DNA of 37,233 nt, from contig CAKZRR010000016.1 in the NCBI GenBank assembly GCA_937146805.1, forward strand, positions 1 through 37,233, given 5' to 3'. Position numbers and translations under genes: made by a program. Within the stretch, counting starts at the first letter, position 1. Every line of letters begins with the position of its first letter. The notes beneath the pieces were generated by a model, which ran no database searches, had not been told where the DNA came from, and saw only the letters and a program-made list of their open reading frames with translations. This document shows, piece after piece, positions 1-37,233 of this stretch. This DNA comes from an uncultured Owenweeksia sp. GTDB lineage: Bacteria > Bacteroidota > Bacteroidia > Flavobacteriales > Schleiferiaceae.

Positions 1-21
1 TCGTAAACACAAAATAACCAT

Positions 22-51
22 AAGAAGTTCAAACCACGGTTTGAACTTCTT
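22..51. terminator. Hairpin at window edge, possible terminator
   Basis: Near-perfect inverted repeat: arm 22-34 pairs with 39-51 (13 bp) around a 4-nt CACG loop, followed on the plus strand by a T-rich stretch (ttaaatactttt). It probably ends a plus-strand gene lying left of the window, or serves both directions. The remaining bases 52-159 show no gene. Confidence 0.5.
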
Positions 52-159
52 TAAATACTTTTATCGGACACTATTGATTGTCAATATTTGCCAGAATGAC
101 TTCGTTTTACGCATTGAGCATCAAATAAACAAAACGTGCGTGCTAAGGTTGTATTTATA

Positions 160-1290
160 TTACGGATTAAATGGATCCGAAAAATCAGGATTCGAGATTA
201 AGGTGTAATCCGTCATGGTTTGTAAAAAGGCTTTTAAATCAGCTTTTTGTTGGCCTGTCCAATTTCTTCCAGCTCCAGCAAACTTCATATTAGGGTCAAT
301 ATTGGGGCTGTTTGGGTGACCACCTTGGTTGTAAAATTCAATTAAACTGTCTAAGGTAGGGATGCTGCCATCATGCATATACGGTCTAGTAAACTCTAAG
401 TTTCGCGCGCTGGGTACTTTAAATTTACCTTCGTCTGATGGACTTAAGGTAACCTCCATTCGTCCAATATCGCTGTGCGTTTCGTTGAGTCCGTTATTCA
501 AAAATTGATTATCCTTACCAAAAGCACCTAGCAGATAACGTGTGTCATTTATTCCATGACAATGGAAACAATCACCGCCAATAAGGCCTCCTTTGGTAAC
601 ATCGCGAGTAAACATTTCATGTCCTCTTTCCTCCGAAGCGGTATAGGTTCCTATTTTTAGTCTTTCAATGGTGTCAAATCTTGAATATGCCGAAATGATG
701 GTGCGTTCAAATTGAGCTAGGGCTTTTGCAATACGGTCTTCGTCAATTTCTTCACTGCCAAATGCGGCTTTAAATAGAGGTGGGTAAAGCGTGTCAGCTT
801 TTAACCTAGTTATTACAACCTCCAGGGTATTTTCTAATTCTATAGGGTCTTTAATGGGATGTAATGATTGTTCTTCCAAAGAGCTGGTTCTGCCGTCCCA
901 AAAGAAAAATTCGCCCCACGCTAAGTTGAAAATGGGCATGGAGTTTCTTCTGCCTTCAATACCGCTAACCCCTTTTGAGGTGGCATTAATGGGTATGTCC
1001 GAAAATCCAAAATCTTGAAGATGGCAACTGCCGCAGGACAGTGAGTTATCGCTTGAAAATTGTTTCTCGTAAAACAGGTGGCGCCCAAGGTTTATACCTT
1101 CTACCGACATTGGGTTATCGGCAGGAATAAACGGATCTGGAAAACCAGTGGGAATAACCAGACTGTAAGGTGTGGCCTGAAAAGGAGAGCAGGGAGTACT
1201 TTTCTTATCCGGTTTACACTGATTAAAAAGACCTAAAGAAAGGGCTCCCAAGATTACTAATAAAACACTAAAAAGTTTGCGAAATTTCAT
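160..1290 (-). CDS. Di-haem cytochrome c peroxidase, MauG/CcpA family
   Basis: Exported di-haem protein of the bacterial cytochrome c peroxidase/MauG family, expected to reduce hydrogen peroxide (or oxidise a substrate) in the periplasm. Seen: two c-type haem sites, CGSCH (residues 86-90) and CFHCH (241-245), the family motif FFWDGRTSSLEEQ near residue 130, and a late YMHDG segment in the second-haem domain. The N-terminus is a hydrophobic export signal ending at Cys25, but the residue before that Cys is Gln, so lipidation is uncertain. The frame can be extended two codons to a TTG, but the ATG at 1290 is preferred. Length (376 aa) is typical. Family is secure; the physiological substrate is not. 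Confidence 0.9.
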   Translation of the reverse strand: MKFRKLFSVLLVILGALSLGLFNQCKPDKKSTPCSPFQATPYSLVIPTGFPDPFIPADNPMSVEGINLGRHLFYEKQFSSDNSLSCGSCHLQDFGFSDIPINATSKGVSGIEGRRNSMPIFNLAWGEFFFWDGRTSSLEEQSLHPIKDPIELENTLEVVITRLKADTLYPPLFKAAFGSEEIDEDRIAKALAQFERTIISAYSRFDTIERLKIGTYTASEERGHEMFTRDVTKGGLIGGDCFHCHGINDTRYLLGAFGKDNQFLNNGLNETHSDIGRMEVTLSPSDEGKFKVPSARNLEFTRPYMHDGSIPTLDSLIEFYNQGGHPNSPNIDPNMKFAGAGRNWTGQQKADLKAFLQTMTDYTLISNPDFSDPFNP

Positions 1291-1343
1291 ACTCAAATTT
1301 CCGAAAAAATATCAAATCTCACAAGGCTTATTGAGCAAACGAA

Positions 1344-2384
1344 TCAACTTATTTGATGCTTAGAATACGTTTCCCATTTTTCGATAAGTAATTTCATATC
1401 GTTGGGTAGTTCTGAATCAAAGCTGTGTCTTTCGCCTGTTTTAGGGTGTGTAAAAGCCAGTGTTTTGGCATGGAGCGCTTGTCTTGGGCAAACATCAAAA
1501 CAATTTTGAACAAACTGCTTATACTTGGTAAAGGTGGTGCCTTTTAAAACAGAGTTACCGCCATACTCTTTATCATTAAACAGGGTATGACCAATGTGTT
1601 TCATGTGTACGCGTATTTGATGAGTACGACCGGTTTCTAATTTACACTCTACTAAGGTGGTGTAGCCTAGTCGTTTAAGCACACGGTAATGCGTAACGGC
1701 ATGTTTGCCTATTTCTTCTTCTTGATATACCGTAAATACTTTTCGGTTGTTTTTGCTACGGCCAATATTACCCACAATGGTTCCTGAGTCCTCTTTCACA
1801 TCTCCCCAAACCAAAGCATGGTAGGTGCGTCCAGTACTGCGGTCGAAAAACTGTTTGGCCAAATGTGCCATGCTAAACTCATCTTTAGCCACCACCATAA
1901 GGCCACTGGTTTCTTTATCCAATCTATGCACTAAACCTGGGCGAACTTTGTCTTTACCAGGCAAGTTTTTGAAATGGTGAATAAGACCATTTACCAAGGT
2001 TCCGGAATAGTTTCCGTAACCGGGGTGCACTACAATACCAGGTACTTTATTGAGCACTATTACTTGTTCGTCCTCGTAATGAATGTCTAAACCCAAGTCT
2101 TGCGGTATCAATTCTATTTCCCTTGGCGGGAAGGAAAGTACCACCTGTACCACATCGTTGGCTTTAACCTTGTAATTACTCTTTATAGGCTGCCCATTTA
2201 CATGAATGTTTCCTGCGGCCGCGGCTTGCTGTATTTTGTTTCGAGAGGTATTGGGCAATAAGTTGTTCAAAAACTTATCTACCCGTAAGGCATTTTGTCC
2301 TTTATCGGCAACCAGTCTATGATGTTCAAAAAGCTCCTCATTGTCATTCTCTTCAATCGGCTCTTCGGGCTTGGAATCTGTCAT
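1344..2384 (-). CDS. RluA/RluD-family 23S rRNA pseudouridine synthase
   Basis: Converts specific uridines in structured RNA, in this family usually 23S rRNA, to pseudouridine. Seen: an N-terminal S4 RNA-binding domain (about residues 32-80, RVDKFL...SRNKIQ) and the catalytic motif HRLDKETSG with the nucleophilic Asp at 156. The 346-aa length fits RluD rather than the shorter RluC/RluE types. The ATG at 2384 shares its A with the TGA stop of the upstream T9SS gene (TGATG), which suggests translational coupling; the two codons TTG-ATG make an earlier TTG possible but unlikely. Last gene of the PASTA-T9SS-pseudouridine synthase operon. Exact target uridine cannot be told from sequence. Confidence 0.93.
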   Translation of the reverse strand: MTDSKPEEPIEENDNEELFEHHRLVADKGQNALRVDKFLNNLLPNTSRNKIQQAAAAGNIHVNGQPIKSNYKVKANDVVQVVLSFPPREIELIPQDLGLDIHYEDEQVIVLNKVPGIVVHPGYGNYSGTLVNGLIHHFKNLPGKDKVRPGLVHRLDKETSGLMVVAKDEFSMAHLAKQFFDRSTGRTYHALVWGDVKEDSGTIVGNIGRSKNNRKVFTVYQEEEIGKHAVTHYRVLKRLGYTTLVECKLETGRTHQIRVHMKHIGHTLFNDKEYGGNSVLKGTTFTKYKQFVQNCFDVCPRQALHAKTLAFTHPKTGERHSFDSELPNDMKLLIEKWETYSKHQIS

Positions 2385-4228
2385 CAATGGGCAATTAGCA
2401 ATTTTTGGGTGCTAGGAGCAACGGCTCCATTTGGGTGGTATAAAGTAAAAATATAAACCCCGTTTTTAATTTCGGGCAAAAGCCTAATAGTAGAACTAGC
2501 CACGGCAGTTTGTACTTGTTGCCCAGCCAAATTATGCAGGCTGTAATGCAAACCACTATTTTCAGTTAGGCCGTTTAAACGGATAAAATCAGTAGCGGGA
2601 TTAGGGAAAACTTCAATGGTATTTTCGAGTTGTGTTAGGGGTTTGGTACTGAGGTCGGCTGGTTGGTATTTAAGGTAAGGGCGCATCATTAAATTACCTC
2701 GCAAAAAGGATTCGTATAGGTTGCCTTCTACACCAAAAAAAGTACGACTAAAATTGCGGTAATTCATATCAAAACCAATAGGTAAGCGCACGTTGCTTTT
2801 TTGACGAATCCCAACAAATATCGGTTCGTCAGCGAAAATACCATCGGGTTTATCCAATGCGTAAGGTATCAATGAGTTGCTAGCCGAATATTGGGGCGTG
2901 TATAAGGAATCGGTTTCGTAAATTAGATTTCCGGGGATACCGTTTACACTTTCAAAAATAACGATGCTAAATTCTACATCTTCGGCATTGTAAAGCGATG
3001 GGAGGAAATACAGGTAAAGACCTTTAATAGAATCGTCTCCCAATAAATCGTATTTGGTAACAATAATACCTTTGTTATTGTCCTTTACTTGGTAGGCTCT
3101 TTCTGCACTTCCGTCATCTAGGGCGTAATAGTTTTTAAACACCTGCGTGCGATGTACAGTATCGTTTCGAGAAAATGGATCAGCCGGACCTTGGTAGGTT
3201 TGGTAGGCAGTTAGTTCAAATTCGCCCGTAGGGGCAGCCGGAAGAGTAAACGGCTCTAAAGGGGTATTGTAATAGGTTTCTACAAAGTAAGCATGTGCAT
3301 CATCCTTGGTATTAGAAACACTTGGGTTGGTAGATAACTGCGTGTTTCCGAGTAGTATTTCGTAGATACAAAGGTTTACATTAATCAGCGCTTGCGGGTT
3401 AGTTACATTTCGCTGGTAGTAGGAGTCCAAGGAAGTTTTATTAGTAATACCTGCCGTTAAAGTATTGTAGTGAAACCAAGGGATAGCTTGGAAATTATTT
3501 AATAAGGAGGGGTGTGGACGAGTAAAACTAATATCCGAAAAAAGCGTGTCATTTTGGGTGCTTAAATCTACTAGACGCACGTAATCTAAGTTCCAAACAT
3601 CCATGGCGCCAGCGCCCGAACCGTATGAGGTAAAGCGAAACTGGAAACCATCTAATAAATACGGAGCAGCGGTAATAGCAATCATTTCTTGGTTAAAGCC
3701 AGTAGAGTCTAAACCTGTTTGACCCCAAGCCCAAAACCAGTCATCGGCCTGTGGGCTGTAAAATTCAAGGCTTAATGAGTCGGTGCTTTCGGGAGCTTCG
3801 CCTAAACCAGCGGCTTGCCAAAAAAAAGAAAGATACACCGTGTCTTGCGTGTTGCTGAGGTCAATCGGTCGTGAGGTCAGTCTGTCCGCAGTATCGGTAG
3901 CTAAGCTCCCTAAGTTGTAAGCCCAACCATACTGGTCTAAACCATCAAAAGTAGCTACCCCTAAGCTGGGTGGTGCAATACCCAGCGTTTGATTTACATA
4001 AACATAGGCGTCTTCCCAAAGATTTGTGTCGGGGTAAGATTGCCCTCCGCTAAAATCATCAATAAAGGGGAGGCTTAAGCTGGCCTCGCTATGGTGGGTA
4101 TTGATAGGTATGTTTTGTTGAGGACGACTGCTCAAGGGAGTCAATTCTTCGGTGGGCTGAGCCCAAGCACTGGCGGAAATGAATAGACTGGCCAATAAAA
4201 AAAGGCCTTTAGTTTTAAGGAGACTCAT
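2384..4228 (-). CDS. Secreted T9SS cargo protein, function unknown
   Basis: 614-aa exported protein. Seen: a Sec signal peptide (MSLLKTKGLFLLASLF... cleaved after ASAWA), a long beta-rich body without a motif I recognise, and a C-terminal type IX sorting domain starting at VFPNPATDFIRL and ending KLLIAH. Early segments such as FSGGQSYPDTNLWEDAYVYVN and the DSLSLEFYSP region look like a jelly-roll carbohydrate-binding or MAM-like fold, but this is inference. Its start overlaps the PASTA gene by 14 bp and its stop overlaps the rluD-like start, so it is embedded in an operon. It is likely crossing the outer membrane and anchored or released at the surface. Confidence 0.85.
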   Translation of the reverse strand: MSLLKTKGLFLLASLFISASAWAQPTEELTPLSSRPQQNIPINTHHSEASLSLPFIDDFSGGQSYPDTNLWEDAYVYVNQTLGIAPPSLGVATFDGLDQYGWAYNLGSLATDTADRLTSRPIDLSNTQDTVYLSFFWQAAGLGEAPESTDSLSLEFYSPQADDWFWAWGQTGLDSTGFNQEMIAITAAPYLLDGFQFRFTSYGSGAGAMDVWNLDYVRLVDLSTQNDTLFSDISFTRPHPSLLNNFQAIPWFHYNTLTAGITNKTSLDSYYQRNVTNPQALINVNLCIYEILLGNTQLSTNPSVSNTKDDAHAYFVETYYNTPLEPFTLPAAPTGEFELTAYQTYQGPADPFSRNDTVHRTQVFKNYYALDDGSAERAYQVKDNNKGIIVTKYDLLGDDSIKGLYLYFLPSLYNAEDVEFSIVIFESVNGIPGNLIYETDSLYTPQYSASNSLIPYALDKPDGIFADEPIFVGIRQKSNVRLPIGFDMNYRNFSRTFFGVEGNLYESFLRGNLMMRPYLKYQPADLSTKPLTQLENTIEVFPNPATDFIRLNGLTENSGLHYSLHNLAGQQVQTAVASSTIRLLPEIKNGVYIFTLYHPNGAVAPSTQKLLIAH

Positions 4229-5051
4229 TAAGGGTGGTGTCTACGTTCTGATTAAAAAAGTTTAACGAATCATTGGGTATTTTCGTATAATCATTTGTCA
4301 ACCAAATATCTACCTCCGATCCCATAACAATGGTCGGCTTATGGCTGGGATTGGGCTGTTGATTGTAAACTACTGCATTAGCAGTATCCTGCACTTCGGC
4401 ATCGTAGCTTATTGTGCCTAGGTTAAGTGAGGCAGCTTGAATTTGCTTTGTAGCATCCTCCAATTTTAAAAAGCGCAGATAAGGCATAGGCACTTGCGTG
4501 CTCCCTAGGCCGGCTCCTAAAACCAAATCAATTTCAGTCCCTTTTTCAAATTTAACTTTTGGTTGCACCGAAAAGCCTTTAACTTTCACATCTACTACCA
4601 CATCTTTACCAATGTAAGGTACGTAGCTAAGCTCGCCTACTTTAAATCCCTTCGATTCCAAATCGTAAATGGCCCTACGCTTTGTTTTTTCAATCAAATT
4701 AGGCATTTCAATTTTTCGTGCTTTAAGCGGATTAAGTGTTAGGCGAATGGCTCTGCCTTCTTTTACATGGTTACCCGCCATTGGGTATTGATCTAGAATG
4801 CTCCCTCTAGGATATTTAGGATTGAATTCGGCCGTATCTAAAATTTCAGCTTCTAGAAGAACATCTTCCAAAGCGGCTTGTGCTTCGCTGTATTCCATGC
4901 GTGCCAAATCGGGTACTTCAATTCCTTCGCCATGATGGGTGTAACTATTGAGCCAATATTTTAAACCAAAAAACAGCCCAACGCAAAGCAGTACGGCTAC
5001 CAATACATTGGCCCAAAAGGTTTTAGATTTTATAAATTGAATAATTTTCAA
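4215..5051 (-). CDS. Membrane-anchored triple-PASTA-domain protein
   Basis: 278-aa protein with a short cytoplasmic N-terminus, one membrane helix (about residues 13-32) and three PASTA domains (about 44-108, 112-180, 184-255), so the PASTA part faces the periplasm. PASTA domains in serine/threonine kinases and PBPs bind peptidoglycan fragments or lipid II; here there is no kinase or transpeptidase domain, which is the common Bacteroidota arrangement. The frame begins at a TTG (5051) just after an in-frame stop; the next ATG, at residue 53, would delete the membrane helix, so TTG is accepted (an ATT two codons earlier is also possible). First gene of the operon with the T9SS cargo and pseudouridine synthase. 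Confidence 0.87.
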   Translation of the reverse strand: MKIIQFIKSKTFWANVLVAVLLCVGLFFGLKYWLNSYTHHGEGIEVPDLARMEYSEAQAALEDVLLEAEILDTAEFNPKYPRGSILDQYPMAGNHVKEGRAIRLTLNPLKARKIEMPNLIEKTKRRAIYDLESKGFKVGELSYVPYIGKDVVVDVKVKGFSVQPKVKFEKGTEIDLVLGAGLGSTQVPMPYLRFLKLEDATKQIQAASLNLGTISYDAEVQDTANAVVYNQQPNPSHKPTIVMGSEVDIWLTNDYTKIPNDSLNFFNQNVDTTLNESP

Positions 5052-5111
5052 GAGAATGCCAGATTTTGGTTAATCAAAAAATTCTTTTTTGGGCAGCGCC
5101 AAATATACTAA

Positions 5112-6182
5112 CTAAACGCAACGAAGGAATTTTACAGTATCCACATTATCGGCATAATCCCAAAGTTGTGGTTTTTGGCTTTCGCCAAATGCAAGGGCAC
5201 CTTCAATTTCTGAAATAGAGCTTACCACGCATTGCAATTCATCTTTTTGGTTGTGCAGTGTTTCGGTTATACTTTCTATGTTTTCGTAATACTCAAAATG
5301 AAGCACAGCAGCTGGTGGGTGCAGACTTTCATTCTCGCGTAAAATCATAAAGCCATTTTCTAAAAAATCAATTTGCTCTAACAAAAATAAAGCACGGTTG
5401 TAATCAAAATTGTTTGCGTACTTATTGTGATTAATAATTTGGTTAAAAGGATACAGTGCTTTAAAAATAAGATCGGTATCAAAACCTTTGGGTAAATATA
5501 ACTTAGAAACATTGCGGCAACCCAATCCAAAATATTGAAAAATATCACTTCCCAAAGCAGTCAATTGTTCTTCGGTTTCGTTGCCATTAAGCACGGCTAC
5601 CGAGCTTCTGTTTTTACGAATTACATTGGGATATTTTGAAAAATAATGCTCAAAATACCGAGCCGAGTTATTACTGCCCGTGGCAATTACGGCATCAAAG
5701 TTTTGCACCTTTCCAACGGCTAATTCAATTCTATTTACAAACTCCTTATTAATGGCAATTAATAGTTGTGCAATAAAAGGAAGTAAGCGATCGTCATCGG
5801 TAGAGGGTTTGGCCAGTACTTTATGTCCACTTAGCAAAGTGGTTAAAAAATCGTGAAAACCAACCAACGGAATATTGCCCGCCATAATTATGGTAATGGT
5901 TTTACTTCCGTTGTTTTCAAAATGATCTTTTGGATACCGATTTACCCATTGTTTTATAGATTGAGGTTGTAAAGCCAAACTCCATTGTTCTAAAGCATGC
6001 TCAATATTATCAGGTGTAAACCAAGGATTAAAAGTGGGGGTTTGCTGCTTTACGGTTTTAAACTCCTCAAAAAAGAATTTGTTAAGCTTAGCTAAGTTCT
6101 CATCTTTAGCGGGTTTCTCTTTTTGGGCGATAAATTTTCCAAGAATTTCGAATGCCGAAATACGTGCGTCCAAATCTAACAT
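5112..6182 (-). CDS. LuxC-like acyl-CoA reductase
   Basis: Member of the LuxC/acyl-CoA reductase family of the aldehyde dehydrogenase superfamily, expected to reduce fatty acyl-CoA to aldehyde with NADPH in the cytoplasm. Seen: the cofactor-binding stretch IIMAGNIPLVGFHDFLTTLLSG (about 98-119), the TGSNNSARYFE segment near 169 and the likely catalytic Cys222 in FGLGCRNVSKLY. The open frame extends to 6293, but those 37 codons run through the ferredoxin gene on the other strand; the ATG at 6182 (356 aa) matches the family start. Divergently paired with the ferredoxin across 46 bp. There are no lux genes nearby, so light production is not implied. Confidence 0.87.
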   Translation of the reverse strand: MLDLDARISAFEILGKFIAQKEKPAKDENLAKLNKFFFEEFKTVKQQTPTFNPWFTPDNIEHALEQWSLALQPQSIKQWVNRYPKDHFENNGSKTITIIMAGNIPLVGFHDFLTTLLSGHKVLAKPSTDDDRLLPFIAQLLIAINKEFVNRIELAVGKVQNFDAVIATGSNNSARYFEHYFSKYPNVIRKNRSSVAVLNGNETEEQLTALGSDIFQYFGLGCRNVSKLYLPKGFDTDLIFKALYPFNQIINHNKYANNFDYNRALFLLEQIDFLENGFMILRENESLHPPAAVLHFEYYENIESITETLHNQKDELQCVVSSISEIEGALAFGESQKPQLWDYADNVDTVKFLRCV

Positions 6183-6199
6183 GGGCGAATGGTATTTTA

Positions 6200-6218
6200 T
6201 AAATTTGCCGCAAAAGTA
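6200..6218. promoter_or_regulatory. Candidate back-to-back -7 elements
   Basis: The 46-bp gap between the acyl-CoA reductase and ferredoxin genes holds a TAnnTTTG Bacteroidota -7 element on each strand: TAAATTTG at 6200-6207 facing the ferredoxin and TACTTTTG at 6218-6211 facing the reductase. Either would give a leader of roughly 15-22 nt. Neither has a convincing -33 TTTG at the usual distance. Confidence 0.4.
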
Positions 6219-6228
6219 AGAATCAATT

Positions 6229-6576
6229 ATGGCTATTAAGATAACAGACGAATGTATTAATTGTGGGGCTTGTGAGCCAGAGTGTCCGAACAACGCAATT
6301 TACGAAGGGGCACAGGAGTGGAGATTTAATGAAGGCACAGATTTAAGTGGGAATGTAGTCACTAAATCAGGCAGCTTTAAAGCCGATGAAGCTCAGGAGC
6401 CGGTGGATTATGACGTATATTATATTGTAACCGATAAATGTACCGAGTGCATTGGTTTTCATGAAGAGCCTCAATGTGCTGAAGTATGCCCTGTAGATTG
6501 TTGCGTGCCGGATGAGGAGAATGTAGAAAGCGAGGAAGAACTGCTGCAGAAGAAAGATTTTTTGCACGTATCATAA
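6229..6576 (+). CDS. 2[4Fe-4S] ferredoxin, Alvin-like
   Basis: 115-aa cytoplasmic electron carrier with two [4Fe-4S] clusters. Seen: CxxCxxCxxxCP at residues 9-20 and a second motif C71-x2-C74-x8-C83-x3-C87-P. The eight-residue spacer in the second motif and the acidic extension after it are the hallmark of the Allochromatium vinosum-type (Alvin) low-potential ferredoxins, as opposed to clostridial ones. Residues 30-60 form an insertion between the clusters. Two further cysteines (91, 92) follow the last ligand. It diverges from the acyl-CoA reductase and is followed 32 bp later by a secreted protein. The redox partner is unknown; association with the reductase is inference from gene order only. 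Confidence 0.93.
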
Positions 6577-6608
6577 ATACTAATTAGTAGAGCCAACGTT
6601 AGTTAGAG

Positions 6609-7517
6609 ATGCGTACAATTTGTTTACTAGGAGCTTTTGTTTTTACCCTTTGGGCTAGGGCTCAAAACACGGCCAATGAGTTAGCCGCTTTAGGGCGATC
6701 AATTTTGGAAGAGCCCGCTTATGTGGATAGACTTGCTGCTAATGAGCAGTTTACCGAAAAATTAATGGCTTACGTGGCATCCAGCCAAGGTTACAACGAT
6801 GAGCTTAGCGAGGTAACTAACATGATGCGGTTGCAAATACCTGATGCTTTTACCATTTACAGCTGGATGATGCCAGATAGTGCTTTTAAGTACGAGCATT
6901 TGGGCTTGGTTGTAGGTATTTCTAAAAAAGGGGAAAGAGTAATTACCTTGCTGCAAAATGCTCGAAAAACCATTGAAGAGCCACAGTATCAACTATTAAG
7001 TGCAACCCATTGGTTTGGTGCTGTGTACTATCAGGTGGTACCTAAAAAGAAAAAGCGTAGAAAAAAACAAAAGAAGGTTTTTACATTGTTGGGTTACGCC
7101 CCCGATGATCAAATCAATCAAAAAATTGTAGAGGTAATTACCATCGATAAAAAAGGGAAACCCACTTTTGGCGCCAAAATTTTTAAACTAGATGAGTTTA
7201 TGGATTTGCGATTACGCCAACCAGCTACAAGGTTAGTTTTACAGTATAATGGCGATTACTCGGCTTCTGTAAAGTGGAACGAGGAAGAGAAAATGATTAT
7301 TATGGATCATCTCTCTCCGGCCGATGACAGGTTGAAAGGCGTGTACCAAACCTATGGCCCCGATATGAGCTACGATGGCTTGCGGTGGGAAAAAGGTTGG
7401 TGGGTTTTGGAAAAGGAGGTGGATTTTAACAGCGGCCAAGATGTGAAAATCATACCGCCCAATAAGGGGAGAGGCTTACCTAAAAGACCACATAAAAATC
7501 GTAGTTCTAAAAATTAG
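6609..7517 (+). CDS. Exported protein of unknown function
   Basis: 302 aa with a Sec signal peptide (MRTICLLGAFVFTLWARAQ) and no family I recognise. The body mentions no catalytic motif; notable are a very basic run of Lys/Arg around residues 139-149 (KKKKRRKKQKK), a YNGDYSASVKWNEEE stretch and a proline- and lysine-rich C-terminal tail. There is no T9SS sorting domain, so a periplasmic location is most likely. It follows the ferredoxin by 32 bp and precedes serC by 135 bp with its own promoter candidate, so it probably shares the ferredoxin transcript. The ATG at 6609 sits directly before the signal peptide, supporting the start. Confidence 0.75.
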   Translation: MRTICLLGAFVFTLWARAQNTANELAALGRSILEEPAYVDRLAANEQFTEKLMAYVASSQGYNDELSEVTNMMRLQIPDAFTIYSWMMPDSAFKYEHLGLVVGISKKGERVITLLQNARKTIEEPQYQLLSATHWFGAVYYQVVPKKKKRRKKQKKVFTLLGYAPDDQINQKIVEVITIDKKGKPTFGAKIFKLDEFMDLRLRQPATRLVLQYNGDYSASVKWNEEEKMIIMDHLSPADDRLKGVYQTYGPDMSYDGLRWEKGWWVLEKEVDFNSGQDVKIIPPNKGRGLPKRPHKNRSSKN

Positions 7518-7616
7518 AAAGTCGCGGTGATTTAGTGATACTGATTAAAAAGTAAATTCACTTATTTTTCTCTAAATAATTAGTCTTTTTTGAGCGGGAG
7601 CGCCTAAGGTTTTTGT

Positions 7617-7624
7617 TACTTTTG
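7617..7624 (+). promoter_or_regulatory. Candidate serC -7 element
   Basis: TACTTTTG matches the Bacteroidota -7 consensus TAnnTTTG and lies 28 bp before the serC ATG. A TTTG at 7589-7592 could be the -33 element, although the 24-bp spacing is longer than usual. Confidence 0.4.
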
Positions 7625-7652
7625 GCGAGAACGCTACTATTTCAAAAAAGCT

Positions 7653-8729
7653 ATGAAAGCACACAATTTTTCAGCAGGTCCCTGCATTTTGCCACAAGGA
7701 GTTTTAAAGCAAGCCTCAGATGCTGTTTTAAATTTTGACAACCTAGGATTATCATTAATAGAAATTAGCCACCGAAGTAAAAATTTTGTGGCTGTTGTAG
7801 AAAAAACCGAAGCCTTAATCAAAGAGTTGATGGGCATACCAGCGGGTTATTCTGTATTGTTTTTGCAAGGTGGTGCCAGCTTAGAATTTGTTATGGTAGC
7901 CATGAATTTAATGAAGGAAGAAGGCGGTAAAGCAGCCTATATGGATACAGGTACTTGGGCCAATAAGGCGATTAAAGAAGCCAAGCGTTTTGGCGAAGTA
8001 ACCGTAGTGGGAAATTCAAGCGATAAAAATTACAATTACATACCTAAGGGTTTTAGTATTCCTGGTGGGATGGATTATTTCCATTGCACCTCTAACAATA
8101 CCATTTACGGTACACAGGTTAAGAATTTTGTAAAGCCAGCCAATTGCTTAAATGTTTGCGACATGAGTAGCGACATTATGAGCCGTACGGTAAATGTGGC
8201 TGATTTTGATTTGATTTATGCGGGCGCACAAAAAAATATGGGGCCAGCGGGTGCCACGGTGGTTATTGTTAAAGACGAAATTTTAGGTGAAACCGGAAGA
8301 GATTTACCCTCATATTTAAACTATCAAACACATATTGATAAAGACTCGATGTTTAACACACCTCCTGTGTTTGCGATATATGTAATGATGCTAACCATGC
8401 AGTGGTTAAAGGATAATGGCGGAATTAGTTGGGTTGAAGGAGTAAATCAGCAAAAAGCAGATTTATTATACACTGAAATTGATAGAAACCCACTTTTTAA
8501 AGGTACAGCCGAAGTAGAAGATCGCTCGAATATGAACGCTTGCTTTTTATTGACCAATGAAGCTTTGAAAGAGCCTTTTGATGCCCTTTGGAAAGCAGCG
8601 GGTGTAAGCGGTATTAATGGCCACAGAAGTGTAGGTGGTTACCGTGCTAGCATGTACAATGCGCTTCCGCTAGAAAGCGTGGCTGTACTGGTAAATGCAA
8701 TGCAAGAGCTCGAGAAAAATCACAGATAA
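7653..8729 (+). CDS. serC: Phosphoserine aminotransferase
   Basis: PLP-dependent enzyme that converts 3-phosphohydroxypyruvate and glutamate to phosphoserine in serine synthesis, and 3-hydroxy-4-phosphohydroxythreonine in pyridoxine synthesis. Seen: FSAGPCILP at the N-terminus, the phosphate/PLP-binding QGGAS (72-76), D170-MSSDIMSR, and the PLP Schiff-base lysine in AGAQKNMGPAG (Lys194). The C-terminal GHRSVGGYRASMYNA motif is also family-specific. Length 358 aa is standard. It sits 43 bp upstream of the serA-like dehydrogenase, which makes its substrate, so the two form a serine biosynthesis operon. Confidence 0.96.
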   Translation: MKAHNFSAGPCILPQGVLKQASDAVLNFDNLGLSLIEISHRSKNFVAVVEKTEALIKELMGIPAGYSVLFLQGGASLEFVMVAMNLMKEEGGKAAYMDTGTWANKAIKEAKRFGEVTVVGNSSDKNYNYIPKGFSIPGGMDYFHCTSNNTIYGTQVKNFVKPANCLNVCDMSSDIMSRTVNVADFDLIYAGAQKNMGPAGATVVIVKDEILGETGRDLPSYLNYQTHIDKDSMFNTPPVFAIYVMMLTMQWLKDNGGISWVEGVNQQKADLLYTEIDRNPLFKGTAEVEDRSNMNACFLLTNEALKEPFDALWKAAGVSGINGHRSVGGYRASMYNALPLESVAVLVNAMQELEKNHR

Positions 8730-8772
8730 AAATCCACTGTAACAAATAGATAAACAGCCCAAAACAGTAAGC

Positions 8773-9729
8773 ATGAAAGTATTAGCCAATGATGGTATAT
8801 CGCCATCGGGAATAGAAAAACTAGAAGCCGCGGGATTTGAAGTAGATTTAACTACCGTAGCGCAAGATCAATTAGGGAAGTACATTAAAGAAAACAATGT
8901 TTCGGTTTTATTGGTGCGCAGTGCTACCAAAGTACGTAAGGATTTAATGGACGAGCTTAATGGGCAGTTAAAGCTCATTGGTAGGGGAGGCGTTGGTATG
9001 GATAATATTGATGTGGACTATGCACGTGATAAAGGCATACATGTAATTAATACGCCTGCAGCCAGTAGTCGCTCGGTGGCGGAATTGGTTTTCGCACACC
9101 TTTTAGGCATGGTGCGTTATCTTTTTGATAGCAACCAACGTATGCCATTAGAGGGCGATACTCAATTTAAGGCACTCAAAAAAAATTACGCAGCCGGTAG
9201 CGAACTTAAAGGTAAAACCTTGGGTATTATTGGTTTTGGCCGAATAGGACAAGAAGTAGCGCGTATGGCTTACGGTCTAGGCATGAATTTATTGGTGCAC
9301 GACCGTAGTGGTGAGGAAAAACCCTTAACTGTAACTTTTGCCGATGGACAAAGTTTAACCACTACCGTAAAACCAGTTAGCTTAAAAGAGGTTTTAAAAG
9401 GAGCCGATTTTTTAACATTACATGTTTCGGGAGCCGGTAAAACGGTAATTGGTAAAAACGAAATAGCCTTAATGAAGGACCAAGCAGGTTTGGTAAACAC
9501 AGCCCGTGGTGGCGTGGTAAACGAAGTGGCTTTAATAGCAGCTTTAGAAGAAGGAAAGCTGCGCTACGCAGCATTAGATGTGTTTGAAAACGAACCAACT
9601 CCCGCTATGCAAGTGTTAATGAGCCCTTATACTTCGCTAACCCCGCATATTGGAGCCGCTACCTTAGAGGCGCAAGATAGAATTGGCGAAGAGCTGGCAG
9701 AGCAAATAATAACGCTTCTTAAAAACTAA
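8773..9729 (+). CDS. serA: D-3-phosphoglycerate dehydrogenase-like 2-hydroxyacid dehydrogenase
   Basis: NAD-dependent D-isomer 2-hydroxyacid dehydrogenase, by context the phosphoglycerate dehydrogenase that starts serine synthesis. Seen: NAD-binding GxGxxG (residues 154-159, GFGRIG), Asp177 at the end of the second Rossmann strand, and the catalytic set Arg245 (NTARGG), Glu274 (FENEP) and His292 (PHIGAAT). The protein ends at 318 aa, so it lacks the C-terminal ACT domain that gives serine feedback inhibition in longer SerA proteins. The gene symbol rests on the serC neighbour; other hydroxyacids cannot be excluded from sequence. Confidence 0.88.
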   Translation: MKVLANDGISPSGIEKLEAAGFEVDLTTVAQDQLGKYIKENNVSVLLVRSATKVRKDLMDELNGQLKLIGRGGVGMDNIDVDYARDKGIHVINTPAASSRSVAELVFAHLLGMVRYLFDSNQRMPLEGDTQFKALKKNYAAGSELKGKTLGIIGFGRIGQEVARMAYGLGMNLLVHDRSGEEKPLTVTFADGQSLTTTVKPVSLKEVLKGADFLTLHVSGAGKTVIGKNEIALMKDQAGLVNTARGGVVNEVALIAALEEGKLRYAALDVFENEPTPAMQVLMSPYTSLTPHIGAATLEAQDRIGEELAEQIITLLKN

Positions 9730-9761
9730 GAGTCTCACAATTTTTAGGACAATAGTATTAG

Positions 9762-9787
9762 AAACCCGTGGCGAGAGCTACGGGTTT
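9762..9787 (+). terminator. Intrinsic terminator of the serC-serA operon
   Basis: Stem AAACCCGT (9762-9769) pairs with ACGGGTTT (9780-9787) around a 10-nt loop and runs straight into a T6 tract. It is 32 bp after the dehydrogenase stop codon. Confidence 0.85.
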
Positions 9788-9813
9788 TTTGTAAATGATA
9801 AAAATAAGGTTAC

Positions 9814-11298
9814 TTAATTTTTTAGCACAAGGGATGTATAATTCTCGCCATTTTGATTGCTTACTACGATTACTAATATGCCATTAGGCATATCTTTTAT
9901 ATCAATCAAGGGTTCTTCTACTAGGGCGCAAGTTTTCAATAGTTTACCCGATTGGTCATAAATTTCCAAACTTTCTACTTCTCCCATAAAATCACTAATA
10001 TTTAAAAAGTCATGAGCGGGGTTGGGGTAAAGGTGAATTTTTGGTTGCACCGTTTTATTATCTATCAACGTAAGAGCAAAACCTGGAATTTTGGTAAGTA
10101 AGACAAAACTTGCACCATCCGTCCAGGCGTTTGTATAGGTCGATAATAGAAAAAGATCTCCATTTTTCGAAGCCTCTATATTTCTTGTTATATTGTTTTT
10201 ATCCCCATAAAACAAAATGGTGTCATGACCCCATTTGTTATATCGATGGATTTTAATTTTACGATATTCTGTATCGGGTCCAAATGGAACAGTGCATGGC
10301 GTAGATCCCCCCAAAAAGTGAGTTTCGTTGCTTAAGTTGTAGCTATAGGCATAGCTGCATTCTGCTTTTGTGGTGTCTCCAAGTCGTTCTTGTAATAGTA
10401 AATTCCCATTCCAATCACGACTAACTAAGTAGCTTTGTTTGACCGTGTTAGCTGAAGTGATTGGAGGAAGAAAGTAACCTACAACTCCACCTGCAACAAC
10501 CCTATCGGGGTAGAAGTGATAATTAACTAGAGTGGGGCTAGCAAATTTTGGAGAGCCAACCATCCTTGGCATGTATTTTTCTACTTCCAAAGATTGTTTG
10601 TCTATTTCAAGAACAACGCAGCTGTATGCATGCCCGTAAACGATTCTATTTGCTTTGTTTGGATGTTGAAAGGGGCCATGAAGAAAAATGTTGAGCATAC
10701 TATCTATATGATATACACCGTCTTTCCCCCAATAATCTAACGATGTTCTCAACGTATTCAAGTTTAAGTCGGTAGCCATCATCAAGGTGGTATCTGGCAC
10801 GGGGCTTGATTTTTTAAACATGATATAGAGTTCATTATCAATAATCCCTCCAGTAATAGCCTGGAAATCAACTACTTTTTTGGTGAGGCTAGATTGAATC
10901 GAATCGAGCCCATCGTAAAAACGGGTTAATTTGATGATACTGGAGTCGCTATAGGATATGGAGGTGAAAATATAATTGCGGTCTAAATCAAGGGAGGACA
11001 CTGAATGCCAACTAGTGTTTTTAGTGGTTTGGGTATTTAGATAGAAACTAGACTTGAGGGATAAATCAGAACATCGATAAACATTTACCCGCTGTTTTTC
11101 AAATGGGGTGCCCGCTACCTTTTCGTCAAAAACAACCACGGCCAAAGAATCATGGTACAGACTCATTTTGCTGGTCGCGCGAAAATGTTCATAACCAGTA
11201 AGCATGGTTGTGTCTATAATTTGGGCGTTGGTTTTAGTAGCAGAAAAAACTAACAGTGCATAAAGCACTGTTAGTTGAAGGGTTTTTTTATAAATCAT
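9814..11298 (-). CDS. Secreted T9SS cargo, paralogue A
   Basis: 494-aa exported protein: signal peptide ending SATKTNA, a 390-residue body with repeated short beta motifs (for example RVNVYRCSDLSLKSSFYLN, IIKLTRFYDGLDS, NGDLFLLSTYTNAW) that suggest a beta-propeller-like fold, and a C-terminal type IX sorting domain beginning at IHLYPNPAHDFL. No enzyme motif is visible. It is clearly homologous end to end with the gene at 17506-18990, which has the same length and the same last residues (SLVLKN). It lies 30 bp downstream of the frameshifted lipoprotein and may share its transcript. Location after secretion is the cell surface or medium. Confidence 0.85.
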   Translation of the reverse strand: MIYKKTLQLTVLYALLVFSATKTNAQIIDTTMLTGYEHFRATSKMSLYHDSLAVVVFDEKVAGTPFEKQRVNVYRCSDLSLKSSFYLNTQTTKNTSWHSVSSLDLDRNYIFTSISYSDSSIIKLTRFYDGLDSIQSSLTKKVVDFQAITGGIIDNELYIMFKKSSPVPDTTLMMATDLNLNTLRTSLDYWGKDGVYHIDSMLNIFLHGPFQHPNKANRIVYGHAYSCVVLEIDKQSLEVEKYMPRMVGSPKFASPTLVNYHFYPDRVVAGGVVGYFLPPITSANTVKQSYLVSRDWNGNLLLQERLGDTTKAECSYAYSYNLSNETHFLGGSTPCTVPFGPDTEYRKIKIHRYNKWGHDTILFYGDKNNITRNIEASKNGDLFLLSTYTNAWTDGASFVLLTKIPGFALTLIDNKTVQPKIHLYPNPAHDFLNISDFMGEVESLEIYDQSGKLLKTCALVEEPLIDIKDMPNGILVIVVSNQNGENYTSLVLKN

Positions 11299-11328
11299 TC
11301 AGACGTAAAATTTAACGTTGAGGATATT

Positions 11329-12327
11329 TTAGTTGCAGGTTATGATCGCATAAGTAAAAGCACCACCGTGATAAAAGCCTTCTGTTATATAGGGGTTTGG
11401 AAAGAAGGTTTTTTCGTGACTGTGATAATATGTGCGGAAAAATTCATAGCTATTGTTTACGGCTTTAGCTCGAAGTTCACCATAATTTACTAGGTACGCA
11501 ATGTCATTAAAAAGGTTTTGCCACTCAGTGTTGTTATTACCTAGGCATTCATAAGGATCATTTCCCTTCCAATAGTGACTTGTTACATCTGACCATGTAT
11601 TGATACTGGGGTTTGCAGGGTCATAATTCATATAGGGGTTAGCGTATTGGTCGTAGGTCAGCAAAACTTCGGTAGGAACAATCCAAGAAGAGGTAATTCC
11701 GTGTTGACATCTATTTCTCCAGGAGGCGGTTGAATTAGCATATCCATTAATAAATGTAGCAGCATCGACTCCATGATTGATTGGGTTAGGCGTTCCGTCA
11801 CAAATCCCTGCGCCTCTTGCAGCGTAGTATGGGTTAGAAGGGGTGAAATAGATTGTTACTAGTGGGTCGGGTGCCAACACTCGAATACCCTTTGCGCTAA
11901 TGGTAATTCGTTCATTAATAGAGTCTAAGCCGGTAATTTCCATGTCTACGAGTAAAATTTCTTCTCCCGGATTAGCATTGATTTCACCTTGGATAAAATT
12001 GTAAACTTCAGTATAGACAGTATTAAATTCTGTTTCATCTACAAGGTGGACACCGCCTTCAGTGTAATAATCCAATTCAAAGTCATCAGCGCTAATCTCT
12101 GTGTGTTCAAAAAACTCTAATTCGGTACAAAAGTTAGAATTAATTAAGCCCTCTATTCCTACAAACGCCTCACCAAGATCTATACCACCTGTAGATTTTG
12201 TTGATTTGTTGTCAACAATTTTTTCTGCTTTTTGAAACATTACAACTCGATCGTTGTCAGACTTTGTCGCAAATTTTTGGTAAATATTGTCTTGGAAATT
12301 TTCAACAAAGCTGCGCGTTGGTTGCAT
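11329..12327 (-). CDS. Putative lipoprotein, apparent frameshift in signal peptide
   Basis: 332 aa from the ATG at 12327; no family recognised. The body is acidic at the N-terminal side and aromatic-rich at the C-terminal side (YANPYMNYDP, HYWKGNDPYECLGNNNTEW, FRTYYHSHEKTFFPNP), with several cysteines. Read upstream in the same frame, codons 12384-12328 give V-V-L-T-L-L-A-S-C-S-K-E, a good lipobox, but that frame has no start codon before a TGA. An ATG at 12421 in the +1 frame supplies MKNQFKANLLTG and reaches the lipobox if one G of the G6 run (12384-12389) is removed. So the true product is probably a lipoprotein, and the ATG at 12327 is likely an internal Met. Sequencing error, phase variation and real loss are all possible. 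Confidence 0.7.
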   Translation of the reverse strand: MQPTRSFVENFQDNIYQKFATKSDNDRVVMFQKAEKIVDNKSTKSTGGIDLGEAFVGIEGLINSNFCTELEFFEHTEISADDFELDYYTEGGVHLVDETEFNTVYTEVYNFIQGEINANPGEEILLVDMEITGLDSINERITISAKGIRVLAPDPLVTIYFTPSNPYYAARGAGICDGTPNPINHGVDAATFINGYANSTASWRNRCQHGITSSWIVPTEVLLTYDQYANPYMNYDPANPSINTWSDVTSHYWKGNDPYECLGNNNTEWQNLFNDIAYLVNYGELRAKAVNNSYEFFRTYYHSHEKTFFPNPYITEGFYHGGAFTYAIITCN

Positions 12328-12421
12328 TGGTTCCTTTGTTGCATTTTTCTCTTTACTACAAGAAGCGAGTAGGGTTAATACTACCCCCCGTAAGAAGGTT
12401 TGCTTTAAACTGGTTTTTCAT
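12328..12421 (-). pseudogene. Out-of-frame signal-peptide segment of the lipoprotein gene
   Basis: ATG at 12421 begins M-K-N-Q-F-K-A-N-L-L-T-G-G and then hits TAG TAA after 21 codons. Deleting one base in the C6 (plus strand) tract at 12384-12389 joins it to VVLTLLASCSKEK and to the downstream 332-aa frame. Confidence 0.6.
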
Positions 12422-12437
12422 AATAAAATTGACAGAA

Positions 12438-12518
12438 AACATTAACAGTAAATAATTTAACAGTTAATGTTGTTGAAAAATCGCATCATTACATAGTTTA
12501 TTCTTTATCGGAATAAAC
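12438..12518. repeat. Two inverted repeats upstream of the lipoprotein
   Basis: AACATTAAC (12438-12446) pairs with GTTAATGTT (12463-12471), and GTTTATTC (12496-12503) pairs with GAATAAAC (12511-12518). Both lie within 100 bp upstream of the lipoprotein start and could be operators or hairpins; there is no direct evidence for either. Confidence 0.35.
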
Positions 12519-12600
12519 ACCACTTTTCAAGAAAAGGCAATGGCTGCCATCAAATTATTTTTAAACTATAAGGCTCCACTAAAAGGTTGGTAATCTATAA

Positions 12601-12933
12601 TTAATATCTCAAAACCTTGCCTTGCTCCAATAACTTTTTAGCCTCCTTCCAGTTGGGCAGGGTAGTGGTGTTAATAGTTAGGGTGCGTATTTCTTTGGCA
12701 ATAGCTTTGCTCGTTTTCATAGCTTCTAAGTGCGCACCGCTACGGGCAAATTCTTTCAGTTCTTCTTCCGAGCTCCAAAGCGTCATGGTATAATGTGTAG
12801 TCCAAAATCCTCGGTTTTTAAAATCGAGGTAGGCGGTTGCTTTTAACTGCCTTGTAATTTGCAAGGCTTGGGCCGATAGCGCAAAAAACTTAAAAGGACT
12901 TTTTAGTTCAATAGAGGTTATTGTGGCTTTCAT
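12601..12933 (-). CDS. Small ABM-like dimeric alpha/beta-barrel protein
   Basis: 110-aa cytoplasmic protein. The pattern FWTTHYTMTLWSSEEELKEFARSGAHLEAM is that of the antibiotic biosynthesis monooxygenase-like/ferredoxin-fold dimers (strand, helix, then a conserved His before an Ala-Met), in a group that includes haem-degrading and quinol monooxygenases as well as many proteins without known activity. No signal peptide or membrane segment. Monocistronic on the minus strand, with 179 bp of AT-rich DNA separating it from the lipoprotein. Fold assignment is fairly likely, function is not. Confidence 0.7.
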   Translation of the reverse strand: MKATITSIELKSPFKFFALSAQALQITRQLKATAYLDFKNRGFWTTHYTMTLWSSEEELKEFARSGAHLEAMKTSKAIAKEIRTLTINTTTLPNWKEAKKLLEQGKVLRY

Positions 12934-12995
12934 ACTGGTGTGATGCTAACTTTTTTTGCAAGATAATTTAATTGCCTATCAAATTCAGAATTTTA

Positions 12996-13030
12996 CTAGA
13001 AGCTAGAAGCTAGAAGCTAGAAGCTAGAAG
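12996..13030. repeat. Tandem heptamer repeat (CTAGAAG)x5
   Basis: Five exact, head-to-tail copies of CTAGAAG, followed by a further C, in the intergenic region between the ABM-like gene and the LiaF-like operon. Copy number probably varies between strains. Confidence 0.95.
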
Positions 13031-13096
13031 CAAATCGCTCACCCTCTCATTTCTACCATTTACCGCCCTTTTTAATTTACTCTGCCTATTCCTCGT

Positions 13097-13126
13097 TTTG
13101 CAAGCTGGTATCTCCCATTACATTTG
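13097..13126 (+). promoter_or_regulatory. Promoter of the LiaF-like/LytS/LytTR operon
   Basis: TTTG at 13097-13100, an 18-bp spacer and TACATTTG at 13119-13126 match the Bacteroidota promoter consensus (TTTG, N17-21, TAnnTTTG) very well. Transcription would start near 13132, about 26 nt before the ATG. This is the best promoter match in the window. Confidence 0.6.
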
Positions 13127-13157
13127 ACCCATCAATAAAACATAAAAGCACCTAAAA

Positions 13158-13904
13158 ATGACATCTACACCGAAACAATACCGAGGAAAAAAATCCATCA
13201 CTACCGGAATTTTAATTATTGCGGGAGGCGTTTTGCTGCTGCTCCATAAAATGAATATCAACATACCAAGCTGGATTGTTAGCTGGCAAATGTTATTAAT
13301 TGGCATTGGTTTATCGATTGGGATTAGCACCAATTTCCGCAAGCCAGCCTCTTGGATATTAATGGTGATCGGTTCCTTTTTTCTGCTCAATGAGTTTATC
13401 CTATACCCGGTTCAAATACGTCAATATTTTTGGCCAGTGTTAATTATTATAGTGGGGATAGTGGTGCTGTTGCGCCCCAAGCGAAATTTAGACCCCGATA
13501 AATTACACGAACCTTTTAAAGGCAGCGATAAAGAACCTTATCAAAAGGGCTTTGAAAATAGCCTTGGAGATAAAATTGACAGCGTATCGGTATTTAACGG
13601 AACCAAAAAAAAAGTGATTTCTAAAAATTGGCAAGGAGGCGAGGCCGTGGCCGTTTTTGGTGGTAGTGAGTTTAACCTACACCATGCCGATTTTGACGGA
13701 CAGGTAAACTTTGAACTGGTAACTATTTTTGGAGGAATGAAACTTATTGTGCCTCCGGGTTGGGAAGTGCGTACCAAAGTAACCAGCATATTTGGCGGTA
13801 TCGAAGACAAGCGTTATTCCTCTGTTGAGGTGGTACCTGATAATAAAGTGCTGATACTTACTGGGGTAGTTATTTTTGGAGGCATTGATATTGTAAGCTT
13901 TTAA
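13158..13904 (+). CDS. LiaF-like four-TM membrane protein
   Basis: 248 aa: four predicted membrane helices in residues 14-108, a charged linker, then a cytoplasmic beta domain with three repeats of the V/I-FGG motif (AVFGGSEF, TIFGGMKL, SIFGGIED, VIFGGIDI). This layout is the LiaF/YvqF 'cell-wall-active antibiotic response' architecture (DUF5668-type helices plus LiaF C-terminal domain). In Bacillus subtilis, LiaF restrains the LiaRS system; here the downstream kinase and regulator are of the LytS/LytTR class instead. The role as a sensor or inhibitor of that pair is inference from the operon. A hairpin follows the stop codon. Confidence 0.85.
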   Translation: MTSTPKQYRGKKSITTGILIIAGGVLLLLHKMNINIPSWIVSWQMLLIGIGLSIGISTNFRKPASWILMVIGSFFLLNEFILYPVQIRQYFWPVLIIIVGIVVLLRPKRNLDPDKLHEPFKGSDKEPYQKGFENSLGDKIDSVSVFNGTKKKVISKNWQGGEAVAVFGGSEFNLHHADFDGQVNFELVTIFGGMKLIVPPGWEVRTKVTSIFGGIEDKRYSSVEVVPDNKVLILTGVVIFGGIDIVSF

Positions 13905-13915
13905 ATAATTGAAAC

Positions 13916-13942
13916 GGGAAGCCATCTTAAGCCGCGCTTCCC
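13916..13942 (+). terminator. Hairpin between LiaF-like gene and kinase
   Basis: GGGAAGC (13916-13922) pairs with GCTTCCC (13936-13942), loop 13 nt, followed by ATTTCGCTTTGT. It is too poor in T for a strong terminator, so it may be an attenuator or processing site lowering expression of the kinase-regulator pair relative to the LiaF-like gene. Confidence 0.45.
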
Positions 13943-13979
13943 ATTTCGCTTTGTACATTAGGCAACGCAATTCTACACT

Positions 13980-15020
13980 TTGGTACACAACCCACTTACA
14001 TCCGGAAAAAACCGCTGGGTATTTTTAGGAACCCTAGCCACACTAATCGTTATACAAGCCTACAGTTTACACCTGTTTTTGGGTTTTACATGGTGGGCCG
14101 TTTTATGGAATGCCACGGTAAATTGGAGCTTACTTGGTTTGTTGGTTTTTTTAATCACCAATACCTTCTCTTATTTTCATCCCTCACGTGGCAAATGGGC
14201 GGTAATGCTGGTGGTGCCTTTGGTACTTAGCCTTTTGTTTGTAAAGTTAAGTTCCTGGTTTTCCTTAGCGGGAATAGAGGACATTTCCTTTAGTAGTTTT
14301 TTTAAGAACCACCTATTTTATCATTGGACAGTAAGCTACTTGATATTTACAGCTACCGTTACCCTTAGTTTATTGTGGTACCGTATTGGTGAGCGAGAAG
14401 ATGAGCAAAAACGATTGCAAGAAGCCCATAAGCTGGCCAAAGAGGCCGAGCTTTTTAAGCTGCGCCAGCAATTACAGCCGCACTTTTTGTTTAATAGCCT
14501 TAACTCTATTAACTCGCTTATTGGCAGTCGCCCTGCCGAAGCACGAAACATGATTCAGCAGCTGAGCGATTTTTTTAGAGGCACTTTAAAGCGAGAGCAG
14601 CAGGCTTTTGTTTTGTTAGACGAAGAGATTAATTACCTAAACATTTACCTGCAAATAGAACAGGTACGTTTTGGGCATCGCATGCAGGTGCAAATGGAAA
14701 TACCTGAAGAGTTATTAAGTTGGAAACTGCCGCCATTGCTGTTGCAGCCCCTTTTAGAAAACGCCATCAAATTTGGTTTATATGGTACTACCGATGCCGT
14801 GGTGGTAAAACTTTCGGCTATAGAAGAAAACAACTTATTACAACTAAAAATCAGCAACCCCTACGATGTAGATATGCAGCCTGCTAAAGGAACTGGCTTT
14901 GGTTTGAGCTCTGTAAAAAGACGTTTAACGTTGCTTTATGCCAGGCACGATTTATTAGAAATTAAAGATGAAAACCAGCAGTTTGAAGTACGCTTAAAAA
15001 TACCCCGGAGTTATGATTAA
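13980..15020 (+). CDS. LytS/YehU-type sensor histidine kinase
   Basis: 346 aa with about four membrane helices (residues 13-135), then a His_kinase domain (PF06580 type) carrying LRQQLQPHFLFNSLNSINSL with the phospho-acceptor His168, and an HATPase domain with PLLENAIKFG and the GTGFGLSSVKRRL loop. There is no large extracytoplasmic domain, so it senses within or near the membrane. The frame starts at TTG 13980, two bases before a GTA; no ATG exists until well inside the membrane region and an in-frame stop lies 18 bp upstream, so TTG is the likely start. It overlaps the LytTR regulator by 8 bp. Confidence 0.9.
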   Translation: MVHNPLTSGKNRWVFLGTLATLIVIQAYSLHLFLGFTWWAVLWNATVNWSLLGLLVFLITNTFSYFHPSRGKWAVMLVVPLVLSLLFVKLSSWFSLAGIEDISFSSFFKNHLFYHWTVSYLIFTATVTLSLLWYRIGEREDEQKRLQEAHKLAKEAELFKLRQQLQPHFLFNSLNSINSLIGSRPAEARNMIQQLSDFFRGTLKREQQAFVLLDEEINYLNIYLQIEQVRFGHRMQVQMEIPEELLSWKLPPLLLQPLLENAIKFGLYGTTDAVVVKLSAIEENNLLQLKISNPYDVDMQPAKGTGFGLSSVKRRLTLLYARHDLLEIKDENQQFEVRLKIPRSYD

Positions 15021-15747
15021 AATATTGTTGATTGATGATGAGCCCCTGGCTTGCGATTTATTAGAAGAGTACCTTCAAGATTACAATGATGTAGAGCTAG
15101 TGGGAAGATGCCATGATGGTTTTGCGGGGCTAAAAGCAATTAGCGAATTAAAACCCGATTTAGTGGTGCTGGATATTCAAATGCCAAAGATTACAGGATT
15201 TGAAATGTTGGAATTACTAGACGAGCCACCTGCCATAATTTTTGCCACTGCTTTTGATGAGTACGCCCTAAAGGCCTTTGAAAGTAATGCTGTTGATTAT
15301 CTTTTAAAACCTTTTGGGAAAGAGCGCTTTTCCAAGGCTTTGGATAAATTTTGCCAATCAAGCGAAAGCATGCAAAAACCGGTACAGCAAATGATGGAGA
15401 GCCCTGATTTTAAGCCAAGCCCCAACCGGGTGGTGTTAAAAGATGGCAGCAAAATTAGAATAATACCCATTCAGGAAATTGTGCGCTTAGAGGCGGATGA
15501 TGATTACGTTAAAATTTGCACTACTAGCGGTAATTTCATGAAAAAGAAGACACTTACTCATTTTGAAAACACGCTTTCTTCTGAGTTTTTTGTGCGGGTG
15601 CACCGTTCTCATTTATTAAATATTACCCATGTAACGAGGATAGACCCTTACGAGAAAAATAGCCATGTAGCTTTATTAAAAGATGGCAATAAAATACCGG
15701 TAAGCCGCAGTGGTTTTCAATTGTTGCGTAAAATTTGGAATGTGTAA
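15013..15747 (+). CDS. LytTR-family response regulator
   Basis: 244 aa: receiver domain (about 1-120) with acidic pair Asp8-Asp9, phospho-acceptor Asp54 (VVLDIQMPK), Thr79 and Lys99 (LLKPF), and a C-terminal LytTR DNA-binding domain (about 140-244) with the typical RLEADDDYVKI and HRSHLLN motifs. Phosphorylated by the kinase whose gene overlaps its start. LytTR proteins bind paired 9-bp direct repeats; I did not find a convincing such repeat in the window, so targets are unknown. Last gene of the LiaF-like operon; its 3' end is 22 bp from the convergent glycosyltransferase gene. Confidence 0.94.
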   Translation: MIKILLIDDEPLACDLLEEYLQDYNDVELVGRCHDGFAGLKAISELKPDLVVLDIQMPKITGFEMLELLDEPPAIIFATAFDEYALKAFESNAVDYLLKPFGKERFSKALDKFCQSSESMQKPVQQMMESPDFKPSPNRVVLKDGSKIRIIPIQEIVRLEADDDYVKICTTSGNFMKKKTLTHFENTLSSEFFVRVHRSHLLNITHVTRIDPYEKNSHVALLKDGNKIPVSRSGFQLLRKIWNV

Positions 15748-15768
15748 ATCGATTAGTATTACACGGTG

Positions 15769-17289
15769 CTATTCGTAAGCGTGAATTGTTTCGTTAATAA
15801 TAATAACATCGGAGTGATTCAAATATTCGGGAAGCGGAGGCATATCCGAAGTATGAAAAATGGCTACTCTTCTGTTTTGAGCTATTAGCTCTTCATATTC
15901 CCAATCGGTAGGCATAAAATGATAGGCGGGCAAGCCTGTATAAAACATGGCTTCCACGTAATGTCTTCCAGTCACATTAAAAATAACGGTATTATCAGGG
16001 AGATTTAGTGCCTTAAAAACATCCCTATTTTCAATCATGTGGCGGGCATAATCATTGTGATGCCTTGTATCAATGATGGTGGGGTCTACTCTTAGTGTAG
16101 TCAGTATGAGAATCGTTGAAGCAAACACGATATTTTGAAGCAATCCAGGTTTCACCATTTGGATAAAATAATCGATTAGAAAAGCCAAGAAGATAAACAC
16201 GAGCATAGCTACTACTATAGTAAATGAAGGCATTTTGGTGGCCGCCATCGAATAAAAAAGATAGGTAGCAAATAGCATAGTCATAATGGAGATTACTAAT
16301 TTTTTGCTGTTTGCTGATTTATAAGAAAGGAATAAACTCAGCAAGATGCAAAAGGTAGCAAGTGCCCCATAAAGTGTGTCAAAATTTTTAAAGTGATACC
16401 AAAAGTCTCCACCATGCCCTTCAATAACTTCGGTGAAATGAAGTGAATTATACGCTTGGGCAGCCATCGCTTCGGTGGGGTACCAACTAAAGGTAAGCAA
16501 CTGCCAAGGCAGAGCAACTAATACAGTAACCACAAGGGCTATAAAAAAATCCTTGTTCTCAGACAATCGTAACTTTCTTTCCTGTATTCTTAATATCATC
16601 CAACCCAAATAAATAAGCAGGCCTACTAGCCACTTACATAAAATAGCCATTCCCGAAAAGGCACCAATTAGGTAAAGCCAATACTTTTTTTGGGAATAGT
16701 AATACTCAATAAAAGCCCAAATACTGAAGGAAACATAAGCCAAAAAGGAAACGTCATTATGATCTATTCCCTGCCTTCCAGAAACAAGTTCAATAAGGTA
16801 AAAAGAAGACATCATTAAAATGCCGGAGATATAACCCGTGTTGCGGTTAAAAAGTAGTTTGCCCGATCGGTAAGTAGCTAAAACCAAAGTAGTGCTTAAT
16901 ACAATGTTGGGAATGCGTAGCGTAAATTCAGATATTCCAAAAAGTTTAAAGCTTAAAGCAATTTGCCATAAAAATAGGGGCTGCTTGTGGAGCCAGATGT
17001 ATGCTTCATCCCATTTGTTATAGGCCATGCTAATAACAGGGTCATCATACAAGGTGGGTTTTAGCGGATGAAGCATTAGGTTTTTAGCCACTAGGGCATG
17101 AAATCGTTCGTCCCACATATTTAAAAAAGGATCGAGTGAGGCGGCAAAGCTGAATAAGCTGGCTGCTGATAGCCCTAAAAAAATCAGCATTTTCCAATCG
17201 CGCTTTTCTTTTATAAATAGGTATAGGCTAAGCACCAAAAAGAAAAGGGAAAGGAGCAATAAGGTGTTTTGAGTTTGGGTAAAGTTCAC
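15769..17289 (-). CDS. GT39/ArnT-like membrane glycosyltransferase
   Basis: 506-aa polytopic membrane protein of the PMT_2/ArnT superfamily, which transfers a sugar from a polyprenyl-phosphate carrier to an extracytoplasmic acceptor such as lipid A or protein. Seen: the first periplasmic loop Asp-Glu pair (MWDERFHALVAKN, Asp60-Glu61), roughly eleven hydrophobic helices, and a soluble C-terminal segment (from about residue 405). The frame begins with GTG at 17289; an in-frame TGA lies 33 bp upstream with no ATG between. Substrate and acceptor are unknown. It stands alone on the minus strand, convergent with the LytTR operon. Confidence 0.87.
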   Translation of the reverse strand: MNFTQTQNTLLLLSLFFLVLSLYLFIKEKRDWKMLIFLGLSAASLFSFAASLDPFLNMWDERFHALVAKNLMLHPLKPTLYDDPVISMAYNKWDEAYIWLHKQPLFLWQIALSFKLFGISEFTLRIPNIVLSTTLVLATYRSGKLLFNRNTGYISGILMMSSFYLIELVSGRQGIDHNDVSFLAYVSFSIWAFIEYYYSQKKYWLYLIGAFSGMAILCKWLVGLLIYLGWMILRIQERKLRLSENKDFFIALVVTVLVALPWQLLTFSWYPTEAMAAQAYNSLHFTEVIEGHGGDFWYHFKNFDTLYGALATFCILLSLFLSYKSANSKKLVISIMTMLFATYLFYSMAATKMPSFTIVVAMLVFIFLAFLIDYFIQMVKPGLLQNIVFASTILILTTLRVDPTIIDTRHHNDYARHMIENRDVFKALNLPDNTVIFNVTGRHYVEAMFYTGLPAYHFMPTDWEYEELIAQNRRVAIFHTSDMPPLPEYLNHSDVIIINETIHAYE

Positions 17290-17438
17290 GGTAAGTGGTT
17301 CTCTTTTAACAGGCCATTTTCATTTGGCTTCAAAGATAACTTTGTATTGATTTTATAAGAAGCCATTTTTTAAATGGATGAGCTAATTTGTTAGTGGTTT
17401 GATTTCTAATGGATAGTGATGGGGGCAGTATAAAAAGC

Positions 17439-17475
17439 GCACAGTAAACCTAAATTCGCTAGACTGTCTCTGTGC
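17439..17475 (-). terminator. Candidate terminator after T9SS paralogue B
   Basis: GCACAG (17439-17444) pairs with CTGTGC (17470-17475), flanked by A5 and T5 tracts that make it plausible in both directions. It lies 31 bp after the stop of the 17506-18990 gene. An alternative shorter pairing (ACAGT/ACTGT) competes, so confidence is moderate. Confidence 0.45.
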
Positions 17476-17505
17476 TTTTTAAAGTAAATGAGTCAGTAAG
17501 TTTAC

Positions 17506-18990
17506 TTAATTTTTTAGCACCAGTGAAGTATAGTGCTCTCCACTATTAGTACTTACAACCACTACTAAGGTTCCCTTAGGTATATCTGTTATGTCAATCA
17601 AGGGTTCTTCTTCGGTTATAGTACAAGTTTTTAAAAGTTTACCTGCAGCATTATAAATTTCTAAACTTTCGGCTTTTCCCATAAAGTCGGTGGTATTTAA
17701 AAAATCTTGGGCGGGGTTGGGATATAGATGAATTTTTGGACTTACATTTTTATCATCTACCAACGAAAAAGCAAAACCCGGAATTTTGGTGAGCAGCACA
17801 TAACTAGAATCGTTACTCCAAGCATTGGTGTAGGTGGTTAACAGGAAAAGATCTCCGTTGGAAGCGGGTTTTACGCCCCAAGTCATATTATTTTTATCAC
17901 CATAAAGAAAAAGGGTATCGTGCCCCCATTGGTTAAACCGATGAATTTTCAAACTTCGATACTCTGGACCAGTCGCTCTATAGTCATCGCATGGGGTGGA
18001 GCTTACTAAAAAGTGTGTTTCGGTGGGTATGTCGTAATCATAGGCAAAGCTGCACTCCGAGATGGTGGTATCTCCAAAACGTCTTTCGCTTATGGTTTTA
18101 CCTTCCCAGTCACGGCTGATAAAGTAACCTTGCCACAAATTTACTCCATTGAAAACTGATCCAGCCAAATAATCACCAGTGCCACCTGTCATTACTTTAT
18201 CAGGGAATAAGTGATAATTACGTAAGCCCCTACTACTAAATTTCAAAGTTGATCGGTTTTCGCGAGGCATTCGCTGTTTTAATTCTAAAGTTTGTTTGTC
18301 CACTTCCACTGTTACGCAAAAAGAGGATGAACCATATACTATACGATTGTGATTGGTTGGATGGGCATAGGGTCCTAAATAAAAAGGAGGCATAATACTG
18401 TCATTATTGAATATACCATTTTTCCCCCAATAATCAACAGAGGTTCTTTTTGTGTTGAGACTTAAATCGGTAGCCATTAAAAGCGTAGAGTCTCCAGTAA
18501 ATGAGCTGTGGTCGAATAGAATGTAGAGTTCATTGTCAATTATTCCGCCATTGAGGGCTCGGAAATCCAATACTTTTTTTCTGAATGTTGAATGAACGGA
18601 ATCTAAACCATCGTGAAACCGAGTCAAAGTAATGATACTGGAATCGATGTAGGCTACGGAGGTGAAAACATAGTTTTGATTAAGACCCAAGGTTGAATAG
18701 GCATTGTCGGCAGGATGAGCACTGTTTTTATGGTTAAGGTAAAAGCTGGATTTAAGGGATAAATCTGAAATACGATAGATATTCATCCTTAATCTTTCCA
18801 CGGGGTCATTTGGAACTTTTTCATTGAAAATCACTACAGCTAAGGAGTCGTAATACAAATCGAATGTACAAGGGTTAGTAACTCCTACTAAACCTGTATA
18901 AATAGATTTATCTATAATTTGGGCTTTGGAGGTAAAGGTGAAAAATGAAAGAGTTACAAAAAGTAAGAATGAGGCTTGTTTTTGGGTCAT
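17506..18990 (-). CDS. Secreted T9SS cargo, paralogue B
   Basis: 494 aa from the ATG at 18990 (the open frame extends 15 codons to a TTG, but the signal peptide begins at MTQKQASFLLFVTLSFF and ends SKAQIID as in paralogue A). Long blocks align with paralogue A: YYDSLAVVIFNEKV, YRISDLSLKSSFYLN, SIITLTRFHDGLDS, IIDNELYI, GDLFLLTTYTNAW and the sorting domain IHLYPNPAQDFL...SLVLKN. Identity by eye is above half, with some indels. The function is unknown; the repeated short beta motifs fit a propeller-like fold. The pair are 6.2 kb apart with unrelated genes between, so the duplication is old or followed by insertion. Confidence 0.86.
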   Translation of the reverse strand: MTQKQASFLLFVTLSFFTFTSKAQIIDKSIYTGLVGVTNPCTFDLYYDSLAVVIFNEKVPNDPVERLRMNIYRISDLSLKSSFYLNHKNSAHPADNAYSTLGLNQNYVFTSVAYIDSSIITLTRFHDGLDSVHSTFRKKVLDFRALNGGIIDNELYILFDHSSFTGDSTLLMATDLSLNTKRTSVDYWGKNGIFNNDSIMPPFYLGPYAHPTNHNRIVYGSSSFCVTVEVDKQTLELKQRMPRENRSTLKFSSRGLRNYHLFPDKVMTGGTGDYLAGSVFNGVNLWQGYFISRDWEGKTISERRFGDTTISECSFAYDYDIPTETHFLVSSTPCDDYRATGPEYRSLKIHRFNQWGHDTLFLYGDKNNMTWGVKPASNGDLFLLTTYTNAWSNDSSYVLLTKIPGFAFSLVDDKNVSPKIHLYPNPAQDFLNTTDFMGKAESLEIYNAAGKLLKTCTITEEEPLIDITDIPKGTLVVVVSTNSGEHYTSLVLKN

Positions 18991-19058
18991 CTTTTTTGGT
19001 TTATTAAGCGAAGGGCATTGATTTTCCTCCTTCAATAATACAAAAAAAATGACGGAAT

Positions 19059-19559
19059 TTATTTAGGTTTTCCAGCGGAGATAATACCGGCCTTTAAATT
19101 ATTTACAAGTTGCAGGGCTCTGTTGATACGGGTGTCTATTGTTTTGGCCGAGCCAATGTAATACAGAAAACTACGCTGGTTGCCAGGCTTTAATTTTCTA
19201 AAGGCAGCATCACCTTCAGGGTCTTGTTTTAGCAGTTCGGCCAGTTCTTCGGGCATGGCAAAACCAAATTCGCTGGCATCTATGTGTAGGCTAACTTCAA
19301 TATCGCAGCCCCATTCAATTTTTGCTTCTTTTAAGGTACTTTTTCCAATGGATATAAAGGTTTCACCATTTTTATTTTTACGCAAAGCACGGTGCGTTTG
19401 CAGGCCGTTGCTAAAAGTCAATACTACGCGTACCAAGCTTTTATCCTCCAGCAACTCATCGGCTACAGCCAAAGGTACAGGCATTTGGGGATATTTATTT
19501 ACGCCTAGTGGCGGTTGTAGAGGGGGCACATTGGTAGTAAAGGTATAGGTGTTTTTCAT
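19059..19559 (-). CDS. YdeI/OmpD-associated family protein (DUF1905 plus OmdA)
   Basis: 166 aa from ATG 19559 (a TTG nine codons earlier is less likely). The N-terminal half (TFTTNVPPLQPPLGVNKYPQMPVP...) fits a DUF1905-like beta-barrel and the C-terminal half (SFLYYIGSAKTIDTRINRALQLVNNL) is the OmdA/YdeI domain, which carries a conserved helical RSFL-YYI-x-SAKT-x-x-TR pattern. Members are reported to protect against some bacteriocins and stress, but biochemical function is not established. Cytoplasmic; no signal peptide. Confidence 0.82.
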   Translation of the reverse strand: MKNTYTFTTNVPPLQPPLGVNKYPQMPVPLAVADELLEDKSLVRVVLTFSNGLQTHRALRKNKNGETFISIGKSTLKEAKIEWGCDIEVSLHIDASEFGFAMPEELAELLKQDPEGDAAFRKLKPGNQRSFLYYIGSAKTIDTRINRALQLVNNLKAGIISAGKPK

Positions 19560-19630
19560 GGCTTTGGCCAAAGGTAGTTTGGGCAAATGGGGTTAAAACT
19601 CAAAGATAATGGGATTTATACGAACCCAAA

Positions 19631-19656
19631 AAGCCACCTCTAAAAAGAGGTGGCTT
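19631..19656 (-). terminator. Intrinsic terminator of the surface-type lipoprotein gene
   Basis: Perfect 11-bp stem AAGCCACCTCT (19631-19641) / AGAGGTGGCTT (19646-19656) with an AAAA loop. On the minus strand it is followed by TTTTTGGG, 25 bp after the lipoprotein stop at 19681. Confidence 0.82.
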
Positions 19657-19680
19657 CGCATCAAAATCAAAACAGGGCTT

Positions 19681-20577
19681 CTATTTTGAAACGGATCCCA
19701 TTGGGAAATTTGACGAAATTTGATTGTTTAAATCGTAAGTTACATGATCGGTGGCACTAGCCGAAACCATGTGTAGCAAAGGTTTAAAAGCAAAAGGCAT
19801 AGGTGAATTATCAGGCTCTGGCTCAATAGATATTACTACGGCACCACCTGCAATATCGGTTGGGAAACTAAGCCCAGCAGGTGCATTGGTTACAAAGTCC
19901 TCACCCGGAAAGGGAGGGCCAGCATTGTCGCTGCCGCTAAACATAGCATGGTCATCTTCCATCGCCACATCGGTAAATCTACCAGAAGATACTGGTTGTC
20001 CGTTAATTACGGCCCAGCCTTCGTACACCCAACCAGCAGGTAGGGTAGGTAAGTTTAAACCCGTCATTGGCGAGCCAGAACTTAAATCTAAAAACCAAAT
20101 ACCACTGTTTTCATCGGTGGTATCGTTGGTGGTAGGGGTAGCCAAAATGTATTTACCTGAAGCGGTGTTAAAACTGGTGCCTAAGGCAGCTGCGTGTTCT
20201 ACGTTTACTGTGGCGTTGTTTCCCGAAAAAGTTCCTCCTGCAATTTTAATGGCGCTGGGAGCTGGGTCGGTATCCGGAAAGGGCTCAATACTTAGCACGT
20301 AATCGGTGGCAGCACTTAAGTCGCTGGCTTTTACGGTAAAGCTGGTGCTCGAAGGGTTTCCATTAGCATCTACTTCAAATATACCGGTACTTACCGGACT
20401 ACCATTTACAATTAGCCAACCTTCGTAGCGCTCATCAGCTCCAAGCTGTGTGAGGTTACTCATGTTCATTTTTAAGGTGGTACTGGCGGTGTTGCCACCA
20501 TTGTCATCATCGTCTTCTTTGCAGGCTACACTAGTTGCCAAAATAGCTGCTAAAGCCCATACTGTTGATTTTTTCAT
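19681..20577 (-). CDS. Surface-type lipoprotein with two RskA-C-like repeats
   Basis: 298 aa. The N-terminus ends in the lipobox SVAC with Cys19, followed by K-E-D-D-D-D, an acidic tract like the Bacteroidota lipoprotein export signal, which suggests display on the cell surface. The rest consists of two related domains (about 33-145 and 155-290), each with a YEGW(L/A)(I/V)(V/I)NG-x-PVS-x-G-x-F motif and an I/V-SIEP-x-P stretch; these resemble the C-terminal domain of anti-sigma-factor K (RskA) proteins, here without the sigma-binding part. It sits 87 bp downstream of the sensor kinase and has its own TCACG direct repeat (20625-20640). Function unknown. Confidence 0.8.
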   Translation of the reverse strand: MKKSTVWALAAILATSVACKEDDDDNGGNTASTTLKMNMSNLTQLGADERYEGWLIVNGSPVSTGIFEVDANGNPSSTSFTVKASDLSAATDYVLSIEPFPDTDPAPSAIKIAGGTFSGNNATVNVEHAAALGTSFNTASGKYILATPTTNDTTDENSGIWFLDLSSGSPMTGLNLPTLPAGWVYEGWAVINGQPVSSGRFTDVAMEDDHAMFSGSDNAGPPFPGEDFVTNAPAGLSFPTDIAGGAVVISIEPEPDNSPMPFAFKPLLHMVSASATDHVTYDLNNQISSNFPMGSVSK

Positions 20578-20624
20578 TTGAGAAATATTATTGATTAATA
20601 CTTGTCAAATGTCCTTGTAAAGAG

Positions 20625-20640
20625 TCACGGAAATATCACG
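20625..20640. promoter_or_regulatory. Direct-repeat operator, lipoprotein gene
   Basis: Two TCACG copies start at 20625 and 20636, an 11-bp period (sense strand CGTGATATTTCCGTGA). The nearer edge is 48 bp upstream of the lipoprotein ATG. The same repeat occurs before the response regulator gene. The 11-bp spacing fits tandem OmpR-type half-sites on one helix face. Confidence 0.55.
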
Positions 20641-20664
20641 GAAGTTTAAACCTTTTGTGATATA

Positions 20665-22128
20665 CTAGGGAGCAAGCTTTATTTTGAAGGTAGTATGAAT
20701 GTTGGGTTGGCTGCTTACCTGAATTTGGGCATCATGTATATCCATAATCTTTTTTACAATGGCCAATCCCAGTCCTGATCCATCAATGCCGTGTTTTTCT
20801 TTATCTAACATAAAGTAACGGTCAAAAATATGAGGTAGCTGCGCCTCTGGTATTCCTTTTCCAGAGTTACTAATCTCTACCAAAATCTGTTGGTCTTTCA
20901 ACGCTGCCTTTACTTCAACGGTTCCTTTTTCGGGAGCATACTTTATGGCATTGTCCATCAAATTTTGAATGGCCCGTTGCATTAAAGCTATATCGGCATT
21001 CGCCTGAATATTTGAATCGATATTGGTTTTAAGGACTATGTTTTTGGTATCTGCTTTAAGCTGATACGACTGAGCCGTATCGGCTAAAAGTTCGGTAAGG
21101 TTAAATCTTTCCTTGTGTAATTTTACTTGTTTGGCCTCCAGTTTACTAAGCTCAAATAAGTCGCCTACCAATTTGTTTAGTTTTTCGCTGCTTTTAAAAA
21201 TTATCTCCAAGTATTTCTTTTGATCTTCGGCTGTCAATTGCTCTCCCTTCATCATCATGGTTTCAATATACCCTTGTATCACCGACATAGGGCTGCGTAA
21301 ATCATGCGAAACGTTGGCAATAAGCTCTCTACGTAGTTCGTCCACTTCTTTTAGCTCTTCAATATTTTGAAGAATGGTATCCGCCATGTGATTAAAAGTA
21401 TGAGAGAGGTCGGCTAGCTCGCCTGAGTTTTTAATAGGAATACGCGCTTGGTAATCCCCTTTTTCAAATTGCTTTACCGTTTGTATAATCACACTTAAAT
21501 TTCGCGTAAGCAAAAGTATGAGTAGTATGCCTAGGCCAAAGGCAGCTACTAAGGTGAGCAAAAATGTTTTGGCTCCAAGCTTGATAAAGTAGCTGGTAGT
21601 AAGAGCTCCAGCAATGTTTTCGTATTCTTCGCTGGCCAGCACCATATATACATAGCCTTGCAAATTGCCTGTAGAGTCAGTTACCTCACTGGCCGAAAAT
21701 ATGGTTTCAAAACCGGGGTTTCTAGGGTCATCACCCAAAACATAGCTTTCTCCTTTGTTGTTTAAAAACTCTTTTATAGGAGATAGATTTATATTTTTTA
21801 GACGCACTTTTTTATCCAGCACTACATACTTCAAAATGTTCCCTTGTGGGTTGAGTAGGTACACTTCCAGCGAAGGGTTTACCGCCATCATGGAGTGCAT
21901 AATTTTACCAACGGCTTCGCCATTTACCTCGCCATCTACAAAAGGATTTACCTCGTGTAGCATGTGCTCCGCTACGTGTGCATTTAGTTTTTGCGTGGTT
22001 TCTTGAAAATACTTTCGTGCGGAGTAGGTACTTATAGAAACGTAGGCGAGTCCTAATAAAATCATTAAAACCAAAAGCGCGCCCGATAGCCGCCATAAAA
22101 GACTTGTTGTGAAGTTAGATTTTTTCAT
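20665..22128 (-). CDS. Transmembrane sensor histidine kinase (HisKA type)
   Basis: 487 aa: membrane helix at about 13-34, an extracytoplasmic sensing region (about 35-180) with a PAS/dCache-like look, second helix about 188-208, HAMP linker (209-262), HisKA domain with phospho-acceptor His275 (NVSHDLRSPM), and an HATPase_c domain with N box (LMDNAIKYAP), G1 (NSGKGIPEAQ) and G2 (DGSGLGLAIVKKI). It phosphorylates the response regulator encoded 3 bp upstream on the same transcript. The signal is unknown. Downstream lies a lipoprotein likely controlled by the pair. Confidence 0.93.
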   Translation of the reverse strand: MKKSNFTTSLLWRLSGALLVLMILLGLAYVSISTYSARKYFQETTQKLNAHVAEHMLHEVNPFVDGEVNGEAVGKIMHSMMAVNPSLEVYLLNPQGNILKYVVLDKKVRLKNINLSPIKEFLNNKGESYVLGDDPRNPGFETIFSASEVTDSTGNLQGYVYMVLASEEYENIAGALTTSYFIKLGAKTFLLTLVAAFGLGILLILLLTRNLSVIIQTVKQFEKGDYQARIPIKNSGELADLSHTFNHMADTILQNIEELKEVDELRRELIANVSHDLRSPMSVIQGYIETMMMKGEQLTAEDQKKYLEIIFKSSEKLNKLVGDLFELSKLEAKQVKLHKERFNLTELLADTAQSYQLKADTKNIVLKTNIDSNIQANADIALMQRAIQNLMDNAIKYAPEKGTVEVKAALKDQQILVEISNSGKGIPEAQLPHIFDRYFMLDKEKHGIDGSGLGLAIVKKIMDIHDAQIQVSSQPNIHTTFKIKLAP

Positions 22129-22131
22129 GAT

Positions 22132-22836
22132 TTAGATTTCGTCATTAAAACGGTAGCCCACGCCCCATGTAGTTAGTATAAACTGAGGGTTGGATAAATC
22201 GGTTTCAATCTTGCTTCGAAGCCTGTTAATATGCGAGTTTACCGTATGCTCATAGCCACTAAATTCGTAGCCCCAAACCGAAGAGAGTAGTTGATTTCGA
22301 TCAAAACTTCTACCGGGGTTTTCAGCCATTAAACACAGTAAGTCAAACTCCTTGGGAGTAAGTTCCACTCGCTCATTAAGTAAACTGACCTTGCGTTTAT
22401 TTTTATCAATAATAAGGTTTCCACGCTCTAGAGTTTTCTCAGAGTGGCCGTTTTCAATCTTTTTGTTTTGCAGTTGCTGCCTTCGCAGGATGGCTTTTAC
22501 CCGGGCAATAAACTCACGAATGCTAAAGGGCTTTGTGAGGTAATCATCAGCTCCCGATTCTAATCCAAGTACTTTATCAAACTCCTCCGCTTTGGCGGTA
22601 AGCATTAAAATGGGTGTGTGATTCTCGAGGGCACGTAATTTTTGGCAAATAGCTATACCGTCCATCCCGGGGAGCATAAGATCCAAAACAATTAAATCAA
22701 ACGTTTCGTTTTGTGCTTTCTCGTAACCTTCTAACCCATTCATTTTTTTGCTAACATCTAACTGTAAGTCATGTAGATGCAAGCTTATAAGTTCAATGAT
22801 GTCAGGGTCGTCTTCAATTACTAAAACCTTTTGCAT
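22132..22836 (-). CDS. OmpR/PhoB-family response regulator
   Basis: 234 aa: receiver domain with Asp9-Asp10, phospho-acceptor Asp52 (LIVLDLMLPGMDG), Thr80 and Lys102 (YLTKPF), and a C-terminal winged-helix domain (about 135-232) with the typical ELTPKEFDLLCLMAENPG and VNSHINRLRSKIE recognition helix. First gene of the kinase operon. A TCACG direct repeat with 11-bp period lies 46 bp upstream of its start, the same motif as before the downstream lipoprotein, which points to autoregulation and to that lipoprotein as a target. Confidence 0.95.
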   Translation of the reverse strand: MQKVLVIEDDPDIIELISLHLHDLQLDVSKKMNGLEGYEKAQNETFDLIVLDLMLPGMDGIAICQKLRALENHTPILMLTAKAEEFDKVLGLESGADDYLTKPFSIREFIARVKAILRRQQLQNKKIENGHSEKTLERGNLIIDKNKRKVSLLNERVELTPKEFDLLCLMAENPGRSFDRNQLLSSVWGYEFSGYEHTVNSHINRLRSKIETDLSNPQFILTTWGVGYRFNDEI

Positions 22837-22881
22837 GGATATGTTACCTGTTTTTGGGAGGGTGAAATTAACAACAAAGTA

Positions 22882-22897
22882 TCACGAAAATGTCACG
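22882..22897. promoter_or_regulatory. Direct-repeat operator, response regulator gene
   Basis: TCACG at 22882-22886 and again at 22893-22897 (sense strand CGTGACATTTTCGTGA), 46 bp upstream of the regulator ATG. Spacing and flanks match the site at 20625-20640, with only two differences over 16 bases. Confidence 0.55.
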
Positions 22898-22941
22898 GAG
22901 CTTACATACCTAAAGGAGTAAGCGTTGGGTAAGGCGCAAAA

Positions 22942-22970
22942 AAAAGCCTTACGGAAGGCGTAAGGCTTTT
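22942..22970 (-). terminator. Intrinsic terminator of the cspA gene
   Basis: GCCTTACG (22946-22953) pairs with CGTAAGGC (22959-22966), extended by A4/T4 flanks. On the minus strand it runs into a T8 tract, 27 bp after the cspA stop. Confidence 0.85.
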
Positions 22971-22996
22971 AATAGAATAATAAGTGAATGTGTAAA

Positions 22997-23188
22997 TTAG
23001 ATAACTTTCACATTTACAGCATTCATTCCTTTTTTTCCTTCTTTAAGGTCAAATTCAACGTTATCGCCTTCGCGGATATCATCGATTAAACCTGAAACGT
23101 GAACAAAATGTTCGTTGTTAGTGCCTTCTTCAGTGATGAAGCCAAAACCTTTTGTGTCATTGAAGAATTTTACGGTACCTGTAGTCAT
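22997..23188 (-). CDS. cspA: Cold-shock-domain protein
   Basis: 63-aa single cold-shock domain that binds single-stranded nucleic acid and acts as an RNA chaperone. Seen: TGTVKFFNDTKGFGFI, including RNP1 (KGFGFI, 13-18), and RNP2-like HFVHVS (27-32; most homologues have VFVHFS, so the first and fifth positions differ). Five-stranded OB barrel of standard length. Monocistronic, 128 bp downstream of mfd, with a candidate -7 element TAAATTTG at 23226-23219 about 30 nt before the ATG. The symbol denotes the family, not strict orthology to E. coli CspA. Confidence 0.95.
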   Translation of the reverse strand: MTTGTVKFFNDTKGFGFITEEGTNNEHFVHVSGLIDDIREGDNVEFDLKEGKKGMNAVNVKVI

Positions 23189-23218
23189 TGTAATAAATTA
23201 TAAAATAATAGTAAGCGG

Positions 23219-23226
23219 CAAATTTA
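23219..23226 (-). promoter_or_regulatory. Candidate -7 element for cspA
   Basis: TAAATTTG read on the minus strand matches TAnnTTTG 31 bp upstream of the cspA ATG. It overlaps one arm of a GCAAAT/ATTTGC inverted repeat (23218-23239). No clear -33 element. Confidence 0.3.
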
Positions 23227-23316
23227 GTATTTTATTTGCTACTCCGTTGATTAATAGTAAATTAAATTTATATAAATAAATTAGGCGCTACAAAGCAGGC
23301 TATAAGCGAGGTTTAT

Positions 23317-26300
23317 TTATTCGTGAGCCGTTGTTTTACTGATAGTTGGTATTATAGGTTGCAATAAATTAAGTGCTGCATTTACTGTTTTCACCTCACT
23401 AAAGGATAGGTAGAGTTTGTTGTTTCTCTCCTTCATTTGAGCTTTAGGTTGGTCTTTTAAAAAGTGTAAAACGCGATTAAACTTCGTACTTTGGTAAAAA
23501 GGCGAATTTTGATCGGACACAAAATAACCGATCAACCTATTTTGCTTGAGCACTATTTTTTCAAAACCTATTTCTTTTCCTAACCACCGTAATCGTACCG
23601 AGTTGAGAAGTTCATACACTTCTTTAGGGGCTGCTCCAAAACGATCAATAAGCGCTTGCTCAAAATGATAGAGTTCTTTAGGAGTTTTTAGGGATTCCAG
23701 CGCTTGGTATAAACGCAATCGCTCTTCTACTTTGTTTACGTAGCTATCCGGAATAAGAATCTCTAAATCAGTATCTAATAAGGTTTCGGTAACAAAGTCT
23801 TTCTTTTCTTTATCATCAGCATACAGCTCTTTAAACTCTGTTTCCTTAAGCTCTTCAATAGCTTCAGCTAATATTTTTTGGTAGGTATCAAAGCCAATAT
23901 CGGCCATAAAGCCACTTTGGTCTCCGCCTAATAAATCGCCCGATCCTCTAATTTCTAAATCGCGCATAGCAATTTGAAAACCGCTGCCTAAGTCGCTAAA
24001 CTGTTCAATGGCGCTCAATCTTTTACGGGCTTCTTCGGTTAAATGGGTAATTGGAGGGGCAATGAGTTTGCAAAAGGCCTTTTTGTTACTTCGCCCTACC
24101 CGTCCTCGCATCTGATGCAAATCACTAAGCCCTATATGGTGCGCATTATTTATCAGTATAGTGTTGGCATTAGGCACATCCAATCCATTTTCAATGATGG
24201 AAGTGGCTACCAAAACATCAAATTCACCTTCAATAAATCGCAACATCAAGTCTTCCAATTTTTTGCCCTCCATTTGTCCGTGACCAATACCCACTTTGGC
24301 ATCGGGTACCAGTCTATTAATCATACCGGCTACTTCTTTAATGTTTTCTACTCGGTTGTGAATAAAGAAAACCTGCCCGCCACGGCTCATCTCGTACATC
24401 ACGGCATCTCTAATGGCTTCTTCGTTAAAGGACATTACCTCCGTTTCTATAGGATGACGGTTGGGCGGAGGGGTAGTCATTACGCTGAGGTCGCGGGCTT
24501 GCATTAAACTAAATTGCAGCGTACGTGGAATAGGGGTGGCGGTAAGGGTTAGCGTATCTACATCTACCTTTAGGTTTTTTAACTTGTCTTTTACCGCTAC
24601 GCCAAATTTCTGTTCCTCATCAATAATAAGTAGGCCCAAGTCTTTAAATTTCACATCTTTCCCTACCAGTCGGTGGGTTCCAATCAAAATATCTACTTGG
24701 CCTTTTTCTAGCTTATCCAGTGTTTCGTTTTGCTCTCTTTTACTTTTAAAGCGATTAATATAATCTACCTTACAAGGGAGATCTGCCAAGCGCTTTGAGA
24801 ATGTTTTAAAATGCTGAAAGGCCAAAATAGTAGTGGGTACCAAAACTGCCACCTGCTTGCTATCGGCTACCGCCTTAAAAGCAGCTCTAATAGCAATTTC
24901 GGTTTTGCCAAAACCTACGTCACCACAAACCAATCGATCCATGGGCATAGGCGCTTCCATATCGGCTTTTACATCAGCTGTAGCTGTAATTTGATCTGGA
25001 GTGTCTTCATAAATAAAGGAGGCTTCCAATTCATGCTGTAAATAAGTATCTGGCGAAAAGGCAAAACCCTTATTGGCCTTACGTAGCGCATAGAGTTTTA
25101 TCAAGTCAAAGGCTACTTCTTTTACGCGCTTTTTGGCTTTTGCCTTGGTTTTTTGCCAAGCACCCGAGCCTAGTTTATGCATGGTGGGTACGGTGCCTTC
25201 TTTGCCGTTGTAACGGGCTATTTTATGCAAGGAGTGAATGGAAATGTATAACACATCGCCACCATTGTACATCAATTTAATAGCCTCTTGCTGTTTACCG
25301 TTTACATCAATTTTTTGGAGGCCACCAAACTCACCAATACCATGATCGATGTGAGTTACAAAATCGCCCACCTGTAAGCTGGTCAATTCTTTTAGGCTAA
25401 TAGCTTGCTTTTTGGCTTGATTGTTTTTAAGCTTAAAGCGCTGGTATCGCTCAAAAATTTGATGATCGGTATAAACGGCTTTTTTACCCTGTGCATCAAT
25501 AAAGCCTTCGTGTATTGTTTCTACAATGGCGGTGTAGGGTATGTTACTATCTAAGTCTTCAAAAATGGCATCAAAACGCTCCACCTGTTTGGTGTTGGTA
25601 CACAACAGGTAGTTTTGCCAACCTTGCTCGGCATTGTTTTTAAAATCTTTAACCAGCAGCTCAAAAGTTTTATTAAAAGCGGGTTGCGGTTTAATGTTAA
25701 ATGCGAGGGTTTTAGAAGGCTCAAAATAAGGTTTCGAACTCCATTCGGCCGATGCAAATTGCCCCATCGTTTTGGTAAAAGTGTTACCGTCAATAAACAA
25801 TTCGGCTGGCTTGCCGTGCTTTAGTTCTCCGGTAAGAGCAGCAAAAGATTCTTCGGCTTTTGTAAAAAGATTATCTAGTTTTTGGGCGGCCAGCTTTACA
25901 TCCTTTACCCAAAGTACGGTGTTCCCCGAAATGTAATCAAAGAAACTCTCTCGCTTTTCGAGCATTACCTTGTTTTCTACGTTGGGTATCAAGTGCAGCT
26001 TTTTTACGGTATCTATACTTAGCTGCGTTTCAATGTCAAAGGTTCTAATACTCTCCACATCATCTCCAAAAAACTCAATACGATAGGGTTGATCGTGTGA
26101 AAAAGAAAACACATCTACAATACCACCTCGCACCGAAAATTGGCCGGGTTCAACCACAAAATCAACCCGTTCAAATTTATATTCAAACAAGGTTTCGTTT
26201 AAAAAGTCGATACCTAAATGATCACCATCTTTAACCGTAAGTGTATTGGCATTTAGTTGTTTTCGCGTTACCACTTGCTCAAAAAGAGCTTCGGGGTAAC

Positions 26301-26676
26301 TCACAATTAGAGCGGGTTTTTTTCGGCTGTTAATGCGGTTTAGTACCTCTGCTCGCAACAATACATTGGCGTTATCGGTTTCTTCTACTTGGTAAGGTCT
26401 TCGGTAAGATCCTGGGTAAAATAGCACGTCTTTATCATCGGTAATACGCTCTAAATCATTTAGGAAATAGGCGGCCTCCTCTTTATCGCGTAAAATAAAA
26501 AGGTGTGGCCTGCCGGCCTGATAAAAGGAGGCGCTGGCAGCGATGGTGGTAAAGGAGGTGTCTAATCCCTTAAGATGTAGTTTAGGGAAACTTTGATTTT
26601 GGAACAATTCACCTATTTCGCGAAAGCGAGCATCGGCTAAATAATTGCTAAAAAAGGAATGTGTTTTTGAGGCCAT
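23317..26676 (-). CDS. mfd: Transcription-repair coupling factor Mfd
   Basis: 1119-aa ATP-dependent translocase that removes RNA polymerase stalled at DNA lesions and recruits UvrA. Seen: N-terminal UvrB-homology region (about 1-320, without a functional helicase), the RNA-polymerase-interacting CarD-like domain (433-490, VGDFVTHIDHGIGEFGG), the SF2 motor with Walker A GDVGFGKTE (585-593), DEEQ box (686-689), LTATPIPRTLQ and the QMRGRVGRS motif VI, and a TRCF C-terminal domain. Full length and undamaged. The ATG at 26676 gives the family start. A TATATTTG -7 candidate and a hairpin lie upstream. Confidence 0.97.
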   Translation of the reverse strand: MASKTHSFFSNYLADARFREIGELFQNQSFPKLHLKGLDTSFTTIAASASFYQAGRPHLFILRDKEEAAYFLNDLERITDDKDVLFYPGSYRRPYQVEETDNANVLLRAEVLNRINSRKKPALIVSYPEALFEQVVTRKQLNANTLTVKDGDHLGIDFLNETLFEYKFERVDFVVEPGQFSVRGGIVDVFSFSHDQPYRIEFFGDDVESIRTFDIETQLSIDTVKKLHLIPNVENKVMLEKRESFFDYISGNTVLWVKDVKLAAQKLDNLFTKAEESFAALTGELKHGKPAELFIDGNTFTKTMGQFASAEWSSKPYFEPSKTLAFNIKPQPAFNKTFELLVKDFKNNAEQGWQNYLLCTNTKQVERFDAIFEDLDSNIPYTAIVETIHEGFIDAQGKKAVYTDHQIFERYQRFKLKNNQAKKQAISLKELTSLQVGDFVTHIDHGIGEFGGLQKIDVNGKQQEAIKLMYNGGDVLYISIHSLHKIARYNGKEGTVPTMHKLGSGAWQKTKAKAKKRVKEVAFDLIKLYALRKANKGFAFSPDTYLQHELEASFIYEDTPDQITATADVKADMEAPMPMDRLVCGDVGFGKTEIAIRAAFKAVADSKQVAVLVPTTILAFQHFKTFSKRLADLPCKVDYINRFKSKREQNETLDKLEKGQVDILIGTHRLVGKDVKFKDLGLLIIDEEQKFGVAVKDKLKNLKVDVDTLTLTATPIPRTLQFSLMQARDLSVMTTPPPNRHPIETEVMSFNEEAIRDAVMYEMSRGGQVFFIHNRVENIKEVAGMINRLVPDAKVGIGHGQMEGKKLEDLMLRFIEGEFDVLVATSIIENGLDVPNANTILINNAHHIGLSDLHQMRGRVGRSNKKAFCKLIAPPITHLTEEARKRLSAIEQFSDLGSGFQIAMRDLEIRGSGDLLGGDQSGFMADIGFDTYQKILAEAIEELKETEFKELYADDKEKKDFVTETLLDTDLEILIPDSYVNKVEERLRLYQALESLKTPKELYHFEQALIDRFGAAPKEVYELLNSVRLRWLGKEIGFEKIVLKQNRLIGYFVSDQNSPFYQSTKFNRVLHFLKDQPKAQMKERNNKLYLSFSEVKTVNAALNLLQPIIPTISKTTAHE

Positions 26677-26691
26677 AGGGTAAAACGAAAA

Positions 26692-26717
26692 GCCACGCTA
26701 CCGAATTTGGTGCGTGG
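26692..26717 (-). terminator. Hairpin between NTF2-like gene and mfd
   Basis: CCACGC (26692-26697) pairs with GCGTGG (26712-26717), extended inward by ACC/GGT across one bulged T. On the minus strand it is followed by CTTTTCGTTTT. It looks like the terminator of the NTF2-like gene but also lies within the presumed mfd leader. Confidence 0.5.
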
Positions 26718-26725
26718 TGAAAGGG

Positions 26726-26733
26726 CAAATATA
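26726..26733 (-). promoter_or_regulatory. Candidate -7 element for mfd
   Basis: TATATTTG on the minus strand matches TAnnTTTG, 50 bp upstream of the mfd ATG, which would place the hairpin at 26692-26717 at the very start of the transcript. No -33 TTTG seen. Confidence 0.35.
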
Positions 26734-26743
26734 CGTTTGAATT

Positions 26744-27211
26744 TTAGCTTTTTGTGGGTATCATTTGATAGGCACGACTCACGATTTTCCAGCCTTCTTG
26801 AAAATGGTATAATCCCATAAAATCAATGCGCTGGGTTTTGCCGCCTACTTTAAAAGAAAGCTTTACCATGGCCATTTCTTCCACAATATCAATGGACTGA
26901 AAATCGAGGGTAACCTGCTGATTTGGAGCGGAAGGGTAGCCTCCACTTTCTTTTTTGGAGATGGCCCAGTTGAGCCAGTCTTCAAAGGTTTCTTGTATCA
27001 CTTCGTTTTTGGCGGTAAGACCATAGGAAACAAAATCGGTGCTAAAACCCAGTTGCATGGTGTATAAATCGCCACGGTTGTGCATGGCATTGGCATAGGC
27101 CTCTAGTAACACCTCCTTAATGGCGGCTTTGTTTTCGTTTTTGCTCATTTGTGCCTGACTAAAGCTTAGGCTAAACACAAAAAATAGAGAGAGAGAGATC
27201 TTTTGAAACAT
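26744..27211 (-). CDS. Exported NTF2-like (SnoaL-fold) protein
   Basis: 155 aa: signal peptide (MFQKISLSLFFVFSLSFSQAQ), then a nuclear transport factor 2-like domain (EVLLEAYANAMHNRGD... MGLYHFQEGWKIVSRAYQM). The fold includes enzymes and many small-molecule-binding proteins; no catalytic set can be assigned here. A (AG)6 dinucleotide run at 27186-27198 falls in the signal-peptide codons. The gene is 14 bp downstream of the SDR gene, so they are probably co-transcribed. Confidence 0.8.
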   Translation of the reverse strand: MFQKISLSLFFVFSLSFSQAQMSKNENKAAIKEVLLEAYANAMHNRGDLYTMQLGFSTDFVSYGLTAKNEVIQETFEDWLNWAISKKESGGYPSAPNQQVTLDFQSIDIVEEMAMVKLSFKVGGKTQRIDFMGLYHFQEGWKIVSRAYQMIPTKS

Positions 27212-27225
27212 AGAGTATTGTTGTG

Positions 27226-27978
27226 TTATGTTGTTTTGTTTACCAATGTGCTGCTGGCTTGTGCGCTGGGCAAAATTAATACATCTGCTACATTTACATG
27301 GGCAGGTCTGGTAGCTATAAAAACCGCCAAATCGGCAATGTCTTCTGCTTGTAAGGCATCGTAACCTTCATAAACCGACTCCGATTTTTTGGCATCGCCT
27401 TTAAACCTCACCAACGAAAATTCTGTTTCTACCAAGCCCGGTGCAATTTGCGAAACTTTAATTCCATCGCCATTTAAATCCAATCGCATGCCTTTGCTCA
27501 AGGCATCTACTGCAAATTTAGAAGCGCAATATACATTGCCGTTGGGGTACACTTCGCGCCCAGCAATAGATCCAATATTAATTATTTGCGAGCTGCTATT
27601 TTTAGGCATTAAGGGCAAAACATTTTTGGTAACGTAAAGCAAACCTTTAACGTTAATATCCATCATGGCATCCCAATCGCTTAGGCTGCCCGTTTGTATG
27701 TTGCCTAGGCCATGTGCATTACCCGCATTGTTTATCAGTAGCTGTATGGTTTGCCATTCGGCAGATAAAGATTGAATAGCCAACTCAATTTCCGTCACCG
27801 AGCGAACATCAAAATTCAAAGAAATACAATCGGTAGTGGTAGATAGTTCTTGTTGTAATTGCTGCAATCGATCCGCTCTTCGCCCACATATAATAAGGCG
27901 AAAATCATTTTTTGCCAGCAATTGGGCGGTAGCTTTACCAATACCCGAAGTGGCTCCTGTAACAAGTGCAGTTTTCAT
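27226..27978 (-). CDS. Short-chain dehydrogenase/reductase
   Basis: 250-aa classical SDR using NAD(P)H. Seen: TGATSGIG (residues 7-14), NNAG (83-86) and the catalytic set Ser137, Tyr150, Lys154 ([10 protein letters not shown]...YCASKFA). CGRRADR after the second strand favours NADP(H). The open frame starts at a TTG four codons earlier; the ATG at 27978 is preferred because it begins the Rossmann strand. It resembles YdfG/serine-3-dehydrogenase-like SDRs, but the substrate is not predictable. Followed closely by the NTF2-like gene. Confidence 0.92.
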
Positions 27979-28148
27979 AGTAGCTTTCAAACAGATAGCA
28001 AATATCCTAAAATATTGGCTATGAATTGGGTGCGCTTAACGGGATTTTGCCACCTAAAAACAGAAAATGGACATGAATAGAGCGGTAAATGGCCATAGTT
28101 TTGCAATATTAAAGGAGCGTTGGTTTCTCATTACACGTTAAATTACTT

Positions 28149-28156
28149 TACTTTTG
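28149..28156 (+). promoter_or_regulatory. Candidate -7 element, thioredoxin-like T9SS gene
   Basis: TACTTTTG matches TAnnTTTG. It leaves about 32 nt of leader to the ATG at 28194 and about 14 nt to the ATG at 28176, favouring the former. No convincing -33 element. Confidence 0.35.
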
Positions 28157-28193
28157 GTGTAGTTTTAGATAGCAGATGCTAAGTTCCAATTTT

Positions 28194-28967
28194 ATGAAAA
28201 AGATTATTTTATTACTGGCTTTAATCATTAATTGCCGTGCCTTTGGGCAATTGGCAAACGGAAGTGTGGCACCTGATTTTACGCTTACCGATTATTATGG
28301 AAATACCCATAATCTGTACAGTTACCTAAATAGTGGCAAAACTGTTTACTTGGAAATTTTTGCAGCGCATTGTCCGGGCTGCTGGAGTTACCACCAAACA
28401 CGTACATTGAAAAGTTTGTATAATTTGTATGGGCCAAGCGGTACCAATGAAATAATGGTTTTAGCCTTAGAGCATGATGAGTACAACGATTCTAATGCTT
28501 TTAAAGGTATTGGTGACCCGTGGGTTACACAGGGTAATTGGTTAACCGGTACACCTTATCCGCAGTTTAATGTAGAGGGCTGGCCAGATCGTAATGTGTT
28601 TGTTGATTATAAGGTTACGTCTTACCCAATTGTATATAAAATCTGCCCCAATAAAATTTTAGAACGTGTATATACTTCTGCTACGCAGCAGCAGCTTTAC
28701 CAAAAGGCACAAAACTGCCAAACCATGTCTATTAGCGAAGAGCAGGTAGGTTGGGAGCTTTACTATAACCACCTTTCGGGAAAGGTTGTGGTAAACCACC
28801 TCGAAAAAATTGAAGCGGTTACCATTATAAACCTTAATGGACAGTTGGTTAAAAAGCTAAATTCGGTGCCCATTTCAACCATTGATGTTAGCGATTTGGC
28901 AGAAGGGGTTTACTTCTTTAAAGTTAAAACGGAATCGGACTTACTGATTAAGAAACTACAATTGTAA
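28194..28967 (+). CDS. Secreted thioredoxin-fold protein with T9SS sorting domain
   Basis: 257 aa from the ATG at 28194 (an in-frame ATG at 28176 adds six residues before the usual MKK start). Seen: signal peptide ending CRAFGQ, a peroxiredoxin/TlpA-like domain with PDFTLTDYYGN and a redox-type CPGC motif (Cys60, Cys63), and a short C-terminal type IX sorting domain (KVVVNHLEKIEAVTIINLNGQLVKKL...FFKVKTES). A C-terminal sorting signal on a thioredoxin fold implies a disulfide-active or structural protein at the cell surface, not the usual periplasmic TlpA. The partner is unknown. Confidence 0.85.
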   Translation: MKKIILLLALIINCRAFGQLANGSVAPDFTLTDYYGNTHNLYSYLNSGKTVYLEIFAAHCPGCWSYHQTRTLKSLYNLYGPSGTNEIMVLALEHDEYNDSNAFKGIGDPWVTQGNWLTGTPYPQFNVEGWPDRNVFVDYKVTSYPIVYKICPNKILERVYTSATQQQLYQKAQNCQTMSISEEQVGWELYYNHLSGKVVVNHLEKIEAVTIINLNGQLVKKLNSVPISTIDVSDLAEGVYFFKVKTESDLLIKKLQL

Positions 28968-29005
28968 GCGCGTTAAGTATTATAGTGCCTGTTGTTTCCG
29001 GTTTG

Positions 29006-29713
29006 CTAATCGGCCAGCATTATTATTTCAGATTGCCACATACCGTTAATATTTACATACATTAAGTAAGAGCCTTTTGGATATTTGGCAAGGCTAAAGC
29101 GCTGTTTTTGGCTTTGTATTTCTTCTCGTTTTTCTAACAATTTACCATCCATATCTAATATTAAAACAGATTTAATATTGTTGGTAGCTTCCAAATTAAT
29201 CACACCGGTGGTGGGGTTAGGGAAAGCACTGTATCCTTTTTCCAGTAGGTTTAACTCATTGGTGTTAAGAGCGGGTTCGCTCGTAGTTAATGTATCGGTA
29301 AATTGAATTGGGAGTAGGGGCTGACGTGGTGTTGGTGCAATGCAACAAGTTATCCAGCATACAGTAACCACATCCATATCACAAGAAGCCATTTTTAATT
29401 TGAAGTTTTGGATGGTAGGTATATTGGGGCTGATAAGCACTTCATTAATTTTTACTTTGGCGTATTCTATGCTGCTTACTTCTACGGAGTAGGTGCCTGC
29501 CGCAACTGGGTTAATGTGATAGTTTCCCTCAAAATCGGTAGCAGCGCCAGCTATAACAGCTCCCTTTTCGGTTTTAATAACCACATTTACAAAGGGCAAG
29601 GTTTCCAATGTTTTTTCATCAACAATATTGCCTTTAATACTTCCGGGCCTTTTTTGTGCTGCTAGGTTTAAGCTTAATCCAATCAAAAACAAAAGGCTGT
29701 ATAAATTTCTCAT
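29006..29713 (-). CDS. Secreted CarboxypepD_reg-like T9SS cargo
   Basis: 235 aa from ATG 29713 (a GTG two codons earlier also opens the frame). Seen: signal peptide, a carboxypeptidase-regulatory-like beta domain (GSIKGNIVDEKTLETLPFVNVVIK... AAGTYSVEVSSIEY, about 25-110), a Cys-rich stretch CWITCC near residue 122, and a type IX sorting domain from SAFPNPTTGVINLE to the end. The N-terminal domain is the one found ahead of TonB-dependent receptor plugs, here free-standing. Convergent with the thioredoxin-like gene. Confidence 0.85.
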   Translation of the reverse strand: MRNLYSLLFLIGLSLNLAAQKRPGSIKGNIVDEKTLETLPFVNVVIKTEKGAVIAGAATDFEGNYHINPVAAGTYSVEVSSIEYAKVKINEVLISPNIPTIQNFKLKMASCDMDVVTVCWITCCIAPTPRQPLLPIQFTDTLTTSEPALNTNELNLLEKGYSAFPNPTTGVINLEATNNIKSVLILDMDGKLLEKREEIQSQKQRFSLAKYPKGSYLMYVNINGMWQSEIIMLAD

Positions 29714-29945
29714 AATCACAGAGTTTTAAGTTAATAATTAGGCTACCCTTTTTTGCCGGCTATAAAAAGTGTTTGCCGTTTAGTATTAGAAGGCAAAAAA
29801 TAAAAAAGGTTGCACGAGGTACGAGCTAAACTCATTTTGCAGCTCGATAAATAGAAGATTACGCTATTTTTTTTGTAATTTTTGCAAATGTAATAAGTTG
29901 ATTAACAGAATTGTAGTATTGTAGCTTCACCTAAAACCACCAATA

Positions 29946-32387
29946 ATGACTTATCTAGTAAAATCGTTTCGAGCGTTATTATCCACGGTCCTAATGCTTA
30001 TTTCTTTTACCGTTGTAGCGCAAGATGTCTCTGTATCCGTTGGTAGCTCTCGAACTATTATTCCACCCTATATCCGAGACCTAGAAAGCGCTTTGGATCT
30101 TTTTCTAATTGATTTGAATTGTAATTTTCAGCAAGCTACCGAGGTGTTAATGGTTATTGAACTTACCGAAGACGAACTGGGACGAATTGCTTTTGGAGAG
30201 AGTGAGGTGATGTACATTCCTAATACTTCTTTTCAGCGTACTATTTCAAATACCGAGTTTACGCAGTGGGATACTTGGGAGTTTGATGAAAATATGAAGC
30301 AGCAGTTTTTGGAAACCAATAGGTTGCCAGATGGGGTTTATAATCTTTGTGTGGAGGTGATCCCGGTAGATAACCCAGCGCCATTAAGCCAGTTTTGCTA
30401 TTTATTTGAAATATTTTTACCCAATAACGTACAGCTAATTATGCCTGATGATGAATCGGATGTAGTAGTAGAAACGCCCAACTTTGTTTGGACTCCTGTT
30501 AATTGGATGACACCTCTTAACTACTTTCTAAAGGTGGTAGAGATATTTCAAGGACAAACCCCACAAGATGCGATGGCCACAAATCAGCCTTTGGCCGAAC
30601 ATCTTTTACTTCAGCAAACCAGTTATTTGTATTCCATGCAAGATTTGCCATTGGAAGAAGGTAAAAGTTATGCTTGGCAGGTAACCAGTGTGGATGAATT
30701 TGATAACGCAATTGGTGAAAATGGCGGTGAAAGTGAGGTGTTTAGTTTTAATTATGTAGGAAACGCCATGGGAGGTGATTTGAATACCTGGCAAGATTCA
30801 GTAAGACGATTTACCGACCCAGCTTATCTGCAAGGAGCAAGTCTTAAAAAGGATCCTTGCCCGCCCATCAAAGAGTTGATTGCCAGTATTCAATCTAAAT
30901 TATTGAAAGCGCGCGCTAAACATCAAAAAGCAAGTTTAAAAAAGGCAGAAGGTGAAACACAGGCCTCCAATGGCAAAGCTGCTAAAGAAGATGCAGATAA
31001 TAAAATGGGTGATGCTCAAAAAAAACACGATCAAGCCAATCAACAGCGTGATGGATGGTTGTCAGCGGCCAATAACTCAACGGGTGCTAAGGTGATTAAA
31101 GCGAATGATGATTGTTCGGGAGGTGCGCTTATTGGTGCTGGCAATGGAGGTTCTTTGAAGTTGGATGCAGGTACGGCTTTATGTATTCCATCCAGCAAAA
31201 TTAGTGCGTGGTTGGCGGCCTTTAACAAGGTGCGAAGTGAATACGAAGCCAGTGTAAAGGCTTTGGCAGAAGCGGCTGGTAAACTGGCAGATTTAAAGGC
31301 GCAAAAGGAACAGGGCGAAAAGGATGAAAAAGATGGAAAGGATAAGGCAGCCGAAGGAAAATCAGAGGCCGAAGCCGCTCAAAAAGAAATTGACGAACTA
31401 GAGAAAGCGTTGCAAGATTTAGAGCCTGCGGCTAAGGAGTGTGATGAAATAATAAAGAACTTAAAAGCTGCAGCAGCTAAGGCTAATTCGGCTATTAGCG
31501 ATGCAGGTAGTAAACTGGTAGGTCCAAGCGACAAAGGTTATAAAGGAGGAAGCGCAGCAGGCGGACACGTTAAAAAAGGAGAAGATAAGCTCAAAGAAGC
31601 ACAAGATGCCTTTGAAAAGGGAGATTATACAAAGGCGGAGACATTAGCAGCCGAGGCTGGTTTAGAAGCGGGTAAATCGGGTATTGCGGCTGATAGAGAA
31701 GATTGCTACGAAGAGGCCAAAGAAAAAGTTGAAAAAGCTAAGCAGGCTTTGGCTGACGGTAAGAAGAAGAATCCCAAAAGTGATTATGGAGTTGCTGAAA
31801 AAGCGTTGGCAGATGCCGAAAAGGCATTGGCTGAATTGAAAGCGGCCATTGCAGATGGAGACTATGGTAGGGCAGAAATGTTATGTAACAGAGTGATGCA
31901 GATTATTACCAACGAGTTTTATCCTCCTTTTGAAGCCATAGTGTGTAATGAAGGGGATGTTATTCCCGGTCAACGGAAATTTATTACGGAGTATAAAGCG
32001 GGTTATTTTTATACGACCACCCAGTTGGCTCCTGGGAATATTGGTTTTGAACTTAAAAAATTCTTTACCGCAATACGAGATCCTTTAGGAATTGCCTCTA
32101 TGGTGAATAGCGTGTATGCTCTTTCCAGCACGGGTCACGCTTATGATATTTATGAGGTTTGGGTGAAGAGTTACGGTACATCAGATTCAAAATGTGTGAA
32201 CGGTGTATGGGTAGATCAGAACTTACGAGATATCTATAGAGAAGCCTACTTGGTAAAGGTTAAGGAGACCGTTAGAGGCGAGGAAATTTCTAAAATTATG
32301 GTAGAACAAAATTTTAAGAATATTCACAATAGCTTTTTAGATATTAAGATTGATAAGTTTATTGAGAAAATCCAAAAACACCTGTAA
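29946..32387 (+). CDS. Exported TANFOR/FN3-like coiled-coil protein
   Basis: 813 aa. Seen: signal peptide (MTYLVKSFRALLSTVLMLI...VVAQ), an N-terminal beta region with two Cys-flanked stretches (LNCNFQQ; YNLCVEV), a segment at about 158-270 with the pattern TPNFVWTPV... KVVEIFQGQTPQDAM... PLEEGKSYAWQV... GESEVFSF, which resembles the TANFOR domain of Bacteroidota, then a long Ala/Lys/Glu-rich alpha-helical stretch (about 305-650) interrupted by a glycine-rich, Cys-containing tip (380-415), and a mixed C-terminal domain (655-813). The helix-tip-helix layout suggests an antiparallel coiled-coil hairpin. It is translationally adjacent (1 bp) to the beta-barrel gene. Function unknown. Confidence 0.82.
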   Translation: MTYLVKSFRALLSTVLMLISFTVVAQDVSVSVGSSRTIIPPYIRDLESALDLFLIDLNCNFQQATEVLMVIELTEDELGRIAFGESEVMYIPNTSFQRTISNTEFTQWDTWEFDENMKQQFLETNRLPDGVYNLCVEVIPVDNPAPLSQFCYLFEIFLPNNVQLIMPDDESDVVVETPNFVWTPVNWMTPLNYFLKVVEIFQGQTPQDAMATNQPLAEHLLLQQTSYLYSMQDLPLEEGKSYAWQVTSVDEFDNAIGENGGESEVFSFNYVGNAMGGDLNTWQDSVRRFTDPAYLQGASLKKDPCPPIKELIASIQSKLLKARAKHQKASLKKAEGETQASNGKAAKEDADNKMGDAQKKHDQANQQRDGWLSAANNSTGAKVIKANDDCSGGALIGAGNGGSLKLDAGTALCIPSSKISAWLAAFNKVRSEYEASVKALAEAAGKLADLKAQKEQGEKDEKDGKDKAAEGKSEAEAAQKEIDELEKALQDLEPAAKECDEIIKNLKAAAAKANSAISDAGSKLVGPSDKGYKGGSAAGGHVKKGEDKLKEAQDAFEKGDYTKAETLAAEAGLEAGKSGIAADREDCYEEAKEKVEKAKQALADGKKKNPKSDYGVAEKALADAEKALAELKAAIADGDYGRAEMLCNRVMQIITNEFYPPFEAIVCNEGDVIPGQRKFITEYKAGYFYTTTQLAPGNIGFELKKFFTAIRDPLGIASMVNSVYALSSTGHAYDIYEVWVKSYGTSDSKCVNGVWVDQNLRDIYREAYLVKVKETVRGEEISKIMVEQNFKNIHNSFLDIKIDKFIEKIQKHL

Positions 32388-32388
32388 A

Positions 32389-34071
32389 ATGTGGAAGTAT
32401 ATAGCAGTGGGCATTTTGGTGCTGCCTGTATCGTTGCTTTCGCAGGATAAAAAGCCGTGGGTGGTAAAAGGGCAGTGGCAAGCCAGTTTATTTGGTTACA
32501 GTTCGGATGGTATTGGACACCGCAGAGAGCCGTTGCGCTATCAACTTAATTTCAATCCACGTTTAAGCAAGGGCAATTGGGATATTCCTCTGGAACTAAG
32601 CCTTTACAATGTGGGTTTCGATTCCGATTATCAATTTGCGCGCTTTGGGATTCACCCCACTTGGAAATGGGGAAAAATACATGCTGGTCATACTAATTTG
32701 AAAGTATCCAGCTTTAGCTTAAACGGACGGACCCTTTTGGGTACAGGATTAGAGCTTACACCTGGCGTGCTGCGCTTTACGGTGTTATGGGGGCAAACGG
32801 CCACGGCAGCTAATTCGCCACTTACTAATCGGGTGCAACCCAATGCCTTTGCAACCGAAATGCTTACAGTAAAATTGGGAGTTGGAAACCGCAATCACTT
32901 TTTGGATTTGATTTACCTCAAGGGCGAAGATCAAGCAGGAACGATAGATAGCAGCCGTCTTTATTTAGACCAGTATCCTGCCGAAAATTTGGTATTAGCA
33001 GCCCGCACCGAGCATTACTTTTTTAAAAGAAAATGGTTTGTAGGAGGTGAGTTTGCCGGCTCGGCCTACAATTGGAATCAAAACTCTTTGGCCTTGGCTG
33101 AGGTTACGGATGATTTGCCGAGTATTCCAAACTGGTTGCTAGATCCAACCGTGGCCACACAGCTTTCTACAGCAATGGAGGCTTTTGTGGGTTTTCGAAA
33201 TCGAAAATTCAACACCAAAATTCAATATCAAAAAATAGGAGCGGGATTTCGCTCAATGGGCAGTTACTTTTTTCAAGATGATTTGGAGAAAATTGATTTG
33301 AGCTTAGGTTTTCGAATGCTGAAAAATAAATTGCGGGTGAAAACAAGTGCCGGCTTCCGCCAAAATAATTTAAGCGATGATAAGTCATTAAAAACGGTTC
33401 GAAGTCAAGGGTTGCTCAATCTCTATTTTAGACCCAATGCAAAGTGGAATTTTAATGGAACGTATTCCAATTATCAAACCGAACAAACAGTAAAAACCTT
33501 AGGTTCTCGCGATTCGCTACGCACAGCGTTGGTTTCGAGCAATTTGAATATTGGCGCGCAATACAATCGAATAGGAAGCAAAAAATACAATCATCAATTT
33601 AGTTTGCGTGGAGGTATGCAAACAGCAGCCGATAGATATAAGCTAGAAGGCGGAATGGGAGAAACTCAAAATTATTTGACTTCCCTAAATTATAGAATGC
33701 AAACCCCTAAAAAGAAGTTAGAGTTGAGAGGAGGCTTGGAGTATTTTGGACTGAACTCTGACTTTCAAGAGAGTGCACGCTATGGCGGCAGTGTAGCGGG
33801 TCTTTTTAATCTAAAGAAGAATAAGTTGCAACTGGGTATCGGTTCGAGACAAATTATAAGTGATAATCAAAAGAGTGCCGATGCGATAAGTATTATGCCT
33901 TATGTAACAGCAGGATGGAGAGCCAATACATGGAAAAATTTTACGCTTCGTTTACAGTATAATCATCAAGAGATTAAAAATAATGCAAGCCCTAGTTTTA
34001 ACGAATGGCAGTTTACCGCACGTTACAATCATAGGTTTAAGGGTAAGTCCAAAAAATCTTTACCAAAGTAA
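32389..34071 (+). CDS. Outer-membrane beta-barrel candidate
   Basis: 560 aa from ATG 32389, one base after the stop of the coiled-coil gene (a TTG at 32350 inside that gene also opens the frame but is unlikely). Seen: signal peptide (MWKYIAVGILVLPVSLLSQ) and a body of about 18-20 alternating hydrophobic/polar strands with frequent aromatic girdle residues (for example FNTKIQYQKIGAG, KNFTLRLQYNHQE, FTARYNHRFKG). No plug domain or TonB box seen. The last strand ends in Phe-Tyr-rich sequence a few residues from the C-terminus. A barrel is inferred from strand pattern, not from a named family. Confidence 0.78.
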   Translation: MWKYIAVGILVLPVSLLSQDKKPWVVKGQWQASLFGYSSDGIGHRREPLRYQLNFNPRLSKGNWDIPLELSLYNVGFDSDYQFARFGIHPTWKWGKIHAGHTNLKVSSFSLNGRTLLGTGLELTPGVLRFTVLWGQTATAANSPLTNRVQPNAFATEMLTVKLGVGNRNHFLDLIYLKGEDQAGTIDSSRLYLDQYPAENLVLAARTEHYFFKRKWFVGGEFAGSAYNWNQNSLALAEVTDDLPSIPNWLLDPTVATQLSTAMEAFVGFRNRKFNTKIQYQKIGAGFRSMGSYFFQDDLEKIDLSLGFRMLKNKLRVKTSAGFRQNNLSDDKSLKTVRSQGLLNLYFRPNAKWNFNGTYSNYQTEQTVKTLGSRDSLRTALVSSNLNIGAQYNRIGSKKYNHQFSLRGGMQTAADRYKLEGGMGETQNYLTSLNYRMQTPKKKLELRGGLEYFGLNSDFQESARYGGSVAGLFNLKKNKLQLGIGSRQIISDNQKSADAISIMPYVTAGWRANTWKNFTLRLQYNHQEIKNNASPSFNEWQFTARYNHRFKGKSKKSLPK

Positions 34072-34115
34072 GGGAGGCACTTGTTTACATGTACAATGAA
34101 ATAGAATTGATGGCA

Positions 34116-35039
34116 CTACCTCACCAATAAATAGGTCATGAGCTTAGGAATATTCTTTTCACTGATAACCATAGTGTAGGCTCCTGCTGGTAAATTATTG
34201 CGACCTATTTCAATGGAGCTTGGACTGAAAACATTTTCGCTTTTGAGAGCTTGCCCTTGTAAGTTGTAAATAGTGTACGAACCATTGGTGATTTGATGTC
34301 CTTCTAGGTCAATTCGAGTTTTATGCGAAAAAGGGTTGGGGTACGCTTTTACTTTGGTTAATGCATTTTCATCTAGGCTGGCGCAGATACCTGTACCATT
34401 TATAAACAAATTGTCAATCATCCAACCATCTTTGGGGTTGTGGATAGAATCGCTAACGAAAGTAAAACGCAATAAAAACGTGGGGTAGGTTTTAAAAGCC
34501 CAGCAATGAAAGTGAATCTCAGCATGCTGCCACCCATTTGATTTACCGCTAAATCCTATTCGATTGTTGGGTAAAAAATCAGTTAATCCATAAAATCCTA
34601 CGGTACTAGAGATAGCCCACCAATCAAAAGGGTAATTGCTCGGACTGGCTGATAATACCAGTGTGTCTCTCAAACGCAGCCAGCTTGCTCCGTTGTCGTT
34701 TGAAATTTCAATGAATCCTCCGTCTTTTAAACTATCGGTATCAAATCGATGATCAAACTCAATTACAGGCATGTTGCCGTTTAAAGTAAAGCCAACTGTA
34801 AAACTCGAATTGCTGTTAATAGAATATGGACTTGCAGTATCTGTTACGATTACATTTGGAGCCGAAAGGGCTGAGTCAAATATGGTTTTGTTCGGAGGTC
34901 CTACCTGCCATAAGTTGTTGGGGTTTGTGGTGTCAATACTTAGCATGTTGGAAGGGCTGTCAAAGTTGAGGATTTGAATTTGAGCCGACAAAAAACAGGA
35001 AACAAAGATTAATAGGGCGGTTAGTAATTTAGACATCAT
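34116..35039 (-). CDS. Secreted MAM-like T9SS cargo
   Basis: 307 aa. Two ATGs (35039 and 35036) start it. Seen: signal peptide, a jelly-roll domain (about 25-215) with the MAM-like signature: ...PNNLWQVGPP, MPVIEFDHRFDTDSLKDGGFIEISNDNGASW, FSGKSNGW, FLLRFTFVSDS and KDGWMIDNLFING, then a linker and a type IX sorting domain (AYPNPFSHKTRIDLEG... YLLVR). Presumably a surface adhesion or binding module. Stands alone on the minus strand, just after the FBPase terminator. Confidence 0.85.
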   Translation of the reverse strand: MMSKLLTALLIFVSCFLSAQIQILNFDSPSNMLSIDTTNPNNLWQVGPPNKTIFDSALSAPNVIVTDTASPYSINSNSSFTVGFTLNGNMPVIEFDHRFDTDSLKDGGFIEISNDNGASWLRLRDTLVLSASPSNYPFDWWAISSTVGFYGLTDFLPNNRIGFSGKSNGWQHAEIHFHCWAFKTYPTFLLRFTFVSDSIHNPKDGWMIDNLFINGTGICASLDENALTKVKAYPNPFSHKTRIDLEGHQITNGSYTIYNLQGQALKSENVFSPSSIEIGRNNLPAGAYTMVISEKNIPKLMTYLLVR

Positions 35040-35084
35040 ACTGGGTTTTGGTTAGTATTTCTGTCGTGAAGGTACTAAAAAAAA

Positions 35085-35117
35085 TCCCCGAGCATCTTGC
35101 GTTAAGTTGCTCGGGGA
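35085..35117 (-). terminator. Intrinsic terminator of the fbp gene
   Basis: TCCCCGAGCA (35085-35094) pairs perfectly with TGCTCGGGGA (35108-35117), with a further CTT/AAG pairing inside the loop. On the minus strand it is followed by T8, 20 bp after the fbp stop. Confidence 0.9.
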
Positions 35118-35137
35118 CTTTACTATATTTTCAAAGT

Positions 35138-36148
35138 TTAGTCTTTAAACTCTTCCATAAAAGCTTCCGCTTTTTCTACCATTTTAGGGCTCCCACAAAA
35201 GAAGGGCTCCCGCTGATGCAGTTCCGTTGGGTCTAAATCCATAATGCGGGTAAAACCATCCGAGGCGGTTCCTCCTGCTTGCTCCATTAAATAAGCCATA
35301 GGATTACATTCGTATAGTAAACGCAATTTTCCGTTGGGTGCGGTAGTTCCTCTTGGGTAAATATAAATTCCGCCTTTCAATAAATTCCGATGAAAATCGG
35401 CTACTAATGAGCCAATATAACGCGAGGTAAAAGGACGCTTGGTAGCAGGGTCTAAAGCCTGGCACCATTTAATGTATTTTTTAACGCCTTCCGGGAAGTG
35501 CACATAATTACCCTCGTTAATAGAGTAAATTTTACCGTCTTCTGGTATTTTCATACTAGGGTGCGATAAAAAGAAAGACCCAATACCGGGATCATACGTA
35601 AAGCCGTTTACGCCATTACCCGTGGTAAAAACCAACATGGTAGAAGTACCAAAAATAAGATAGCCTGCGGCTACTTGTTTGTTTCCAGGTTGTAAAAAGT
35701 CTTCTAACTGCACGGGGGTTCCTGGCTTACTAATTCTTCGGTAAATGCTAAAAATGGTTCCTACCGAAACATTAACGTCAATATTAGAAGAGCCATCCAG
35801 TGGATCAATCAAAACTACGTACTGCGCATCTTTGTGAATATCATCATTAAAGGCCACAAAGTCTTCCATCTCTTCTGAGCCAATGCCACAAATTTCGCCA
35901 CGACTGCGCAAGGTGCTTATAAAAAGGTCGTTTGCTAAAACATCCAGTTTCATTTGGTCTTCGCCTTGTACATTTTCGTTACCAGCGGCACCTAAAATGT
36001 TAGCCAGTCCTGCTTTGTTTATTTCTTGGTTTACCATTTTTCCCGCCAAGCGAATCGAGCTTAATAAAGCGCCCAGTTCTCCTTTTCCGTATGGGAAATC
36101 TTGTTGGTTTTTAATGATAAATTCACCTAAAGTGGTATGTCTTTGCAT
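35138..36148 (-). CDS. fbp: Class I fructose-1,6-bisphosphatase
   Basis: 336-aa gluconeogenic enzyme that hydrolyses fructose 1,6-bisphosphate to fructose 6-phosphate using Mg2+. Seen: metal ligands E92-E93 (IGSEEMED), the signature D115[21 protein letters not shown] (Asp115, Asp118) and the substrate-binding region [22 protein letters not shown]. Length is typical for class I. Starts at ATG 36148; a TACATTTG -7 element at 36182-36175 gives a leader of about 21 nt. Monocistronic, closed by a strong terminator. Confidence 0.96.
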
Positions 36149-36174
36149 GGTTGTAGTGGTTTAAGCGTAAAGCG

Positions 36175-36182
36175 CAAATGTA
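36175..36182 (-). promoter_or_regulatory. Candidate -7 element for fbp
   Basis: TACATTTG on the minus strand matches TAnnTTTG, 27 bp upstream of the fbp ATG. No clear TTTG at -33. Confidence 0.35.
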
Positions 36183-36306
36183 GAATGCCTAGGTGAGATA
36201 CGATAGCGGGAAGAGTGATTTTTAGATATATTGTATTTATTACTCGACAGTTGGTTTGAGTTCTAGCATACAAAGGGTGCTAGTTGAATGCCCTTATTTC
36301 ATTTTT

Positions 36307-37233
36307 TTATTCGATTAGGAGCTGATGGGTGCTAGTATGATTAGCAGATAAAATTCTTAGCAAATAGACTCCTTTGGCAAGGTTTAGATTTAACTCTAAA
36401 GACTTTTCGTTTTTTATTTTTTGATGGTACACAATTGTACCAATGGTTGATGTAATCTGCAAAGTGCCTTCAAAGGAGTGGTCGGGAAACTCAATTAAAA
36501 AAGTGCCATTATTTGGATTTGGAAAAATACTAAGATTGGATGATCTTAATTCTGCTAGGTTTACGTCAGTTATGGCATAGCAGGAAGAAGTATCTGTGCA
36601 TCCGTTTTCAGTGACAACAACTGCATAGTTTCCATTTAAATTGGGCTTAAAAGTCTTAAACGTTTCGGCTGGCAGAACAGCAAAGTTGTTATCACAATCA
36701 ACCCATTGATAGGTTGCATTTAGTGCACTAGCTATTAGCTCGCTCGTCATAATTTGCACATTGGTATTTACTTTTCTAATGGTTAAATCCAAGCTTATAA
36801 TCGAGTCGCAGCCATTAGAATTTGTTAAGGTGTGCGTAGCTGTGTTGTTGTTTGTAAAGTAAGTAATTCCGTCAATCCATTTATAATAGTTACATGCCGA
36901 TACTTGATCTATCCTTGTATTGGAAGTAGATATGGTTAAATTCAGAGTTACAATTGAGTCGCACCCATTTTGGTCAATTAGTGTATCAGTGGCGGTGCTG
37001 TTACTGGTGGTATAGGTAATGTTGTCAATCCATGTAAAACTGTTACATGCCGAAACGGTATCAGTACCATTTTTAGCGGGTAGGATTGTCAAGTTCAGAG
37101 TTACAATTGAGTCGCACCCATTTTGGTCAATTAGCGTATCAGTTGCTGAGTTGTTGCTGGTGGTATAGGTAATGTTGTCAATCCATGTAAAACTGTTACA
37201 TGCCGAAACGGTATCAGTACCATTTTTAGCGGG
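36307..37233 (-). CDS. Repeat-rich T9SS surface protein (C-terminal part)
   Basis: Open in this frame to the window edge, so the N-terminal part is missing; the frame is not closed by any start within the window (a TTG at 37092 is internal to a repeat). Seen: two complete copies and one more divergent copy of a 51-aa 'NGCDSIVTLNLTI' repeat with ACNSFTWIDNITYTTSN motifs, then a non-repeat segment (TSELIASALNATYQWVDCDNNF) with an Ig-like look, and a type IX sorting domain (SIFPNPNNGTFLIEF... HQLLIE). A surface adhesin-like protein of variable length is the likely type. Confidence 0.85.
   Translation of the reverse strand, partial: PAKNGTDTVSACNSFTWIDNITYTTSNNSATDTLIDQNGCDSIVTLNLTILPAKNGTDTVSACNSFTWIDNITYTTSNSTATDTLIDQNGCDSIVTLNLTISTSNTRIDQVSACNYYKWIDGITYFTNNNTATHTLTNSNGCDSIISLDLTIRKVNTNVQIMTSELIASALNATYQWVDCDNNFAVLPAETFKTFKPNLNGNYAVVVTENGCTDTSSCYAITDVNLAELRSSNLSIFPNPNNGTFLIEFPDHSFEGTLQITSTIGTIVYHQKIKNEKSLELNLNLAKGVYLLRILSANHTSTHQLLIE
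36928..37233. repeat. Tandem 153-bp coding repeats
   Basis: The unit 36928-37080 recurs at 37081-37233. From about 36943 to 37080 the two differ by about six bases of 138 by eye. A third, more divergent copy occupies about 36775-36927. Period 153 bp, i.e. 51 codons, so copy changes stay in frame. Confidence 0.9.

What the first reader, a model, noticed from the sequence alone, without database searches (positions are those of the whole stretch)
29946..34071. Uncharacterised exported pair: TANFOR-like coiled-coil protein plus outer-membrane barrel
An 813-aa exported protein with a fibronectin/TANFOR-like head and a 340-residue coiled-coil hairpin with a glycine-rich tip lies one base upstream of a 560-aa beta-barrel candidate. 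The helical arms are long enough to span a good part of the periplasm, or to project from the surface. The tight coupling suggests a complex, perhaps a barrel with an extended periplasmic or surface rod. I know of no described function for this arrangement.
Basis: partly seen in the sequence, partly recalled or inferred. Interest (0 to 1): 0.65.

Follow-up and report, generated by a model that had tools for sequence, protein, structure and literature searches.

The report
TANFOR-headed rod with partner outer-membrane barrel
Two neighbouring genes encode an exported helical rod whose head resembles that of a known family of bacterial toxins, plus a predicted outer-membrane barrel of a family found beside such heads across the phylum, which points to how those proteins may reach the cell surface.

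Summary
The pair is real and tightly coupled: 813 aa, one base, 560 aa. A second genome of the same family carries it (50% and 42% identity). It is one branch of a widespread Bacteroidota cassette, not an isolated oddity. The 813-aa head (TANFOR plus fn3-like, residues 27-272) is homologous to N-termini of TANFOR polymorphic toxins, described in 2020 with unknown export route. The 560-aa protein belongs to a barrel-like family without a curated Pfam/NCBIfam match in the members scanned. In 395 genomes of the order, all 20 with a head match are among the 29 with the barrel. Of 47 hand-picked barrels, 44 have a TANFOR-headed gene on the same strand within about 17 kb, 32 directly adjacent; one partner ends in a colicin-type DNase. 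The window's partner has no recognised toxin, immunity gene or T9SS signal; its body is helical and found in two genomes only. SprA (T9SS translocon) is present in all 47 cassette genomes tested, against 154 of 198 sampled. I propose that the barrel is a cargo-specific outer-membrane shuttle or anchor reading an N-terminal head: it works like PorP/SprF but is not detectably related. Structure models were too poor to show barrel fold or complex.

The parts
29946..30023 (+). signal peptide of the 813-aa protein (residues 1-26, ends ...VVAQ)
   Evidence: read from the translation; least conserved region, 31% identity between the two orthologues
30024..30761 (+). TANFOR plus fn3-like head (residues 27-272)
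   Evidence: home-made head profile (window is a seed) E=5e-117; profile A2 hits heads of other proteins at E down to 1.6e-16; 60% (TANFOR part) and 46% (fn3-like part) identity to the orthologue
30762..30854 (+). linker with conserved D-P-C-P (residues 273-303)
   Evidence: alignment
30855..31079 (+). first helical stretch (residues 304-378)
   Evidence: helices in a low-confidence model; no significant heptad period
31080..31193 (+). conserved insert without predicted helix, GGSLxLDAGTxLxIP (residues 379-416)
   Evidence: alignment; 55% identity
31194..31517 (+). coiled-coil-like stretch (residues 417-524)
   Evidence: period 3.49, 0 of 500 shuffles as strong, computed on 417-525; helices 416-462 and 468-524, pLDDT above 70 in part
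31518..31553 (+). Gly-rich break (residues 525-536)
   Evidence: sequence; pLDDT below 50 over 508-535
31554..31949 (+). helical stretch with two GDYxxAE turns (residues 537-668)
   Evidence: GDYTKAE at 559-based numbering and GDYGRAE at 638-based numbering, same positions in the orthologue; block pLDDT 52-96
31950..32384 (+). C-terminal domain of unknown fold (residues 669-813); no toxin and no T9SS CTD recognised
   Evidence: 43% identity to the orthologue
32389..32445 (+). signal peptide of the barrel protein (residues 1-19)
   Evidence: read from the translation; starts one base after the upstream stop codon
32446..34068 (+). barrel-type outer-membrane protein (residues 20-560); last predicted strand region ends at F550 (34036-34038), followed by a short basic tail
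   Evidence: barrel profile A3 covers positions 1-560 (E=9e-184, window is a seed); weak OMP_b-brl hit E=2.6e-4, 21.6 bits against a cut-off of 28.7; beta/alpha moment ratio 1.46

Best explanation
The pair is a two-gene TANFOR-barrel cassette. SHOWN by comparison: the 813-aa protein carries the same kind of N-terminal head as TANFOR polymorphic toxins, and the 560-aa protein belongs to a barrel-type family that accompanies such heads across Bacteroidota. INFERRED: both are exported by Sec. The barrel inserts in the outer membrane and acts as the cargo-specific shuttle and anchor for the head, taking it from the T9SS translocon SprA or holding it after export, so that the body beyond the head projects from the cell surface. 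In some relatives that body ends in a toxin; here it is a helical rod with a small C-terminal domain, so the product would be a surface rod (adhesin, spacer or scaffold) and not a weapon. It would work like a PorP/SprF shuttle with its type B cargo, but reading an N-terminal head in place of a C-terminal signal.
For: Co-occurrence: in 395 genomes of the order the barrel profile hits 29 and the 813-aa profile hits 20, all 20 among the 29 (hypergeometric p 5e-27, species not independent; one of the 29, G004, is a weak barrel hit); 23 of 25 head hits lie within 14 kb of a barrel on the same strand. Neighbourhoods: 40 of 47 barrels have a head protein in the first fetched stretch, 40 of 40 on the same strand, 32 with no ORF of 100 aa or more between; four more lie 10-17 kb upstream on the same strand. 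Six of the 47 loci supplied the head seeds; without them the count is 38 of 41. All 13 phylum genomes with a TIGR02542 match have a barrel-profile match, E from 8e-47 to 9e-223, on the same contig and close in 10 of 13. Paralogues follow partner type, not genome: the two rod-associated barrels form one fully supported clade and the two giant-associated barrels of the same genomes another; the heads do likewise. Toxin bodies on such heads: Col-Pyo_DNase E=3.9e-42 and TNT E=4.5e-6. No Por_Secre_tail on 25 head proteins scanned. SprA in 47 of 47 cassette genomes against 154 of 198 phylum genomes. Precedent (abstract and Introduction read): type B cargo needs a cognate PorP/SprF shuttle, commonly encoded directly downstream (PMC12618676).
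Against: No direct interaction evidence: both structure models are poor (pLDDT 44.6 and 33.9) and the complex was not modelled. The barrel is not detectably related to PorP/SprF (hhalign probability 3%) or PorV (2%), and the window barrel has no cysteine, whereas SprF works through twin cysteines (abstract and headings of PMC12635249). In 28 of 40 neighbourhoods the barrel gene lies upstream of the head gene, not downstream as here. Two TANFOR genes (G343:C4, G268:C4) have no barrel in the 20 kb fetched around each, and three of 47 barrels have no head found nearby. Of 20 partner C-termini only two carry a toxin family over the cut-off. SprA is common in the phylum, so its presence is weak support for T9SS dependence. 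Export and surface exposure of the rod are inferred only.
Confidence: 0.5

Rival explanations
1. The barrel alone is the transporter: a two-partner-secretion-like system in which the TANFOR head is the N-terminal secretion domain and the barrel the pore, without T9SS.
For: The head is N-terminal and toxin bodies sit at the C-terminus, as in two-partner exoproteins (recalled); no T9SS type A CTD on 25 head proteins scanned; dedicated linked barrel; size 550-600 aa similar to TpsB proteins (recalled).
Against: No two-partner-secretion Pfam family on the 813-aa protein or on the 18 barrel family members scanned. SprA is present in 47 of 47 cassette genomes; of 71 phylum genomes with a barrel at E<1e-50, 53 were seen SprA-positive and the other 18 appear in neither listing; of the 20 SprA-negative genomes listed by name (of 44), the best barrel match is E=3.9e-4.
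Confidence: 0.2
2. A periplasmic complex: the head plugs or caps the barrel from inside and the helical rod reaches to peptidoglycan or inner membrane, giving envelope tethering or a conduit.
Against: In some relatives the same kind of head carries nuclease or TNT-type bodies that are not expected to act in the producer's periplasm (argument of PMC7073777); no peptidoglycan-binding or other anchor family found.
Confidence: 0.15
3. The 813-aa protein is itself a toxin: its C-terminal 145 residues are an unrecognised toxin domain.
For: Position matches the toxin position in TANFOR proteins; the C-terminal domain is the least conserved mature region (43%); many TANFOR proteins have no recognised toxin domain, and one such C-terminus proved to be a DNase (PMC7073777).
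Against: No immunity-type gene: the next gene is the barrel and then a gene on the other strand. The C-terminus is conserved between two genera together with the rest, unlike a swapped toxin end. No Pfam or NCBIfam toxin hit at E<=1.
Confidence: 0.1

Closest known systems
TANFOR polymorphic toxins (TIGR02542; Jana, Salomon and Bosis 2020, PMC7073777; parts 1 and 2 of 6 and the T9SS section read, rest searched by term)
   Same: N-terminal head homologous; signal peptide; T9SS-positive genome; two relatives of the head carry toxin C-termini over the Pfam cut-off and lie beside the same barrel family
   Different: window protein is below detection by TIGR02542, 813 aa, helical body, no recognised toxin, no immunity gene; the paper's main text does not contain the word 'barrel'
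PorP/SprF shuttles with type B CTD cargo (PMC12618676 abstract and Introduction read; PMC9143113 abstract read)
   Same: linked outer-membrane protein and exported cargo, the partner gene directly downstream as in the window; orphan cargos exist
   Different: no PF11751 match; hhalign 3%; cargo lacks a CTD, so the recognition element would be the N-terminal head; in 28 of 40 neighbourhoods the barrel gene is upstream
PorV shuttle of type A CTD cargo
   Same: outer-membrane shuttle present in the window's genome
   Different: hhalign 2%; no type A CTD on the cargo
Two-partner secretion (FhaB/FhaC, recalled)
   Same: large exoprotein and partner barrel in one operon, N-terminal recognition
   Different: no two-partner-secretion family hits

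Membership tests
TANFOR polymorphic toxin | TIGR02542 match on the window protein | tested here: not met
   no match at E<=1 nor in the head scan, where 15 of 33 heads match at E<=0.01
TANFOR polymorphic toxin | homologous N-terminal head | tested here: met
   profile A2 hits heads of other proteins; the home-made head profile finds the same region in 40 of 47 barrel neighbourhoods, six of them its own seeds
TANFOR polymorphic toxin | C-terminal toxin domain | tested here: not met
   no toxin family in Pfam or NCBIfam at E<=1; an undescribed domain remains possible
TANFOR polymorphic toxin | immunity gene downstream | tested here: not met
   next gene is the barrel, then a gene on the opposite strand at 34116-35039
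T9SS cargo with CTD | type A or type B C-terminal domain | tested here: not met
   no PF18962, TIGR04183 or TIGR04131 on the 813-aa protein
T9SS cargo or shuttle | genome encodes T9SS | tested here: met
   SprA over cut-off, PorV over cut-off, six PorP_SprF matches over cut-off, the two weakest overlapping PorV-family hits
PorP/SprF shuttle | PF11751 sequence family | tested here: not met
   no match; hhalign probability 3.2% against four PorP/SprF proteins of the same genome
PorP/SprF shuttle | gene linked to its cargo gene | tested here: met
   one-base spacing in the window; 32 of 47 family members directly adjacent to a head gene
Outer-membrane beta-barrel | closed antiparallel barrel | tested here: inconclusive
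   model pLDDT 33.9. Sequence features favour it: 25 of 32 full-length members end in F, Y or W (the window's does not, it has a basic tail after F550); no hydrophobic helix (maximum 19-residue mean 1.54); beta/alpha moment ratio 1.28 against 1.00 in 243 other proteins, 7.4% of which reach the barrel median
Two-partner secretion | transporter or exoprotein-domain family matches | tested here: not met
   no such Pfam hit on the 813-aa protein or 18 barrel family members

The most novel reading that the evidence does not exclude
TANFOR-headed proteins and this unnamed barrel family form a third cargo-shuttle class of the Bacteroidota surface-export pathway, beside PorV/type A and PorP-SprF/type B, read from an N-terminal head and delivering interchangeable C-terminal bodies: nucleases and other toxins in some lineages, a helical rod in the lineage of this window.
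Probability: 0.4. Interest if true: 0.8.

Novelty: new variant of a known kind. Interest (0 to 1): 0.62.

Why it matters
TANFOR toxins were described in 2020 with no known way out of the cell; T9SS export was proposed as a hypothesis (PMC7073777, section read). A barrel gene that lies near 23 of 25 TANFOR-headed genes found in the order, and in 13 families of the phylum, names a concrete partner to delete. The rod version shows that the head-barrel module need not come with a recognisable toxin, which would make it a cleaner system for testing what the module does. My searches of the open library ('TANFOR'; polymorphic toxin with T9SS and related terms) listed no description of the barrel link; subscription journals and preprints were not searched.

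Tried and rejected
Structure: the 813-aa protein was folded alone (pLDDT 44.6); its one orthologue could have been added and was not. The barrel was folded with its one orthologue (33.9). Both are too poor for fold searches, so none was run. PDB sequence searches gave nothing useful. SMC and helix-rich NCBIfam hits on the rod (E 8e-6 and 4e-5) were rejected as composition-driven: far below their cut-offs. The first head profile was rejected: two of its six seeds were wrong genes (a barrel and a TPR-type protein); it was rebuilt and the counts are not used. In one search, 171 of 395 genomes match the barrel profile at E<=1e-3; partial matches to 800-900-aa proteins were not counted as family, and 71 genomes remain at E<1e-50, a cut I chose. 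The 40 extra neighbourhoods were hand-picked, mostly top hits, so weaker barrels (and the second barrel of G201) were not inspected. Counted as misses: L120 (G581), L130 (barrel near the end of an 11.6-kb contig) and L139 (third copy in G159; other heads of that genome lie tens of kb away). L141 counts a truncated 336-aa barrel as a barrel. A3 was built from 18 chosen barrels; near-copies, a weak partial hit (L045) and one without ATG (L036) were left out.
Full report
WHAT IS THERE. The window (G000:C16 of an unnamed 3.16-Mb genome in 58 contigs; Bacteroidota inferred from its relatives) holds an 813-aa ORF at 29946-32387 (+). A 560-aa protein starts at 32389, a single base after the stop codon. 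Upstream lies a 226-base gap to a divergent gene; downstream a gene on the opposite strand follows, so the unit is two genes. Both proteins begin with Sec-type signal peptides without a lipobox (read from the sequence). Genome G020, another genus of the same family (record JAUHWL010000006.1, a Bacteroidia MAG), carries the same pair, 815 and 552 aa, at 50% and 42% identity.

THE 813-AA PROTEIN. Pfam and NCBIfam give no confident family. Its first 290 residues match heads of other proteins: the two-row profile A2 finds, besides the two full-length copies, 23 head-only hits, together in 20 of 395 genomes of the order, mostly in open frames of 900-2200 aa. One relative in the same genome (2179 aa, L011) has a sub-threshold TIGR02542 (TANFOR) match at E=3e-5. 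Of 33 heads, 15 match TIGR02542 at E<=0.01, but the window's head does not. Beyond the head come about 365 residues of helix-rich sequence (19% Ala, 14.5% Lys) in separate stretches. Residues 417-525 have a heptad period (3.49; 0 of 500 shuffles as strong), 537-668 have period 3.75 (1 of 500) and two GDYxxAE turns kept in the orthologue, and 304-378 show no significant period. A conserved 38-residue insert without predicted helix and a Gly-rich break interrupt them. A 145-residue C-terminal domain follows with no recognised family. Full-length copies were found only in G000 and G020: 2 of 395 order genomes, 2 of 88 family genomes, and one locus, G020's own contig, in the scan of the named genome collection.

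THE 560-AA PROTEIN. It shows only a weak OMP_b-brl match (E=2.6e-4, below cut-off). Of the 17 other family members scanned, none matches a barrel family at E<=0.1; three isolated matches at 0.03-0.09 are to unrelated families. NCBIfam was tried on four members (window, L011, L012, L015) with no match. Sequence features favour an outer-membrane barrel: of 47 members, 32 end within 8 residues of the domain end, and 25 of these 32 end in F, Y or W; the window's own does not, it has a basic tail after F550. The highest 19-residue hydropathy after residue 40 is 1.54. The beta/alpha hydrophobic moment ratio is 1.28 on average and 1.46 for the window, against 1.00 in 243 other proteins from the same neighbourhoods, 7.4% of which reach the barrel median. 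That a terminal aromatic residue marks outer-membrane barrels is recalled knowledge. The AlphaFold model with two sequences is mostly beta but has pLDDT 33.9 and proves nothing.

THE CASSETTE. The barrel profile A1 hits 29 of 395 order genomes; one, G004, is a weak partial hit. All 20 genomes with a head hit are among them, and 23 of 25 head hits lie within 14 kb of a barrel on the same strand; the other two are on contigs without a barrel hit in barrel-positive genomes. I fetched 40 more neighbourhoods, hand-picked and mostly top barrel hits of the order and phylum searches. With the seven loci in hand, 47 barrels at E<1e-50 were examined. Forty have a head protein (E<1e-5) in the stretch, all on the same strand, 32 with no ORF of 100 aa or more between; in 28 of 40 the head gene is downstream of the barrel gene, in 12 (the window among them) upstream. 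In four of the seven misses (G215, G308, G260, G206) a head gene lies 10-17 kb upstream on the same strand. Three remain without. Six loci supplied the seeds of the head profile; excluding them the count is 38 of 41. The multi-fn3 proteins in the middle of the cassettes L011 and L013 are not hit by the head profile, so it does not simply find fn3. At phylum level all 13 genomes with a TIGR02542 match (of 395; none over the curated cut-off) have a barrel-profile match at E of 8e-47 or better, a level that I count in 74 of 395 genomes; in three of the 13 (G581, G614, G715) the two lie on other contigs or far apart. Two head genes, G343:C4 and G268:C4, have no barrel in the 20 kb fetched around each; those genomes hold a barrel elsewhere.

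PARTNERS. Head proteins in these stretches range from 289 to 3928 aa; some are cut by the end of the stretch. Among 20 C-termini scanned, one has a Col-Pyo_DNase domain (E=3.9e-42) beside a barrel gene that is itself truncated (G159, L141), and one a TNT match (4.5e-6, just over cut-off, barrel 5 bases away, L146). A third has a weak ART match below cut-off (0.0017, L143). The other 17 and this one have no toxin family over the cut-off, and none of the 20 has Por_Secre_tail. Hence the barrel accompanies some polymorphic toxins, but the toxin nature of most partners here is not shown by Pfam. In the barrel tree and in the head tree (38 pairs, 13 families) the two rod-type rows form one fully supported clade, and the two giant-type rows of the same two genomes group together elsewhere: barrels follow the kind of partner, not the genome. 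Linked inheritance alone would also give this.

EXPORT ROUTE. The head proteins lack T9SS C-terminal signals where scanned: type A (Pfam) on 25, in whole or at the C-terminus, type B (NCBIfam) on 5. SprA is present in 47 of 47 cassette genomes and in 154 of 198 genomes of a phylum sample. Of the 71 phylum genomes with a barrel at E<1e-50, 53 were seen SprA-positive in these two searches; the other 18 appear in neither listing, and 24 SprA-negative genomes are not listed by name, so these 18 are undetermined. This fits use of T9SS but does not prove it. Type B cargo of T9SS depends on cognate PorP/SprF shuttles, commonly encoded directly downstream, and orphan cargos can share a shuttle (PMC12618676, abstract and Introduction read; PMC9143113, abstract read). 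The barrel here is not a PorP/SprF or PorV homologue by profile comparison (3% and 2%), whereas the two rod-type barrels align with eight other barrels of the order at 100% probability. PorP against PorV scores only 7.5% in the same test, so this test misses distant relationship between barrels. The proposal is therefore 'works like', not 'is a'.

COMPARISON WITH PRINT. Jana et al. (PMC7073777; parts 1 and 2 of the text and the T9SS section read) define TANFOR toxins and hypothesise T9SS export from enriched CTD and SprB neighbours; 'barrel' and 'coiled' do not occur in the main text. Three papers in the library contain 'TANFOR': this one, one that lists it as a trafficking domain (one passage seen) and one on an unrelated subject. 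Searches combining polymorphic toxins with T9SS listed nothing whose title or abstract start speaks of a barrel partner; those papers were not read.

VERDICT. The most likely mechanism is a dedicated outer-membrane partner for TANFOR heads, here carrying a rod in place of a recognisable toxin. Homology of the head and its linkage to the barrel family are well supported; the barrel fold, the direct binding and the surface location are inferred.

Noticed in passing
G000:C33, locus L011:5237-15526: Paralogous three-gene cassette in the window's own genome: 2179-aa TANFOR-like giant, 695-aa multi-fn3 protein, 549-aa barrel; the same order occurs in G020 (L013).
   Followed up: partly
L141:3826-15706: Two tandem TANFOR-headed genes (1023 and 1726 aa) before a truncated 336-aa barrel; the second ends in a Col-Pyo_DNase domain.
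   Followed up: partly
L143, L154, L155, L156, L157, L158: Five to eight ORFs of 100 aa or more lie between a TANFOR-headed gene and the barrel gene in L143 and L154-L157, and a run of short same-strand ORFs follows the head gene in L158. They may be toxin or immunity genes but were not identified.
   Followed up: no
L015, L016, L140, L142, L145, L147, L148, L152, L153, L156, L157: In family f3 many barrel proteins are 815-848 aa, with about 250 residues after the barrel region; no confident Pfam match on the two scanned.
   Followed up: no
G343:C4 (L164) and G268:C4 (L165): TANFOR-headed genes without a barrel in the 20 kb fetched; the genomes hold a barrel elsewhere, so one barrel may serve several cargos.
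   Followed up: partly
window 28176-28967, 29006-29719, 34116-35039, 36307-37092: Four neighbours carry Por_Secre_tail T9SS signals, including a redoxin-like protein and a CarboxypepD_reg protein.
   Followed up: no
L161:8026-9283: The TANFOR head gene of G206 appears spread over two ORFs (292 and 132 aa), so it may be broken there.
   Followed up: no
L127:5483-7555: A 690-aa TANFOR-headed protein ends in a coiled-coil-like tail by eye, another case of a non-giant body on this head.
   Followed up: no
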